This document shows positions 1-64,000 of a stretch of 64,000 nucleotides of DNA, piece by piece. Both the position numbers and the translations under genes were made by a program. Source of the DNA: Myxococcus guangdongensis (GTDB taxonomy: Bacteria; Myxococcota; Myxococcia; Myxococcales; Myxococcaceae); NCBI RefSeq assembly GCF_024198255.1, contig NZ_JAJVKW010000002.1, positions 682,001 to 746,000 on the forward strand, written 5' to 3'. The notes below the pieces were generated by a model. The model did not search any database, was not told where the DNA came from, and was given only the letters and a program-made list of their open reading frames with translations. Numbering within the stretch: the stretch's first letter is position 1; each line of letters begins with the position of its first letter.

Positions 1-1323
1 CCCGCGCACCTCCGAGGAGGCGAGGTAGATGACCCGGAGCACGGGCTCCGGCTGCTCCTTCGTCCGATTCTCCCGCAGACGCCGGTAGACGTTCTCCACG
101 TCGACGATGGCGTCGTCCACCAACTCGCCCACCGCCACCGCCAGGCCACCGAGCGTGAGGGTGTTGATGGACAGGCCGAACGCCTTCATCACCAGCGCGG
201 TGATGACGAAGGAGAGTGGAATCGCGGTGAGGGTGATGGCCGTGGTGCGCAGGTTGACGAGGAAGAGGAACAGCACCACCACGACGAGCAGCGCGCCGTC
301 CCGCAGCGCCTCCACCACGTTGCCGATGGCGGCCTGGATGAAGTCCGCCTGTCGGAAGAGCATCTCCACGCGCACGTCCGAGGGCAGCGTGGAGCGCAGC
401 TCCTTCACCGCGAGGTCCACCTGCTCCGTCAGCGCCAGCGTGCTGGCCCCGGGCTGCTTCTGCACCGCGAGGATGACCGCGGGGCGACCATTCATGCCGC
501 CATCGCCGCGCTTCACCGCCGGCCCCACGTCCACCTCCGCGACCTGGGAGAGGCGCACCGGGACGCCGTCTCGCATCGCGACCACCGTGGAGCGCAGGTC
601 CTCGACGGAGGCGCTGCGCGCGAGGTTGCGGACCAGGAACTCTCGCCCGCCCTTGTCCACGAAGCCGCCCGTGGTGTTGCCCTGTGACAGCCCCGCCGCG
701 CGCTCCACGTCCTCGAAGGTGAGCCCGAAGGCCAGGAGCTTCTCGGGCGTCACGCGGACCTGGAACTGCTTCACCCCGCCACCCAGCACCGTCACCTGGG
801 CGATGCCGGGAATCGTGAGCAGGCGTTGACGCAGCACCCAGTCCGCCAGTGAGCGCAGCTCCAGTGGAGACGTGCGCCCCTCCTCGCTCTGCACGCCGAG
901 CAGGAGGATTTCCCCCATGATGGAGGACACGGGCGTCAAGTGCGGCGCCACGTCGCGCGGCAGGCGCTCTCGCGCCACCTGGAGCCGCTCGGAGACGAGC
1001 TGTCGGTCCAGGTAGATGTCCGTGCCCCAGTCGAACTCCACGTGGACGATGGACAGGCCCACCCCCGAGGACGAGCGCACCCGCTGCACTCCGGGCGCGC
1101 CGTTCATCGACGTCTCGATGGGCGTGGTGACGAGCGTCTCCACCTCCTCGGGGGACAGCCCTCCCGCCTCGGTCATCACCGTGACGGTGGGTCGGTTGAG
1201 GTCGGGGAACACGTCCACGGGGAGCCGGGTGACGGCCCAGCCGCCATAGAGCAGCACCGCCACCGCCGCGAGCACGACGAACAGGCGATGGCGCAGCGAG
1301 AAGAGGATGACGTGGTCCAGCAC
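1..1323 (-). CDS. Heavy-metal efflux RND pump, CusA/CzcA type (3' part cut by window edge)
   Basis: Inner-membrane pump subunit of a tripartite efflux complex that uses the proton gradient to drive substrate, probably metal cations, out through an outer-membrane channel. Only the first 441 codons are present; the family is usually about 1,030 residues. An N-terminal membrane helix lies at about residues 8-28, followed by the first porter domain (motif PDLNRPTVTV), helices 2-4, and the segment GELVDDAIVDVEN near residue 400. That segment matches the acidic helix-4 proton-relay region of HME-RND pumps. The start is GTG at 1323, whose G is the last base of the upstream TAG (TAGTG), so translation is coupled to the membrane-fusion protein. 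Last gene of an operon running leftwards. Substrate cannot be told from this part. Confidence 0.9.
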   Translation of the reverse strand, partial: MLDHVILFSLRHRLFVVLAAVAVLLYGGWAVTRLPVDVFPDLNRPTVTVMTEAGGLSPEEVETLVTTPIETSMNGAPGVQRVRSSSGVGLSIVHVEFDWGTDIYLDRQLVSERLQVARERLPRDVAPHLTPVSSIMGEILLLGVQSEEGRTSPLELRSLADWVLRQRLLTIPGIAQVTVLGGGVKQFQVRVTPEKLLAFGLTFEDVERAAGLSQGNTTGGFVDKGGREFLVRNLARSASVEDLRSTVVAMRDGVPVRLSQVAEVDVGPAVKRGDGGMNGRPAVILAVQKQPGASTLALTEQVDLAVKELRSTLPSDVRVEMLFRQADFIQAAIGNVVEALRDGALLVVVVLFLFLVNLRTTAITLTAIPLSFVITALVMKAFGLSINTLTLGGLAVAVGELVDDAIVDVENVYRRLRENRTKEQPEPVLRVIYLASSEVRG

Positions 1324-2489
1324 TACCGTCCCCCTCGCGCCAGCCGCAGCGCCGCCACGCCGGAGACCACCACCCGCTCGCCTGTCTTCAGTCCCTGGCG
1401 CACCGCCCTCCACGCGCCATCGGTGCCACCGAGCACCACGGGGCGCAGCTCGAAGGTCTCCGGTCCAGTGTGGATGAAGACGAAGGCCCGGCCCTCGTCC
1501 TCGACCACCGCGTCCGTCGGCACGGCGAGCTCGTCCTTGCGTCCGCCCTCCCCGAGCGCCACGTCCACGAACATGCCGGGGCGCAGGCGGCCCTCGCGGT
1601 TGTCGACCTCGAGGAGCACGCGCACGCTGCGCGTCGCCTCGTCCACCATCTGGCCCACGTGATAGGGCTTCGCGGTGAAGTGCTGGCCCGGATAGGCCGT
1701 GGTGGAGATGAGTGCGCCCGTGGTGCCCTCGGCCCGAGCGACCTCGGCCTCGTACACGTGCGCCTCCACCCAGACGATGGAGGCGTCCAGGACGGTGAAG
1801 AGTGGACGCGACGGGTCCACCTGCTCACCCACGGAGGCGCGAGCCTCCACGAGCACTCCGTCGATGGGCGCGACCAGTGAGACTCGCGCGGTGCCCTGCC
1901 CCTGGCGCGCCCCCGCGAGGACCTCGCGCGCGGACTTCGCCCGGCTCCACTCCTGCTCGGCCGTGCTCACCGTGAGCCGCGCCTGCTGGACTTCCTTCTC
2001 CGCCACCACGCCCTGGAGCGACTCGAGACGCGTGAGGTCCCGCCGGGCCTGCTCCAATGCGGCGTGAGCTCGGGAGACCTCGGCCTCCGCCTGGAAGTGG
2101 CTCGTCGACAGGCCGGTGGACTCGGAGGTGGAGAGGCTCTGCTGCACCAGCGCCAGCACCTCGCCGCGCTTCACGCGTTGGCCGACGAGCGGTACGGCGC
2201 CATTCGCGGCGAGCACCCGTCCCGCGACGGGCGCGGACACCTGCGCGATGCGGTCCGTGCGCGGCACCACCTTCCCGGGTGTGACCAGACGGGACTCCAC
2301 GGAGCGCACGGCCGCGCGGCGCGTCCGGACCTCCAGGAGGAACTGGGTCTCCTTCGGGACGGAGAAGGAGGGGCCGGTGACGACGGGCCGTGTCGAAGCC
2401 TGGGGCTCGCCCGCGTGCGCCAGGGCGACGGTGCTGGACAAGGAGAGGCCGAGGAACAGCGAGAACGTGGACCGCGTCACCGAGTTCAT
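1323..2489 (-). CDS. Efflux RND periplasmic adaptor (membrane-fusion protein, HlyD/CusB family)
   Basis: Periplasmic adaptor linking the RND pump to the outer-membrane factor; 388 residues. The ATG at 2489 is chosen because it begins a clear signal peptide (hydrophobic FSLFLGLSLSSTVALAHA) and sits in an ATGA overlap with the preceding gene. Visible parts: a barrel-sandwich (lipoyl-like) half with APVAGRVL, an alpha-helical hairpin rich in Ala, Arg and Glu (about residues 130-200), the second lipoyl half with VAPIDGVLVEA, and a beta-barrel/membrane-proximal part with RPGMFVDV and AVPTDAVV. It has none of the Met-rich metal-binding stretches typical of CusB, so the substrate is open. Second to last in the outer-membrane factor - FixH-like - adaptor - pump operon. 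Confidence 0.9.
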   Translation of the reverse strand: MNSVTRSTFSLFLGLSLSSTVALAHAGEPQASTRPVVTGPSFSVPKETQFLLEVRTRRAAVRSVESRLVTPGKVVPRTDRIAQVSAPVAGRVLAANGAVPLVGQRVKRGEVLALVQQSLSTSESTGLSTSHFQAEAEVSRAHAALEQARRDLTRLESLQGVVAEKEVQQARLTVSTAEQEWSRAKSAREVLAGARQGQGTARVSLVAPIDGVLVEARASVGEQVDPSRPLFTVLDASIVWVEAHVYEAEVARAEGTTGALISTTAYPGQHFTAKPYHVGQMVDEATRSVRVLLEVDNREGRLRPGMFVDVALGEGGRKDELAVPTDAVVEDEGRAFVFIHTGPETFELRPVVLGGTDGAWRAVRQGLKTGERVVVSGVAALRLARGGR

Positions 2490-3082
2490 GTCCGCACCTT
2501 CTTGCGGCGAGACGACCACCACGCCCCGACAGCCGCCAGCAGCGATGCCCCGCCCACCGCACCCCAACGCCAGCCCCCCGTGGCTCCGGCGGCGCTCGAC
2601 GTGTCGTGGTCCTGCTCGAGGTGCACCGTGCCGAGCGCCAGCACGTCGACGTCGTTGCCGCGTGTCACCGTCACCACGGCGGCCCACTCCGTCTCGGGCT
2701 CGAGCAAGGCCTCTGCTTCGTAGGCTCCTGCCGAGAGCATTCGCGGAGACAGCTTCTGCACGGTGCTGCCCGTGAGCGTGAGCTCCACCTGCGCGCCGCT
2801 CACCGGGGCGTTCGTCTCCGTCTCGGCGACCCAGATGCGGACCCGGGTCTTCGGCGTCTCGGAGTGTTCGGGGTGCCTGAGCACGACCTCGAACACGTCA
2901 CCCGTCGCCGCGCGCACGTGCTGCGCATCCTGGACCGTGGCGGACATGGCAGGCCCACCATGCGACTCGCCCTCATGCGCCAGGGCAGGGAGCGCCAGGA
3001 GCGCGCACGTCCACACCGCGAAAGCTCGTCGGACCCGTATCCCCTTGAGAGGCAGAGCCCCACGATTCGCTGTTGCCGTCAT
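2486..3082 (-). CDS. FixH/YtkA-like exported membrane protein inside the efflux operon
   Basis: A 198-residue exported protein of unknown role. From the ATG at 3082 it has a basic n-region and a hydrophobic stretch ending ALLALPALAHEGESH, an Ig-like beta domain (about residues 50-150, with HVRAATGDVFEVVL and SAGAYEAEALLEPE) resembling FixH/YtkA-type domains, then a C-terminal membrane helix followed by RRKK. Its stop overlaps the adaptor start (ATGA). An in-frame ATG at 3430 also forms an ATGA overlap with the outer-membrane factor stop and would add 116 residues. That extension has clearly lower GC at third positions (about 74 percent) and contains degenerate repeats, so the shorter form is preferred but not proven. 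Possibly a periplasmic metal-handling or assembly factor for the pump (inference). Confidence 0.75.
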   Translation of the reverse strand: MTATANRGALPLKGIRVRRAFAVWTCALLALPALAHEGESHGGPAMSATVQDAQHVRAATGDVFEVVLRHPEHSETPKTRVRIWVAETETNAPVSGAQVELTLTGSTVQKLSPRMLSAGAYEAEALLEPETEWAAVVTVTRGNDVDVLALGTVHLEQDHDTSSAAGATGGWRWGAVGGASLLAAVGAWWSSRRKKVRT

Positions 3083-3426
3083 GACACCGCGCAATGAGGG
3101 CATGAGCGCCCACGACACCGCGAGCGAGGTCCATCGAAACACGGTGGCCAAGACAACGAGCACGGACCGCCATGCGCGGTGAGCCTCCCGCACGACCTGG
3201 TCCGACTCCTGTCGAAACGCCGTGACCATGACACCGAGCACGCTCCACCCTGGACGCCGAGCATCAGGCGCGATGCGGAGCGCGGCGCGACGGGGCGATG
3301 TGTCCTCACTCACAGCAGTGCGCCACCCCATGTGTCGGCTCTCCTGCACGGCAAAGGCCCGTCCGGGGCGAAGCGAAGGAGCCTCGACACTTCGCGGGTC
3401 CGCTACCGCATGCTTCGGCGTCGCGC
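3083..3426. repeat. Low-GC3 spacer with degenerate 78-bp direct repeats
   Basis: This 344-base stretch between the outer-membrane factor gene and the preferred start of the FixH-like gene is open in the minus frame but composed unlike a gene. Two copies starting at the shared TCGAAAC (3134 and 3212) agree at about 40 of 54 aligned positions, 78 bases (26 codons) apart. A third weaker copy begins near 3075 (GCCGTCATGACACCG). Differences between copies fall evenly on all three codon positions, so no selection on protein is visible. Confidence 0.5.
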
Positions 3427-4671
3427 TCATTCCGGCACCTGTCCCGTCGGGAGCCGGCCCACCGAGCGCAGCAAGGCCACCCGGGCCCGGACGAGCGCGG
3501 CCGCCGCATCCACCCCTTCCCCCGCCACGGCGAACGCCCTGTCCCGCGCGAGGAACAGCGCATCCAGCCCCAGCTCTCCCGCCTCGTACGCGCGGCGCAC
3601 CAGCTCCAGATTCCGGTCCACCGAGGGACGCACCGCCACCAGGGCCTCGTGCGCCGAGCGCGCCGCATCGAACGTCGCCCGCGCCACGGCCTGCTCCGCG
3701 GACACCTCCCGCTCCCGCGCCACCTGCTCCGCCTCACGCACCTTGCGTCGGGCTCGCGCCTGAGCCAGCTCCGGCTGGTTGCGGTCCCACAGCGGCAGCG
3801 GCACCGAGAGCCGCGCGATGAGCAGGTGCCCGGTGTGCACATCCGAGAGTGCACCATGGGACTCCGGCCGCCGCTCACGCTCGTAGCCGAGGGACACCGT
3901 CGGACTCGGGATGCGCTCCCGGCGCAGCAGGTCCACCTCCGAGCCCGCGGCGGCCACGTCGGCGCGCGCCGCGACCAGGCTCGGAGGCTCGCCCTCCAGT
4001 GACGAGGGCAGCGGCTGGGTCGCGGTGTCCACGAGCGAGACACGCAAGGCCGAGTCCATCGAGCGCCCCAGTCGACGATTCAATTCGGCCCGAGCCGCCA
4101 CCACCTCCGCCCCGGCCTGTGCCGAGCGTGCCTCCGCACGCGCGCGCTCCAGGGCCGCGGCATTGCGGTCCAGCTCCGACACATCTCCCGCCGCGAAGCG
4201 ACGCACCGTGGCCGCCTCCATCTCCCGCGTCAGCTCGAGCGACTCACGCGCCAGCGCCGCGCGCGCCTCACGACGCTCCAGCTCCACGGCCGACTCCACC
4301 GCGCCCGCCGAAGCACTCAGCATCACGGCGTGACGTCGTGCACGGGCTGCCTCCAGAGCTTCGCTCGCACGCGCCACACGGAGCCCCGACTGTCCTGCGA
4401 CCTCCAGGGACTGACTCAACACGAGCTCCGCGCGCTGCTCGCCGGTGTCTCCCGTGAGCGCATCCGTGACCAGCGCCAGCTCGACGGAAGGATTCGCGCG
4501 GGGCCAGCGTCCATCCGTCGCGCGCACACCCTCGGCGCCCTGCTCCTCCGCTTGCGCCGCCGCGACCTCCGGACTGCGCGCCAGCGCCTCCGACACCACA
4601 CGCTCCAGTGACCACGCCTCCGAGGGCGAGGCGGCCAGCACGAGCGACAAGGCAGCGGACACGAGCGACAT
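3427..4671 (-). CDS. Outer-membrane efflux protein (TolC/CusC family)
   Basis: Outer-membrane channel subunit of the tripartite efflux system; 414 residues, normal for the family. The ATG at 4671 is chosen over an upstream in-frame ATG at 4914 because it has TTGGAG about 8 bases upstream and starts a signal peptide (MSLVSAALSLVLAASPSEA). The mature part is almost entirely long Ala/Glu/Arg-rich helices in two repeated halves, as in OEP-fold proteins. Each half has the usual helical start (SLERVVSEALARSPEV; PSLVAARADVAAAGSEV) and conserved elements such as SVPLPLWDRN and YEAGELGLDAL. There is no lipobox Cys, unlike E. coli CusC. First gene of the efflux operon; a 17-bp palindrome lies 93 bp upstream. 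Confidence 0.9.
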   Translation of the reverse strand: MSLVSAALSLVLAASPSEAWSLERVVSEALARSPEVAAAQAEEQGAEGVRATDGRWPRANPSVELALVTDALTGDTGEQRAELVLSQSLEVAGQSGLRVARASEALEAARARRHAVMLSASAGAVESAVELERREARAALARESLELTREMEAATVRRFAAGDVSELDRNAAALERARAEARSAQAGAEVVAARAELNRRLGRSMDSALRVSLVDTATQPLPSSLEGEPPSLVAARADVAAAGSEVDLLRRERIPSPTVSLGYERERRPESHGALSDVHTGHLLIARLSVPLPLWDRNQPELAQARARRKVREAEQVAREREVSAEQAVARATFDAARSAHEALVAVRPSVDRNLELVRRAYEAGELGLDALFLARDRAFAVAGEGVDAAAALVRARVALLRSVGRLPTGQVPE

Positions 4672-4969
4672 GCCCCACTCCAACGCAAGCCCCGTACCCA
4701 CGCCGACCCACAGCGATTCCAACAGGTTGCGAGCCGGCGCCCCGGCCACAGGTGTGACCACTTCCATCACACTGTGATGGCCCCGAGCGGAGCACGACCC
4801 TGTGGCCCCACAGCGCACATCACCGCCTGTCCGGTCCAGGGACCGCGACACGGGGCCCGTATCGGAAATCACCAGGATGAGCAGCCAGCCCGTGAGCCAC
4901 GGCTCGTACTGCATTCAAGGGAACGCTGGCCGCCTCCGGCCGACGCCCTCATCCATCCAAGGAAACAAT
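4672..4969. other. Divergent intergenic region
   Basis: About 300 bases between the divergently transcribed efflux operon and the lipoprotein gene. Besides the palindrome at 4764-4780 and the AAGGAA ribosome-binding site at 4959-4964, nothing recognisable was found. Open frames crossing it lack coding-like third positions. Confidence 0.5.
4764..4780. promoter_or_regulatory. 17-bp perfect palindrome upstream of efflux operon, likely operator
   Basis: CCATCACACTGTGATGG is a perfect inverted repeat (two 8-bp arms around one base), 93 bp upstream of the outer-membrane factor start and about 190 bp before the divergent lipoprotein gene. Position and symmetry suggest a dimeric regulator site controlling efflux. 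No regulator gene is next to it. The half-sites are in the opposite order to a CRP site. Confidence 0.5.
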
Positions 4970-5788
4970 GTGACGTCAATCATTCGCACCATGACCCTTC
5001 TGTCCCTGATGGGCGCCACGGCGTGTGGCGGCTCCGGCGATGGCAGCCTCGGTGGAGCCGAGGACACGCTGGGCACGAGCGAGGCGGAGCTCACCGGCAC
5101 GGAGGTGACGCTCCCCGTCTGTGACGCGGCTCAACGCACGTCCAACTGGCTCTGCTGGCTGGATGGGAACAAGCAGGCGGCGTGCCCGACGGGCCAGACG
5201 CCGTCGAGCCACTGGCTGCATCCCTACATCGCTTCGTCGTACGTCCGGGCGGACCCGGCGCGCGGAGCCCGTGAGGTCAAGGTGTCGTCGCTGTACTGGG
5301 GCACCTTCGACAACTTCCTCTACCGCGTGGAGAAGGTGCAGTGCGACCTGGCGAACTCCACGTACCAGGCGGCGAGCTGGTCCCGCTACACGGGCTCGCC
5401 GGTCCTCCAGGCCAAGCTGACGTCCTACGTCGACCACATCCGTCCCGCCGTGGTGCGCGGCACGGCGTTCGTGTCGCTCGATGAGTACTACTGTGCCGCC
5501 GCGGGTGGCTGTGCGCCGGACACCACCTTGAGGCTCGTCATCAAGAAGCGGGGTGGAGCGTTCCCGGACTGGACCCAGGTCGCCTCACGCGACCTCCCCA
5601 TCGAGCAGTACGCCCCCGTCGGCGCGTTCGAGGTCGAGACGCTCGTGGAGCCCGGCATGCAGGTCACCTTCGAGCTCTACGTCATCAACTCGTACAACTC
5701 GATTTCGGAGCTCATCTTCCACGACCTGCGCCTGTTCACGGAGACCTGCGTCCCCGACCTCAGCAACCCGGGGCAGTGCATACCGTGA
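4970..5788 (+). CDS. Secreted lipoprotein of unknown function
   Basis: A 272-residue protein. The GTG at 4970 is chosen because AAGGAA lies about 6 bases upstream and it opens a short lipoprotein signal: basic start, TMTLLSLMGATAC, then CGGSGDGS as a flexible tether. The alternative ATG at 4991 would leave almost no n-region. The mature part has several Cys (NWLCWLDG, VQCDL, YYCAAAGGCAPD, ETCVPDL, QCIP) and aromatic-rich beta-like segments such as VKVSSLYWGTFDNFLYRVE. No family was recognised. It is divergent from the efflux operon and followed by a strong hairpin. Probably attached to the outer membrane (inference). Confidence 0.7.
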   Translation: MTSIIRTMTLLSLMGATACGGSGDGSLGGAEDTLGTSEAELTGTEVTLPVCDAAQRTSNWLCWLDGNKQAACPTGQTPSSHWLHPYIASSYVRADPARGAREVKVSSLYWGTFDNFLYRVEKVQCDLANSTYQAASWSRYTGSPVLQAKLTSYVDHIRPAVVRGTAFVSLDEYYCAAAGGCAPDTTLRLVIKKRGGAFPDWTQVASRDLPIEQYAPVGAFEVETLVEPGMQVTFELYVINSYNSISELIFHDLRLFTETCVPDLSNPGQCIP

Positions 5789-5794
5789 GCCTCC

Positions 5795-5826
5795 GCGCCC
5801 TGCATCGTGCACTCGATGCGGGGCGC
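5795..5826. terminator. Bidirectional hairpin between convergent genes
   Basis: GCGCCC-T-GCATCG pairs with CGATGC-G-GGGCGC around a 6-base loop (13 pairs including one T-G). It lies between the stop codons of the lipoprotein gene (+) and the Imm11 gene (-). There is no T-run, so termination is inferred from position and stem strength. Confidence 0.55.
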
Positions 5827-5836
5827 GTCACCACCC

Positions 5837-6418
5837 TCATCGAGGCTCGTGCGGCCCAGTCACGCGCTCGAACGACACCCCGAGGTTCCCCACGCGTTCG
5901 AGCGCATTCTTGAGATCCTCCGAAACAACGAACGCGACCTTGAACCTCTTCAGCCGGAACACATGGGCGCCCTCCGTCTTCGTGGGGTCGATTCGCAGCC
6001 CGTAGATCCAGCCGTACTCCCCTTCATACCCAGGTGCATCTCCATCATCGTGATGCACTTCCCGGCACCGCGCCTCGTCGATGGCGTCGACCACCTTGGT
6101 CGCGTTGACGACGAAGTATCGTTCCGACTCTCCTTCCACCGTCACCGGAAACAGTTGGACGTCGCCGGAGGCCAATGCCCTGAAGACGTCCGCGAGCGCC
6201 GCGCTGACAATCGGCGTGCGCTCAACCCCTCCCAACGCAAAAGCGCGCTTCGTCCCTGGGTGTGAAACCTGGGATTTGATGGGGCCAGGGTCCTCAAGCA
6301 CGCGCCCATCCGTGAACAGCCAAGGCTCTTCGAACGCCTCGCCGGATGCCCGCGTAGGCGTCTCCACGAGCCATCGAGGCACGTCCGCCAACCCCACCCA
6401 ATAAAAGTTCCGCTCCAC
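5837..6418 (-). CDS. Imm11-family immunity protein (MXAN_0049-type, DUF1629)
   Basis: A 193-residue protein resembling the Imm11 immunity family, whose members protect the producer from a cognate polymorphic toxin encoded next to them. Family-like features are the N-terminal YWVGLADVPRWL, the central SAALADVFRALASGDVQLFPV, YFVVNATKVVDAIDE, and a C-terminal block VFRLKRFKVAFVVSEDLKNAL. The start is GTG at 6418, preceded by AGGAGG with about 6 bases spacing. No intact toxin gene precedes it. A short coding-like fragment on the same strand (6678-6806) may be the remains of one. As an orphan it could still protect against toxin delivered by neighbours. Confidence 0.75.
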   Translation of the reverse strand: MERNFYWVGLADVPRWLVETPTRASGEAFEEPWLFTDGRVLEDPGPIKSQVSHPGTKRAFALGGVERTPIVSAALADVFRALASGDVQLFPVTVEGESERYFVVNATKVVDAIDEARCREVHHDDGDAPGYEGEYGWIYGLRIDPTKTEGAHVFRLKRFKVAFVVSEDLKNALERVGNLGVSFERVTGPHEPR

Positions 6419-6957
6419 CCGGGCCTCCTATCTTACGTGGGCATCACCCTTAAGTTCGTCGCAGACGCGAAGTCGGCGGAACTGGCTATTCCAGGCCAGA
6501 GTGCGCGCCCCCATCAGTAGCCGCCGAGTCGTTCCTTGGTATCGACGCCCGAACGACCAATACGCGGGCGATGCCGCGCAGACGCAGCTCACGGCGATTC
6601 TTCCTCGAAGATCTAGCCTGTCTCGCCTTGCAGCTTCTCGAGGCGGGGTCGGGGCTAGGACCGGCCCGAGGGCATCCTCACCGTAGGCCAAAGTCCAGAT
6701 GCGGGAAGATTTCGTGAGTGTTGTGCACGTTGGCGGTCGTCTTAGAGGCCCCATGCCTCTCAACTGGGGGATACTCCTTGCCAACGACCGGCCGGGCTCC
6801 GACTTTCGTTGAGGACTGTCACCTACGACCCGACCAAAGGTGTGCTCTCTCCCAAGCCCTAACGATAGGCTGTTTAGCCTGTACATGAAATCGCCCTGGG
6901 CGTGCCCAAGCCTAGCACAAAGCCCCCACCCAAGTCGGTAGGCAGTTCTATCCTCAG
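6419..6957. other. Gap with a possible decayed toxin fragment
   Basis: This 539-base stretch holds no intact gene. On the minus strand 6678-6806 encodes a coherent tract (GARPVVGKEYPPVERHGA, then SKTTANVHNTHEIFPHLDFG) with about 72 percent G/C at third positions, closed by stops on both sides. Its place upstream of an orphan immunity gene makes a decayed toxin C-terminus possible, but no toxin family was recognised. The rest looks non-coding. Confidence 0.35.
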
Positions 6958-7278
6958 CTATTGAACCAGCTTCATGTTGATAAACTGATTCAGCGACACT
7001 CCCTTGCGCTCAGCTTCAACGGCTAATCGCCTGTGCAGATCTACAGGCATCCGCAAGTTAAGCTTTCCGCTGTACTGACGTAAACAGAGAGGCTCTGGCA
7101 CGGGCTCACCGCTTTCCGTCAAATCCGCAACAACCTCTTCCACTACGCCGCGAAGTTCACGCAGTGCTTCTTCATGTGAGTCACCGTGTGCGGCAAGCGA
7201 AGGAAACTCAGTGACCCTCGCGACGAACACTCGGTCTGCAGGCTCCCACTCCACTACGTACTGATACTCATTAAGCAT
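6958..7278 (-). CDS. hicB: HicB-family antitoxin
   Basis: A 106-residue antitoxin of a type II HicAB module; it would bind the HicA RNase and repress the operon. The N-terminal half (MLNEYQYVVEWEPADRVF and VARVTEFPSLAAHGDSHEEA) is the RNase H-like HicB fold with the characteristic 'E-P-L-A-H-G-x-S/T-xx-EA' run. The C-terminal half (KLNLRMPVDLHRRLAVEAE) followed by GVSLNQFINMKL is a ribbon-helix-helix DNA-binding segment. GAGG lies about 8 bases before the ATG. Codons are much less G/C-biased than in neighbouring genes, which suggests acquisition. The gap to the upstream hicA is 116 bases, longer than usual. Confidence 0.85.
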   Translation of the reverse strand: MLNEYQYVVEWEPADRVFVARVTEFPSLAAHGDSHEEALRELRGVVEEVVADLTESGEPVPEPLCLRQYSGKLNLRMPVDLHRRLAVEAERKGVSLNQFINMKLVQ

Positions 7279-7394
7279 AATTTCAACCTCTCGAAGTCAC
7301 GAGGAAGAACCCCTCGCGCTAGGACTTCATTCACAACCCCGAGCAGATGTATGCCCTCTGCTGCGGGGGTGTGAATGGAGCGATTGGTTTTTAC

Positions 7395-7649
7395 CTAGTC
7401 CTCCTGTTGCATGGCTTGCAACTTCCGAAAGGCAGCAAGCACTTGCTGGACTTGGTATTCCTTAGCCTCCCCTGAGTTCTTTGAAGGCTGGATATTGATG
7501 CGTGGGTCTCCGGACCAAGGGGTCTTGAAAATATAATGACTCCCCTTTCCATTCCGACCATCAAAGTAGCGTTTACAAAGCACTACAAGACGCTCAAATC
7601 TCACTCCGCCGAGCTCAAGTTCGGTAATATCTGCTTCAATATTCGACAT
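7395..7649 (-). CDS. hicA: HicA-like toxin (mRNA interferase)
   Basis: An 84-residue protein resembling the longer HicA toxins, which cleave mRNA using a histidine on a small dsRBD-like fold. The segment GKGSHYIFKTPW contains the expected G-S-H catalytic motif, and INIQPSKNSGEAKEYQVQQV matches the 'INLQ...G.AKPYQIRQ' C-terminal pattern of that subgroup. The ATG at 7649 is chosen with GGAG nine bases upstream; an in-frame TTG at 7664 is the alternative. AT-richer than surrounding genes. Transcribed before hicB as in classical modules. The assignment relies on motif resemblance, so an unrelated double-stranded-RNA-binding-like toxin is possible. Confidence 0.7.
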   Translation of the reverse strand: MSNIEADITELELGGVRFERLVVLCKRYFDGRNGKGSHYIFKTPWSGDPRINIQPSKNSGEAKEYQVQQVLAAFRKLQAMQQED

Positions 7650-7975
7650 ATCCTCAATCTCCAAAACGCAAATACATGGTCACAACCTCCTGTAAGATTT
7701 TGACGGACTTAGCCGTGGCTCCATTAGAGCTACGGGGGTTTTCGCGGCCTACTTGAACTCATCTCCGTAACCTCTCCTCGAAAGAATAGTACCACCTGTG
7801 GTACCAGAATGCAAGAACCAAGAAGCCACCGCGTACCTGAAGAGCGCATGACACAAGCTGAAGTCAGGAGGACATGAAATCACCAGCAATTAAGAGAGGT
7901 TACGCAACAGACCTCAAAATATCTGGTGCTCCTGGTGGTTGCCTGCCCAGCAGGCGGGCTTAAGTGCGCTGCCCC

Positions 7976-8113
7976 GAGAGCAATGGCTGCGCCGAACACT
8001 TCATCAGCCCCCTCAAGGGGTATTTGCTCTGGGTGCGAACTCTCTCCTCCGTGGTGGAACTGGGGCAGGTCCTGCTGGATCGGGGCCACCTCCACAACGA
8101 GCACTGACCGCTG
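7976..8113 (+). pseudogene. Decayed transposase (integrase core) fragment
   Basis: Reading from 7976 gives PESNGCAEHFISPLKGYLLW then VRTLSSVVELGQVLLDRG and HLHNEH, then a TGA. This follows the C-terminal integrase-core pattern of IS3/IS481-type transposases (P-E-x-N-G-x-A-E-x-F-I-x-x-L-K ... L-L-W-V-R ... Y-N-E-H-W), with the expected Trp codon changed to TGA. No start, no 5' half and no clear inverted repeats remain. It marks an old insertion next to the hicAB pair. Confidence 0.55.
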
Positions 8114-8307
8114 GCGCCTCAAACTTCCCCTCGCCGGTCAGACCCGGCAAGAGTTGATGCGGTTGAAGAAAGAGGCATGATTCGACCAACTTGGTGTCGC
8201 AGCAATTCGGGGCTGTAGAGGCGCCTACGTGACGCCGAAGCGAACTGACACGACGCAACCAGCTGTCGGTCCTGATGTAGCGGCGATTCGAGGTCTGTGG
8301 TCCTAGT

Positions 8308-8425
8308 CACGCAGAGACCAGGATGGCCGTCCTACAGTGCATGGAGGGCTGGCACAACCTGCGTCGAAGACACTTCGCCCTCGTTCACTATCTCCCACTA
8401 ACGAGGAAAAAGCGTACCGAATGGC
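8308..8425 (+). pseudogene. Second decayed IS3-type transposase C-terminus
   Basis: The frame through 8323 gives AVLQCMEGWHNLRRRHFALV then HYLP, followed after one frameshift by LTNEEKAYRM. This follows the end of IS3-family OrfB ('AxxxYIExWYNxxRRHSALGYLSPxxYE'). Because it is again a C-terminal integrase segment, it is probably a different element from the fragment about 200 bases upstream. Only about 40 codons are recognisable. Confidence 0.5.
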
Positions 8426-8632
8426 GGATTGCCGCACCAAGTCGCCGGGACACAACAAGACCGTTGTAACTCCGCTTCACCCAGCAGTTCCCCCAGGCAA
8501 CGTCGAGGCCACCTACACGTCTCTCAGGAAGTCCCGCAAGCGAAGCGGACAGCCTCGCTTCCAGCTCTCGCACGGACAGCCGTGCGGGCATGCGAGGGAT
8601 TGACAAGGCCCCGCATCCCGTTTATTTCGCAT

Positions 8633-8732
8633 ACAGCATCAAGAGCGGTCCCGCTTCGGCGGGGCCCGACAACCTGGAGACGGACCTCCAAGGTGTCCAA
8701 ACGATGCGGTCCGGAGAGCAGGTGCTCGCCGG
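8633..8732 (+). promoter_or_regulatory. Candidate SAM riboswitch (S-box core, SAM-I/SAM-IV-like compact form)
   Basis: The RNA folds as P1 (8633-8640 with 8703-8710, one mismatch), then AUCAAGAG, then P2 (8646-8654 with 8659-8668, UUCG loop), then ACAACC, then P3 (ACC-UGGAG with CUCCA-A-GGU, 8672-8679 with 8686-8694), then GGUGUCCAA, closing P1. These single-stranded elements match the conserved SAM-I core (AUCAAGAG, GCAACC, GGUGCCAA). P2 lacks the kink-turn extension and P4 is absent. A hairpin (8711-8732, CCGG arms) follows P1 directly, as in SAM-IV. The gene downstream makes homoserine for methionine synthesis, the expected target. A further long hairpin at 8752-8788 may be part of the expression platform; it has no T-run. 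Confidence 0.6.
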
Positions 8733-9058
8733 GCAAACCAAGTGTCCGAGGCGAGGCAGTCCCTCCGCTTCGGTGAGAGAGGACCTCGTGGTTCCCACCG
8801 CTCGCATCGCCCCCCTGTACCCCGCGAAGGTCCGTCGCGCGTTCCGCTCGCTCGAGAGCGTCCGAATGCGCCACGCCCTGCTACGCACGCTCGCGCGAAT
8901 GCGCGGGCCGGTGCACGCCGGCTAGGGCTTCCACCTCCCCCTCCCTTCCCTTTCTTCCGTCGGCGCACCAGCGCCGCGCTCGCTCGACGTGTGCGTCGGC
9001 GTCGCGGACGTGCGCCCCCATGCCTTCAGGGCCCCGGGCCCGCGTTCGAGGTTCGCAG

Positions 9059-11560
9059 ATGAGCAGCAATTCCTATCGGGTGATGAAGTTCGGCGGCTCC
9101 TCCGTGGGCTCCCCGCGCCGACTGCGTCAGGTCATCGAGTTGATTGGACAACACGCTCGCACGGGCCCGCTCGCCGTCGTCGTGTCCGCCATGGGCGACA
9201 CCACCGACTGGCTGCTCGAGGCCGCGGACCTCGCCACCCGCGGCGAGCTGGAGGGCGCGCTCACCGTGGCGGGCCGCATCGCCCACCTCGCCAAGACGAA
9301 CGCCGCCGCGCTCCACCCCGCGCAGTCCGCCACGCTCGCCGCCCGCGTCGACCAGCTGCTCGCGCCACTGCAACGACTCCTCCATGGAATCTCGCTCACC
9401 CGCGAGTGCTCACCCGCGTCCAAGGACAAGGTGCTCTCCTTCGGTGAGCTGGTCTCCGCCACGCTCCTCGCCGAGCTGCTCGAGGCCTCCGGTACCCAGG
9501 CCCGCTTCCGCGACGCGCGTCACCTGCTCGTCACGGACGACGCCTTCGGCACCGCGCGCGTGGACGTGCCCCGGACGCGCGAGCGGCTCCAGTCGAGCAG
9601 CGCCGAGTGGGGCACCACCGTCCCCATCATCCCGGGCTTCATCGCGTCGACGGCTGACGGCCGCACCACCACGCTCGGCCGCAACGGCTCCGACTACACC
9701 GCCGCCCTCGTCGCGCAGGGCCTCGGCGCCACGGAGGTCACCGTGTGGACCGACGTGCTCGGATTGCACACCGCGGACCCGGACCTGGTGAGCGACGCGT
9801 ACCCCGTCCCGCACCTCACCCATGGCGAGGGCCTGGAGCTGGCCGCCGTCGGCGTGCGCATGCTCCACCCGCGCACGATGATTCCCCTCATCGAGTCCGG
9901 CATCTCCCTGCGCATCCGCAACACCATGCACCCGGAGCACCCGGGCACGCTCATCGACGCCGTCGGCTCGAGCGACGTCCAGCGCCCCACCTGCATCGCC
10001 ACCCGCGAGGACCTGGCCCTGCTCGGCATCGAGGTGCGCAAGCTGTCCGACCAGTTCCAGCTGGGCGAGCGGGTCCTCGCGGCGCTGCGCTCGGCCCGCG
10101 TCACCGTGTGGATGACGGCCCAGTCCGCCAACGGCCAGTCCATCGCCGTGGTCATCCCGCGCCCCGACACCGAGCGCGCCAAGGCCGCGCTGGAGACGGA
10201 GCTCGCGCAGGAGCTCGCCCGCCGCGAGGTCGAGCCCTTCGGCGTGCGTCAGCCAGTGACGCTCCTCACGCTGGTCGCCGAGGCGATGGGCCACGGCGTC
10301 AACGTCGCCGGCCGCTTCTTCAGCGCGCTGGGCGCGGTGGGCGTCGGCGTGCGCGCCAGCGCCCAGGGCGCCAGCTCCCGCTCCATCTCCTGCGTGGTGG
10401 ACGCGGCCGACACCGCCATCGCCGTGCGCACCACGCACGCGGCCTTCAACCTGGCGCACCAACAGGTCAGCCTCTTCCTGCTCGGCAAGGGCACCGTGGG
10501 TGGACAGCTGCTCGCGCAGCTGCGCAGTCAGGAGTCGCTGCTGCGCGAGCGCCACGGCATCGCCCTGCGTGTGGTGGGCATCGCCGACAGCCGGCGCAGC
10601 CTGTTCGACTCCGCGGGACTTCCGCTGGAGGGGCTCGAGGCGCAGCTCGCGAGCGTCGTCCGGGGTGAGTCCGGCACCCGCGCCCTGCCACCCTTGCTCG
10701 ACGAACTGCGCCGGCTGCCCGTGCCCATCCTCGTCGACTGCACGGCGAGTGGAGACGTCGCCTCGCTCTACACGGAGGCGTTCCGCCGAGGCATCCACGT
10801 GGTCGCCGCGAACAAGAAGCCGCTCGCCCTGCCGTGGACCGAGCGCGAGGCGCTGCTCGCCGAGGCCCGCCGTCACCACGTGGCCTACCACTACGAGACG
10901 ACGGTGGCCTCCAGCCTCCCCGTCATCGACACGCTCGCCAACCTGGTGCGCACCGGTGACACCGTGCGCCTCATCACCGCGTCCCTCTCCGGCACGCTGG
11001 GCTTCATCTGCAACGAGCTGATGGCGGGCGTGCCGCTGTCCACCGCCGTGCGCACGGCCAAGGAGCGCGGCTTCACCGAGCCCGACCCGCGCGAGGACCT
11101 GTCCGGCGCCGACGTCGCGCGCAAGGCGCTCATCCTCGCCCGCGAGCTGGGCCTGCCCCTGTCCCTCTCCGACGTCGCGCTAGAGCCCTTCGTCCCCGAG
11201 CCCGCCGACGCGGGCGACACCGCCGAGTCCTACCTGCGAAGCCTCCGCGCGCTCGACGCCGACTACACCCGCAAGGTGGAGCACGCCCGCCAGGGCGGCA
11301 CGGTGCTGCGCTACCTGGCCCGCATCGACCCGACGCGCCTGGGCACCGACACCCCCGTCATCCGCGTGGGGCTCGCGCCCGTGGAGGCGGGACAGCCCGC
11401 GGCGGACCTGCGCGGCTCCGAGTCCTTCGTGTCCTTCACCACCACGCGGCACAGCGAGTTCCCCCTCACCGTGCGCGGCGCGGGCGCGGGGGGCGCCGTG
11501 ACGGCCTCCGGGGTCCTGGCGGACATCCTCCGCGTCTCCCAGACACTTCGCGGTCGATGA
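9059..11560 (+). CDS. thrA: Bifunctional aspartokinase / homoserine dehydrogenase
   Basis: Catalyses the first step (aspartate to aspartyl phosphate) and third step (aspartate semialdehyde to homoserine) of the aspartate pathway feeding methionine, threonine and isoleucine. 833 residues, typical of ThrA/MetL. The kinase domain spans about residues 5-290, with KFGGSSVG and LGRNGSDYTAAL. Then come two ACT-type regulatory segments (about 300-455), the NAD(P) site LLGKGTVGG near residue 472, AANKKPLALP, and the dehydrogenase catalytic region (GTLGFICNELMAG; GFTEPDPREDLSG). The ATG at 9059 has GAGG 8 bases upstream; the in-frame ATG at 9020 has none. It heads an operon with two PLP enzymes and lies behind the SAM riboswitch candidate, so methionine rather than threonine control is likely. 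Confidence 0.93.
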   Translation: MSSNSYRVMKFGGSSVGSPRRLRQVIELIGQHARTGPLAVVVSAMGDTTDWLLEAADLATRGELEGALTVAGRIAHLAKTNAAALHPAQSATLAARVDQLLAPLQRLLHGISLTRECSPASKDKVLSFGELVSATLLAELLEASGTQARFRDARHLLVTDDAFGTARVDVPRTRERLQSSSAEWGTTVPIIPGFIASTADGRTTTLGRNGSDYTAALVAQGLGATEVTVWTDVLGLHTADPDLVSDAYPVPHLTHGEGLELAAVGVRMLHPRTMIPLIESGISLRIRNTMHPEHPGTLIDAVGSSDVQRPTCIATREDLALLGIEVRKLSDQFQLGERVLAALRSARVTVWMTAQSANGQSIAVVIPRPDTERAKAALETELAQELARREVEPFGVRQPVTLLTLVAEAMGHGVNVAGRFFSALGAVGVGVRASAQGASSRSISCVVDAADTAIAVRTTHAAFNLAHQQVSLFLLGKGTVGGQLLAQLRSQESLLRERHGIALRVVGIADSRRSLFDSAGLPLEGLEAQLASVVRGESGTRALPPLLDELRRLPVPILVDCTASGDVASLYTEAFRRGIHVVAANKKPLALPWTEREALLAEARRHHVAYHYETTVASSLPVIDTLANLVRTGDTVRLITASLSGTLGFICNELMAGVPLSTAVRTAKERGFTEPDPREDLSGADVARKALILARELGLPLSLSDVALEPFVPEPADAGDTAESYLRSLRALDADYTRKVEHARQGGTVLRYLARIDPTRLGTDTPVIRVGLAPVEAGQPAADLRGSESFVSFTTTRHSEFPLTVRGAGAGGAVTASGVLADILRVSQTLRGR

Positions 11561-11591
11561 AGCATCCTCGACTCCGAAAGGAATCACGACC

Positions 11592-12719
11592 ATGAAGCTC
11601 GCCACCGCCCTCGTCCACGCCGGCACCCGCCGCGACCCGGCCACCGGCGCCATCGCCGTCCCCGTCTACCACTCGGCCACCTACCAACACCCCGCGCTCG
11701 GCCAGTCCACCGGCTACGACTACTCCCGCACCAAGAACCCCACCCGCGCCGCGCTGGAGGACGCGCTCGCCCAGCTCGAGGGTGGAGCCCGGGGGCTCGC
11801 CTTCGCGTCCGGCATGGCCGCGCTGCACGCCGCGCTCAGCCTCTTCGGCCCCGAGGACCACGTGGTCCTCACCGAGGACCTCTACGGCGGCACGTTCCGC
11901 CTCGTGGACCGACTGCTCCACCTGCCCCACACCTTCGTGGACACGACGAAGCCGGAGGCGGTGCGCGCGGCGCTGCGCCCCAACACCCGCGCGGTGGTGG
12001 TGGAGACGCCCACCAACCCGCTGATGAAGTCGGCGGACCTGCCCGCGCTGGTGGCGCTCACGCGTGAGGCGGGCGTGCTGCTCATCGTCGACAACACCTT
12101 CCTCACGCCGTACCTCCAGCGCCCGCTGGAGCTGGGCGCGGACATCGTCGTGCACTCGGCCACCAAGTACCTGGCCGGTCACAACGACGTCGTCGCCGGC
12201 GCGCTCGTGGTCCGCGACGCGGCGCTCGGCGAAAAGCTCGCGTACATCCAGAACGGCATCGGCGCCATCCTCGGGCCGCAGGACGCGTACCTGGTCATCC
12301 GCGGACTCAAGACGCTCGCGCTGCGCATGGAGCGCCACCAGTCCAACGCGCGCGAGGTGGCCGCGTTCCTGTCCGGCCACCCCAAGGTGGAGCGCGTCCA
12401 CTACTCGGGCCAGGGCGGCATGTTGTCCTTCAGCGTGAAGGACGCGGCCCTCGTCCCCCAGGTGCTCGCCGGCGTGCGCCTGTGCCTCTTCGCCGAGTCG
12501 CTGGGCGGCGTCGAGACGCTCATCACCTTCCCCGCCACGCAGACCCACGCGGACATCCCCGTCGCGCGCCGGGAACAGCTTGGCATCACTGACCGACTGC
12601 TTCGCCTCTCCGTGGGTATCGAGGACTGCCATGACATCATCTCCGACCTGGCCCAGGCGCTCGACGGGCTCTCCCGCTCCGAAGACGTTCGCCACCCGGC
12701 TCCTGCACACCGGCCATGA
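11592..12719 (+). CDS. Cys/Met-metabolism PLP enzyme (cystathionine gamma-synthase/lyase family), first copy
   Basis: A 375-residue fold-type-I PLP enzyme of the transsulfuration family. The PLP lysine is in HSATKYLAGHNDVVAG. Other family landmarks are PVYHSATYQHP, YDYSRTKNPTRAALE, ASGMAALHAAL, the LYGGTFRL active-site Tyr region, DNTFLTPYLQRPLELGAD, and SLGGVETL near the C-terminus. AAAGGAA lies about 10 bases before the ATG, and only 31 bases separate it from thrA. Directly downstream of homoserine synthesis, it most likely acts as cystathionine gamma-synthase (MetB) or a sulfhydrylase. The last 89 bases overlap the next gene. Substrate cannot be fixed from motifs alone. Confidence 0.88.
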   Translation: MKLATALVHAGTRRDPATGAIAVPVYHSATYQHPALGQSTGYDYSRTKNPTRAALEDALAQLEGGARGLAFASGMAALHAALSLFGPEDHVVLTEDLYGGTFRLVDRLLHLPHTFVDTTKPEAVRAALRPNTRAVVVETPTNPLMKSADLPALVALTREAGVLLIVDNTFLTPYLQRPLELGADIVVHSATKYLAGHNDVVAGALVVRDAALGEKLAYIQNGIGAILGPQDAYLVIRGLKTLALRMERHQSNAREVAAFLSGHPKVERVHYSGQGGMLSFSVKDAALVPQVLAGVRLCLFAESLGGVETLITFPATQTHADIPVARREQLGITDRLLRLSVGIEDCHDIISDLAQALDGLSRSEDVRHPAPAHRP

Positions 12720-13788
12720 GGTGGACCCGGTGACGGGCGCCGCGGCGGTGCCCATCTACCAGGTGTCCATGTTCGACCAGCCGGGCCTGGAGACGCCCGG
12801 CGAGTTCGACTACGCGCGCTCCGGCAACCCGACGCGCAAGGCGCTGGAGGGCGTGCTCGCCGCGCTCGACGAGGGCGCGGGGGCGTTCGCCTTCGGCTCC
12901 GGCATGGCCGCGCTGTCCACCGTGCTGATGCTCTTCAGCGCGGGCGACCACCTGGTCGTCACCGATGACTGTTACGGCGGCACCTATCGGGTGCTCACGC
13001 GGGTGTTCAGCCGCTTCGGACTGAAGGCCACCTTCGTGGACACGAGCGACCCGGAGGCCGTGCGCGCCGCGTTCCGCCCGGAGACGAAGGGCCTGCTGGT
13101 GGAGACGGTGAGCAACCCGTTCCTCAAGCGCACCGACGTCAAGGCCATGTCCGCGCTCGCGCGCACGTACGGCGCGCTGCTCATCGTGGACAACACGTTC
13201 CTGTCGCCCTACCTCTCGCGGCCGCTCACCGAGGGCGCGGACATCGTCGTGCACTCGGCCACCAAGTTCCTGGGCGGACACAGCGACGTCATCGCGGGCA
13301 CGGTGGCGGTGCGCACGCCGGAGCTGGCGAAGGAGGTCTACTTCCTCCAGAACGCAGTGGGCGCGGTGCTCGGTCCCCAGGACTGCTTCCTGCTCCAGCG
13401 CGGCATCAAGACGCTCCAGGTCCGCATGGAGCGTCAGGTGCGGACGGCCGCGGCGTTGGCTCGCTGGCTCGCTGGCCGACATGAAATCGAGGAGGTCCAC
13501 TACCCGGGCATCGGCGCGGTGGTGTCCTTCCGGCTGGCGAGCGACTCGATGACGTCGGCCTTCGTGGAGGCGCTCCGGCTGCCGCTGCTCGGCGTGTCGC
13601 TGGGCGCGGTGGAGAGCATCCTCACGGTGCCGGCGAGGCACTCGCACGCCTCCGTGCCCGCCGCCGAGCGCGAGCGTCGGGGAATCACCGACGCGCTCAT
13701 CCGATTCTCCGTGGGCCTGGAAGACGTGGAAGACCTCCAGGCGGACCTGGCGAACGCGCTGGGCCGGGCCTTCCGCGAGGCCGCTTAG
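12631..13788 (+). CDS. Cys/Met-metabolism PLP enzyme, second copy
   Basis: A 385-residue paralogue of the preceding gene. It has the PLP lysine in HSATKFLGGHSDVIAG, plus PIYQVSMFDQP, FDYARSGNPTRKALE, GSGMAALSTVL, CYGGTYRV and SLGAVESI. The ATG at 12631 follows GAGGACTGCC inside the previous gene, giving an 89-base overlap and probable coupling. A second family member in the same operon suggests division of labour, for example gamma-synthase and beta-lyase, giving homoserine to homocysteine in two steps; which is which is not decided here. The third-codon bias matches the neighbours, so it is a native gene. Confidence 0.88.
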   Translation: MTSSPTWPRRSTGSPAPKTFATRLLHTGHEVDPVTGAAAVPIYQVSMFDQPGLETPGEFDYARSGNPTRKALEGVLAALDEGAGAFAFGSGMAALSTVLMLFSAGDHLVVTDDCYGGTYRVLTRVFSRFGLKATFVDTSDPEAVRAAFRPETKGLLVETVSNPFLKRTDVKAMSALARTYGALLIVDNTFLSPYLSRPLTEGADIVVHSATKFLGGHSDVIAGTVAVRTPELAKEVYFLQNAVGAVLGPQDCFLLQRGIKTLQVRMERQVRTAAALARWLAGRHEIEEVHYPGIGAVVSFRLASDSMTSAFVEALRLPLLGVSLGAVESILTVPARHSHASVPAAERERRGITDALIRFSVGLEDVEDLQADLANALGRAFREAA

Positions 13789-13800
13789 GAGGCGGTCGGA

Positions 13801-13829
13801 TTGACAGTGCGGGACGGATTGATTACGTC
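13801..13829 (+). promoter_or_regulatory. Possible sigma70-type promoter for the cys leader
   Basis: TTGACA at 13801-13806 is a perfect -35 hexamer. The best -10 at 17 bases spacing is weak (TACGTC, 13824-13829). If used, transcription would start close to the leader peptide ATG at 13839. Confidence 0.35.
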
Positions 13830-13838
13830 TGGAGCTCG

Positions 13839-13925
13839 ATGCTCGTCTTCGTCGCCACGTCCGGAACCTGTTGTCGCGGCATGTGTTGTCGCGCCACGAC
13901 GGGTCCGTCCGTTCGAACGTACTGA
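13839..13925 (+). CDS. Cysteine-rich leader peptide of the cysK attenuator
   Basis: A 28-codon reading frame upstream of cysK: MLVFVATSGT, then CCRGMCCRAT, then TGPSVRTY and TGA. All four Cys codons are TGT, the rare synonym in this genome, and they form two CCR pairs produced by the direct repeat TGTTGTCGCG (13869 and 13884). TGGAG lies just upstream of the ATG at 13839; the ATG at 13881 could also start a 14-residue version. Ribosome stalling at the TGT pairs when Cys-tRNA is scarce would leave 13898-13907 free to block the terminator at 13950-13980. It is too short for ordinary gene callers; the functional reading is inference. Confidence 0.6.
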   Translation: MLVFVATSGTCCRGMCCRATTGPSVRTY

Positions 13926-13991
13926 GCGTCCTTCGCGCACAGGCGTGTCCGGCCCGTCCCCAGCACCTGGAGACGGGCCGTTCTCTTTTTC
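13898..13991 (+). terminator. Attenuator: antiterminator segment plus intrinsic terminator before cysK
   Basis: CGGCCCGTC (13950-13958) pairs perfectly with GACGGGCCG (13972-13980) and is followed by TTCTCTTTTT, a classical intrinsic terminator. The segment GACGGGTCCG (13898-13907), inside the leader peptide frame, is nearly the same sequence as the 3' arm. It can pair instead with 13950-13958, giving mutually exclusive antiterminator and terminator folds. A ribosome finishing the leader at 13925 would cover the antiterminator strand; one stalled on the TGT codons would not. The cysK start is 54 bases past the T-run. Confidence 0.65.
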
Positions 13992-14045
13992 CCCACACGC
14001 CGGGGCGCTGCATCGAGGTCCCGGCCCTTCCCACCGAGAGACCGG

Positions 14046-15014
14046 ATGCCCCACAACATCTACCCCGACGTGACGCAGCTCATCGGCCGCACGCCCATCG
14101 TCCGCCTGTCGCGCATCGGCACACCGGAGGAGGCCACGGTGCTGGCCAAGGTCGAGTTCTTCAACCCGGGCGGCAGCGTGAAGGACCGCATCGGCCTGGC
14201 CATGCTCGAGGACGCGGAGAACCACGGCCGACTGCGTCCAGGCATGACGATTGTCGAGCCCACCAGCGGCAACACCGGCGTGGCGCTCGCGATGGTCGCC
14301 GCGGTGAAGGGCTACCGCATCGTCCTCACCATGCCGGAGAGCATGAGCGTGGAGCGTCGGCGCATCCTCGAAGCCTATGGCGCGGAGCTGGTGCTCACGC
14401 CCGCGGCCAAGGGGATGAACGGAGCCGTCGAGGCGGCCGACGAGCTGCTCAAGCAGTTGGGCGACAAGGGCTTCATGCCGCAGCAGTTCCGCAACCCGTC
14501 CAACCCGGAGATCCACCGCCGCACCACGGCGAAGGAGATTCTGGGGGATTTGGACGTGACGAAGCTGGACGCCTTCGTCGCGGGCATCGGCACGGGCGGC
14601 ACCATCACCGGCGCGGGCGGTGTTTTGAAGAAGGCCAACCCGCGGCTACAGGTCATCGCCGTGGAGCCGCTGCGCTCGCCGCTGCTCACCGAGGGCAAGG
14701 CGGGGCCGCACCGCATCCAGGGCATCGGCGCCAACTTCGTGCCCGAGGTGCTGGACCGCGCCGTGTACGACGAGGTCATCGACGTGTCGGACGTGGACGC
14801 GTACGTGGCCGCGAAGGACCTGGCGCGCAAGGAGGGGCTGCTCGTCGGTATCTCCAGTGGCGCGGCGCTGCACGCGGCCCGTCAGGTGGCGCGCCGTCTG
14901 GGGCCCGGCAAGACGGTGCTCACGGTGCTGCCGGACACGGGGGAGCGTTACTGGAGCTTGTTCGCGGCCTTCGCCGAGGAGTTGGCGAAGACACCGCAGG
15001 GAGTCGGTGGATGA
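14046..15014 (+). CDS. cysK: Cysteine synthase A (O-acetylserine sulfhydrylase)
   Basis: PLP enzyme making cysteine from O-acetylserine and sulfide in the cytoplasm; 322 residues, normal for CysK. Landmarks are IGRTPIVRL at the N-terminus, [12 protein letters not shown] with the PLP lysine, the substrate loop [16 protein letters not shown], the phosphate-binding [12 protein letters not shown], and [11 protein letters not shown] with the PLP ring-contacting Ser. It has no C-terminal CBS domain, so it is not a cystathionine beta-synthase. First structural gene of cysK-metN-metI-metQ; its stop overlaps metN (ATGA). Expression is predicted to be set by the attenuator upstream. Confidence 0.93.
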
Positions 15015-16012
15015 TTGAGTTGCGCGGTATCAGCAAGGTGTACAGGCAGGGCGGGCGCGAGGTGTCGGCGCTCCAGGACGTGACGCTGCGGGTGGACCCG
15101 GGCGAGGTGTTCGGCGTGCTCGGACAGAGCGGCGCCGGCAAGTCCACGCTCATCCGCTGCGTCAACCTGCTGGAGCGCCCCACCCAGGGGCGCGTGCGGG
15201 TGAACGGGAAGGAGATGCTGTCCCTGAGTCCCGATGAGCTGCGCCAGGCGCGGCAGGGCATCGGGATGATTTTTCAGCACTTCAACCTGTTCTCCTCGCA
15301 GACGGTGGCGCAGAACGTCGCCTACCCGCTGGAGGTGGCGGGCCTGTCGCGAGAGCAGATTCGCGAGCGTGTCGCGGAGCTGCTCTCGCTGGTGGGGTTG
15401 TCGGACAAGGCGGAGGTGTATCCCTCGCGGCTGTCGGGCGGGCAGAAGCAGCGGGTGGGAATCGCGCGGGCGCTCGCGCCGCGTCCGCGCATCCTGCTGT
15501 CGGACGAGGCGACGTCGTCCCTGGACCCGGAGACGACGCGCTCGGTGCTGTCGCTCCTGAAGGACCTGAATCGGCAGCTGGGGCTCACCATCCTGCTCAT
15601 CACCCACCAGATGGAGGTGGTGAAGGCCATCTGCGACTCGGTGGCGGTGCTGGAGCAGGGCCGGCTGGTGGAGCAGGGCAAGGTGGTGGAGCTCCTGTCG
15701 CGGCCGGGCACGCATCTGCATGAGCTGTGCTACCCGCCGTTCGCCACGGGTGAGGCGTCGGTGCTGCGAGGCGGGCAGCGGGTGTCGCTGTCCCTGTCGG
15801 GTGAGCACTCGACGCGCCCCATCCTGTCCACGCTGGCGCGACGGTTCGACGTGGACGCGCACCTGTTGGAGGGCTCGCTGGAGCGCGTGGGTGAAGCGCG
15901 CGTGGGGCGGCTGTTGTTCGAGCTCACGGGCGCGCCGGACGCGGTGAGCCAGGCGCTGGCGTTCCTGCGGGAGCAGGGCCTGACGTCCGAGGAGGCCGCC
16001 CATGCCTGGTGA
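15011..16012 (+). CDS. metN: Methionine ABC transporter ATP-binding protein
   Basis: Cytoplasmic ATPase of the MetNIQ methionine importer; 333 residues. It has Walker [11 protein letters not shown]-loop [13 protein letters not shown], signature [15 protein letters not shown], Walker [13 protein letters not shown], and switch His in [10 protein letters not shown]. The C-terminal approximately 80 residues (from [10 protein letters not shown]) form the NIL-type domain that lets methionine inhibit the transporter in E. coli. The ATG at 15011 overlaps the cysK stop. Co-transcription of a methionine importer with cysteine synthase fits a shared sulfur-limitation response. Confidence 0.93.
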
Positions 16013-16685
16013 GCAGTTGGTACAGGCGTTGTGGGTGGCGACCCTCGAGACGCTCTACATGACGTCGGTGGCCACGGTGCTGGTGGTGGTGCTGGGGCTG
16101 CCGTTGGGTGTGCTGCTGGTGCTCACGGACCGGGGCGGACTGTGGGAGCGGCCGGCGCTGAACCGCGTGCTGGGCACGCTGGTCAACGTGGGGCGCTCGG
16201 TGCCGTTCATCATCTTGATGGTGGCCATCGTCCCGCTGACACGGCTCCTGGTGGGGACGACCATCGGCACCACGGCGGCCATCGTCCCGTTGGTGGTCGC
16301 GGCGATTCCCTTCATGGGTCGGGTGGTGGAGCAGGGCCTGCGCGAGGTGGACGGAGGGCTGGTCGAGGCCGCCATCGCGATGGGCTCGACGCATCGGCGG
16401 GTCATCTTCCGGGTGCTGTTGCCGGAGGCCCTGCCGTCTCTCGTGCGCGGCATCGCGCTCGTGGTTATCAGCCTGCTCGGCTACAGCGCCATGGCGGGCG
16501 CCGTGGGCGGAGGTGGGCTGGGAGACCTGGCGGTGAAGTACGGCTACATGCGCTTCCGCACCGACGTCATGTTGGGCTGCCTCGCCGTGTTGCTGGCGCT
16601 GGTGCAGCTCGTCCAGTGGCTGGGTGACGGACTGGCGTCCCGCTTCGACCACACCACGCAGCGCCCCAGCCGCGCACACGAGTGA
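16002..16685 (+). CDS. metI: Methionine ABC transporter permease
   Basis: Inner-membrane channel of MetNIQ; 227 residues with five hydrophobic segments. These include YMTSVATVLVVVLGLPLGVL, SVPFIILMVAIVPLTRLL, TAAIVPLVVAAIPFMG, a helix around VISLLGYSAMAGAVGGGGLG, and a last helix ending LVQLVQWLG. The EAA loop contacting MetN is VEAAIAMGSTHRRVIFRVLL. The start overlaps metN by 11 bases. Length and layout are standard for MetI. Confidence 0.93.
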   Translation: MPGEQLVQALWVATLETLYMTSVATVLVVVLGLPLGVLLVLTDRGGLWERPALNRVLGTLVNVGRSVPFIILMVAIVPLTRLLVGTTIGTTAAIVPLVVAAIPFMGRVVEQGLREVDGGLVEAAIAMGSTHRRVIFRVLLPEALPSLVRGIALVVISLLGYSAMAGAVGGGGLGDLAVKYGYMRFRTDVMLGCLAVLLALVQLVQWLGDGLASRFDHTTQRPSRAHE

Positions 16686-16752
16686 AATTTCCGCGCGGGC
16701 CCGCTGTTGGCCCGCGCCCTCTTCTCTTTCGGACATGCGGAACCCCCACCCC

Positions 16753-17601
16753 ATGAAGCCACCCGCGTCATTCCTGCTCATCCCCCTGGCCTTCGCGGCC
16801 GTCTCCGTCGCCTTGCTGGTGGGGACGGGCTGCAAGAAGTCGGAGGCACCCGCCACCGGCGAGGCCCCTGGCATTCCCACCTTGAAGGTCGGCGTCAACC
16901 CGGTGCCACACGGGGAGATTCTCCGCGCGGCGGTGCCCGTGGCCCTGCGCGACGGCGTGCGCGTGGAGGTGGTGGAGTTCACCGACTACGTGCAGCCCAA
17001 CATCGCGCTGGCGGACCGGCAGCTCGACGCCAACTACTTCCAGCACGTGCCCTACCTGGAGCGCTTCGCCGAGGACCGGAAGCTGTCCTTGCGCAGCGCG
17101 GGCTCGGTGCACCTGGAGCCGCTGGCGCTGTACTCGACGAAGTTCCGTCAGCTGGCGGAGCTGCCCGAGGGCGCGCAGGTGACGATTCCCGCCGACCCGA
17201 GCAACGCGTCCCGCGCGCTGCACCTGCTGGCGGACCAGGGGCTGTTGCGGCTGCGCGAGGGCGCGGGCGCTGGCGCCACGCTGCAGGATGTGGTGGGCAA
17301 TCCTCGCAAGCTGGAGCTGAGGGAAATCGACGCGGAGCAGCAGCCGCGCACCCTGCAGGACGTGGCCGCCGCCGTCATCAATGGCAACTACTTCCTGGAG
17401 GCGCAGAAGCACCTGAACCTGGACGCGAAGGTGCTGGCCCGTGAGTCCTCCACGCGCAACCCATACGCCAACGTGCTCGTCGTGAGGAAGGGTGACGAGG
17501 GCCGCCCCGAGGTCCGCACGCTGCTCAAGGCCTTGCAGTCCCAGGAGGTGCGGCGGTTCATCGAGACGAACTACGGCGGCGCGGTGGTTCCCGCGTTCTG
17601 A
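16753..17601 (+). CDS. metQ: Methionine-binding lipoprotein
   Basis: Substrate-binding lipoprotein of MetNIQ, 282 residues from ATG 16753 (an in-frame ATG at 16735 adds six residues; neither has a strong ribosome-binding site). The signal MKPPASFLLIPLAFAAVSVA leads to LLVGTGCKKS, with the Cys as lipidation site. The NlpA/MetQ fold follows, with LKVGVNPVPHGEILRAAVP, VEFTDYVQPNIALADRQLD, DANYFQHVPYLE, and ALYSTKF before the central VTIPADPSNASRALHLL. INGNYFLEA and YANVLVVRKGD are typical C-lobe elements. Last gene of the cysK operon, followed by a hairpin. Confidence 0.92.
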   Translation: MKPPASFLLIPLAFAAVSVALLVGTGCKKSEAPATGEAPGIPTLKVGVNPVPHGEILRAAVPVALRDGVRVEVVEFTDYVQPNIALADRQLDANYFQHVPYLERFAEDRKLSLRSAGSVHLEPLALYSTKFRQLAELPEGAQVTIPADPSNASRALHLLADQGLLRLREGAGAGATLQDVVGNPRKLELREIDAEQQPRTLQDVAAAVINGNYFLEAQKHLNLDAKVLARESSTRNPYANVLVVRKGDEGRPEVRTLLKALQSQEVRRFIETNYGGAVVPAF

Positions 17602-17609
17602 CAGGCTCC

Positions 17610-17639
17610 GGGCGCGCCGCTGATGTTGGCGGCGCGCTT
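17610..17639 (+). terminator. Hairpin after metQ
   Basis: GGGCGCGCCGC pairs with GCGGCGCGCTT (two G-T pairs) around an 8-base loop, 9 bases after the metQ stop. There is no long T-run, but position and stem strength suggest the operon end. Confidence 0.55.
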
Positions 17640-17746
17640 CCGGTGGAACGTCGGGGCATCGCGGTGGCGTCTTCTTTCACGCCATGCGAGACGCGCCGAA
17701 GCAACGGCCTGCACATGGCCGGGACTCGTTGAGTCCAGATGGGTCG

Positions 17747-19165
17747 CTACTCGGAGCGCTTGAAGTCGTCGGAGCGGACGCCGTAGCGCTTGAGCAGCCG
17801 GTGGAGACTCTCGCGCTCCATGCCGGCGCGCTCGGCGGCGTGGGTGACGTTGCCTCCGAACTCCTGCATCAGCGCGGTGAGGTACTCGCGTGACACGGTG
17901 TCTCGCGCACCATCCACGGCCTCGCGGTAGGGCAGCTTCGCGAGGGACTCGGTCGTGGCGCGGACACCTGGGGCCGTGGCGGCGCCTCGAGACGTTGTCA
18001 GCACTTCCGGTGGAAGCTCTTCGGGAGTGATTCGCGTGCCCTGCGCCACGGCCACCGCGCGCGCCACGGCGTTCTCGAGCTGACGCACGTTCCCGGGCCA
18101 CTCGTAGGTGGACAGCGCGCGCAGCGCCTCGGGCGTGAAGCTGTCCACCTCGGGGCGCCCGGCGCGGGCGAGGAAGTGCATCGCGAGCAGGGGGATGTCC
18201 TCGCGTCGCTCTCGCAGCGAGGGCAGGCGTACCGTCACCACGTTGAGTCGGTAGTAGAGGTCCTCGCGGAAGCGGCCCGCGGAGACCTCGGCGGACAAGT
18301 CACGGTGCGTGGCGGCGACGACGCGCACGTCCACCTTCACCGGCGTGGTGGTGCCCACGCGTCGGACCTCCTTCTCCTGGAGCGCGCGGTTGAGCTTCAC
18401 CTGCACTGGCAGCGGCAGGTCCCCAATCTCGTCGAGGAAGAGCGTGCCGCCGTGGGCCTCCTCGAAGAGGCCGGGCTTGGCCACGGTGGCGCCGGTGAAG
18501 GCGCCCTTTGCGTGGCCGAACAGCTCGCTCTCCACGAGCTCCGCGGGCAGCGCGCCGCAGTTCACCGCGACGAAGGGCTTCGTGGCGCGAGGGCTCTCGC
18601 GATGCACGGCGCGCGCGGCGAGTTCCTTGCCCGTGCCGGTCTCTCCCGTGAGGAGCACGGTGAGGTCCCTGGCGGCCACCTGGGACAAGAGGCCGTGCAG
18701 CGCGCGCATCGCGGGGCTCTCACCGAGCATGCCGTGGAGACCAGGGGCCACCGCGAGGCGTGCCTTCAGGGAGGAGGCTTCACGGCCCTGGCGACGCTTC
18801 TCCAACGCGCGGGCCACGACGAGCGCGACCTCGTCCGGGTCGAACGGCTTGGAGAGGTAGTCGTAGGCGCCCTCCTTGATGGCCTCCACGGCCTTCGGGA
18901 TGCTCGCGAAGGCGGTGACGAGGAGGACCTCTGTCTCGGGAGCGCGGCGCTTCACCTCGCGCAGCACGGCGAAGCCATCCGCGCCCGGCATCTGGATGTC
19001 GGTGACCACCACGTCGAAGTCGCGCGAGGCGAGGCAGGCGATGGCCTGCGCTCCATCGGCGGCCTCCGTCACCGCGTAGGCGTCTCCGAGCATGCGCGCG
19101 AACAGCTTTCGCATGTTCTCCTTGTCGTCGACGACGAGGACGGTCGGCTTGTTGGAGGAGCTCAT
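17747..19165 (-). CDS. NtrC-type sigma54-dependent response regulator
   Basis: Cytoplasmic activator of sigma54 promoters, 472 residues. The receiver domain is residues 5-125, with acidic pocket VVDDKEN, phospho-acceptor Asp in VVVTDIQMPG, and Lys in YLSKPFDP. The AAA+ domain (about 145-385) has Walker A GETGTGKE, the sigma54-contacting loop GAFTGA, Walker B GGTLFLDEIGDLPL, and LREDLYYRLNVV-type sensor elements (FREDLYYRLN). The C-terminal Fis-type helix-turn-helix (about 425-470) has GGNVTHAAERAGMERESLHRLL. The start overlaps the stop of the upstream kinase gene, so the two form one operon and a cognate pair. Target genes are unknown. Confidence 0.93.
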   Translation of the reverse strand: MSSSNKPTVLVVDDKENMRKLFARMLGDAYAVTEAADGAQAIACLASRDFDVVVTDIQMPGADGFAVLREVKRRAPETEVLLVTAFASIPKAVEAIKEGAYDYLSKPFDPDEVALVVARALEKRRQGREASSLKARLAVAPGLHGMLGESPAMRALHGLLSQVAARDLTVLLTGETGTGKELAARAVHRESPRATKPFVAVNCGALPAELVESELFGHAKGAFTGATVAKPGLFEEAHGGTLFLDEIGDLPLPVQVKLNRALQEKEVRRVGTTTPVKVDVRVVAATHRDLSAEVSAGRFREDLYYRLNVVTVRLPSLRERREDIPLLAMHFLARAGRPEVDSFTPEALRALSTYEWPGNVRQLENAVARAVAVAQGTRITPEELPPEVLTTSRGAATAPGVRATTESLAKLPYREAVDGARDTVSREYLTALMQEFGGNVTHAAERAGMERESLHRLLKRYGVRSDDFKRSE

Positions 19166-20622
19166 GACATGGCCTCCCGCTCCGCGGACACGGGAGGCAG
19201 TCGCAGCGTGAAGCGCGCGCCACCGAGCGGCCCGGTATCGGCCTCGATGCGGCCTCCGTGGGCCTCGGCGATGGCCTGACTCACGGCGAGGCCCAATCCG
19301 GTGCCCGTGGACTTGGTGGTGAAGAAGGGTTCGAAGAGGCGGCGGCGGTCCTCGGGCTTCACGCCCGGACCGGAGTCGGAGACGGACACGGTGGCGCCGC
19401 CGTCCTGGGAGGGCTCGATGCGGACCTCGACGGTGCCGCTGTTCCCGGCGGCCTCGGCGGCGTTCTTCACGAGGTTGAGGAGCACCTGACGCAGTCGTGA
19501 GGGCTGGGCCCAGACATTCGCCGCGCCCTCGACGCGCACCTGGACCTGGCCGAGGCGCTCGGCTTCACGGAGGCGTGCCACCACGTCCTCACATGTCTCC
19601 CGCAGGGGGAGTTGTTCCACGGGGCCCTGGCCCGGACGGGACAGGTCGAGGAGTCCCTCGACAATCTGCTGACAGCGCACCGCCTCCTCCTCCACCACTT
19701 TCAGGTCCTCCGCGAGGGCGCCCTCCGCCTTGCGTTGGAGGATGCGCACATAGCCGAGGATGACGCCGAGCGGGTTGTTGATTTCGTGGGCGACGCCCGC
19801 GGCGAGCCGGCCCACGCTGGCGAGCTTCTCGTGTTGGACGAGCTGGGCCTGATGGGTGCGGAGGGCTTCGGTCATGCGGTTGAACTGCGCGGCGAGTCGG
19901 CCCAGTTCTCCGGGGTCGTCCTCGGGGATGCGGGTATCGAGGTTGCCTTCAGCGAGCCGCGCGGCGCCCTCGGAGAGACGGGCGACGGGGCGGGCGACGG
20001 AGTTGCCGATGTAGATGCCCACGCCGACGGCGAAGAGGGTGGCGCCGCCGAGCAGGAGCAGGGCCCAGCGGAAGCTGGTGTGCTCGACGGCGGCGACGTG
20101 TTCCTCGAACGAGCCGATGGAGGTGTCGAAGCGGCGAGCGAGGGCCTCGGCGCGAGCCTGGATGAGGGAGACGCGTTCGAGCGCGCGGCCGTGGGCGGAG
20201 GTGACGGTGGCGTGGTCCTTGGCGAGGACAGCGGGGAGGAGGGTTTCCCGGTAGAGGCGGTCCAGCGCGTCACCGTTCTCCTGGATGTCCGCCACCCAGG
20301 CGCGCTCCTCGGCGTCCTGAGCCTGCTCGCGGAGTCGGCGGGTGAGTTCCTCGACGCGAGCCCGCGACTCCTCGTGGAAGTGAACGTGGCTGGCGTTGCC
20401 GAGGATGATGGTGTGGGCCAGGTGGGCGTACTGGTCCCGGACGGCGGTGGCGAGTTCGAGGGCCTCCCGGACACGGCCTCCAGCCTCGCGCAGCTCGTGG
20501 GAGCCATCGTGGATGTCCGCCAGCCGGGCGAGCGCGAAGCCCGAGGCCGCGGTGAACAGCGCCACCAACGCACCGAAGGCGAGCAGCAGCTTGCGAGTCG
20601 TGGAGCCGGAGGTCGGAAGCAT
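19162..20622 (-). CDS. Membrane sensor histidine kinase
   Basis: Sensor of the two-component pair, 486 residues. One membrane helix is at about 10-30 and another at about 183-205, enclosing an extracytoplasmic helical sensor region with His- and Glu-rich segments (HLAHTIILGNASHVHFHEES). A HAMP linker follows (about 205-258), then the dimerisation box VAHEINNPLGVILGYV with the phospho-acceptor His, and an ATPase domain with N-box LLNLVKNAAEAAG, DSGPGV, FFTTKSTGTGLGL. The 'HEINNPLG' box places it with NtrB/ZraS-like kinases. Upstream, TTATATAG lies only about 10 bases before the ATG, so the transcript may be nearly leaderless. Divergent from the SitA6-type toxin gene. Confidence 0.92.
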   Translation of the reverse strand: MLPTSGSTTRKLLLAFGALVALFTAASGFALARLADIHDGSHELREAGGRVREALELATAVRDQYAHLAHTIILGNASHVHFHEESRARVEELTRRLREQAQDAEERAWVADIQENGDALDRLYRETLLPAVLAKDHATVTSAHGRALERVSLIQARAEALARRFDTSIGSFEEHVAAVEHTSFRWALLLLGGATLFAVGVGIYIGNSVARPVARLSEGAARLAEGNLDTRIPEDDPGELGRLAAQFNRMTEALRTHQAQLVQHEKLASVGRLAAGVAHEINNPLGVILGYVRILQRKAEGALAEDLKVVEEEAVRCQQIVEGLLDLSRPGQGPVEQLPLRETCEDVVARLREAERLGQVQVRVEGAANVWAQPSRLRQVLLNLVKNAAEAAGNSGTVEVRIEPSQDGGATVSVSDSGPGVKPEDRRRLFEPFFTTKSTGTGLGLAVSQAIAEAHGGRIEADTGPLGGARFTLRLPPVSAEREAMS

Positions 20623-20705
20623 CGCGCTCTATATAAGGGAGAGCGGGGCGGAATGGTGGGGCCCAGCCGATGCCCCTTGAACATGGGGTGGTAGGGTTCG
20701 CGGGC

Positions 20706-21404
20706 ATGCGAGCGCTTCACATCTTCGCGCTGTGTTGGGCCGTGCTCTTCGGGTGTGGCTGTTCGACGACGGGCCACGTTTCCCGCCCACTCGAGTCAGG
20801 AGAGACCGCCGTCGAGTGCCCTGCACATGAGGACGACCAGTGCGTCACCCTGATGTGCATGGGTGGCGATTGCGGCTTCTATCGCTGCGAAGACATCACG
20901 GGAGAGCTGGAACCGGCACGGTTTCCTCCCGCTCGGCCTCCGGTGGCATCCAGCGCTCCAGGGTCAGGCCCCAGGAGGAACTGGGGCAGCGGACAGAAGC
21001 TCCCGCCTGGGGCGGTCATGGTCTTCCCCCACTGGAATGGAGCCCCCGAGAAACTCATTCCGCCGTCCCACCAGCTTCCTGCGGGGCGGTTCGAGCGGCA
21101 TCACATCTTCCCCCAAGCCAAGGACCTGGCCGAGTGGTTCAAGGGGCGGGGCATCAACATCCACGACTACACCCTGCCGATTCCCCGGGACGTGCACCAG
21201 CGCATCCATAGGGGCGGCGACCGCGGGGGCGAATGGAACAATGCGTGGCGCGAATTCCAGGAGCGCCACCCCAGACCGAGCAAGCAGCAGATCTTCAAGC
21301 ACGCAGGAGAGCTCATCTACCGTTTTCAGCTCCTCGGCGGCCCCATTCGCCCCTACCATTCCCGGACCGAGCAAGGACATCCCGAGGATGACGCGGTTCT
21401 TTGA
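20706..21404 (+). CDS. SitA6/TIGR02269-family polymorphic toxin lipoprotein
   Basis: Predicted outer-membrane lipoprotein toxin of the kind exchanged between myxobacterial cells to kill non-kin; 232 residues. The ATG at 20706 starts a lipoprotein signal (MRALHIFALCWAVLFGCGC). The N-terminal delivery part has a Cys cluster (ECPAHEDDQCVTLMCMGGDC, then FYRC). The C-terminal toxin part (about 135-230) has RFERHHIFPQAKDLAEWF, NIHDYTLPIPRDVHQRIHRG, then NNAWREFQERHP and an aromatic tail. Paired His residues in 'HHIFPQ' and 'VHQRIHRG' recall metal-dependent nuclease-like toxin folds, but catalysis is not established. The immunity gene overlaps its 3' end by 17 bases, as expected for toxin-immunity pairs. 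Confidence 0.82.
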   Translation: MRALHIFALCWAVLFGCGCSTTGHVSRPLESGETAVECPAHEDDQCVTLMCMGGDCGFYRCEDITGELEPARFPPARPPVASSAPGSGPRRNWGSGQKLPPGAVMVFPHWNGAPEKLIPPSHQLPAGRFERHHIFPQAKDLAEWFKGRGINIHDYTLPIPRDVHQRIHRGGDRGGEWNNAWREFQERHPRPSKQQIFKHAGELIYRFQLLGGPIRPYHSRTEQGHPEDDAVL

Positions 21405-22110
21405 GCTGAGGGAGAACCGGGCGGCCACCGCCCGACACAAAGGCGACTTCAATGCCGCCCACACCTGGTTCCTTCCCTCCATCGAGTGCACCGAGTGCGG
21501 GGAGACGTGGGGCGAATCAGGCCACCACTACCCAAGTGTCGACCTCGCCTCGCTGCGGGAACGAGCCCGGTTCGTCAGCCCAGCCCCGGTCTCCGTTGCC
21601 GCGTTCAACGAGCTTCGCGAACTGGTACGCCCCCTGGCTCCGCCTCACTCGGAGCTGCCGCCCGGAACGCACCTGGGACCGCTCACGGGCACTGCCCGTG
21701 GGGACCTGGGCCCTGTCACCTGGCAGGGAAACTTCCTGCTCCTGTTGCGCCGCGACACGTTGGAGCAGCTTCAATCGAGCGGAGTGCGAGGACTGTCCGC
21801 ACATCGCACTGAGCTCCGCTGGAGGCAGGGGGCTTCGCCCGAGTACTTCGAACTGCAAATCGAGCCCCGGGGCCGGTTGCACGCGGACTGCGTTCCTCGC
21901 GACCTTGAGCCCCCGTGCCCGAGCTGTGGGTGGTTTCCACTCTCGTGCCCGGACTCACCAGTGCTGACTGAAGAATCCATCCCAACGGATGTCGACCTGT
22001 TCCGAGTCGGGAACTTCGCGACGATGCTCATCGGGACCGAGCGCTTCGCCCAGGCCGTGCAGGAACTGAGGCTCGACGGCATCTCGCTCCGAGAGATTCC
22101 GTCGCGCTGA
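21388..22110 (+). CDS. SitI6-type double-CXXCG immunity protein
   Basis: A 240-residue cytoplasmic protein that should neutralise the toxin encoded just upstream. Its hallmark is two CXXCG motifs, ECTECGETWGESG near residue 35 and PCPSCGWFPL near residue 185, the signature of the myxobacterial double-CXXCG family linked to SitA6 toxins. The ATG at 21388 lies inside the toxin gene with AAGGA upstream. The four Cys could bind a metal (inference). Other features are an N-terminal MTRFFELRENRAATAR and the central LLPPGTHLGPLTG-like loop (SELPPGTHLGPLTGTARG). A strong hairpin follows. The pairing with the toxin is well supported by overlap and family; specificity is not. Confidence 0.82.
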   Translation: MTRFFELRENRAATARHKGDFNAAHTWFLPSIECTECGETWGESGHHYPSVDLASLRERARFVSPAPVSVAAFNELRELVRPLAPPHSELPPGTHLGPLTGTARGDLGPVTWQGNFLLLLRRDTLEQLQSSGVRGLSAHRTELRWRQGASPEYFELQIEPRGRLHADCVPRDLEPPCPSCGWFPLSCPDSPVLTEESIPTDVDLFRVGNFATMLIGTERFAQAVQELRLDGISLREIPSR

Positions 22111-22724
22111 CTCAACGTCTCAGCACGTGGAGAGGTGACGCCCACCCCTGGAGGGTCGTAGCGCACTGCCAGAGCAAGACGCTCCAGCAGTGCGCTACAA
22201 ACCCTTCGTCGCTTTCCGAGCAAACAGTTCCTAGTTTCAATCCGCGCTCGGAATCATCGTTGCCCGACAAAAACGAGCGACATCCACCTGAATGCACCAC
22301 ACCTCGCAGCCCTGCCACTCCGCCGCTCTAGTTCGTGAACCCGGAGGTACTCCCACCAGAAACAAGCAACGGTTGAGTTCGCCCCCACTGAAACGACAAG
22401 ACCATCCTCATGAAGTGGGTACGAATCGAGAGGGAGCAATGAAGACTCGAGGTTTCCGCAACGACTTGAACCATGACACGTTCTTTCGATTATAGGAGCT
22501 GTTCTGCTGGCCAAGAATGAAAGCAAGCACCGTTAGTCGCTAGTCACCCGCCGGTTCGAGCCCCATATCCGAAACCGTGCCATCCAAATAGGCCACCCCA
22601 GGGCATCGAGTGTTCGGCGCCTGTCCGCCCTCACACACTCTCGCAAACTGGCCCCAAGCAAAGCCTCTTTCGAAAACTAGCATTCAGTCACTGCGCTCAT
22701 TCCCTTCGCTTTAGGGGGACAGCG
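22111..22724. other. Gene-poor stretch
   Basis: Apart from the hairpin at 22158-22198, this 614-base, comparatively AT-rich stretch shows no convincing gene, insertion element or repeat. Short open frames on both strands have unbiased third positions. GGTTCGAGCCC at 22553-22563 resembles a tRNA T-arm, but no tRNA surrounds it. Confidence 0.5.
22158..22198 (+). terminator. Strong hairpin after the toxin-immunity pair
   Basis: GTAGCGCACTGC (22158-22169) pairs perfectly with GCAGTGCGCTAC (22187-22198), and the loop can form an extra GAGC/GCTC stem. It starts 48 bases after the immunity stop and lacks a T-run. It is a likely transcript end or mRNA-stabilising structure. Confidence 0.5.
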
Positions 22725-22940
22725 ATGACGTGGCCGACCATCCGGGTCTGTGCGCTGTCCTGCGCCCTGCTGGGCTGTCCCGAGGTGCATCGACGCGATG
22801 GGCTCGTCGACCGGGCCGTGCACAGGGACTCGCTGGAGAACATCCCCACGTCGTGCACCAGCAAGGAGCGTGAGCTGTATTGCGGCGGCAAGGCACCGGA
22901 CGACCCCGAGTGCGTCCAGCACTGTGGTGAGCCCGAATGA
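22725..22940 (+). CDS. Small lipoprotein, function unknown
   Basis: A 71-residue predicted lipoprotein. GGGGGA lies 7 bases before the ATG. The signal is MTWPTIRVCALSCALLGC with the lipobox ALLGC, then a short hydrophilic part with three pairs of Cys (TSCTSKERELYC, then ECVQHCGEPE) likely forming disulfides. The stop overlaps the next gene (ATGA), so the two are co-translated and may act together outside the cytoplasm. No family recognised. Confidence 0.72.
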   Translation: MTWPTIRVCALSCALLGCPEVHRRDGLVDRAVHRDSLENIPTSCTSKERELYCGGKAPDDPECVQHCGEPE

Positions 22941-23815
22941 ACTGGCGCTCTTCCGCGAGCCTGATAGCCGCGCTGATGCTTCCTCTGCCGCTCGTCCTCC
23001 TCTTCGCGAGCGCGCTGCGCACCGAACGCATGGAGTCGATTCACGGCCGTCAGGTCAGCCCGATTCTCTCCGAGGAAGTTCGCGGTCAGCTCAGGACCTA
23101 CCACCGCAACTGCCGTGACAGTTCCGGCTGTGAGCCTCCCCTGGGCTGCATCATGGATGCGCGCGCGCACGCGCAGTACTGCGCCGACAGCCAGTGCTTC
23201 GCTGATTCGCAATGCCCGGACGGTCAGACCTGCCAGGTCCTCGCAACAGAGGGCGATGGGCCGTTCGTCCGGCACTGTCTCCCCATCGGCCTCCGCGGCG
23301 AGGGAGAGCCCTGCATCAAGATTCCAGCCACTCTTGAAGAGGCTTGCTCCCGTGGCCTGATTTGCGGCGGCCGGACTGGATTCTGCGGACGGCCCTGCGA
23401 ACTCACAGCTCCGAGTGACTGCGCCCCTGGGTTCTTCTGCGCAGACACGCTCCCTGCCCCCATCTGTCTTCCCACGTGCGAGCAGCGCACCTGCCCTGAC
23501 GGCCAACACTGCATCCGGCACGAAGAAGGAGCCTCCGCCTGTGCTCGCGTCCTGGGACCTCTGTGCCAGGCCACCCCATGTCCTCACGGACAAGCATGTC
23601 GAGTCATCCACGCGCCACAGCAGCCCGACCGCATCTGGTCCGAGTGTGAGCAGCGCTGCGGTGACCGCTTCCCTCCCTGCTCCGACGCCCAGGTCTGCGA
23701 TGGCTGGTCCTGCAAACAGCCCTGCGACCCCAAGGATCCCAACACCTGTGACGAGGGCTACCGCTGCTTCCAGCGTCGCCCCTCCAGCCCCTGGGTCTGT
23801 CACCCCGACTGGTGA
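22937..23815 (+). CDS. Cysteine-rich exported protein, function unknown
   Basis: A 292-residue protein with an N-terminal hydrophobic stretch (SLIAALMLPLPLVLLFASAL) acting as signal or anchor, followed by roughly 30 Cys in EGF/Dickkopf-like spacing. Examples are CGGRTGFCGRPCEL, CLPTCEQRTCPDGQHC, and CPHGQACRV. Repeated 'C-x-D/G-x-x-C' knots suggest a stack of small disulfide-bonded modules. Coupled to the small lipoprotein upstream by ATGA. Similar Cys-rich arrays are common in secreted myxobacterial proteins. It could be a surface adhesin or binding protein, but nothing points to a specific ligand. Confidence 0.72.
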   Translation: MNWRSSASLIAALMLPLPLVLLFASALRTERMESIHGRQVSPILSEEVRGQLRTYHRNCRDSSGCEPPLGCIMDARAHAQYCADSQCFADSQCPDGQTCQVLATEGDGPFVRHCLPIGLRGEGEPCIKIPATLEEACSRGLICGGRTGFCGRPCELTAPSDCAPGFFCADTLPAPICLPTCEQRTCPDGQHCIRHEEGASACARVLGPLCQATPCPHGQACRVIHAPQQPDRIWSECEQRCGDRFPPCSDAQVCDGWSCKQPCDPKDPNTCDEGYRCFQRRPSSPWVCHPDW

Positions 23816-23846
23816 CCCCAGTCATCAGGTGATGCCCGTCGTCATC

Positions 23847-23871
23847 GCACGGTGCTCACTCCGCACCGTGC
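23847..23871 (+). terminator. Hairpin after the Cys-rich gene
   Basis: GCACGGTG pairs with CACCGTGC around a 9-base loop, 31 bases after the stop. No T-run; weak terminator candidate. Confidence 0.4.
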
Positions 23872-24004
23872 ACGAGCATCCCAAGCCTGTGATTTCCCAC
23901 GGGACGTCACGCGCGCCCCGCAGGCCCGGCTCCTGGCACAGGTCCTGCTCAACACACCCACAGGTCGCGCAACGCACCGCCCGCTCCACTCCCCCGAGGC
24001 TGAC

Positions 24005-24961
24005 ATGTCCATCGCCATCCAGAACCGCTCGCCCCTCCCGCGCACGTCCTGCCTCGAGCCCACCGCCGCCCTCCCCCAGTCCGCTCCGACGCCGCGCGCC
24101 GGCCATGACCTCCAGCGCAAGCTCCAGACCGACTCCTTCGAGCAAGGCCCGACAGGCGACCTCGCGAAGCTCCAGGCCCATCTGTCGCAGCTCCTCGGCG
24201 GACTCTCGCAACAACTCCAGTCCCTCGGTCTCCAGGCACCCGCGTCCCTCGGCGGCGAAGCACCTTCCGCTCCCGCGAGCCTCGCGCCCCAGAAGGCTTC
24301 AGCGCCGAGCCTCGCAGCCAAGGCCACCGAAGCCCCTCGCACGAACCACACCAGCGACGCGGGCCCCGGCTTCGGCGCGCCCTCCGCAGGCTCCACCGAG
24401 CCCGCCCCCGTCGACCAGCCGTGGCTCGCCAAGAACAACGTCGGCTCGCCCTACAACAGCAACCTCCAGCTCATCGAGCCCGACCAGAAGAGCCAGTTCA
24501 AGTACACCAACACCTTCACCAACAGCACGAACCAGCCCCAGACCATCACCCTCTGGAACAAGACCGGCGAGCACGGCGGCCCCAACGACGGCCAGCACTT
24601 CGACAAGAGCACGCCCAAGACCTTCACCCTCCAGCCCGGCCAATCCCAGCTCGTCGCCTTCGACACCAACACCAGCGTCGCCTGGTGCGTCTCCAAGGAC
24701 GGCACCGCGAACCCCAGCGCCAACTACGGACAGACCTGGGGCGAGGCCTCCTTCGGCCACGCCGCCACCGGCTGGAGCGGCTACGACACCAGCCAGATCT
24801 CCCCCGCCGGCCACCAGGGCAACATGTCCATCTCCAACCAGGCCACCGGCGGCGCCACCGTGACGCAAGCCAACGCCTGGCAGACGCCCTCCGACAGCCC
24901 CGTCGGCCGAGACGTCGGCGTCCCGGCCGGCCCCCTCCACCTGTCCACCGTCTTCAGCTGA
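24005..24961 (+). CDS. Unknown protein with low-complexity N-terminus and beta-rich C-terminus
   Basis: A 318-residue protein. The ATG at 24005 has GAGG 5 bases upstream. Residues 1-150 are Ala/Ser/Pro/Gln-rich with a short helical segment (DLAKLQAHLSQLLGGLSQQL). Residues 155-318 are rich in Asn, Thr, Gly and Trp, with features like KYTNTFTNSTNQPQTITLWN, DTNTSVAWCVSK and YGQTWGEASFG, suggesting a beta-sandwich. There is no signal peptide or membrane helix. The C-terminal part could bind carbohydrate or be a secreted effector (inference only). Convergent with the hydrolase gene 12 bases downstream. Confidence 0.7.
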   Translation: MSIAIQNRSPLPRTSCLEPTAALPQSAPTPRAGHDLQRKLQTDSFEQGPTGDLAKLQAHLSQLLGGLSQQLQSLGLQAPASLGGEAPSAPASLAPQKASAPSLAAKATEAPRTNHTSDAGPGFGAPSAGSTEPAPVDQPWLAKNNVGSPYNSNLQLIEPDQKSQFKYTNTFTNSTNQPQTITLWNKTGEHGGPNDGQHFDKSTPKTFTLQPGQSQLVAFDTNTSVAWCVSKDGTANPSANYGQTWGEASFGHAATGWSGYDTSQISPAGHQGNMSISNQATGGATVTQANAWQTPSDSPVGRDVGVPAGPLHLSTVFS

Positions 24962-24973
24962 GCCGCGCCCTCG

Positions 24974-25924
24974 TCACGCGGGCAGCTTCGACAGGAACGA
25001 CAGCAACGCCGCGTTCACCTCCGCGGGCCGCTCCTGCGGCGCCCAGTGCCCCGCCTCCGGGATGACCCGCACCTCCTTCAACCCCGGCACCAGCGCCTTC
25101 ATCGGCTCGAGCGGCGCCAGCAGGCGCCCCGGGTCCTTCTCCCCGGTGATGAACAACGCGGGCTGCTCGATGCGCGCCGTCGCGAGCTCGGGCAGCTCCT
25201 CCCAGTCGCGGTCCATGTTCCGATAGCGATTCAATCCCCCTCGGAAACCACTCCGCTCGAACTCTCCCGCGAAGTACGCGACGTCCTCCTCCGAGAGCCA
25301 CGCCGGCAACGACACCGGAGGCGGCGTGAGGAAGCCATCTCCGGGCTTCTTCGCGCGCACGACCCCCGCGCCCAGGTCGAACCCCGGCTCCCCCGCGAGA
25401 ATCGTGCGCATCGTCCTGGGCACGTCCGCCTCCAGCTCCGCCTCCGCGACGCCCGGCTCCTGGAAGTACAGGATGTAGAACCACTTCCCCGCGAACGCCC
25501 CCTGGAAGAGCTGCGTCGGGGGCATCGGCGTGCGCCCCAGGTGCGGCACACTCATCCCGACCACCGCGCGGAAGCGCTCCGGATGCAGCGCCGCGCATGT
25601 CCACGCCATCGCGGAGCCCCAGTCGTTGCCCACCACCACCGCGCGCTCCTCGCCCAGCGCGTCGAGCAGCCCCACCGCGTCGGCGACCAGCTGCTTCATG
25701 CTGTACGCCTCGACGGCCGCGGGCTTGTCGCTCTGCCCATAGCCTCGGATGTCGGGAGCAACAGCGTGGTACCCCGCCACCGCGAGCGCGATGAGCTGGT
25801 GCCGCCACGAGTACCAGGACTCCGGCCACCCATGCAGCAGCAACACCAGCGGCCCCGTCCCCGCCTCCGCGACGTGAAGGTGGATGCCGTTCGTCTCCAG
25901 CGTGCGATGCGTGATGTCGCTCAT
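24974..25924 (-). CDS. Alpha/beta hydrolase, epoxide hydrolase-like
   Basis: A 316-residue soluble enzyme of the epoxide hydrolase/haloalkane dehalogenase branch. It has oxyanion motif LLLHGWPESWYSWRHQL, nucleophile Asp in VVGNDWGSAMAW, a cap domain with conserved Tyr residues (FYILYFQEPG), acid Asp in FITGEKDPG, and catalytic His in EAGHWAPQERP. The ATG at 25924 has AGGAGGAG 6 bases upstream, ruling out longer in-frame starts. An Asp nucleophile with HGxP favours epoxide hydrolase activity (opening epoxides to diols). No physiological substrate can be inferred from the neighbours. Confidence 0.88.
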   Translation of the reverse strand: MSDITHRTLETNGIHLHVAEAGTGPLVLLLHGWPESWYSWRHQLIALAVAGYHAVAPDIRGYGQSDKPAAVEAYSMKQLVADAVGLLDALGEERAVVVGNDWGSAMAWTCAALHPERFRAVVGMSVPHLGRTPMPPTQLFQGAFAGKWFYILYFQEPGVAEAELEADVPRTMRTILAGEPGFDLGAGVVRAKKPGDGFLTPPPVSLPAWLSEEDVAYFAGEFERSGFRGGLNRYRNMDRDWEELPELATARIEQPALFITGEKDPGRLLAPLEPMKALVPGLKEVRVIPEAGHWAPQERPAEVNAALLSFLSKLPA

Positions 25925-26133
25925 GTCGACTCCTCCTGGGTTCGCTGCCGCCTCGGGACCGAGGCCCGGGTTGATGCGCGCGGGCGCTCGGACGTGCCTG
26001 CCTCCCGTCGCGCGCTGTCCTGACGCCGCACACTCCCACTCGAGCCCCATATCATTCCCCTTGCGCCCCCACCCACCCGCGAGCATGAGAGCCTCGAGGG
26101 GCGCCACCGCCCCTGCTCCCGAGGAACCCCGCC

Positions 26134-27069
26134 ATGACGACGCGCTTCAAGAACCTGGATGGCAGCGGCCCCCAGCCGTTCGGCACCGTCTTCAAGTGGG
26201 CAGTCGCCGACAAGCTCGCTGGCCGTCGCCGCAAGTCCCCCGACCACGCCCCCGTGCCTCGCGTGGAGCCAGACCTCGCCCTGCTCCACACGCCTCCGGC
26301 TCCCGGTGAAGGCGCGCGGCTGACCTGGCTGGGCCACGCCAGCTGGCTCGTCCAGTTGGACGGCCTGTCGCTCCTCATCGACCCCGTGCTGCGCGACGCC
26401 ATCAACGTGGTCATCCGCCGCAACGTCCCGCCCGGCGTCCCCATCGACAAGCTGCCGCCCATCGCCGCGAGCCTCGTCTCCCACAACCACTACGACCACC
26501 TGGACCTGCCCACGCTCATCGACGTGGGCGCGCCCATCGTCACCGGCCTGGGCCACGCCCCCGTGTTCAAGGGCACCCGCCTGGGCGTCACCGAGCTGAA
26601 CTGGTGGCAGTCCACGAAGGTGGGCCCCGTCACCGTGCACTTCGTCCCCGCCCAGCACTGGAGCCGCCGCGGCCTCAACGACGCCAACCAGATGCTCTGG
26701 GGCGGCTTCGTCGTGGAGGGCTCCAGCGCGCGCATCTACCACTCGGGCGACACCGCCTGGTTCGAGGGCTTCGCCGACATCGGCCAGCGCTTCCCCGGGC
26801 TCGACGCCGCGCTCTTGCCCATCGGCGCGTACGACCCGGAGTGGTTCATGAGCCGCCAGCACATGAACCCCGAGGACGCGGCGCGCGCCTACGCGGCGCT
26901 CGGCGCGAAGCGCTTCCTCGCGATGCACTGGGGCACCTTCAAGCTCACCGATGAGCCGCTCGACGAGCCGCCCCGCCGCCTGGACACCGAGTGGAACCGC
27001 CGGGGCTGGCCGCGCGAGGACCTGCACGTGCTGCCGGTGGGAGGAACGCTCACCGTGCGCGCCGGTTGA
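26134..27069 (+). CDS. Metallo-beta-lactamase-fold hydrolase (NAPE-PLD/RomA-like)
   Basis: A 311-residue enzyme with the zinc motif SHNHYDHLD (HxHxDH) near residue 117, GHASWLVQLDGLSLLIDP before it, the third His region VHFVPAQHWSRRG, the bridging Asp in IYHSGDTAWFEGF, and the last His in FLAMHWGTFKLTDEP. This pattern and WGTF fit the NAPE-PLD-like/UlaG-like subfamily acting on phosphodiesters or lactones. GAGG precedes the ATG. There is no signal peptide, so it is likely cytoplasmic or peripheral. Downstream by 31 bases lies the M14 peptidase gene, possibly co-transcribed. Confidence 0.87.
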   Translation: MTTRFKNLDGSGPQPFGTVFKWAVADKLAGRRRKSPDHAPVPRVEPDLALLHTPPAPGEGARLTWLGHASWLVQLDGLSLLIDPVLRDAINVVIRRNVPPGVPIDKLPPIAASLVSHNHYDHLDLPTLIDVGAPIVTGLGHAPVFKGTRLGVTELNWWQSTKVGPVTVHFVPAQHWSRRGLNDANQMLWGGFVVEGSSARIYHSGDTAWFEGFADIGQRFPGLDAALLPIGAYDPEWFMSRQHMNPEDAARAYAALGAKRFLAMHWGTFKLTDEPLDEPPRRLDTEWNRRGWPREDLHVLPVGGTLTVRAG

Positions 27070-27100
27070 ATCACACCGGAGCCTGTGCTGTGGAAAGCCC

Positions 27101-28855
27101 ATGCTCCTCGCCACCGCCTTGTCCCTGGCGCTCACCCAGGCGCCCCAACCCCTCACCACCGTGTCCGAGCAGAGCGGCTGGGTCCGCACCGGCCGCTACC
27201 CCGAGGTGGAGGCGCTCTGCCGCGCCTTCCCCAAGGCCTACCCCGGCAAGGTGCGCTGCGACACCTTCGGCACCACGCCCGAGGGGCGGCCCATGCTCGC
27301 GCTCGTCGCCAGCGCGGACGGCACCCTCACCCCCGCCGCCAACGCGAAGAAGATGCGCCCCGTCGTCTTCTTCCAGGGCGGCATCCACGCGGGCGAAATC
27401 GACGGCAAGGACGCGGGCTTCGCGCTGCTGCGCGACCTGCTCTCCGGCAAGACGCTGCCCGGCGTGCTCAAGGGCGTCACCGCCGTCTTCGTCCCCGTCT
27501 TCAACGTGGACGGTCACGAGCGCTTCGCCCCCAACCACCGCCCCAACCAGGTGGGCCCCGAGGAGATGGGCTGGCGCGCCACCGCGTCGAACCTCAACCT
27601 CAACCGCGACTACGTCAAGGCCGAGGCCCCGGAGATGGTGGCCCTGCTGCGCTACCTCAACACGTGGGACGCGCTCGTGTACGCGGACCTGCACGTCACC
27701 GACGGCGCCAAGTTCCAGCCCGACGTCTCCGTCGGCATCGAGCCGCAGCAGTCGGGACCCCAGCCCCTGCGGACCCTCGGCGTGAAGCTGCGCGAGGAGC
27801 TCTTCCAGGAGCTGGAGAAGGAGGGCCACCAGCCGCTCGAGTTCTACCCGTCCTTCCTCGAGGACGACGACCCGGCCTCCGGCTTCGCCTACGGCGTCCC
27901 CACCCCGCGCTTCAGCCACGCCTACGCCGCCGCGCACCACCGCTTCGGCGTGCTGGTGGAGACGCACTCATGGAAGCCCTACGCCGTGCGCGTGAAGGCC
28001 ACGCGAGACGTCGTCGCGGGGCTGTTGCGCCTGGTCGCTCGTGACGGAGCAGCGCTGCTCAAGGCCGTGAAGGCGGCCGACGCCGAGGCCCAGGCCGGCA
28101 AGGTGCGCGACGTGGTGCTCGCGTGGAAGAGCACGGCGAAGAGCCGCGTCATCCCGTTCAAGGGCTACGCCTACGAGCGCGGCCCATCCGAGGTCTCCGG
28201 CCAGACATGGGTCCGCTACGACGACACGAAGCCGCAGGTGTGGAACGTGCCCTACTTCGACACCGTGGAGCCGGCGCTCACCGTGGCCGTGCCCTCGGGC
28301 GGCTACGTGGTGCCCCCGGCCCACGCGGCCTGGGTGGCCGACAAGCTCACCACCCATGGCCTCACCTTCCAGCGCCTGACGCGCCCCACGCCCGCCACCG
28401 ACGTGGAGGTCTTCCGCGCCACCGAGCTGAAGTGGGGCGCGCAGTCCAACGAGGGACGCCAGACGCTGTCGGTCAAGGGCGCGTGGGAGAAGCAGTCGAA
28501 GGAGCTCCCCGCGGGCTCGCTGTACGTGCCCGCCGCGCAGCCCGGCGTGGCGCTGGTGGCGCACCTGTTCGAGCCCTCGGGCGCCGACTCGCTGCTCGCG
28601 TGGGGCTTCTTCAACGCCCACTTCGAGCAGAAGGAGTACATCGAGGACTACGTGCTGGAGCCCTTCGCCCGGGAGCTGCTGGCCAAGGACGCCACCGTGA
28701 AGGCCGAGTGGGACGCGAAGCTCAAGGACCCGGCCTTCGCCAAGGACCCGCGCGCCCGCCTGCGCTTCTTCTACGAGCGCCACCCCGCCCGCGACACGCA
28801 GCTGCGCGTCTACCCCGTGGTGCGCACCGCCGCCGCGCCCTCGGCCTCGCGCTGA
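27101..28855 (+). CDS. M14-family zinc carboxypeptidase, exported
   Basis: A 584-residue peptidase. The ATG at 27101 (GGAAAG upstream) begins MLLATALSLALTQAPQPL, a short signal peptide. Zinc ligands are in GGIHAGEIDGKDAG (H and E) and YADLHVTDGA (His). A substrate-binding Arg/Asn region is NLNLNRDYVKAE, and the catalytic Glu is in FGVLVETHSWKPY. The C-terminal approximately 250 residues carry beta-rich and helical segments (PSGGYVVPPAHAAWVADKL) as in long bacterial M14 proteins. It probably trims peptides outside the cytoplasm, fitting the predatory, protein-feeding lifestyle of myxobacteria (inference). Confidence 0.88.
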   Translation: MLLATALSLALTQAPQPLTTVSEQSGWVRTGRYPEVEALCRAFPKAYPGKVRCDTFGTTPEGRPMLALVASADGTLTPAANAKKMRPVVFFQGGIHAGEIDGKDAGFALLRDLLSGKTLPGVLKGVTAVFVPVFNVDGHERFAPNHRPNQVGPEEMGWRATASNLNLNRDYVKAEAPEMVALLRYLNTWDALVYADLHVTDGAKFQPDVSVGIEPQQSGPQPLRTLGVKLREELFQELEKEGHQPLEFYPSFLEDDDPASGFAYGVPTPRFSHAYAAAHHRFGVLVETHSWKPYAVRVKATRDVVAGLLRLVARDGAALLKAVKAADAEAQAGKVRDVVLAWKSTAKSRVIPFKGYAYERGPSEVSGQTWVRYDDTKPQVWNVPYFDTVEPALTVAVPSGGYVVPPAHAAWVADKLTTHGLTFQRLTRPTPATDVEVFRATELKWGAQSNEGRQTLSVKGAWEKQSKELPAGSLYVPAAQPGVALVAHLFEPSGADSLLAWGFFNAHFEQKEYIEDYVLEPFARELLAKDATVKAEWDAKLKDPAFAKDPRARLRFFYERHPARDTQLRVYPVVRTAAAPSASR

Positions 28856-28862
28856 AACACGA

Positions 28863-28894
28863 CGGCCCCGGCGGCGATTGAGCCACCGGGGCCG
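28863..28894. terminator. Bidirectional hairpin between the peptidase gene and cglD
   Basis: CGGCCCCGG (28863-28871) pairs with CCGGGGCCG (28886-28894). It lies between convergent genes, 7 bases after the peptidase stop. No T-run. Confidence 0.55.
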
Positions 28895-28966
28895 CTGTGC
28901 TGCTTCAGCCCGTCCCCACGCCGGCCCCCGCCTCACGACGAGGGCCGACGCGCGCAAAGGGATGCA

Positions 28967-32350
<3,384 letters not shown>

Positions 32351-32520
32351 TCGACTCCAGGGCCCTGGCTCCGGGGGGGGTTATGGATGAGCCAGGGGGA
32401 ACCCCGAGTCTATGAAGAGTAGGGCCCTCTGGGCAGCGTCTATTCCCCCGCGTACGAGTTTACCGTCGCTCTTCGTATGCTCTCTGTTCACCGTCATGGG
32501 CGGATTGCCGCGTGGCTGTT

Positions 32521-32537
32521 TGCGAACAGTGTTCGCA
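32521..32537. promoter_or_regulatory. 17-bp perfect palindrome upstream of the PilZ gene
   Basis: TGCGAACAGTGTTCGCA is a perfect inverted repeat (8-bp arms, one-base centre), 30 bases before the proposed GTG start of the PilZ gene and 170 bases before cglD on the other strand. It is a likely binding site for a dimeric regulator. It resembles GAAC-N4-GTTC SOS boxes but with three, not four, spacer bases. Confidence 0.5.
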
Positions 32538-32567
32538 CCCTGGGAGGCGTCGGTTATCGTCTCTTTC

Positions 32568-33362
32568 GTGCCTGTCTTCGGTCTCGCGGCGTTGTGGAAT
32601 GGAAGGGCCTCGCCCGAGCGCGCGGCGGCGGTGGTGGAGGACTTGGGCAGATTGTTGCCTACCGCGCAATCGATGCAGCTCGTCGTGGCGATGCAGGCCG
32701 AGCAGGCCGGCGTGGAGCTCAAGGTGGAAGCGCCGGGCTATCCGCGCGCGTCCGTCGAGCAGCTCGCGGACGAGGTGAAGAAGAGCGGCGGGACGTTCGT
32801 GGAGCTGTGGCGTCTGCCCAAGGCGGAGCGGGATGCGTTCCGCAACACCACCTTCGCGAAGGGGCGCACCTTCGACGGCGAGGAGCGCGCCAGCGCGGCG
32901 CGCACGCTGGCGCAGCACGTGAGCACGCTGGCGACGCGGCCAGAGCCCACCGCCGAGCCGGCGGCGGCGCCGTCCGGGCCTGGGCCTGTCGCGACGTCGG
33001 AGGAGGACCCGCGCAAGGTGCCCGCAGCGCCGCCGGGAAGCCCGCAGCGGCGGGGACGGCGCTTCGCGGTGCGGCTGGAGCTGGCGTTCCGCACGGAGCT
33101 GGACTTCGTGCGAGAGCATGCGCTGAACATCTCCAACGGCGGGCTGTTCGTGCGCACCGCACACCGGCCTCCTCCCGACAGCGTCGTCACGGTGGACGTG
33201 ACGTTGCCCAACGGCGAGCACCTGCAGGGCGAGGCGGTGGTGGTGCACGTGGTGGATGACCCGTACAACGGCGGCGTGGGGCTCGCGTTCCTGAGTGACG
33301 ACGCCACCTTCTCGCGGACGCTCGACGGCTATCTGGCGAGCCTGGTGGGCGGGGCGGGATAG
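32568..33362 (+). CDS. PilZ-domain (TIGR02266-type) protein
   Basis: A 264-residue protein with a helical N-terminal half and a C-terminal PilZ domain (about 165-260). RRGRRFAVRLELAFRT carries the Arg motif and LNISNGGLFVRT the (D/N)xSxxG motif that contact cyclic di-GMP in PilZ proteins, followed by VTVDVTLPNGEHLQGEAVVV. A Pro/Ala-rich linker (about 125-165) separates the halves. The GTG at 32568 is preferred because upstream in-frame codons back to 32412 have poor G/C bias and include the palindrome. It precedes a Ser/Thr kinase gene by 3 bases, hinting at a shared signalling role, and is divergent from cglD. Confidence 0.75.
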   Translation: MPVFGLAALWNGRASPERAAAVVEDLGRLLPTAQSMQLVVAMQAEQAGVELKVEAPGYPRASVEQLADEVKKSGGTFVELWRLPKAERDAFRNTTFAKGRTFDGEERASAARTLAQHVSTLATRPEPTAEPAAAPSGPGPVATSEEDPRKVPAAPPGSPQRRGRRFAVRLELAFRTELDFVREHALNISNGGLFVRTAHRPPPDSVVTVDVTLPNGEHLQGEAVVVHVVDDPYNGGVGLAFLSDDATFSRTLDGYLASLVGGAG

Positions 33363-33365
33363 GTC

Positions 33366-34298
33366 ATGGACGTGGGGGGAGAAGAGCGCTGGCCTCGCGA
33401 CTGTGGTCGCTTCGAGTTGCTGTCGCGCCTGGGGCGCGGCGGGATGGCGGAGGTGTTCCTGGCGCGGGTGAAGGAGGGCCCCCGGGAAGGAGAGCACGTG
33501 GCCCTCAAGCGCGTGCGCCCCGAGCGCGCGCATGACGACGAGGCGCACGAGCAGTTGCTCCACGAGGCGGAGCTCGCCAGGTGCCTGCGCCATCCGCACA
33601 TCGTCGGCTTCGTCGAGTATGGGGAGCTGCGCGACGGCGGCTATCTGGCGCTGGAGTTGGTGGAGGGGCCGGACCTGGGGCGGGTGCTGGCGCAGTGCCG
33701 CAAGCGGCGCATCGAGCTGCCCATCGACATCTCGGTGCTCATCGTCCGACAGGTCCTGGAGGCGCTGGCGCACGCGCACCAGGCGACGAGCACCACGGGG
33801 CGCCCGCTGGGGGTGGTGCACTGTGACGTGTCGCCGCACAACGTGCTGCTGTCGCGCACGGGGGAGGTGAAGCTGGCGGACTTCGGCGTGGCGCGCTCGC
33901 GGGCGGGGATGACGTTGGACGCCCGGCGGCTGGGCAAGCAGCACTACCGCTCGCCGGAGCTGCTCGCGGGCGAGGTGTCCGTGGCGGTGGACCTGTGGGC
34001 GACGGCGGTGCTGCTGTACGAGCTCTTGTCGCTGGAGTCGCCCTTCCCCTCCGGGCCGGGAGAGGAAGTGGAGTCCGCCATCCGGGGCGCACGGGTGAAG
34101 CCCGTGCGGTTGCACGTGCCGGAGGTGTCGGACGCGCTCGCGTTGGTGTTGGACCGGGCGCTGGCGCCCCACCCCGCGCAGAGGTTCGGCTCCGCGGAGC
34201 AGTTCGCGCGGGCGTTGTCCTCGCTGACGGATGACCGCGTGGCCACGCCGTTGGCCGTGGCCGCCGTGGTGCGCGGGCTCATGGGCCCGGGGGCCTGA
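33366..34298 (+). CDS. Eukaryotic-type serine/threonine protein kinase
   Basis: A 310-residue soluble kinase with a complete catalytic domain and no extra sensor region. It has glycine loop LGRGGMAEVFLAR, ATP-binding Lys in VALKRVRPE, catalytic loop VVHCDVSPHNVLLS (HxDxxxxN, with Cys for the usual Arg), metal-binding ADFGVAR, and the activation segment ending RSPELLAGEV (SPE for APE). The change of HRD to HCD means regulation by activation-loop phosphorylation is probably absent. The start codon lies 3 bases after the PilZ gene stop. Probably one of the many signalling kinases typical of myxobacteria; its substrates are unknown. Confidence 0.9.
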   Translation: MDVGGEERWPRDCGRFELLSRLGRGGMAEVFLARVKEGPREGEHVALKRVRPERAHDDEAHEQLLHEAELARCLRHPHIVGFVEYGELRDGGYLALELVEGPDLGRVLAQCRKRRIELPIDISVLIVRQVLEALAHAHQATSTTGRPLGVVHCDVSPHNVLLSRTGEVKLADFGVARSRAGMTLDARRLGKQHYRSPELLAGEVSVAVDLWATAVLLYELLSLESPFPSGPGEEVESAIRGARVKPVRLHVPEVSDALALVLDRALAPHPAQRFGSAEQFARALSSLTDDRVATPLAVAAVVRGLMGPGA

Positions 34299-34311
34299 GG
34301 GCTCAGCGCCC
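34291..34311. terminator. Short hairpin between convergent genes
   Basis: GGGC-CTGAG pairs with CTCAG-C-GCCC across the kinase stop, between the convergent kinase and DUF3037-like genes. Weak candidate. Confidence 0.35.
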
Positions 34312-34313
34312 TG

Positions 34314-35126
34314 TTACTGCAAGGGCAGCGTTCCCTGCGGCGTCCCCGAGCGTCCCACGTCGACGATTCGCTTGAGGAAGCGCTCACGCTGGACGGTGTC
34401 ATCCACGTTGATGACCCAATCCGCGGCCTTCGAGAGCACCTGCTCCGCGACGCCGACAGCGGCCTGATGGCCTCGCGTCATCACGTAGGCGATGAACAGG
34501 GGGCGCTTGTCCAGATTCGCGCTCCGGAACAGCTCGCGGAAGGCGAGGAACTCCTGGCTGATGTCTCGAAGGTCCTCCTCGAGCTGCGAGCGAGTCCCGA
34601 CGATGGGCTCCATCAACAGGAGGTCCTGTCGCCCCTCGACGAACTGCGAAATCTCATGGGCCGCTTTCGCGTGCGTACTCGGCAGGAAGCTGGGTGAGTA
34701 GCGCCGCTGGACGAACTGGCCCACCTGCCACTGCTCGAGGAAGCGCTGCCCCAACGTGTCCCGATGAGGTCCTCGTGGCACGCTCTCCCGGGCATCGGTC
34801 TCGTTCGCGGGCTTCTGGGGAAGCAGATGCTTCTCTACCCAGGCGCGAGGATTCGTCACCTCCCGGGGCAGGAGAAGCTCCTCTCCAAGCCGCGCCAGCG
34901 GGCTGACCTCTCCAGAGGGGAGGTCGAAGCGCGAGGGACTGGCCAGCGCATCGAGGATGGCCAGCATCGCGAAGTGCGACTTGCGTCCGCCGATACAGCC
35001 GGGCGCAGGCAGCCACGGGGAGCGCGCGAACTCTACCCGGGCTCCGCTCTCCACGAGCGCACCAATGGTGACCTTCGCCCCCGAGAAGGGGTCCGGCACG
35101 TAATGTACGAGACGGATGCGAGTCAT
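34314..35126 (-). CDS. DUF3037-like partner of the HipA-like kinase
   Basis: A 270-residue protein of unknown function. The N-terminus MTRIRLVHYVPDPFSGAKVT followed by IGALVESGARVEFA resembles DUF3037 proteins, which are commonly encoded beside HipA-like kinases. The middle and C-terminal parts are helical and charged (QLEEDLRDISQEFLAF; FLKRIVDVGRSGTP). The ATG at 35126 shares a base with the upstream stop (TGATG), so it is translationally coupled to the HipA-like gene. No signal or membrane segment. It may regulate or be modified by the kinase (inference from pairing). Confidence 0.65.
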   Translation of the reverse strand: MTRIRLVHYVPDPFSGAKVTIGALVESGARVEFARSPWLPAPGCIGGRKSHFAMLAILDALASPSRFDLPSGEVSPLARLGEELLLPREVTNPRAWVEKHLLPQKPANETDARESVPRGPHRDTLGQRFLEQWQVGQFVQRRYSPSFLPSTHAKAAHEISQFVEGRQDLLLMEPIVGTRSQLEEDLRDISQEFLAFRELFRSANLDKRPLFIAYVMTRGHQAAVGVAEQVLSKAADWVINVDDTVQRERFLKRIVDVGRSGTPQGTLPLQ

Positions 35127-35884
35127 CACCGGATTGCTCCAACCACCTGGATGTAGCGCTCGACGAGCTGTGTGGCCTGCTCCATGCGCCTGGAGAGCGC
35201 TGAGAACAGTAGGTCGCTGCCCGACTCCCCGACAAGCATGCAGCTTTGCTGGACGCATTGCCGCAACAGGACGGAGCCCGCCAGCTCGGCTGCCCTCTTC
35301 GCGGCCTTGTAGGCACCGACCTCCAGCAGCCCTACAGGAAGGCCTCGGGCCAGATTGGGCTTTTCTGGAATCGACAGGCCCGCATCGGAGAAGTCCTGGG
35401 GATAGCCCACCAGCGAGGCCCCAGCGTCGATGGCCCACGCCCAGACGTCCAGCTCATCCCCCATCGAGGTCAGGAGGATGTTCTTCGCATGGCGGTCGTG
35501 GTTGTGGATGAGCGCATCGAGCGTGAGCATGGCTCCGAGTCCATCCAGGTTCTTGACGAAGTGCGCGTGCGCACCATTCCAGTGAAGCGGTGAGGCAATC
35601 AGCGTGCTGAGCCACCCCACCTCGGCGCCCGGTCCCTTGAAGAAAGCCCCGTGAGGCTGCGGAACCCCCAGCGCGTTGCCCAGGGACCAGCCAACGAGCT
35701 CCGCCAGCAGTTCCTGCCAGCCCATGTCGACCTTGCGCACCCAGGGACGGCCGAGCGAGTCCTTGAAGTAGTCAGCCCCACTCGTGTGCTCCACTTCGAC
35801 CCAGGCGACGTGCATGCCGCCCGTGACCGTCTCGAAACGCACCTCGACGCCGGCATCCTCGAGGAGGTCTTTCGACGCGCTCAT
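35126..35884 (-). CDS. HipA-like kinase domain protein
   Basis: A 252-residue protein with the small HipA-like kinase fold. The catalytic/metal-binding region is LDALIHNHDRHAKNILL (H-N-x-D-R-x-x-x-N), followed by WAWAIDAGASLVG as the DFG-equivalent Asp. An N-terminal FETVTGGMHVAWVEVEH and ADYFKDSLGRPWVRKVD provide the nucleotide-binding Lys region. It lacks the HipA N-terminal subdomain and there is no hipB-like helix-turn-helix gene, so it is not a classical HipBA toxin module. ATG 35884 is chosen after GGGGTGAG; 35899 is possible. It lies 37 bases after sbcC on the same strand and is coupled to the DUF3037-like gene. Confidence 0.7.
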   Translation of the reverse strand: MSASKDLLEDAGVEVRFETVTGGMHVAWVEVEHTSGADYFKDSLGRPWVRKVDMGWQELLAELVGWSLGNALGVPQPHGAFFKGPGAEVGWLSTLIASPLHWNGAHAHFVKNLDGLGAMLTLDALIHNHDRHAKNILLTSMGDELDVWAWAIDAGASLVGYPQDFSDAGLSIPEKPNLARGLPVGLLEVGAYKAAKRAAELAGSVLLRQCVQQSCMLVGESGSDLLFSALSRRMEQATQLVERYIQVVGAIR

Positions 35885-35921
35885 CTGTCTCACCCCCATG
35901 GAAACAGCCTGACACCTGGCC

Positions 35922-38900
35922 TCACGCGAGTCGGCGCACCTCGGCGAACGGAATCCCCAGGTCTCCCTCCACCACCAGTCGGCTGCGACCACCGCCCTGC
36001 TTCACCACGCGCACCTGGACGCCGATGCGCTCGGCCAGCCCCGAGACGTGGGAGATGATGCCCACCTGTCGGCCCGTCGCCTGCAACGCGTCCAGCGTCG
36101 CCAGCGCCACCTCCAGCGTCTCCGGGTCCAATGTCCCGAAGCCCTCGTCGATGAAGAGCGTCTCCACCTGCGTCGTCTCCGACGACAGGGAGGCCAGCCC
36201 CAACGCGAGCGCCAGGGACACGAGGAAGCTCTCGCCTCCGGACAGGCTCGCCACGCCGCGCACCTCGTCGCCCATGTCCCCGTCCACCACCTGCAGGTCC
36301 AGGTCGTGACCCGGCACCCGCATCAGGCGATACCGCCGCGCCAGCTCCTGGAGATGCGCGTTGGCGTGGAGCAACAGCGCGTCCAGCGTCAGGCTCTGCG
36401 CGAAGACCTTGAAGCGCTTGCCGTCGTGCGAGCCGATGAGGTCTCCCAACACCTTCCACACCTCACCCGCGCGCCGCAGCTCCGCCAGCGCTTGCGCCTC
36501 GCTGCCGTGACGCGCCCGCGCCGCGTCGTCCGACTCCAGCCTGGCACGCAACATCGCCTCCGCTCGACGGCGGACCTCCACGTCGTCGCGCAGTTGGGTC
36601 CGCGCCGCGGAAGCCTCCTCCTCGGACAGGCTCGGGGGTCCACCCTGCTCGTGGGTCGTGTGACGCTCCCGCCGCTCGTCACGCACCGCGCGCGCCTGCG
36701 CCTGTGCCTCGCGAAGCACGGACAGGGCCCGGGCCTCGGCCTCGCACCAGGCCGCGTCGTGCGCGAGCAGCGCCTTCACCACGTCCAACGAGAGGCCCTG
36801 TGCCGACAGTCGATGGTCCAGCGCGACCCGCGCGGTCTCGCGCGTCTCCAGTGCGCTCGCGAGACTCCTCACGGCGTCCTCCAGACGCGCCAGGGTGACG
36901 CTCTCGGCCTGACGTGAGGCATCGGCCGCCACCCGGGCCTGCTCGTACGCCGCCAGCGCGGTGTCCAGCTTCGCTTTCAACTCCGCGCGGACCTCCTGCG
37001 TCGGACGGCCTCCGAGCAAGACGGCGCGGGCCCGTGTCGCGTCCGCGCGCGCCTGCTCCTTGAGCGCCGCCTGGGCCGCGTCGTCCTCGGCCCGCCGGGT
37101 GCTCACCTCCAGCTGTCCCTGCGCCCGCGCCCGCTGTTCCTGCTCCTTCTTCTCGAGGGCCTTCGCATCCTCGACCAGCTTCTCGCGCTCCTTCCACATC
37201 GAGACGCGCTTGCCGCACTTCTGACGGAAGTCCGCGGGCGCGGCCTCCAGCTTCCCCTCCCATCCGGCGTCCGCCGCGAAGATGGGCGCGACGTCCGCGA
37301 GCACCTGACGCACCACCGCATCGGCGGCCTCGACTCGCGCCAATCCCTCGCGCAGCGCGCTCTCCGCTCGCGTGAAGGCCTCCTCCGCGCGACGAAGCGC
37401 ATCGACGGCGACCTCGCGACGAGAACGCTGCGTCTCGAGCGACGCGCGCGCCTCTCGCGCCGCACGCTCCAGCCCCTCGGCGGCCTCTTCTTCCGACTTC
37501 AACGCCGCAAGCCGCGCCTGGACTCGCGCGACCATGGACTCCAGCCAGGTCCCCGCCTCGACCGAGGCACCTGCCTCCGGAGGCACTTCCGTCTCCGACG
37601 GCACGACGCCCCATGAGCCTTCGGCCGACGCCTCCGAGCCAAGCGCTCCGGCAATGGAGTGCACGGAGGAAGCGCCTGCGTGAGCAGCCCGCTCGTGGCG
37701 CAACGCCTTCCCGCTCACCGTCCCTGCATCACTCGCCTGCACGGTGGACGCGATGACCTCGGTGTGCCCGGCTCCACTCGATGCAGCATCGCGCGAGTCA
37801 CGCGCCTGCCTGCTTCGGGCAGCCTCGCCTTCCACGCGCTGCCACTGCTCACGTCCGCGCCCCCAGGCCGCGCCGTGCTCCACGCACTGCGCCTTCGCGT
37901 TGTCACGCCGTGACTCGGACTGGGACATCCGCGCTCGCGCCGCGGCCTGCTTCGCGCTCGCCTCCACTTCCGCTCGCGAGCACTCGGCCCGCTCGGACTC
38001 CAGCGTCTCCACCCGCGCGGCGGATTCCGCCACCAGCCCGTCGAGCGCCGGCAACTCGTGCCGATACGGATGCTCCGTCGCGCCACACAGCGGACACGCC
38101 TCGCCTTCACGCAAGAGCGCCCGCTGCGCCGCGTGGCCCTGCGTCGCCTGCGCCACCGACAGCGACCGGCGCGCCTCCTTCAACGCCGCGTCACCCTCCA
38201 GCCGCCGCTCCGCCGCCTGACGCACCGCCACCGACGCGCTCTCCGCCTCACCGCGCGCCGCCACCGCCTCCTGCTCCGCCCGCCGCGCCTCCGACTCCGC
38301 CGAGCACAAACCCTGTCGCGCCGACTCCAACGCCCGCAGCGACTCCCGCCTCGCCAGCAGCGACTCGCGCAGCACGCGCCGCTCCACGGCCGTGCCCTCT
38401 CCCAACGCGGCCTCGGCGTGCGTCGCCGCCGCCTGCGCCCGCGCCTCGGCCTCCGCCGCCGTCTCCCGCTCCCGCGTCCTCAGCCGCGTGGACTCCCGCA
38501 GGCGCTCCACCTCCGCGCGCTGTGTCTCCACCTGCGTCCGCGCCGCGCTCCCCTCCCCCAGCGCCACCTCGTACCACTCCAGCTCCCGCTGCCAGCGCGG
38601 CCACTCCTTCGCCAGCGCTTCCCAGTGGGCCTTCTCCACCAACCACGCCCGCGCCGCCTCCCCCTTCGCCCGCGCCTCCTCCTCCCGCGCCCCAACCGCC
38701 TCCAACACCTCCCGCGCCTTCGCCTCCTCCTCCTTCGACGCCCTCGCCCTCGCCCTCGCATCCTCCGCGTCGCGCGCCGTCGCCTCGCACCGCGCGTCCA
38801 GCGCCGCCGCCTCCTCCAACGCCGGAGTCGCCTCCTCCTGCGCCGTCCGAGCCGCCGCCCTCGCCTCCTCCGCCCCCTTCAACACCCCCACCGACTGGAA

Positions 38901-39935
38901 GGCCCGGGCCTTCGTCGCCTCCACCTCCTCCGCGCGCGATCTTCGTGCCCCTTCCGCGTCCTCCCACCGTCGCCCCGCGACCTCCGCCGCCGTCACCACC
39001 TCCCGGAAGGACTCCGCCGCGCGCACCTCCTCCAGCTTCCTCGCCCGAGGCGCCGCCGCCTCCAGCGCCTGCGCCGCCCGGACCTCCCTCTCCTCCGCCT
39101 CGCGAAATGCCCGCACCAACGCGGAGCGCTCCGCGTGCCACGCCGCCGCGCCTTCCGCCTGCCGCAGCTTCGTCTCCACCTCCGCCCGCGCCCGCGCCTC
39201 GTCGACGAGCCGCTCCTCCGCCGCCCCGCGCTCCTGCGCCTCCATCAGCACAATCGCCGCCAGCCCCTGCTCCCGCTTCGCCAGCGCCTCCTGCTCCGCC
39301 TTGTTCTTCTCGTGCGCGCGGATGGACAGCCGGCTGTACACCTCCGTGCCCGTCATCCGCTCCAGCAGCTCCGCGCGCTCGCTCGCGTCCGCCTTCAAGA
39401 AGGCCGCGAACTCTCCCTGCGCGAGCAGCGCCGAGCGACGGAACTGGTCGAACGACAACCCCAGCCGCTCCTGGATGGCGACCAGCACCTCGCCCTTGGT
39501 GCGGCCGAACTGCTGCCCCGAGGCCACCTCCGTCAGGCTCATCTCCTGCGGCCGGAACCGCCCCTCCGCCCGCCCACGCGCCCGCCACACGTTCCACCGC
39601 GCCCGGTAGCGCTTGCCGTCCTTCCCCTGGAAGTCCACCTCCGCGAAGCCCTCGGCCGCGCCCCGCCGCAACAAGCCGCGCACGTCGTACGCGGACAGCC
39701 GCGCCTCCTCCTCCTCGTCCGCGCGCCCCACCGGCACACCGCCCCGTCCCCCCAACCTCGGCGTCCGGTCGAACAACGCCAGACACAGCGCATCCAGGAG
39801 CGTGCTCTTGCCCGCCCCCGTCGCGCCCGTGATGGCGAACAGCCCCAGCCGGTCGAGCGGAGGCCGGTCCAGCTCCAGCTCGAAGTTCCCCGAGAAGCTC
39901 GTCAGGTTGCTGCCCCGGATGCCGAGGACCTTCAT
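35922..39935 (-). CDS. sbcC: Exonuclease SbcCD ATPase subunit
   Basis: The SMC/Rad50-like ATPase of the SbcCD nuclease, which cleaves DNA hairpins and protein-blocked ends. 1,337 residues, longer than the usual 1,000-1,100. Walker A is ITGATGAGKSTLLDALCLAL near residue 35. Two long coiled-coil arms flank the zinc hook EACPLCGATEHPY near residue 620. The signature SLSGGESFLVSLAL and Walker B ETLFIDEGFGTLD are at the C-terminus. A Gly/Ser/Ala/Glu-rich stretch without coiled-coil character (about residues 725-800, for example SGAGHTEVIASTVQASDAG) interrupts the returning arm and explains the extra length. The start overlaps the sbcD stop (ATGA). Confidence 0.93.
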   Translation of the reverse strand: MKVLGIRGSNLTSFSGNFELELDRPPLDRLGLFAITGATGAGKSTLLDALCLALFDRTPRLGGRGGVPVGRADEEEEARLSAYDVRGLLRRGAAEGFAEVDFQGKDGKRYRARWNVWRARGRAEGRFRPQEMSLTEVASGQQFGRTKGEVLVAIQERLGLSFDQFRRSALLAQGEFAAFLKADASERAELLERMTGTEVYSRLSIRAHEKNKAEQEALAKREQGLAAIVLMEAQERGAAEERLVDEARARAEVETKLRQAEGAAAWHAERSALVRAFREAEEREVRAAQALEAAAPRARKLEEVRAAESFREVVTAAEVAGRRWEDAEGARRSRAEEVEATKARAFQSVGVLKGAEEARAAARTAQEEATPALEEAAALDARCEATARDAEDARARARASKEEEAKAREVLEAVGAREEEARAKGEAARAWLVEKAHWEALAKEWPRWQRELEWYEVALGEGSAARTQVETQRAEVERLRESTRLRTRERETAAEAEARAQAAATHAEAALGEGTAVERRVLRESLLARRESLRALESARQGLCSAESEARRAEQEAVAARGEAESASVAVRQAAERRLEGDAALKEARRSLSVAQATQGHAAQRALLREGEACPLCGATEHPYRHELPALDGLVAESAARVETLESERAECSRAEVEASAKQAAARARMSQSESRRDNAKAQCVEHGAAWGRGREQWQRVEGEAARSRQARDSRDAASSGAGHTEVIASTVQASDAGTVSGKALRHERAAHAGASSVHSIAGALGSEASAEGSWGVVPSETEVPPEAGASVEAGTWLESMVARVQARLAALKSEEEAAEGLERAAREARASLETQRSRREVAVDALRRAEEAFTRAESALREGLARVEAADAVVRQVLADVAPIFAADAGWEGKLEAAPADFRQKCGKRVSMWKEREKLVEDAKALEKKEQEQRARAQGQLEVSTRRAEDDAAQAALKEQARADATRARAVLLGGRPTQEVRAELKAKLDTALAAYEQARVAADASRQAESVTLARLEDAVRSLASALETRETARVALDHRLSAQGLSLDVVKALLAHDAAWCEAEARALSVLREAQAQARAVRDERRERHTTHEQGGPPSLSEEEASAARTQLRDDVEVRRRAEAMLRARLESDDAARARHGSEAQALAELRRAGEVWKVLGDLIGSHDGKRFKVFAQSLTLDALLLHANAHLQELARRYRLMRVPGHDLDLQVVDGDMGDEVRGVASLSGGESFLVSLALALGLASLSSETTQVETLFIDEGFGTLDPETLEVALATLDALQATGRQVGIISHVSGLAERIGVQVRVVKQGGGRSRLVVEGDLGIPFAEVRRLA

Positions 39936-41176
39936 GACGCGTCCTCCTGCACCTGCGTCAGCAGCGTGTGGAACGCCTCCAACAACCCATCCGTCGGAGG
40001 CTCCTCGTAGTCACGCGCATACCGCGCCCGGAACACGTCCTCCGGCGTGCGCTCCCGGAGCGACAACCCCGGACGCGCCTCCGCCAGCGCGCCGCCCGTC
40101 CCCGTGTACGCGGGCGTCAGCTTCACCAGCCGCGCCGCGCGTCCCTCGAGCGCCTTCTCCACCTTCAGGCGCAGCGCCGGCTCGGGCCGGGGCAACGAGA
40201 CGCACACCTCCAGGTAGGGACGCCGCCAGTCCGGCACGCCCTCCTCCATCGCCGGAAGCGCCTCCAACAACCCCACCACCTCCTCGAGCGTCGCCGCATC
40301 CCGGGCCGGCACCCGCACCATCTCCGCCCGACGCGGCACCGGCACCGACTCCACGCCCTCCAGCACCCCGTCCTTCAAATCCACCACCAACACCTGGTGG
40401 CGATAGTTCGCCTCCGACAGCGACAAGGGCAACGGAGAGCCGCTGTAGCGCACGCCCTCGCGTCCACCCACGCGCTGTGCCTTGTGCAGGTGTCCCAGCG
40501 CCGCGTACGCGACGTCCTCGGGGAACAGCTCCACGGGCAGCGCGTGCTGATTGCCGCCCAGAATCTTCCGCTCGCTGAGCTCCGACAGCTCCGAGCCCGT
40601 CATGTAGCAGTGTCCCATCGCCACCAACCCCTGCCCCGGCCGACGCCGGAGCCGCGCCGCCTCCAGCACCTCCTCGTACACCGCCCTCACCCCCGCCACG
40701 AGCCGGTCCCCCAGCTCCTCGCGAACAGGCGGGAGGTCCGAGGGCCGCAGGTACGGCACCGCCGCCACCCACGCGCCCACGTGCCCCTTCGCGTCGTGCA
40801 CCGGCACCAGCAGTCGCTCCAAATCCAGCACGCCGCCCGCGCGTGGCAATCCGCCCACCACCTTCACGCCCAACGCCGCGAACAACGGGTCCGGCGCATC
40901 CAGCCGCGCCGCCGAGTCGTGATTGCCACCGATGACCACCACGTCCAACCGAGGCAACCGCCGGCGCGTCTTCGCGATGAACTGGTACCACGCGGCCTGG
41001 GCCTCGGCGCTGGGGTTGGCGGTGTCGAAGATGTCGCCGGCCACCAGCAGCGCGTCCACCGCCTGGGCCTCCAGCGTGTCCAGCAGCCACTCCAGGAACG
41101 CGCCGTGCTCCGCCTCGCGCGAGACGTCGTACAGCGTGTGCCCCAGGTGCCAGTCCGACGTGTGCAGCAAGCGCAT
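39932..41176 (-). CDS. sbcD: Exonuclease SbcCD nuclease subunit
   Basis: The Mre11-like phosphodiesterase partner of SbcC; 414 residues. Metal-binding motifs run in order: TSDWHLGHTLYD, LVAGDIFDTANPS, VVIGGNHDSAARL, MGHCYMTGSE, and ALGHLHKAQRV with YSGSPLPLSLSEA following. The ATG at 41176 has GAGGGTGA upstream and begins MRLLHTSDWHLG, the typical start for the family, so the longer in-frame start at 41308 is rejected. First gene of sbcD-sbcC and of a string that continues into the HipA-like and DUF3037-like genes on the same strand. Confidence 0.93.
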   Translation of the reverse strand: MRLLHTSDWHLGHTLYDVSREAEHGAFLEWLLDTLEAQAVDALLVAGDIFDTANPSAEAQAAWYQFIAKTRRRLPRLDVVVIGGNHDSAARLDAPDPLFAALGVKVVGGLPRAGGVLDLERLLVPVHDAKGHVGAWVAAVPYLRPSDLPPVREELGDRLVAGVRAVYEEVLEAARLRRRPGQGLVAMGHCYMTGSELSELSERKILGGNQHALPVELFPEDVAYAALGHLHKAQRVGGREGVRYSGSPLPLSLSEANYRHQVLVVDLKDGVLEGVESVPVPRRAEMVRVPARDAATLEEVVGLLEALPAMEEGVPDWRRPYLEVCVSLPRPEPALRLKVEKALEGRAARLVKLTPAYTGTGGALAEARPGLSLRERTPEDVFRARYARDYEEPPTDGLLEAFHTLLTQVQEDAS

Positions 41177-41412
41177 CCCGCGTTCACCCTCCCTCACCCC
41201 ACGGCACTCGGGCCGGCCGGCAGCCTCCTTCAGGGAAGCCGTCCGCTCCAAGCGCCGGGCGCCTGCTCCCTTACACGCTCCCTCTGACATGTGCCCAGGC
41301 CGCTGCAATTCCAGGGGGTTGCCGAGCCACCCGGCCCCGCGAGTCTCGAAGTCGCGGAAGAACCCGCTGGGGAGACTGGCCCGCCAGGCTTCGGGCGGAG
41401 ATGCTTCGTGCC

Positions 41413-42051
41413 ATGTCCTCCGAGCTCACCGGGTACCTCCCGCTCGCGCTGATGGTGCTCTTCGTCATCACCATCATCTACCTGGGGGCCCGGGACAAAC
41501 GCCGGCAGCGGCAGGCCTGGCGCATCTTCGCCACCCGCCAGGGATGGACCTTCAGCCAGTCGGGTGACGTGCTGGAGGTCCAGGGGCTCTATCGCGAGCG
41601 ACAGCTCTCGCTGCTCACCGAGAAGTACGGCACCGGCAAGGGCTCCCACTTCGTCACCGTGCTGCGCCTGGAGCTGACCGACGCCCTGCCCCAGGAGCTC
41701 CACCTCGAGACAGAGACCTTCGGCGACAAGTTCCTCAAGCTGTTCGGCAAGGTGGACGAGGAGGTGGGCGACGCGGCGCTGGACTCGGCCCTGAGCCTGC
41801 GCAACCTCTCCCCCAGGACCCGGGAGCTGCTCCTGACGCCGACCCTGCGCGAGCCCCTGCTGCGCGCCCACAAGAGCTACCAGCGCGTGTCCATCATCGC
41901 GGGGATGCTGGAGGCGGCGAAGGAGGGCGTGCCCACCGCGCATGAGGACCTCGAGGCCCTCATCGCCCCCGCGCTCGCCCTGGCGGACGCCCTGCATCTG
42001 TCCACCGGGCAAGCGCTCCCACCGCACTCGCGACGACGCGCTCAGTCCTGA
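41413..42051 (+). CDS. Membrane-anchored unknown protein, tandem copy 1
   Basis: A 212-residue protein with one N-terminal membrane helix (PLALMVLFVITIIYLGA) followed by a basic stop (RDKRRQRQ) and a cytoplasmic domain with conserved AWRIFATRQGWTFSQSGDVL, RNLSPRTRELLLTP and a C-terminal EALIAPALALADALHLSTG. No family recognised. The start is at 41413 or 41401 (MLRAMSSE); GGAG abuts the earlier ATG and is 12 bases from the later one. Its 3' end overlaps by 10 bases a truncated tail of a MYXO-CTERM gene on the other strand. It is one half of a tandem duplication with the gene at 42284. Confidence 0.75.
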   Translation: MSSELTGYLPLALMVLFVITIIYLGARDKRRQRQAWRIFATRQGWTFSQSGDVLEVQGLYRERQLSLLTEKYGTGKGSHFVTVLRLELTDALPQELHLETETFGDKFLKLFGKVDEEVGDAALDSALSLRNLSPRTRELLLTPTLREPLLRAHKSYQRVSIIAGMLEAAKEGVPTAHEDLEALIAPALALADALHLSTGQALPPHSRRRAQS

Positions 42052-42236
42052 CGACGCCTGCGGCGCATCAGCGCCAGCGCCGTCAGCGCGGCCCACGCCA
42101 GCGAGCCCACCGGCGCGCTGCCATTGTCATCCCTGGGGTCCTCGGGGTCCGTCCCGGCATCAGGGCCCGCGCCCGCGTCGGGCGTCGTCCCCGCATCCGG
42201 CTGTGCGCCCACATCGGGGGCCGGCCGAGGCACCAA
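42042..42236 (-). pseudogene. Truncated MYXO-CTERM protein tail (duplication remnant)
   Basis: The minus strand encodes a 64-residue frame whose Asp/Ala/Pro-rich linker and C-terminal GSAPVGSLAWAALTALALM-RRRRRQD copy the end of the PQQ-domain protein at 42913-45675. The 12 bases coding the anchor-proximal Gly-Cys-Ser-Cys are deleted relative to the intact copy. There is no signal peptide or upstream body. It came along with the duplication of the adjacent gene. Confidence 0.75.
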
Positions 42237-42283
42237 GTTGGAGAGACTGGCTCCATCGGCGCCAAACGGAGATGCTTCGTGCC

Positions 42284-42922
42284 ATGCCCTCCGCGCAATC
42301 CCCGTACCTCACGCTCGCGCTGGCGGGGCTCCTCATCGGCGCCATCTACTACCTGGAAGCCTGGTACAAGCGCCGACGACGACAGGCATGGCGCATCTTC
42401 GCGACCCGCCAGGGCTGGACCTCCAGCCAGTCCGATGAAGCCCTGGAGGTGCAGGGGTTCTACCGGGGACGGCCATTCTCTCTGCGCACCGAGGCGACGA
42501 CCCTGAGCCAGGGCGACCCCGCCATCACGGTGCTGCGAATGGAGCTGAGCGACGCGGCACCCCCTGAACTCCTGTTGGAGACAAAGAGTCTGCGCGACAC
42601 GTTCCGCATGCGCTTCAGTCCGGTGGGCGAGAAGGTCGGTGACGTGGAGCTGGACACCCTCCTGAACCTGCACAACCTCTCCCCCAGGACGCGGGAGCTG
42701 CTCCTGACGCCGTCCCTGCGCGAGCCCTTGATGCACGCGTACCGGTACTACTGGCGGCTGTCCATCTTCGCGGGGACGATGGAGGCGGAGAGGCAGGGCG
42801 TGCCCACCTCTCCTGAGAAGCTCGAGGCCCTCATCGCCCCCGCGCTCGCCCTGGCGGACGCCCTGCATCTGTCCACCGGGCAAGCGCTCCCACCGCACTC
42901 GCGACGACGCGCTCAGTCCTGA
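42284..42922 (+). CDS. Membrane-anchored unknown protein, tandem copy 2
   Basis: The 212-residue paralogue of the gene at 41413, with the same layout: N-terminal helix (LTLALAGLLIGAIYYLEAW), basic stop, AWRIFATRQGWTSSQSDEAL, HNLSPRTRELLLTPSLREP. The middle parts differ strongly between copies, yet the last 33 residues are identical. The near-identity continues past the stop, with one mismatch in about 175 bases. The overlap with the convergent MYXO-CTERM gene (10 bases) is retained. Start 42284 or 42272. Function unknown; duplicated membrane proteins of this kind may have diverged in partner specificity (inference). Confidence 0.75.
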   Translation: MPSAQSPYLTLALAGLLIGAIYYLEAWYKRRRRQAWRIFATRQGWTSSQSDEALEVQGFYRGRPFSLRTEATTLSQGDPAITVLRMELSDAAPPELLLETKSLRDTFRMRFSPVGEKVGDVELDTLLNLHNLSPRTRELLLTPSLREPLMHAYRYYWRLSIFAGTMEAERQGVPTSPEKLEALIAPALALADALHLSTGQALPPHSRRRAQS

Positions 42923-45675
42923 CGACGCTTGCGGCGCATCAGCGCCAGCGCCGTCAGCGCGGCCCACGCCAGCGAGCCCACCGGCGCGCTGCCACACGAG
43001 CAGCCACTGTCATCCTTCGGGTCCGGCGGGCTCATCCCACCATCGGAGCCCATGCCCCCGTCCCGCACCGGCCCCGCATCCGGCTGTGCGCCCGCGTCCG
43101 TCCCCGCGTCGGGGTCCGGCTGCGGAACCAGCGTGCAGTCGCCCTCGCCCACGCACACCTTCACCTCGACCTGGTGCCGCTGACCGGAGGTGTCCACCAC
43201 GGCGAAGCGCACCCGGTGTCCACCGGGCGAAAGCTCCGTCGTGTCCCAGCGGTTGTGCTCACCACCGAAGTGGAAGTGGTTGTCCGTGCGCTCATCGACG
43301 TAGCGCTGCACGCCGTCCACGAAGAACTCCGCGCGCGTGCAGCCCACGTCGTCCTGGCAGTCGCCGTAGAACTCCGCGCCCGCGCCGGACACGCGCTCGT
43401 CCGCCGTGGGACGCGTGAGGACGGCGACCGGAGGGTCATCCTGCTTCACGGTGACGGTGAAGGACTGCGTCGCCTCGGGCGCCACGTTGTTGGCCACGCG
43501 CACGGTGACCGCCTCACCCGGGGTCGACACGGTGGTGGGCGTCCAGGTGATGAGGCCCGTGGCCGCGTCGATGGACATGCCCGTCGGCGCGGTGGTGAGC
43601 GAGTACGTCGCCGCGGGCCGAGCCCTCGCCTCCACGTCGTAGCGGTACACATTGCCCACCACGGCCTGCGTCGGCGCGGTGGAGGTGATGATGGGAGCCA
43701 GGTCCTCGTCGTCCACCTCCGTCGCCGTCACGGTGCGCGCGTCCAACCCTGCGCCGACCACCGTGAAGAACGCGACGCCATCCTGGTTGTCCGCGTCGGC
43801 GGCGGCCCGCAGCGTCACCGTCTGGGGCGCGCTCCAGTTGCTCGCGTTGAAGACGAGCGAGCCTCCCGACTCCACGGTGAGGTCCGCATCACCCGAGGCG
43901 CGGCTCACGGTGACGGTGACGGTGCCCACGGGCTGGCGCGTCAGCGACACGTCGAACGTGGCCGTGCCGGCCTCGGGGACCGCGACGTTGCTCGAGGAGA
44001 GCACCAGCTGCGCGGAGTTGTCCTCGATGGTGGTCGCCAGCACGGACTCGGACGTCAGGCCGCTCGACGCCACGGTGAAGGTCGCGGTGTCCACCACGTT
44101 GTCCGCGTCCTCCAGCGCGTCAATCGTCACCACGCGAGGCGTGCTCCAGTCCTGCGGCGTGAAGGTGAACGTCGACGCGCCGGACACGCGCAGGTCCGTG
44201 CTGCCACCCGGCGCGCGGAACACATCGACCACCACCGACGTCGTGGGCGCCTCCGCCAGTCGCACCGTGAAGGTGGCCTTTCCGCCCTCCATCACGCGCG
44301 GGTACAGGTTCGTCACCACCAGACGCTGACCGGTGGTGGTCGGGACGATGCGGCGCAGACGCCCTCCCGAGACGCCGATGGTGTACAGCGCGCCGTCCGG
44401 CCCCACCGAGGTGTCCACGTATGACGTGAAGCTGGTTCCCCAGATGTCCACCGTGGCCACGGTGTTGTCCGGGGCCAGCGTGGCGCGCATGAAGGTGGCG
44501 TCGTTGTAGTCGCCGAAGAAGTAGTTGCCGCGGTACTCCGGCGGGAAGAGCGTGGCGTCGTAGAACACGCCGCCGTTCATGCAGCCGCCCAGCTCCTGGG
44601 TCTTCGCGGTGCCTCCGCCACTCGTCGCATCCGACAGGCCCGACTGCGTGACGGTGACGGTCGTCGCGCTGGGGACGCTCGCGACGTAGAAGTCCCCGTT
44701 GAACGAGGCGTCACCCACGCCCTCGAGCGTGAGCTTCTCGCCCTTGCGGAAGCCGTGGTTGCCCGTGGTGGTGAAGGTGGCGACGCCGCCCGCGCGCGCG
44801 GCCCCGGTGGCCGTGAGGGTGCGCGTGTCGAGGCCGTTGGTGCGGTACTTGATGACCGGGGTGATGTAGTCGTTTCCGGTCGGCTGGTTGTTCTCGTAGT
44901 CGTTGTAGCCGGCGTGCCCGCGCCGGGGCACCACGAAGGTCTGCTCGTAGCCGGTGCCCACCACGTTGACCCACAGCTGGCCCGTGCTCGGCTGGAACGT
45001 GAGGGTGAAGGGGTTCCGGAAGCCGCGCGCCCAGATGTACTCGTTGTTGGGACCGACGCCGTCGTTGAACGGGTTGTCGTTGACCGGCGTGCCGTCACGG
45101 TTCGCCCGGCTCACCTTCGCCGCCAGCGACGTCAGGTCCGCGTCCACGCCCGTGCCATTGCCCAAGTCTCCGATGGCGAAGTACAGCTTGCCGTCCGGCC
45201 CGAAGCCGATGCCGCCACCATCGTGGTTCTCTCCACGCGTGGGCAGCCGCGAGACAAGCACCGTGCGCGCCGAGCCCACGCCGTTGACGTCGGTGTAGCG
45301 GACGATTTGCTGCTCCGTCGCGGACACGGTGACGAAGACGTACACGTAGCGGTTGGCCACGTAGTTCGGGTCGAACGCGATGCCGATGACGCCGCACTCG
45401 CTGTTGGTGTGGACCGCGGGCTCCGTCGCGAACAGGCGCGTCACCAGCGTGGTGTTCCCCGCTTGCGTCTCCGGGACGCCGTCCTTCAGTGAGACGACCC
45501 GGATGGGACCGTTCTTGATGGTGATGAACAGCCGGCCCGAGCCATCCGGCGCCCACGCCATCCCCGTCGCCTGATTCAAATCATTGGAGGTGTAGACAGT
45601 CTCGACGAAGCCCGAGGGGACCGCGGCCCAGACGGGCGCCGCCAGCAGCAGGAGCAGGGGGAGGAGTTGGCGCAT
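42913..45675 (-). CDS. PQQ-type sugar dehydrogenase-like surface protein with MYXO-CTERM-like anchor
   Basis: A 920-residue exported protein. The signal peptide is MRQLLPLLLLLAAPVWA (ATG 45675). Residues about 20-460 are a glucose/sorbosone dehydrogenase-type beta-propeller (TGMAWAPDGSGRLFIT; ENHDGGGIGFGPDGKLYFAI; WARGFRNPFTLTF). It is interrupted near 290-365 by a small beta domain (NHGFRKGEKLTLEGVGDASF, then NGDFYVASV). Calx-beta/Ig-like repeats (about 460-680), a cadherin-like putative Ig domain (VVGNVYRYDVEARARPAATY) and a C-terminal Ig-like module follow. The tail has an Asp/Ala/Pro linker, GCSC, a hydrophobic helix and RRKRR, as in MYXO-CTERM proteins sorted to the surface by a myxosortase. 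Enzymatic activity is uncertain. Confidence 0.85.
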   Translation of the reverse strand: MRQLLPLLLLLAAPVWAAVPSGFVETVYTSNDLNQATGMAWAPDGSGRLFITIKNGPIRVVSLKDGVPETQAGNTTLVTRLFATEPAVHTNSECGVIGIAFDPNYVANRYVYVFVTVSATEQQIVRYTDVNGVGSARTVLVSRLPTRGENHDGGGIGFGPDGKLYFAIGDLGNGTGVDADLTSLAAKVSRANRDGTPVNDNPFNDGVGPNNEYIWARGFRNPFTLTFQPSTGQLWVNVVGTGYEQTFVVPRRGHAGYNDYENNQPTGNDYITPVIKYRTNGLDTRTLTATGAARAGGVATFTTTGNHGFRKGEKLTLEGVGDASFNGDFYVASVPSATTVTVTQSGLSDATSGGGTAKTQELGGCMNGGVFYDATLFPPEYRGNYFFGDYNDATFMRATLAPDNTVATVDIWGTSFTSYVDTSVGPDGALYTIGVSGGRLRRIVPTTTGQRLVVTNLYPRVMEGGKATFTVRLAEAPTTSVVVDVFRAPGGSTDLRVSGASTFTFTPQDWSTPRVVTIDALEDADNVVDTATFTVASSGLTSESVLATTIEDNSAQLVLSSSNVAVPEAGTATFDVSLTRQPVGTVTVTVSRASGDADLTVESGGSLVFNASNWSAPQTVTLRAAADADNQDGVAFFTVVGAGLDARTVTATEVDDEDLAPIITSTAPTQAVVGNVYRYDVEARARPAATYSLTTAPTGMSIDAATGLITWTPTTVSTPGEAVTVRVANNVAPEATQSFTVTVKQDDPPVAVLTRPTADERVSGAGAEFYGDCQDDVGCTRAEFFVDGVQRYVDERTDNHFHFGGEHNRWDTTELSPGGHRVRFAVVDTSGQRHQVEVKVCVGEGDCTLVPQPDPDAGTDAGAQPDAGPVRDGGMGSDGGMSPPDPKDDSGCSCGSAPVGSLAWAALTALALMRRKRRQD

Positions 45676-45805
45676 GAGCCGAGAGGGTACCGCACACGTC
45701 TCGATGGCCTGCTCGGTCATCCAGACGCAGGACGCCCCACGCCCGCAACCTCACCGAATCCTTTCAACGAGGCTGTGGAATCCAACCCCGGGCGACGCCC
45801 TCCAC

Positions 45806-47689
45806 CTACCAGTCGCTCCCGGTGACGCGATACATGACGGCCGAGCTCAACGGACAGTCGAACAGCCTCTCGAAGGCGCCGGCCCGGGAGAGCAGCAGTC
45901 GCTCAGCGGGGCTGTGCTTGCGCACACTCACCCAACGCGGGGACAGCGCGCGCAGCTGGTCGAGGTACACGCCGTCGTTCCCCTCGTGATTCACGTACTC
46001 GACGCGGTTGCGCAAATCCCAGGTCCAGTACTCGCCGAGGAAGGACGTGCCGCTGTCGTACACCACCACGTCACCGGGTCGCAGCTCCCGTTCACGCAGG
46101 CGCACCGCCTCCGGCGTCCACAGCCAGCCCATGCGCGCGCGCACCCGGTCCTCGTCGCGCAGGGACGGGTCCGCGCGGCGCCCCATCGTGGGCAGCACCT
46201 GATACCCCACCGAGGCCTTCGCATAGGACGCCACACAGAAGAACGCCGCGAGCGCGGACAGGAGGACCTGGAGGTAGCGCGTCCCCACCTGACGGTGCAG
46301 CACCGCGAAGGCGACGAGCCCCGCCGCGGGCAGCCCCAGCGTGAAGCGCCCCCACCATGCCGCGGGCACCAACACGGACATGCCCGCGAGCAATGGCAGC
46401 GCGAGCCGGGACCGCCGCTCCCGACTGAACACCGCGGTGGCGCTCACCCAGAGGAGCGCGGGCAGCAGGAGGTACGGGAAGAGCCAGCCGAAGGCGCGCT
46501 CGCGCACGTCCGGCCAGTACATGCCCTCCGGCGCGGTCCAACTGCTCACCATGCGCTCGAAGGCGCCGGGCGCGCCGAAGAAGGCGGGAGGGCCCGCGAT
46601 TTCATCCGCGCCGATGGGCCCCTGGAGCTCGTGCCCCAGCACCTGCATCCGCGCGGGCCAGAACGGATTGCCCGTGCGGACCAGGTTCTCCACGTACGTC
46701 GGCGACCCCAGCCACACCAGCAGGAGCAGCGCGAGCCCCGTCTGCCCCAGCACCCGCCCCCGCGACCCCTTCGCCGCGCGCAGCACCAGCGCGCCCCGGA
46801 CGAGCAGCAGCGGCGACACGAGCGCGAGGTGGAAGAGCCCCGTCACCTTGGTGCCCGCATACAGGCCCAGCGCCAGCAACGTCAGCGTGCGCGCGGTGGG
46901 ACTCCAGTCGCGCTCGGTGAGGAAGTAGAAGGCGGTGATGAACAGCGCGCCCGCGACGACATCCGCGTGCGTGGTGTGGAGCTGGAGGGCCACCGCGGGC
47001 AGGGCCAGCCACATCGCGCCCAGCGACGCGGACAGCGCGGGGCTGGCGCTCGCGCGGCGACAGAACGCGGCCACGGTGAGCGCCCCCAGCACGCCGAAGG
47101 GCAGCTGCGTCAGGTCCTCCAGCCGCGAGTGGTGGGGCAGCAGCACGTGCCAGACGGAGAGCAGCTCGGTGAGCTCGGGGTAGCCGTTGACGTACCAGAC
47201 GGACGTGTCCACCCAGGTGATGCGGCCCGTCTGCACCGCGTAGCTCGTCTTCGGCGTGTGGTACCAGACGACGTCCCAGGCCCAATTGGGGAAGTGCCAC
47301 GCGATGGACCCCGAGACGATGAGCGCGCACGCCGCCGGCAACAGCGCCCACGCGGCCAGCTCCTGACGCGCGCGGATGTCTCGCCACAGCCGCACCGGCG
47401 CCTTCACGTCCGACACCCACCGCGCGCGCAGCTCCGCGAACCCCACCCGACGCACGCTCCAGCCGAGCATCACGCCATGGAGCGCGAATCCCACGACGGC
47501 CAGCTGGAGTCGGCCGAGCTGCCCCACCAGCCCCAACCCCTGCACGCAGGTGAGCACGCTCGCGGCGCCGAAGAGGAGCGCGGCCATCCAGCGCTCCACC
47601 GTGGAGCGCTCACGCAGGAGCGCCGCGGACAGGGCCCACGCGGCCCCCATCGCCCACAACGTCTCCAGCGCCCAGAGCACCCAACCCAT
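45806..47689 (-). CDS. Multi-pass membrane protein, GT-C glycosyltransferase-like
   Basis: A 627-residue integral membrane protein with about 11-13 hydrophobic segments and a C-terminal soluble part of about 120 residues. The loop after an early helix has NWAWDVVWYHTPKTSYAVQT and DTSVWYVNGYPELTELLSVW, resembling the acidic first loop of GT-C type (ArnT/PMT-like) transferases that use lipid-linked sugars. Later NPFWPARMQVLG and VVYDSGTSFLGEYWTWDLRN are also seen in such proteins. It lies 7 bases downstream of an acyltransferase gene on the same strand, so a role in lipid or envelope glycan modification is plausible but unproven. Confidence 0.78.
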   Translation of the reverse strand: MGWVLWALETLWAMGAAWALSAALLRERSTVERWMAALLFGAASVLTCVQGLGLVGQLGRLQLAVVGFALHGVMLGWSVRRVGFAELRARWVSDVKAPVRLWRDIRARQELAAWALLPAACALIVSGSIAWHFPNWAWDVVWYHTPKTSYAVQTGRITWVDTSVWYVNGYPELTELLSVWHVLLPHHSRLEDLTQLPFGVLGALTVAAFCRRASASPALSASLGAMWLALPAVALQLHTTHADVVAGALFITAFYFLTERDWSPTARTLTLLALGLYAGTKVTGLFHLALVSPLLLVRGALVLRAAKGSRGRVLGQTGLALLLLVWLGSPTYVENLVRTGNPFWPARMQVLGHELQGPIGADEIAGPPAFFGAPGAFERMVSSWTAPEGMYWPDVRERAFGWLFPYLLLPALLWVSATAVFSRERRSRLALPLLAGMSVLVPAAWWGRFTLGLPAAGLVAFAVLHRQVGTRYLQVLLSALAAFFCVASYAKASVGYQVLPTMGRRADPSLRDEDRVRARMGWLWTPEAVRLRERELRPGDVVVYDSGTSFLGEYWTWDLRNRVEYVNHEGNDGVYLDQLRALSPRWVSVRKHSPAERLLLSRAGAFERLFDCPLSSAVMYRVTGSDW

Positions 47690-47696
47690 GCGTGGC

Positions 47697-48422
47697 TCAG
47701 CCGTTGGCGGACAGCGTGCGCTCGTACAGTCCGCGCACCCGCTCCGCCAGCTCCACGGGGTCCTGTCCCAGCGACTCGGGCGACAGCGGCGGCAGCACGC
47801 GCACGCGCATGGAGGCGCGGGCGTTCAGCCACGGGCCATCGCCGTCGAGCAACTGCGTGGTGCCCTCCACGACGATGGGCACCACGGGCACGTGCTCCTC
47901 CACCGCGAGCTGGAACGCGCCGCGCTTGAACGGCAGACGCTGACCGCCCTTCGCGTAGGTGCCCTCGGGGAAGATGAGCACGGGCATGCCTCGACGCAGC
48001 CAACGCCGACACGGGTCCAAGAGCTGATGCATCGCCTGCGACGAGCCCCGGACGATGGGCACGTAGGCCAGCAGCGTCATCATCCAGCCCACCAGCGGCA
48101 GCGAGAACAGCGACGCCTTCGCCACGAACTTGTACGGGTGGTACAGCCCCATCACGGCCAGGATGTCCATGGCGGACTGGTGATTGACCACGATGACGCA
48201 GGGCCCGGAGGGGAGCAGCTCCTTGCCCTCGAAGCGCGTGCGCCACCCTGGCGACAGGTGCAGCCACAGGCCGTGGCACCAGTGACACACCAGCCAGTGG
48301 AGCATCCGGCGGTCCTTGTCGACCGGATAGGTGAACAGGAGCAGCAGCGCGCCCAGCGTGAAGAGGATGGGCGCGGTGGTCAGGAAGACGAACCAGAACC
48401 AGACGGTGATGACGTACTTCAT
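47697..48422 (-). CDS. plsC: 1-acyl-sn-glycerol-3-phosphate acyltransferase (PlsC family)
   Basis: A 241-residue membrane-associated acyltransferase forming phosphatidic acid. It has an N-terminal hydrophobic region (VWFWFVFLTTAPILFTLGAL), catalytic motif I VVNHQSAMDILAV (HX4D), motif II KASLFSLPLVGWMM, motif III IFPEGTYAKGGQ, and motif IV VPVVPIVVEGT. Length is typical. The ATG at 48422 overlaps the stop of a decayed reading frame upstream (ATGA), suggesting it was once coupled to that gene. It is followed closely by the GT-C-like gene. Confidence 0.9.
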   Translation of the reverse strand: MKYVITVWFWFVFLTTAPILFTLGALLLLFTYPVDKDRRMLHWLVCHWCHGLWLHLSPGWRTRFEGKELLPSGPCVIVVNHQSAMDILAVMGLYHPYKFVAKASLFSLPLVGWMMTLLAYVPIVRGSSQAMHQLLDPCRRWLRRGMPVLIFPEGTYAKGGQRLPFKRGAFQLAVEEHVPVVPIVVEGTTQLLDGDGPWLNARASMRVRVLPPLSPESLGQDPVELAERVRGLYERTLSANG

Positions 48423-48800
48423 CGCGGAGGGCTCATGGGTGCGTGCTCGGGACGGGGGCGCATCGGCTCACCGACATAGCGCGACCCGGCTGGCACATAC
48501 AGCAGGGACCTCCAGCGCACGTGGACGGCCCTCCGACAAGCGGGCAGACAGCCGGCTGGGGCCGACGATATCCCGAATGAGCCCCGCGCAGCACCCGGAC
48601 CTCGGGCACGCCGCGCTCGCGTTCGCACCGGGCGCAGACGCCCTTCAGCCCCGGGGCCGCGGAAGGTGTAGGCGGCGCGGCCGGGCCCCTTCGCTCGGGC
48701 CTCCTCCGGCGGGTCCTCGACGGGCTGCGTGCGCGTCCCGACGCCTCCCAGGATGCGACGCGGTTTCTCCGACGCTGTCGGGCGTGGCGACCTGGCCCTC
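48419..48800 (-). pseudogene. Frameshifted remnant of a small CxxC protein upstream of plsC
   Basis: No single frame is coding throughout, but successive frames with strongly G/C-biased third positions join into one plausible protein. The pieces are RRILGGVGTRTQPVEDPPEE and AYTFRGPG, then LKGVCARCERERGVPEVRVL, then LIRDIVGPSRLSARLSE, then VHVRWRSLLYVPAGSRYVGE. The final frame stops in an ATGA overlap with plsC. Each of the three shifts lies in a run of three or four G (rc of about 48643, 48573 and 48525) and would be repaired by removing one G. The CxxC suggests metal binding. Either a decayed gene or an assembly problem. Confidence 0.4.
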
Positions 48801-48945
48801 CGACTGTTAGAGCAGGCTCCTGGGGCGCTCTTTCGAACGCTCCAGACGTCACGCGCACGTCACTGCACGCACTCTGGCTTGCCGCGAGGCGACGAGAGGG
48901 GCGTAAGGTGGCCGCCCACGGCAGTCACTTCGAGGAGGCAGCGGA
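48423..48945. other. Gap upstream of zwf
   Basis: This 523-base stretch contains the frameshifted CxxC gene remnant on the minus strand (about 48419-48800) and, in the last 100 bases, the presumed promoter region of zwf. No clear -10/-35 pair, operator or repeat was found. Confidence 0.5.
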
Positions 48946-50483
<1,538 letters not shown>

Positions 50484-50487
<4 letters not shown>

Positions 50488-51155
50488 GCGCGCTGCCTCC
50501 GCGCGTGGTGCCCCCCGAGTCCCTGGCCCGCGAGGCCGCGGAGTGGATGGGCCGCGCGCTGCAGACCTCGCTGGCGATGAAGCGGCGGGCGAGCCTGGCC
50601 CTGTCCGGCGGAAGCACGCCGGGGCCGGCGTACCGCGAGCTGTCGCGGCTGACGCTGCCGTGGGAGCGGGTGGACCTGTACTTCGTGGACGAGCGCTTCG
50701 TGCCGCCGGACCACCCGGACAGCAACTACCACCTGGTGGAGGAGGCGCTGGTGGGGCCGTTGCGGCTGTCGCCCTCGCAGGTGTTCCGCATGGAGGGCGA
50801 GCGCGAGGACCGCGAGGACGCGGCGAGGGACTACGAGGCGCGGCTGCCCGACGTGCTGGACGTGGTGCTGCTCGGCATGGGGGAGGACGGGCATACGGCC
50901 AGCCTCTTTCCCGGCCACCCGGCGCTGGAGGAGAAGAGCCGGCGCGTGCTGTCCGTGGTGGGCCCCAAGCCGCCGCCCTGGCGGATGACGCTCACGATGC
51001 CGACGCTGTTGTCGGCGAACGCGGTGCTGATGCTGGTGGCAGGCGCGGGGAAGCGACAGACGGTGCAGCGGGCGCTCGGGCGGGATGCGACGCTTCCGGC
51101 GGCCCGGGTGACGAATGCGCAGTGGATGTTGGACACCGCCGCCGCGGGACGGTGA
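50484..51155 (+). CDS. pgl: 6-phosphogluconolactonase
   Basis: Hydrolyses 6-phosphogluconolactone, the second step of the oxidative pentose phosphate pathway; 223 residues. It has SLALSGGSTPGPAYREL (sugar-phosphate binding, NagB-like fold), VDLYFVDERFVPPDHPDSNY, VLLGMGEDGHTASLFPGHPA with the catalytic His region, and RMTLTMPTLLSANAVLMLVA. The ATG at 50484 overlaps the zwf stop, so longer in-frame extensions into zwf are not used. This is the DevB-type enzyme, not the beta-propeller YbhE type. Confidence 0.94.
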
Positions 51156-51176
51156 GCGGGCCTTGTCGGAGGAATC

Positions 51177-52613
51177 ATGAGTGCGGCAGCGAGCGCCCAG
51201 ACGGGCGCGCAGTTCGGCGTGGCGGGCATGGGAGTCATGGGCGCGGCCCTGGCCCTCAACATCGCGGACCATGGCTTCCGGGTGGCGGTGTGGGACCGGC
51301 ATGCGGAGCGCATCGACGAGATGAACCAACAGCACGGCAAGCCGTCGCTGAAGGGCTTCGCGTCGCTGGAGGACTTCGTGAAGGGGCTGGAGCGCCCCCG
51401 GCGAATCCTGCTGATGGTGACGGCGGGCACGGCGGTGGACCAGATGATGGAGCGGCTGTTCCCGCTCCTGTCGCCCGGTGACGTCATCCTGGACGCGGGC
51501 AACTCCTGGTTCCTGGACACGCGGCGGCGCGAGGAGCTGTGCAAGGCCAAGGGCCTGCACTTCCTGGGCGTCGGCGTGTCCGGCGGCGAGGAGGGCGCGC
51601 GCCACGGCCCGTCCATCATGCCCGGCGGCCCCTCGGAGGCGTATGCGCTGGTGAAGCCGGTGCTGGAGGCCATCGCCGCGCGCACGGACGAGGGCCTGTG
51701 TGTCACGCACGTGGGGCCGGATGGCGCGGGCCACTTCGTGAAGATGGTGCACAACGGCATCGAGTACGCGGACATGCAGCTGCTCGCGGAGACGTACGAC
51801 GTGCTGCGCCGGGGCCTGGGGCTGTCGGCGGAGGGCGTGGCGGAGCTGTTCACGAAGTGGAACCAGGGCATCGCCGAGTCCTTCCTCCTGGAGACCAGCA
51901 TCAAGGTGCTGCGCAAGAAGGACGCGGAGACGGGCAAGCCGCTGGTGGACCTGGTGCTGGACAAGGCCGGCCAGAAGGGCACGGGCAAGTGGACGGTGCA
52001 GGTGGCGCTGGACCTGGGCGTGCCGGTGCCCTCCATCGCCTCCGCGCTGGACGCGCGCAACCTGTCCTCGATGAAGGACCAGCGCGTGGCGGCGAGCCAC
52101 AAGCTGCCGGGGCCCACGGCCTCGCTGTCCGCGGAGGAGAAGGCGGAGCTGGCGGCGTGGGCACATGACGCGCTGTACGCGGCGCGGGTGGTGACGTACG
52201 CGCAGGGCCTGCGGCTCATCCAGGCGGCGTCCGACGAGTACACGTGGAACATCTCCCTGTCGGAGATGGCGCGCATCTGGCGGGGCGGCTGCATCATCCG
52301 CGCGAAGCTGCTCACCCCGCTGCGCGAGGCCTTCACGAAGCAGCCGGACCTGCCGAACCTCCTGGTGTCGGACGCGTTCGCCCCGGTGCTCGAGAAGCTG
52401 GCGCCCGCGTGGCGCAAGCTGGTGGGCACGGCGACGAAGGTGGGCATCCCCATCCCCGTGTTCAGTTCCTCGCTGGCGTACCTGGACAGCTACCGCAGCC
52501 CGGAGCTGCCGCAGAACCTCACCCAGGCCCAGCGCGACGCCTTCGGCGCGCACACGTACCAGCGCCGGGACAAGCCCGACGCCGGCTTCGTACACAGCGA
52601 CTGGAACAGCTAG
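51177..52613 (+). CDS. gnd: 6-phosphogluconate dehydrogenase (decarboxylating)
   Basis: Converts 6-phosphogluconate to ribulose-5-phosphate and CO2 with NADP; 478 residues. The Rossmann motif is GVAGMGVMGAALALNIADHG. Substrate motifs are ILDAGNSWFLDTRRR, GVGVSGGEEGARHGPSIMPG, and catalytic HFVKMVHNGIEYADMQLLAE with Lys and Asn/Glu. The C-terminal helical domain has GTGKWTVQVALDLGVPVPSI and ARIWRGGCIIRA. AGGA precedes the ATG. Last gene of zwf-pgl-gnd; convergent with, and overlapping by 4 bases, the HMA-like gene. Confidence 0.95.
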   Translation: MSAAASAQTGAQFGVAGMGVMGAALALNIADHGFRVAVWDRHAERIDEMNQQHGKPSLKGFASLEDFVKGLERPRRILLMVTAGTAVDQMMERLFPLLSPGDVILDAGNSWFLDTRRREELCKAKGLHFLGVGVSGGEEGARHGPSIMPGGPSEAYALVKPVLEAIAARTDEGLCVTHVGPDGAGHFVKMVHNGIEYADMQLLAETYDVLRRGLGLSAEGVAELFTKWNQGIAESFLLETSIKVLRKKDAETGKPLVDLVLDKAGQKGTGKWTVQVALDLGVPVPSIASALDARNLSSMKDQRVAASHKLPGPTASLSAEEKAELAAWAHDALYAARVVTYAQGLRLIQAASDEYTWNISLSEMARIWRGGCIIRAKLLTPLREAFTKQPDLPNLLVSDAFAPVLEKLAPAWRKLVGTATKVGIPIPVFSSSLAYLDSYRSPELPQNLTQAQRDAFGAHTYQRRDKPDAGFVHSDWNS

Positions 52614-53218
52614 GAAGGCGCGCTCGTCGGGGAGTCATCGTCGACAGACGGTGACTCCCGGGGCCCGGTGCGCACCGGCGAGGCCGTGTTGCCGATGGCG
52701 GTGCGCTCCACGCCGGAGAAGGTGGCGAAGGCCCACCACGCCAGGTTGAACCAGTCCGGCGTGGGCAGCTTCTTCGTCGCAATCACCTTGGCCGCGCCCG
52801 CCACCGCGAAGCCCAGCGACGCGAGCGAGCCCAGGTCCACCTTGCCTCCCGTGGCGCGGAGCACCTCCACGTCCAGCCCCTTCACGAAGCGGCTGGTCGC
52901 GAGCGCCACGTCGCTGCCCATCGACAACGCCTCCAGCAGCACCTCCTCCTCGGGCGGCTCCTCTCCCTGACGCACGACGAGGTCCACGTCGGTGAGCCTC
53001 CGCACCATCGCCAGCACGTCCTCCAAATCGAGCGCGTCCGCGTCGTGGAGGACCAGGACGCTGCCGGTGAAGGGGCGCACCTCCACCTCGTCCACGCCGC
53101 GGATGCGCAAGAGGCCCTCGGCGAGCTCGTTGGCCACCACGCCATGCTCGCGCAGCCACGGGAGCCTCAGCCGCACGCGGCCGGGCAGGACATGCACCAC
53201 ATAGATGAAGCGTGACAC
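52610..53218 (-). CDS. HMA2-like domain protein of the P-type ATPase locus
   Basis: A 202-residue protein with an N-terminal ferredoxin-like, heavy-metal-associated-type domain (about residues 3-90: IYVVHVLPGRVRLRLPWLRE, then GVDEVEVRPFTGSVLVLHD) that lacks the CxxC metal site. A hydrophobic segment follows (LGSLASLGFAVAGAAKVIA and WFNLAWWAFATFSG), then an acidic tail. The start is GTG at 53218 with AGGAGG 6 bases upstream. It follows the DUF5132-like and ATPase genes, and its domain resembles the one at the ATPase N-terminus, so the three probably form one membrane complex (inference). Confidence 0.75.
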   Translation of the reverse strand: MSRFIYVVHVLPGRVRLRLPWLREHGVVANELAEGLLRIRGVDEVEVRPFTGSVLVLHDADALDLEDVLAMVRRLTDVDLVVRQGEEPPEEEVLLEALSMGSDVALATSRFVKGLDVEVLRATGGKVDLGSLASLGFAVAGAAKVIATKKLPTPDWFNLAWWAFATFSGVERTAIGNTASPVRTGPRESPSVDDDSPTSAPS

Positions 53219-53229
53219 GGGTGGCCTCC

Positions 53230-53469
53230 TCAGGCCTCGGCCTGTCCCTGGGAATGGCCGTTCGCGGCCCGTCGGGCCCGGGCCTTCGCCTCGGCCAGCA
53301 GGTCCTCCAGGTCCTCCTGCTTGATGGCGGTCCTCGACATCACCATGTCGCCGAAGCGGTAGGTGGCGGTGGCCAGCTCCACCAGCAGCGGGCGCAGGTG
53401 CTTGCTCAACATCACCGAGCCCGCGCCAGCGGTGTAGCCCAACAGGAACGACGGGAGATGGAACGTCAT
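53230..53469 (-). CDS. Small DUF5132-like membrane protein
   Basis: A 79-residue protein with one membrane segment (FLLGYTAGAGSVMLSKHLRP) and a basic/acidic helical tail (QEDLEDLLAEAKARARRAAN). The ATG at 53469 has GGAGG and overlaps the ATPase stop (ATGA), so translation is coupled. Small proteins of this type (DUF5132-like) are found beside P-type ATPases with HMA2-like partners and may be regulatory subunits, comparable in size to known small ATPase regulators (inference). Confidence 0.7.
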   Translation of the reverse strand: MTFHLPSFLLGYTAGAGSVMLSKHLRPLLVELATATYRFGDMVMSRTAIKQEDLEDLLAEAKARARRAANGHSQGQAEA

Positions 53470-56402
53470 GGGGAAACCTCCGCGAAAGCGGGGATGAGGA
53501 AGGGACGACGATGCGCCGCGCTCCGAGGGAGACGGCGGGAGAGATGGTGGAGCGCCCCGGGCAGCACCAGCCCCACCGACACCCCACCGAGGGTGAGCCA
53601 TGACGGCGTGGGCAGCCCCAGCACGGCGCGCAGCGGGGGCACGGTGAGCGCCAGCACCTGCATGGCCATCGCGCCTCCCACCCACATCGTGAAGCGCCCG
53701 GAGTCCAGCGAGCGCCTCCGCGCTCCGACGCGAGGCGCCCGGCACACCGAGGCGTAACCCAGTTGCGCGGCCGTGAGCATCCCGAAGGCCAGCGGCGGTC
53801 CGCCCATCGCGAGGCCCGCGGCGCCCAGGCCCGCCAGCAGCAGCGCGTCACGCACCACCCGCCGCGACATCCCGCGCGACAGCAGCGGCGCGTCGGGAGG
53901 CGCGGGAGGTCGGTCCAGGATGTCCGCGTCGCCAGGCTCCAGCGCCAGCGCCAGCCCGGGGAAGGTGTCCGTCAGCAGGTTGAGCCAGAGCAACTGCATG
54001 GGTGTGAGCGGATCCCTGCCCCCCACCAGCGAGGCGCCCACCACCAGCGCCATCTCCGACAGGTTGGTGGCGAAGAGGAAGCGCAGGGCGCGGCGCAGGT
54101 TGTCCTGGACGATGCGCCCCTCGCCCACCGCGTGGATGATGCCGCGCAAGTCCTCGCCCGCCATGACGATGTCCGCCATCTGCCGGGCCATGTCACTGGA
54201 GCGCGCGCCCACCGCCACGCCCACGTCCGCGGCCTTCAGGGCTGGCGCGTCGTTGATGCCGTCGCCCGCCATGGCCACCACCTCGCCACGCGCGCGCAGG
54301 GCTCGCACCAGCGCCATCTTGTCCTCGGGCGCCACCCGCGCGAGCACCGCCACCCGGTCCAGCCAGTCCCCGCCCTCGGCCTCGGCCAGTCGCTCCGTCA
54401 GCTCCTTGCCCGTGAGCGTCTCGCCTCGCAGGCCCACCTCGCGGGCGACCGCCTCGGCCGTGTGTCGCTGGTCGCCGGTGAGGATGATGGTGCGGATGCC
54501 CGCGACGCGAGACTGGCGCAGCGTCTCCTCGGCCCCCTCGCGCAGCGGGTCTCTCAGGCCCATCAAGCCCACGAAGGTGTAGTCGCCCTCCGGCGCCCCC
54601 GCGTCCTTCGGGTCCATGCGTCGCCAGCCCAGCGCGAGCACCCGCAGTCCGTCTCGGGCCAGCGCGCGGTTGCGCTCGAGCAGACGCTCGTGACCCTCCG
54701 GACCCAGCGGGCCGTTCGCATCACGCGAGCACAGCCGCACCACCTGCTCCGGCGCGCCCTTGATGAACGCCACGCCGCCCCGCGGCGCGTCGTGGAGGCT
54801 CACCACATAGTGGATGCCGTTCGTGCGCTCCAACAGGCGACGTCGAGGGAAGGCCTTGCGCAGCGCCGCGCCATCCAGCCCCGCGGCGTGCGCGGCGGAC
54901 ACCAGCGCCCGCTCGGTGGAGCTGCCCGCGATGATGACCTCGTGCCCGTTGCGGTGCACGTCCACGTCGCTGTTGAGCAGCGCCGCGGCGAGCGCCAGCG
55001 TCGGCGCATCCTCCAGCACCGCCTTCGGCTTCGCGCGCAGGGAGGCGAGGTCCACCGGGCCCGTGCCCACGTCCAGGACCTCCAGGCACATGTCGTTGCG
55101 CGTGAGCGTCCCCGTCTTGTCCGTGCAAATCACGGTGACGCCGCCCAGCGCCTCGGCGGAGGACACGCGACGCACCACCATGCCGCGCGCATGCAGGCGT
55201 TGCATCGAGCGCACCAGCGCCGCGGTGGCGACGATGGGCAGCCCCTCCGGGAGCGCCGCCACGCCCAGCGCCACCGCGCCCCGCAGCACCTGCCCCATCG
55301 GACGCCCCCGCGCGAGCCCCACCACGCCGGACATCGCCGCGGCCCCCACGGAGAACAGCGCCACGCGCTTGTCCAATCGCTCCAGCTTGCGGGACAGCGG
55401 CGTGGGCGGAGAGGCCGTCTCCTCCACGAGCTTTCGCACCCGCGCCAGCGCCATGTTCCCCCCCGTGGCCACGACGACGGCGCGGCCATGTCCCGACGAC
55501 ACCACCGTGCCCGCGTGGAGCATGCAGTGACGCTCGGCCAGCGGCGCGTCCCCGGCCACCGGCTCCGCGCCCTTGGCCTGCGGCTCGCTCTCGCCGGTGA
55601 GGGGCGCCTCGTCCACGCTCAGCCGGTGTGCCTCCAGCACGCGCGCGTCCGCGGGGAGCACGTCCCCCGCGCGCACGAGCAGCACGTCCCCCACCACCAG
55701 GTCCGCCGCGGGCACGGCCTGGAGGACGCCGTCGCGCAGCACCTGCGCCTGCCCCGCCTCCAGCTTCTGCCAGGAGGCGAGGAGCGACTCGTTGCGCCGC
55801 TCGATGCGATAGCCGATGCCCGCGTTGAGCCCCACCACCGCGAGGATGGCCGTCGACTCCAGCACGTCCCCCGCGAGCGCCGACGCCGCCGCCGAGCCCA
55901 TCAACAGCCCCATGGGCACGGTGGCCACCTGCGCGCGCAGGAGCGACCACCGCGAGCGCGGCGGCAACCCCGCCACCAGGTTCGCCCCCTGACGCCGCAG
56001 GCGCGCCGCCGCCTCCCTTCCGGACAAGCCGTGCGCGTCCGTCCCGCTGCGATGCATCACCTCGTCCACGCTCAGCGCGTGCCACGCCACCTCGTCACGA
56101 GACGCGGGGACGGGCGCGGGACGCGGCGCGCGCGCGACGGTGGGCCCGGTGTCCGCGGGCGTCTCCTTCAAGCGCGTGAGCAGCGGAGCGTCGGGGCCGT
56201 AGCGCACCAGCACGCGGCCGCTGCGATGCTCCGCCTTCACCTCCTCGATGCCGGGCCAGGTGTGGAACGTGCGCTCCAATCGACGTCCCAGATGACGGTC
56301 GCCCAGGAGCCCCGGCACCACCAGCCGGAGCCGACGCGAGGCCACCGCATGCCGCGCCACGCTTGCGGGCGCCGCCCTCCCATCGATGAGGAACACCACC
56401 AT
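53466..56402 (-). CDS. P-type cation-transporting ATPase with N-terminal HMA-like domain
   Basis: A 978-residue membrane pump. Residues about 15-80 form an HMA-like domain without CxxC (RRLRLVVPGLLGDRHL; EEVKAEHRSGRVLVRYGPDA). The ATPase core follows: actuator loop VDEAPLTGESEPQ, membrane motif VAALPEGLPIVATAALVRSM, phosphorylation site CTDKTGTLTRND, nucleotide-binding FIKGAPEQVV, hinge AMAGDGINDAPALKAADVGV, then C-terminal helices (LWLNLLTDTFPGLALALEP). PEGLP rather than CPx marks a P2-type (calcium/manganese-like) pump, unusual with an HMA-type N-terminus. ATG 56402 chosen before MVVFLIDGRAAP. It heads an operon with DUF5132-like and HMA2-like genes. Confidence 0.9.
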   Translation of the reverse strand: MVVFLIDGRAAPASVARHAVASRRLRLVVPGLLGDRHLGRRLERTFHTWPGIEEVKAEHRSGRVLVRYGPDAPLLTRLKETPADTGPTVARAPRPAPVPASRDEVAWHALSVDEVMHRSGTDAHGLSGREAAARLRRQGANLVAGLPPRSRWSLLRAQVATVPMGLLMGSAAASALAGDVLESTAILAVVGLNAGIGYRIERRNESLLASWQKLEAGQAQVLRDGVLQAVPAADLVVGDVLLVRAGDVLPADARVLEAHRLSVDEAPLTGESEPQAKGAEPVAGDAPLAERHCMLHAGTVVSSGHGRAVVVATGGNMALARVRKLVEETASPPTPLSRKLERLDKRVALFSVGAAAMSGVVGLARGRPMGQVLRGAVALGVAALPEGLPIVATAALVRSMQRLHARGMVVRRVSSAEALGGVTVICTDKTGTLTRNDMCLEVLDVGTGPVDLASLRAKPKAVLEDAPTLALAAALLNSDVDVHRNGHEVIIAGSSTERALVSAAHAAGLDGAALRKAFPRRRLLERTNGIHYVVSLHDAPRGGVAFIKGAPEQVVRLCSRDANGPLGPEGHERLLERNRALARDGLRVLALGWRRMDPKDAGAPEGDYTFVGLMGLRDPLREGAEETLRQSRVAGIRTIILTGDQRHTAEAVAREVGLRGETLTGKELTERLAEAEGGDWLDRVAVLARVAPEDKMALVRALRARGEVVAMAGDGINDAPALKAADVGVAVGARSSDMARQMADIVMAGEDLRGIIHAVGEGRIVQDNLRRALRFLFATNLSEMALVVGASLVGGRDPLTPMQLLWLNLLTDTFPGLALALEPGDADILDRPPAPPDAPLLSRGMSRRVVRDALLLAGLGAAGLAMGGPPLAFGMLTAAQLGYASVCRAPRVGARRRSLDSGRFTMWVGGAMAMQVLALTVPPLRAVLGLPTPSWLTLGGVSVGLVLPGALHHLSRRLPRSAAHRRPFLIPAFAEVSP

Positions 56403-56716
56403 CCGCGACCCCCGGAGGGCCCAAGGTGAGGGCGCACGGCGGGCGCGGCCATCCGACGGGACGCTCGCTTCCCTGGGGAGCACTGGACAGACGCTCGGCC
56501 CGCACGCCCAGCGCCAGCGGGGAGTGTTCCGCTGACGACGCGAGGCACAGTGGGCGTCGGTGCATCCACCGGCCCGCTCGCCCGCCCGTGCGCACCCGCG
56601 CCGCCATCGTGTCACATGGCGCGCCGGCCCAGGTCCGCTAGGCTTCTACCCAGAAGCCCGTTCCGCGCGGCCGGGACGGAGTGTCCTCTCCCCCGGGAGG
56701 ACCCACGAGGTGTGTC
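56403..56716. other. Divergent region between the ATPase and GTPase genes
   Basis: A 314-base divergent promoter region. GGCTTCTACCCAGAAGCC (56641-56658) is a perfect inverted repeat with 7-bp arms, 59 bases before the GTPase start; it is a possible operator or 5' hairpin. No small gene is seen. Confidence 0.45.
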
Positions 56717-57805
56717 ATGGAGCTCCAGCTCACCGAAGAGATACGCAGACAGGTGGACGAGGCCTTCCGCAGACGCGGACAGGTCAACATCGTCATCGCC
56801 GGGCGCAGCGGCGTGGGGAAGAGCACGCTCATCAACGCCGTCTTCCACGGGCGCATCGCGGACACCGGCCAGGGCCGCCCCGTCACGCAGGAGACGCGCG
56901 AGTACACGAAGAGCGACGTGCCCGTGAGCATCCTCGACACCCGGGGTCTGGAGCTGGGCGCCTACAAGCAGACGCTGACGCTGCTCGAGGACCTGGTGGC
57001 CACGCGGGGCCGGGAAGCGGACGCGACACGGCACCTGCACTGCGCGTGGCTCTGCGTCGGAGAAGACTCGCGGCGGGTGGAGGATGGTGATTTGGAGGTC
57101 GCGCGCATGCTGGCGCGGCACATGCCCGTGGTGGTCGTGGTCACCAAGGCGCGCAATGACCAGGGCTTCCGCGCCGAGGTGGAGCGGCTGCTGCCCATGG
57201 CTCGCAACGTCATGCGCGTGCGCGCGCTCCAGGAGACGGACGACGAGGGGAACACGCTCCAGGCCAAGGGGCTCGTCGAGCTGGTGGAGCTCACCATGGA
57301 GCTGGTGCCGGAGGCGCAGCGCAACGCCTTCGCCGCCGCGCAGCGGGTGAGCATCGAACAGAAGCGCAAGCGGGCCCACGGCATCGTCGCCAGCGCGGCC
57401 GCCGCGGCGGCCGCCATCGGAGCCACCCCCATCCCTTTCGCCGACGCCGCCCTGCTCGTCCCCACGCAGGTCGGAATGCTGGCGGGGATTAGCAGTGTCT
57501 TCGGCCTGCCGCTCACCGAGGCCTTCCTCTCCACGCTGGTGAGCTCCGTGGCCACGGGGCTGGGCGCCACCTTCTCCGGACAGGCCATCGTGTCCGGCCT
57601 GCTCAAGGTCATCCCCGGCGCGGGCACCCTGGTCGGCGCGCTCATCGCCGCCTCCACCGCCACCGCGCTCACCACCCTGTTCGGCGAGGCCTACATCGCC
57701 GTGCTCTCCAAGCTGATGGAGCGGCGCTCCGGGGAGATTCCCCTCGTGGAGGACGTCATCAGCGCCTTCAAGGAAGAGCTGTCCCTGCGCCGCGCCACGG
57801 CCTGA
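56717..57805 (+). CDS. GTPase with C-terminal DUF697-like membrane domain
   Basis: A 362-residue protein. The GTPase domain (about 20-200) has G1 IAGRSGVGKSTLIN, a G2 Thr region (PVTQETREYTK), G3 ILDTRGLELG (DxxG) and G4 VVVVTKARNDQ (TKxR in place of NKxD). The C-terminal part (about 225-350) has several hydrophobic helices (SAAAAAAAIGATPIPFADAA; AIVSGLLKVIPGAGTLVGAL), as in YcjF/DUF697 proteins. The ATG at 56717 has GAGGTG 7 bases upstream; a GTG at 56681 is less likely. Probably a stress or membrane-remodelling GTPase anchored in the inner membrane (family-level inference). Convergent with the acyl-CoA synthetase gene. Confidence 0.85.
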   Translation: MELQLTEEIRRQVDEAFRRRGQVNIVIAGRSGVGKSTLINAVFHGRIADTGQGRPVTQETREYTKSDVPVSILDTRGLELGAYKQTLTLLEDLVATRGREADATRHLHCAWLCVGEDSRRVEDGDLEVARMLARHMPVVVVVTKARNDQGFRAEVERLLPMARNVMRVRALQETDDEGNTLQAKGLVELVELTMELVPEAQRNAFAAAQRVSIEQKRKRAHGIVASAAAAAAAIGATPIPFADAALLVPTQVGMLAGISSVFGLPLTEAFLSTLVSSVATGLGATFSGQAIVSGLLKVIPGAGTLVGALIAASTATALTTLFGEAYIAVLSKLMERRSGEIPLVEDVISAFKEELSLRRATA

Positions 57806-57806
57806 G

Positions 57807-59453
57807 TCACGCGGGCTTGGGCGGCGTGGCGCGCAGCTCCGCGCGGCGAATCTTGCCGCTCACCGTCTTGGGCAGCTCGAGGACGAACTCCACCTCGCGC
57901 GGATACTTGTACGGCGCGGTGGTGCGCTTGACGTGCTCCTGGAGCTCCTTCGCCAGCTCGTGCGACGCGATGAAGCCCGGCGCCAGCACCACGTACGCCT
58001 TCACCCGCTGGCCAAGCTTGTCGTCCGGCACGCCAATCACCGCGGACTCCGCCACCGCCGCGTGCTCCAGCAGCGCGGACTCCACCTCGAACGGCCCCAC
58101 GCGGTAGCCGGACGTCTTGATGACGTCGTCCGCGCGGCCCACGAACCAGAAGTAGCCCTCCGCGTCGCGCACCGCCCTGTCGCCGGTGACGTACCAGTCG
58201 CCCCGTCGGCAGGCCGCGTTGGCCGCCGCGTCCCCCAGGTACTCCTGGAACAGCCCCACCGGCCGCTCCGGCGCCACCCGCACCGCGATGTCCCCCTCCT
58301 GCCCGTCCTTCACCTCCTGGCCCGCGTCGTCGATGACGCCCACCGTGAAGCCCGGGGACGGCTTGCCCATGGAGCCCACGCGCGGCTCCACCGAGGGGAA
58401 CATGCCCACCACCACCACCGTCTCCGTCTGGCCGTAGCCCTCGCGGATGTGCAGCCCCGTGGCCGCCTTCCACGTGTCGATGACCTCCGGGTTGAGCGGC
58501 TCGCCGGCGCTCACCGTGTGGCGCAGGCTCGACAAGTCGTAGTCCTTCAACGCCTTGAGCACCATCGCCCGCCACGCCGTGGGCGGCGCGCAGAAGGTCG
58601 TCACCTTCTGGGACGCCAGCACCTTCAAGAGCTTCTCCGGCTCGAAGCGCCCCCGGAAGTCGTAGACGACGTTGCACGCGCCCTGGCTCCACGGCCCGAA
58701 GAGCTTGCCCCACGCGCACTTGGCCCAGCCCGTGTCGCTCAACGTCAGGTGCCTGTCTTCGGGCGTCAAATCCAGCCAGTAGCGCCCGGTAATCACGTGG
58801 CCCAGGCCGTAGCTGACCTGCGTGTGCAGCACCATCTTCGGCATGCCCGTGGTGCCGGACGTGAAGTAGATGAGCAGCGGGTCCTCCGCGCGCGTGGGCG
58901 CGAAGTCCTGTCCGTGCGCGCCCGTGCCCACCGTGCCCGACTCGTAGCGGACCCACGGCGAGGGCGCGCCCTCCCCCACCGCCACCCAGGTCTCCACGCG
59001 GCCGGTGCCCGCGAGCCCCTCGAAGCGCTCCAGGCAGCTGACGTCCGCGATGACCGCGTTCGCGTCCGCCGCCACCAGCCGGTAGCGGATGTCCTTGACG
59101 GTGAGCATGGGCGTGCCCGGCATGAAGACGATGCCCGCGCGGATGCAGCCCAGCACCAGGAACCACCACTCCGGCACCCGGGGCATCATGATGAAGGCGC
59201 GGTCACCCTTCTTCAGCCCCAGCCCCGTGAGGAACTGCGCCGCGTGCAGCGAGCGCTGCTTCACGCCCTGCCACGTGAAGCGCTGCTCGCGCCCCGTCTC
59301 ATCCGACCAGAGCAGCGCCAGCGACTCCCCGCGCTCGGCGGCGTGCCGGTCCACCACGTCCGTGGCGAAGTTGAAGTGCTCGGGCCGCTCCCACCGGAAG
59401 TCCCGGTGGGTCGCCGCGTAGTCGCGCATGTTGCGAGGGGTGGACTGGGCCAT
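57807..59453 (-). CDS. AMP-forming acyl-CoA synthetase (medium-chain type)
   Basis: A 548-residue adenylate-forming enzyme that activates a carboxylic acid to its CoA ester. Core motifs are P-loop IYFTSGTTGMPKMVLHTQVS (A3), REGYGQTETVVVVGMF (A5), GDWYVTGDRAVRDAEGYFWF (A7), GRADDVIKTSGYRVGPFEVE (A8) and the catalytic Lys in PKTVSGKIRRAELR (A10). The N-terminal MRDYAATHRDFRWERPEHFN and the overall pattern fit the ACSM/AcsM branch (medium-chain or aromatic acids) rather than acetyl-CoA synthetase. A single gene between convergent and co-directional neighbours; the preceding gene on its strand ends with a terminator at 59536. Confidence 0.9.
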   Translation of the reverse strand: MAQSTPRNMRDYAATHRDFRWERPEHFNFATDVVDRHAAERGESLALLWSDETGREQRFTWQGVKQRSLHAAQFLTGLGLKKGDRAFIMMPRVPEWWFLVLGCIRAGIVFMPGTPMLTVKDIRYRLVAADANAVIADVSCLERFEGLAGTGRVETWVAVGEGAPSPWVRYESGTVGTGAHGQDFAPTRAEDPLLIYFTSGTTGMPKMVLHTQVSYGLGHVITGRYWLDLTPEDRHLTLSDTGWAKCAWGKLFGPWSQGACNVVYDFRGRFEPEKLLKVLASQKVTTFCAPPTAWRAMVLKALKDYDLSSLRHTVSAGEPLNPEVIDTWKAATGLHIREGYGQTETVVVVGMFPSVEPRVGSMGKPSPGFTVGVIDDAGQEVKDGQEGDIAVRVAPERPVGLFQEYLGDAAANAACRRGDWYVTGDRAVRDAEGYFWFVGRADDVIKTSGYRVGPFEVESALLEHAAVAESAVIGVPDDKLGQRVKAYVVLAPGFIASHELAKELQEHVKRTTAPYKYPREVEFVLELPKTVSGKIRRAELRATPPKPA

Positions 59454-59535
59454 GCGGGCGAGCCTGCCACGCCCTCCTCGCGCCGTCCGTCCACGCGCCC
59501 CCGCATCGCACGGTGGACAACACGCCCGCCCCGCG

Positions 59536-59576
59536 AAAAAGCAGAGGGGCCGGCCCTTCTTCAGAGGACCGACCCC
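59536..59576 (-). terminator. Intrinsic terminator of the sigma-factor operon
   Basis: Read on the minus strand, GGGGTCGGTCC pairs with GGGCCGGCCCC (11 pairs including T-G) around a 9-base loop, then TCTGCTTTTT. It starts 31 bases after the stop of the anti-sigma/TPR gene. The best intrinsic terminator on this strand in the window. Confidence 0.8.
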
Positions 59577-59606
59577 GGTGTGTGACGAGGAGAATCGACG
59601 GTGGAC

Positions 59607-61043
59607 TCAGTTGAGCTCCATGCACGGGACGATGTTGCCCATCCCGTTGCACGTCAGCATCGCGTCCATCAACTGCTTCTCCGCCTGGGCGGTGCGGCCC
59701 GCGGCCAGCTCCCGGCGGATGCTCTCGCGCTCGGCCAGCAGGTGCAGCCACGGGTCCGGCGTCCCCTCGGCGAAGCCGCGCAGCGCGCTCATCGCCGTGG
59801 CGTCCGACACCGCGGTGCCCGCGTGCATCAGCGCGCCGAAGTAGATGTCCCGCTCCCCCGAGCGGCGCAGCGAGTCCAGCAGCACCGTGGCGTCCTTCTT
59901 CGTGTCGCTGTCACGCAAGAGCCCCGCGTACCCCTGGGCCAGCGGCGCGCGCGCCGTGAAGTCCCGCGCGGCCACCTGCCGCACGTAGTCCTGCAGCACC
60001 GAGCCCCCACCCAGCGCGTCCAGCTCGCGGGCCAGCGGCAACAGCGCCTCCACGCGCTCCTTCGACGGCACCGTGCGCACCGCGTCGTAGAGCGCCGCGC
60101 GCGCCACCGCGGGCCGCTGCGCGAGCTGCTTCGCGTCCCAGGGTGCCTCGCCCGTGAGCGTCGCCCACACGTCCATCACCTGACGGCGCGAGCGCACCCG
60201 CTCCTCCGCCAGCTGCGTGCGAAGCTCCGCCGCCATGCGCCGCGCCTCGCCACTCCACCCCGCCTCGCTCAGCGACGCCACGGTGTCGAACGACGCGGCG
60301 GCGCGGTCCAGCAAATCCCTCTCGCGCAGCACCAGCGCGCGGTTCCACAGCGCCTGGGCGTGGTTCGGGTTGAGCTTCAGCGCGCTCGTGAGCAGCCCCA
60401 GCGCCTCCTCGTAGCGCTGACGGCTGAGCGCCACCACGGCCAGGTCGTTCGCCTTGTCCGCGGACTCCGGCTCCTGGCCCAGGAACGCCTCGGCCTGCTG
60501 CCAGTCGCCGCGCAGGGCGTACGCCGCCGCGATGCCCCGGTAGTCGTGCCGCTCCGCCAGCTCCGCCAGCGGCCTGAGCGGCAGCATCTGCGTCGTGTGG
60601 CTGGTGCCGCGCATCGGGCTGTAGGGCAGGAAGCGGTCCGCCTTCGGATGGGACAGCCGCGCCTCGAACGTGCGCGTGTCCGCGCTCGCCAGCCACACCT
60701 CGCCCGGAATCTCCGGCTCCGCCTGGCCGCGCACCACCACCACCGCCGCCAGCCCCGCCGCGAGCGCCAGCGGCATCGCCAGCTTCAGGCCCTTCTGCAG
60801 CCGCGCCCGCAGGGACACCACGTTGCCGCCCACCACCGGTTCGACCACGTCGGTGCCCTGCGTCACCGGCGCGCTTCCCCCCAGCGCCCGGGCCGCCAAC
60901 AGCTCCAGCTGCAACAAATCCCTCAATCCCGACTCACACTCCGCGCACCGCGTCAGGTGCTGGCGGAAGGCATCCGCTTCCGTGGCGGACAGCTCCCCGT
61001 CCACGAAGAGATGCAGTCGGTTGTTGGTGCATGGCGTCGTCAT
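59607..61043 (-). CDS. Zinc-finger anti-sigma-like protein with TPR-like repeats
   Basis: A 478-residue membrane protein. Residues about 5-45 have an anti-sigma zinc-finger pattern (FVDGELSATEADAFRQHLTR, then CAECES: H-x3-C-x2-C). One membrane helix follows near 85-105 (LAMPLALAAGLAAVVVV). The large extracytoplasmic part has TPR-like helices (GIAAAYALRGDWQQAEAFLG; YEEALGLLTSALKLNPNHAQ) and ends with two Cys (LTCNGMGNIVPCMELN). The ATG at 61043 overlaps the sigma-factor stop, so it is the likely membrane anti-sigma partner, with TPRs sensing an envelope signal or partner protein (inference). Confidence 0.82.
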   Translation of the reverse strand: MTTPCTNNRLHLFVDGELSATEADAFRQHLTRCAECESGLRDLLQLELLAARALGGSAPVTQGTDVVEPVVGGNVVSLRARLQKGLKLAMPLALAAGLAAVVVVRGQAEPEIPGEVWLASADTRTFEARLSHPKADRFLPYSPMRGTSHTTQMLPLRPLAELAERHDYRGIAAAYALRGDWQQAEAFLGQEPESADKANDLAVVALSRQRYEEALGLLTSALKLNPNHAQALWNRALVLRERDLLDRAAASFDTVASLSEAGWSGEARRMAAELRTQLAEERVRSRRQVMDVWATLTGEAPWDAKQLAQRPAVARAALYDAVRTVPSKERVEALLPLARELDALGGGSVLQDYVRQVAARDFTARAPLAQGYAGLLRDSDTKKDATVLLDSLRRSGERDIYFGALMHAGTAVSDATAMSALRGFAEGTPDPWLHLLAERESIRRELAAGRTAQAEKQLMDAMLTCNGMGNIVPCMELN

Positions 61044-61597
61044 GAGCTCGTTGCCCCCTGCTCCCGGGCCACCGCTACCTGTGGCAGCAGCAAGTCCTTC
61101 AGGTCCCTGCGCGCCAGGGTGAGCCAACTGCCCACCGTGCCCACGGGAACGTTGAAATGCTCGGCGATGGCGTTGTAGCGCTTGCCCTCCGCGTGCAGCC
61201 GGTAGGCATCACGCAGGTGCGGCTTGAGCCGCTCCACCGCCTTCTGGAACTCCTCGGTGCTCACCAGCTCCCAGTTCTCCTGGGCCTCCGCCTGCGCCAC
61301 CCCCTCCTGGACCAGCGCGAGGTGGGGCATTCCCCGGGACTCCGTCCGCTGTCTGCGGCAGTAGTCCAGGAAGCGGTTGGTCATCGTCGTACACAGCCAC
61401 GCCGCCGCCGCCGCGTCCGTCCGGTCCTTCAACGCCTCGAACTCCTGCATCGCGCGCTCGAAGGTCTCCTGCACCAGGTCCTCGGCTTCCAGGCTGGAGC
61501 GGGCGGACAGACGACGCGCCAGTCCCAGCAGGCTGGGCCGGTGCTGTCGGATGAACGCCTCGAAGCGCCTCCGCTCCCGGTTGAAGAGGTTGGCCAT
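61040..61597 (-). CDS. ECF-type RNA polymerase sigma factor
   Basis: A 185-residue sigma70-family factor with only regions 2 and 4. Region 2 (about 15-85) has LEAEDLVQETFERAMQ and AAAWLCTTMTNRFLDYCRRQ for -10 recognition and core binding. Region 4 (about 115-170) has LKPHLRDAYRLHAEGKRYNA and VPVGTVGSWLTLARRDL, a helix-turn-helix for the -35. Extracytoplasmic-function architecture, coupled by ATGA to the zinc-finger/TPR gene downstream. A strong hairpin and a 52-residue peptide gene lie upstream on the same strand. Target promoters are unknown; autoregulation is usual for such factors. Confidence 0.9.
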   Translation of the reverse strand: MANLFNRERRRFEAFIRQHRPSLLGLARRLSARSSLEAEDLVQETFERAMQEFEALKDRTDAAAAAWLCTTMTNRFLDYCRRQRTESRGMPHLALVQEGVAQAEAQENWELVSTEEFQKAVERLKPHLRDAYRLHAEGKRYNAIAEHFNVPVGTVGSWLTLARRDLKDLLLPQVAVAREQGATSS

Positions 61598-61690
61598 GAT
61601 GTCCTACATGCCTCGCGCGGCAGGTTTCCCTGTCAAAGACGCGATGCCGTCCGTTCCTTGAGAAAAAAGTGCAAGGGCACCAACAAGGCA

Positions 61691-61724
61691 ATGCCCGGAA
61701 GGGATGAATTCCCTGTCCGGGCAT
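61691..61724 (-). terminator. Strong hairpin between the peptide gene and the sigma-factor gene
   Basis: ATGCCCGGA-AGGG pairs with CCCT-G-TCCGGGCAT (13 pairs, one bulged base, 7-base loop). It lies 39 bases after the peptide stop and about 94 bases before the sigma-factor start. Only a T-rich stretch (TTGCCTTGTTGG) follows on the minus strand, so partial termination or processing would let peptide transcripts exceed sigma-factor transcripts. Confidence 0.6.
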
Positions 61725-61762
61725 GGATCTCCAGCGGATGTAGGTCTGGAGAGGAGACGCGC

Positions 61763-61921
61763 CTAGCGCTGCTGCGGGGCAGAGGCCAGGGCGGGGCTGG
61801 ACGGCATGGGCAGGGGCTTGCGGGCGCGCTGCACCCCCACCGTGGTGGCGCAGTCCACGTAGTTGTTCTTCACGTGGGCGTCCGCGGCACTCGACTCGAC
61901 GGGCTTGGAATCGGACGTCAT
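61763..61921 (-). CDS. 52-residue peptide of unknown function (possible modified-peptide precursor)
   Basis: A small gene with unmistakable coding bias: all but three codons end in G or C. AGGAG lies 7 bases before the ATG at 61921 (an in-frame ATG at 61936 is less well placed). Sequence blocks are MTSDSKPVESSAADAHVKNN, then YVDCATTVGVQRARKP, then LPMPSSPALASAPQQR. It has one Cys, no signal peptide, an acidic/Ser-rich N-terminal half and a Pro/Ala/Ser-rich tail, a leader-plus-core look. It is divergent from a cupin-type hydroxylase 147 bases away and upstream of an ECF sigma-factor gene. A RiPP precursor or hydroxylase substrate is a hypothesis only. Confidence 0.65.
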   Translation of the reverse strand: MTSDSKPVESSAADAHVKNNYVDCATTVGVQRARKPLPMPSSPALASAPQQR

Positions 61922-62068
61922 TCGTTCGCTCCTCATGCTGGGGTACAGCAGCACGGACAAGTTGCTGGTGGATGAAACTTTGAATCTGTCGCCGTCCTTA
62001 CCATGCTCCGGTGCAATTCCGTGAGGGGCGGCGGGGTGGATTGCGTCTGGGATTTCGAGGTTTTCCAA

Positions 62069-63079
62069 ATGAGCGTGGATACATCCCGATTGGCGTTGGA
62101 GTGGCAGGTCTGGCTGGTGGAGAACCTGGCGTTGGGGGTGACGCGCGAGGAGGCGTGTCTGGCGTTGGCGAGCGCGGGCGTGTCGGAGGACGTGGCGCGA
62201 GAGGAGGTGGCGCGGGTGGAGGCCCATCCCTTCTTCCAGGCCTGCCAGCGGGTGGGGCGACGCTACGGGTGGCTCGAGTCGGTGATGGACACGTACAGCA
62301 CGCTGCATCGGCAATCGGGGGGACATCTGGCGTTGGAGCGACGCCACGAGTTGTCCGCGGAGGAGTTCTTCACGCGCTACTACTTCGGACACCGGCCGGT
62401 GGTGTTGACGGGGCGGATGAAGGACTGGCCGGCGCTCGGACGTTGGTCGCTGCCCTACCTGGCCGAGCGGGTGGGAGACGTGGAGGTGGAGGTGATGACG
62501 CGGCGTGAATCCAACCCTGACCACGCGCCCGAGCCGGACAAGCACCGCGAGACGATGCGCTTTCGCGACTACGTGCACCGGGTGGCGACGGGGGGCGAGA
62601 CGAACGACTACTACATGGTGCCCCGCAACGAGAACTGGCAGCGCCAGGGCTTCGAGCCGCTGCGCGAGGACGTGCGCGCGCCCCAGGGCATCATCGACGA
62701 CAGCCTGCGCCCGGACATGATGACGCTGCTCCTGGGCCCCGCGGGCACGGTGACGCCGCTGCACCACGACAACATGAACGTGCTGCTGGCCCAGGTGGTG
62801 GGGCGAAAGCACGTGAAGCTCATCCCCTCCTTCCAGCGGCATCTGATGTACCCCCGCTATGGAACGTTCAGCCACGTGGACGCGGCGAGCCCGGATGTGG
62901 AGCGCCACCCGCTCTACGCGGAGGCGCACATGGTGGAGGCGGTGCTGGAGCCGGGGGAGCTGGTGTTCATCCCGGTGGGCTGGTGGCACTGGGTGCACGC
63001 GCTCGACGTGAGCGCGTCGGTGACGTTCCACCACTTCCAGGTGCCCCAGGGGAACACGTACCTGCCCACGCCGCTGTGA
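62069..63079 (+). CDS. Cupin-like (JmjC/cupin_8) Fe(II)/2-oxoglutarate hydroxylase
   Basis: A 336-residue protein. The ATG at 62069 has GAGG 8 bases upstream. Residues 1-65 are a helical N-terminal domain (LALGVTREEACLALASAGVS). The cupin/JmjC core (about 105-325) has RRHELSAEEFFTRYYFGHRP, PVVLTGRMKDWPALGRWSLP, iron-binding TVTPLHHDNMNVLLAQVVGR (HxD), VKLIPSFQRHLMYP, and distal His in FIPVGWWHWVHALDVSASVT with FHHF closing. This is the pattern of protein or peptide side-chain hydroxylases. Divergent from the 52-residue peptide gene and convergent with the CHAT gene. A peptide or protein substrate is likely; which one is unknown. Confidence 0.85.
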   Translation: MSVDTSRLALEWQVWLVENLALGVTREEACLALASAGVSEDVAREEVARVEAHPFFQACQRVGRRYGWLESVMDTYSTLHRQSGGHLALERRHELSAEEFFTRYYFGHRPVVLTGRMKDWPALGRWSLPYLAERVGDVEVEVMTRRESNPDHAPEPDKHRETMRFRDYVHRVATGGETNDYYMVPRNENWQRQGFEPLREDVRAPQGIIDDSLRPDMMTLLLGPAGTVTPLHHDNMNVLLAQVVGRKHVKLIPSFQRHLMYPRYGTFSHVDAASPDVERHPLYAEAHMVEAVLEPGELVFIPVGWWHWVHALDVSASVTFHHFQVPQGNTYLPTPL

Positions 63080-63086
63080 GGCGGCG

Positions 63087-64000
63087 TCAGTCGGACGTCT
63101 CCACCAGCAGCACGTGGTGCGTCCAGCCGTTGCGCGCGTCGCGGGCGAGCCACTTCTGGCGCTCGTCGCGCAGGGCCACGGCGGGCGCGGTGCCGCCGCG
63201 GATGCGCTGGCGCACGCCGTCGAAGAAGCGCCCGGCCGCGTCGGGGATGTCCACCGTGGAGGCGAGCACCGCGCGGGCGCCGGCCTCGATGAAGGCGGCG
63301 GGCAGGCTGAAGGGCTCGTGCGTGGTGGTGGAGGCGAGCCGCCCCGCGCTGCACGCGGCCAGGAACACCATGGGCGCGCCGGCGAGCTTCTGCTTGCGCA
63401 CGATGTCCGCCGTCAGCGCGTAGCGGCCGTTGCCCTCCGGTGAGAGCACCACCAGCGAGGCGTCCGACAGCACCGGGTCGCTGATGCCGTGCGCGTGAAT
63501 CTCGATTTCCGTCGCGTCCGACATGCTGGACAGCACGCGCGAGGGCGTGGCGTCCGAGCCGGACAACAGCTCCAGCGCGGTGGGCTCCGGCTCGGGCGGC
63601 GGGGTCCACGTGGGGAGCCTGGGCAGCTGCAGCAGCGCGGGGGCCTCCACGCTGGAGACGACCAGGCGCCGCGACGGCGCGGGCGCGCCGGGGACGATGC
63701 GCCCCATGCGGAAGCTCCACGGCTGGTCCGCGGGCAACAGGTCCGTGCGGCCGAAGACGGGCGCCCACGCGAGCACCTCCACCTGGGCGCAGCCCCTGAG
63801 TGCCTGGCGCACGTGCTCCGGGACCAGCTGGGTGCTGGGGCTCTCCGGGAAGGGCACCTCGCGCGTGCCCTGGTAGTCGCCCACCACCTCTCCTGCGGGC
63901 CCCCGGGCGACGGCCACGGAGCGCTCGTTGTGGACGGCGGCGCCGAGCGCGCACTTCTGGGGCACCTGGGTCCCCAGCTGCTCGGCGAGCAGCTCCAGGG
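63087..64000 (-). CDS. CHAT-domain (caspase-like) protein, N-terminal part outside the window
   Basis: The last about 304 codons of a larger protein whose frame continues beyond the right edge without a stop. The C-terminal domain is a CHAT peptidase. The catalytic His is in EIEIHAHGISDPVLSDASL and the Cys in MVFLAACSAGRL, separated by LVVLSPEGNGRYALTADIVR. Afterwards come SLPAAFIEAGARAVLASTVD and FFDGVRQRIRGG, typical of the fold. Upstream FESPST- and SRRLVV-type segments have no clear family. CHAT proteases are often paired with TPR sensors or defence modules. Its partners may lie outside the window, and it is convergent with the hydroxylase gene rather than in its operon. Confidence 0.82.
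   Translation of the reverse strand, partial: LELLAEQLGTQVPQKCALGAAVHNERSVAVARGPAGEVVGDYQGTREVPFPESPSTQLVPEHVRQALRGCAQVEVLAWAPVFGRTDLLPADQPWSFRMGRIVPGAPAPSRRLVVSSVEAPALLQLPRLPTWTPPPEPEPTALELLSGSDATPSRVLSSMSDATEIEIHAHGISDPVLSDASLVVLSPEGNGRYALTADIVRKQKLAGAPMVFLAACSAGRLASTTTHEPFSLPAAFIEAGARAVLASTVDIPDAAGRFFDGVRQRIRGGTAPAVALRDERQKWLARDARNGWTHHVLLVETSD

Follow-up and report, generated by a model that had tools for sequence, protein, structure and literature searches.

Upstream of a cysK-metNIQ gene cluster of Myxococcus guangdongensis, a very short open reading frame (ORF) rich in cysteine codons is followed by a terminator hairpin, and the question raised by this locus is whether the two together make a switch that responds to cysteine. 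The locus was studied within a stretch of 64,000 nucleotides, called the window below. With high confidence, its best explanation is transcription attenuation mediated by a ribosome, with charged tRNA-Cys as the signal and metNIQ, in the window together with cysK, as the target. The original prediction had proposed classical amino-acid attenuation; re-reading of the sequence recovered each of the elements it had described (the ORF, the Cys codon pairs, the terminator arms, the U-tract and the segment 13898-13907), and both the conservation of the locus and the modelled stall-dependent pairing of its RNA lend support to that reading. The promoter and the leader ORF comprise the following features:

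13801-13829, + strand: promoter, with the -35 element TTGACA at 13801-13806, a 17-nt spacer and the -10 element TACGTC at 13824-13829
13839-13925, + strand: leader peptide ORF, ATG at 13839 to TGA at 13925, 28 codons, MLVFVATSGTCCRGMCCRATTGPSVRTY and stop
13869-13874, + strand: first Cys codon pair, TGT TGT, within strand 1 (Cys11 in 29/29 leaders, Cys12 in 18/29)
13884-13889, + strand: second Cys codon pair, TGT TGT (Cys16 and Cys17, both in 29/29)

The clustering of codons for a relevant amino acid is evident; four of the 28 codons specify Cys, the downstream cysK scores above the TIGR01139 cut-off, and the leader was found in 29 genomes. Among 30 long ORFs from the 64-kb window, Cys makes up 1.05% of the codons and TGT 30 of the 163 Cys codons (TGC 133), so four TGT codons within 28 do not correspond to the background. 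The description of TGT as rare holds in the window, but its use is not essential, as the leaders of a second family, considered below, contain mostly TGC; in the window leader TGT is additionally constrained by pairing within the 1:2 hairpin. Searches of Pfam and NCBIfam revealed no matching family for the leader peptides, and Rfam contained no family above the gathering score for the leader, the best being the sub-threshold Atu_C7 (22.7 vs 45 bits), and none at 14 related loci.

The promoter is kept in all 29 leader genomes, with a spacer of 17 nt (27 genomes) or 18 nt (two genomes) and a -10 element of the form TAC[CG]T[CG]; the distance between this element and the start codon is 8-9 nt in 29/29 genomes. 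As it is only 9 nt in the window, transcription would start at the AUG or within a few bases of it, and the leader mRNA, judged from promoter spacing, is probably leaderless. A generic promoter and terminator scan listed neither the leader promoter nor the terminator; it is uninformative for both because it considers only loops of 3-8 and requires T at the last -10 position. The RNA strands and hairpins of the locus are as follows:

13862-13907, + strand: 1:2 hairpin, in which 13862-13865 and 13867-13874 pair with 13896-13907 and 13875-13881 forms an inner stem with 13887-13893 (fold)
13898-13907, + strand: strand 2, the 5' strand of the antiterminator, GACGGGTCCG, predicted to pair with 13950-13958 on stalling at Cys11, Cys12 or Cys16
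13950-13980, + strand: intrinsic terminator, strand 3 being 13950-13958 (CGGCCCGTC) and strand 4 13972-13980 (GACGGGCCG)
13981-13990, + strand: U-tract, TTCTCTTTTT, present in 21/29 genomes and absent from the M. xanthus clade and genome G079

An intrinsic terminator (13950-13990) is located between the leader ORF and the first structural gene; its arms form a perfect 9-bp stem, with a hairpin energy of -24.5 kcal/mol, and the 1:2 hairpin includes the first Cys pair. The region 13839-13992 folds better than its shuffled versions (z = -4.87, 0/200), and 87.7% of cells are paired in the terminator alignment (26 sequences) vs 31-48% in slid controls; the 1:2 and 2:3 helices were assessed via energy, swaps and shuffles. 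The expectation that the competing segments covary was borne out in part: 2:3 pairing is kept in most clades and one compensated change was found, where the Corallococcus strand 2 GGCCGG pairs with CTGGCC and the equivalent in the window is GACGGG with CCCGTC, but covariation in the terminator is modest.

The modelled RNA ran from the 3' edge of the ribosome (A site +13) as far as mid-loop in the terminator, so that strand 4 was still absent. For the window leader, pairing of strand 3 with the ORF was predicted whichever Cys codon the ribosome occupied (P 0.66-0.97, with 0.97 for Cys16), and P was 0.00 both for a ribosome at the stop codon and for ribosome-free RNA. None of 100 dinucleotide shuffles of the ORF, and none of 100 synonymous recodings, reached the stalled-minus-free contrast of 0.97; this contrast had the same direction in five of six other leaders (0.46-0.97), the exception being that of Corallococcus G029 (-0.03), and in Corallococcus the switch contrast is weak. 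In a second set-up, with an explicit ribosome footprint and both flanks free to fold, a ribosome at Cys11, Cys12 or Cys16 gave P 0.95-0.97 and its absence 0.00; an antiterminator excluding the terminator is predicted to be favoured by stalling at these three codons and not at Cys17 (0.00). The proposal that a stall at 13884-13889 frees the antiterminator strand finds support in this model for Cys16 (0.95-0.97), but not for Cys17. The stop-codon state was ambiguous in this set-up (P 0.51 in the window).

The original prediction had also assumed that a ribosome completing translation covers strand 2, which disagrees with the geometry of the leader: the stop codon comes 16-25 nt downstream of 13898-13907, and a ribosome at 13923-13925 would leave most of this segment outside its footprint. 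The 1:2 hairpin (13862-13874 with 13896-13907) accounts better for repression, and the explicit-footprint results likewise make this hairpin, and not the stop-codon ribosome, the likelier element to hide strand 2. In equilibrium folding, the terminator prevails (P 0.99) even when a ribosome is stalled, which means that antitermination has to rely on kinetics, as attenuators usually do. An exchange of ORFs and hairpins between leaders gave a pattern that was not uniformly diagonal; the ORFs of M. xanthus type and Pyxidicoccus type were interchangeable, Corallococcus native pairs did not outscore several chimeras, and the hairpin of G059 paired poorly with its own ORF, so that coevolution is supported between some clades only.

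The mechanism suggested by these models would begin with RNA polymerase starting 0-4 nt ahead of the leader AUG and a ribosome loading directly at the 5' end of the leaderless mRNA. Under cysteine shortage, this ribosome would stall on UGU codons in strand 1, the 5' part of the hairpin, leaving strand 2 (13898-13907) free to pair with strand 3 (13950-13958) ahead of the synthesis of strand 4; with 2:3 pairing in place no terminator would form, and cysK-metNIQ would be expressed. With plentiful cysteine, or with the leader untranslated, strand 1 would hold strand 2, the 3:4 terminator would form and transcription would end at about 13990.

A family-wide DNA search, combined with a peptide profile, found the leader in 29/96 genomes of Myxococcaceae, the ORF being conserved in 28 genomes besides that of the window; the profile gave no convincing match elsewhere among 195 genomes of the phylum. 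The leader-bearing genera are Myxococcus/Pyxidicoccus and Corallococcus, and the leader genomes in them are exactly those that have this MetN ortholog. Loss of the Cys codons or of the competing stem in close relatives, named in advance as evidence against attenuation, was looked for. Cys11, Cys16 and Cys17 proved to be invariant (29/29), as did the TGT codons at positions 11 and 16 (29/29), and the 2:3 pairing persists in most clades.

The leader is intact in seven M. xanthus-type genomes, which have no U-tract, and in G079, which has no comparable terminator hairpin; control in these genomes may depend on Rho, act on translation or be in decay. The M. xanthus-type loci (L054-L060), where the leader peptide is kept, the stem is kept in most and the U-tract is absent, represent a natural test of the peptide without an intrinsic terminator. 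Two observations would suit a Cys leader that works chiefly through termination by Rho or through coupling to translation, the hairpin being an accessory, as has been reported or suggested for mycobacterial polycysteine leaders: G079 and the M. xanthus clade retain the leader without a usable intrinsic terminator, and mycobacterial Cys leaders were predicted without intrinsic terminators (PMC1262725). As a general reading this is improbable, since the perfect stem, the U-tract and the competing antiterminator are conserved in the window and in most relatives, but it may apply to the M. xanthus clade. Attenuation at the intrinsic terminator remains the preferred reading, and the genes surrounding the leader bear on it further:

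8631-8750: SAM-I-IV riboswitch (53.9 bits), heading the upstream aspartate kinase/homoserine dehydrogenase (AK-HSD) operon
14046-15014, + strand: cysK, cysteine synthase A (NCBIfam TIGR01139, 438 bits, above the cut-off of 351)
15011-16012, + strand: metN, ABC transporter ATP-binding protein (best NCBIfam TIGR02314, E 8e-115, below the equivalog cut-off)
16002-16685, + strand: metI, permease (best NCBIfam NF008049, 209 bits, just under the cut-off of 212)
16735-17601, + strand: metQ, substrate-binding lipoprotein with a putative start (NF008285/TIGR00363, E 1e-51 / 4e-50, below the cut-offs)

The gene functions are consistent with cysteine supply. The location of the leader before cysK-metNIQ, as originally described, is correct for the window, but the conserved target is metNIQ: metN is present in every leader genome, cysK is found between the leader and metN in only one Myxococcus clade, and elsewhere metN directly follows the leader. 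Judged from gene order, cysK is an insertion in one clade and the leader belongs to metNIQ. The upstream operon encodes a bifunctional aspartate kinase/homoserine dehydrogenase and two cystathionine-type PLP enzymes, and it ends just before the attenuator, so that one RNA regulator of sulfur amino acids follows another. The record BNCN01000002.1, titled Comamonas sp. KCTC 72670, is of Myxococcus type over the entire locus (AK-HSD, PLP enzymes, leader, metNIQ) and is probably mislabelled.

The terminator lies 162 nt past the upstream stop codon and would block read-through, as expected if it simply closed the AK-HSD/cystathionine operon and the Cys-rich ORF had arisen by chance. This is very unlikely, however, given the conservation of the ORF, the promoter and the Cys codons, and two other genera have other Cys leaders together with another upstream neighbourhood. 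Moreover, in Corallococcus L067 the leader precedes metNIQ and none of the upstream-operon genes was found within ~6 kb upstream, which links the leader with metNIQ rather than with that operon.

Other Cys-rich leaders were found in the family. The orthologous metN genes of two further genera, g7 and g5, are preceded by different Cys-rich peptides, VYASLQRCCRCPITCRPGEEGACARAFHA and VLLACARCCPHVVATWCGHEGARVRT, with 4-7 Cys, a TTGACA element, a short gap between the -10 element and a GTG start, and a 9-bp terminator with a U-tract; these leaders (L092-L094, L096-L097) are located 240-375 nt upstream of metN, a position equivalent to that of the window leader. A third, unrelated leader, with 8-9 Cys, precedes a second cysK in seven Pyxidicoccus-type genomes (L134-L140; G063, G068, G054, G079, G067, G057 and G073), with the sequence MSLPLPTTGAQCCCC(C)RVACACC(C)LAGPEHWESA and close variants; the number of its Cys codons varies by species (CCCC or CCCCC, CC or CCC). 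It lies ~200 nt upstream of cysK (e.g., L106), and its terminator is GCGGCCCG...CGGGCCGC TTCCATTTT. In this second-cysK family, the predicted pairing of strand 3 with the ORF reached P 0.85 for most Cys codons, 0.00 for the stop codon and 0.86 without a ribosome, the last value indicating that there is no counterpart of the 1:2 hairpin. No clear Cys leader was seen at the housekeeping cysK of the relatives examined, and the MetN orthologs in G003, G004 and G001 lack one.

The leaders of the other genera and of the second cysK have no peptide motif in common except Cys, and unrelated peptides that share Cys alone and precede cysteine-supply genes are what codon-based sensing predicts. It is most improbable that the nascent CCxGxCC...GPSVR peptide is an arrest peptide or a redox or metal sensor, responding to something besides tRNA-Cys charging: GPSVR is near-invariant in the window-type leaders and CC pairs could bind metals, but this stretch is almost invariant at the nucleotide level too (GGT CCG TCC), as expected of strand 2, and the motif is not shared by the unrelated leaders.

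The design of the probable attenuator is a textbook one; among myxobacteria it appears to be novel, and it is met there again with peptides of unrelated sequence. Rather speculatively, myxobacteria may have repeatedly evolved leaderless cysteine attenuators with unrelated peptides before metNIQ and a second cysK, where the leaderless start would confer specificity for the attenuator's own promoter, transcripts reading in from the SAM-riboswitch operon being untranslated at the leader and always terminated, and where the MetNIQ-like transporter would import cysteine, cystine or another sulfur source, not methionine alone. With this locus, a putative cysteine-responsive switch can be tested directly in a model genus, and the substrate of MetNIQ becomes open to prediction; the family offers a natural evolutionary series, from the intact attenuator, through leaders without a U-tract or without the hairpin, to other genera with other peptides before the same gene.

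The open-access papers searched contained no account of a myxobacterial leader-peptide attenuator, and to our knowledge few cysteine-specific attenuators have been described. The general plan resembles the trp-type attenuation of E. coli, represented by trpL and the his, leu, ilv, thr and phe leaders: a short leader ORF, tandem codons for the end product, strands 1-4 and an intrinsic terminator. Unlike these, the Myxococcus leader is proposed to sense cysteine and probably has a leaderless start, and its strand 2 is located inside the ORF, at least 16 nt upstream of the stop codon. In Streptomyces lividans, metL (SLIV_29928) is a leaderless leader before metNIQ with three Cys near its end (RCMCRRMC), for which the authors stress Met and Thr and found no Rho-independent terminator (PMC8079986); it can be related to the Myxococcus leader by analogy only. 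Ascribed to Met/Thr in Table 4 of that study, metL might also serve as a cysteine leader. In mycobacteria, leaderless short ORFs encoding polycysteine were predicted (PMC1262725) and later reported as cysteine-responsive attenuators (Canestrari et al. 2020, cited in PMC9031893); their regions have no conserved terminator hairpin, and phylum, peptide and targets differ from those of the Myxococcus leader. The Myxococcus leader resembles them in its short ORF, its tandem Cys codons and the sulfur genes downstream, and would probably do so in a leaderless start and in the proposed attenuation that responds to cysteine.
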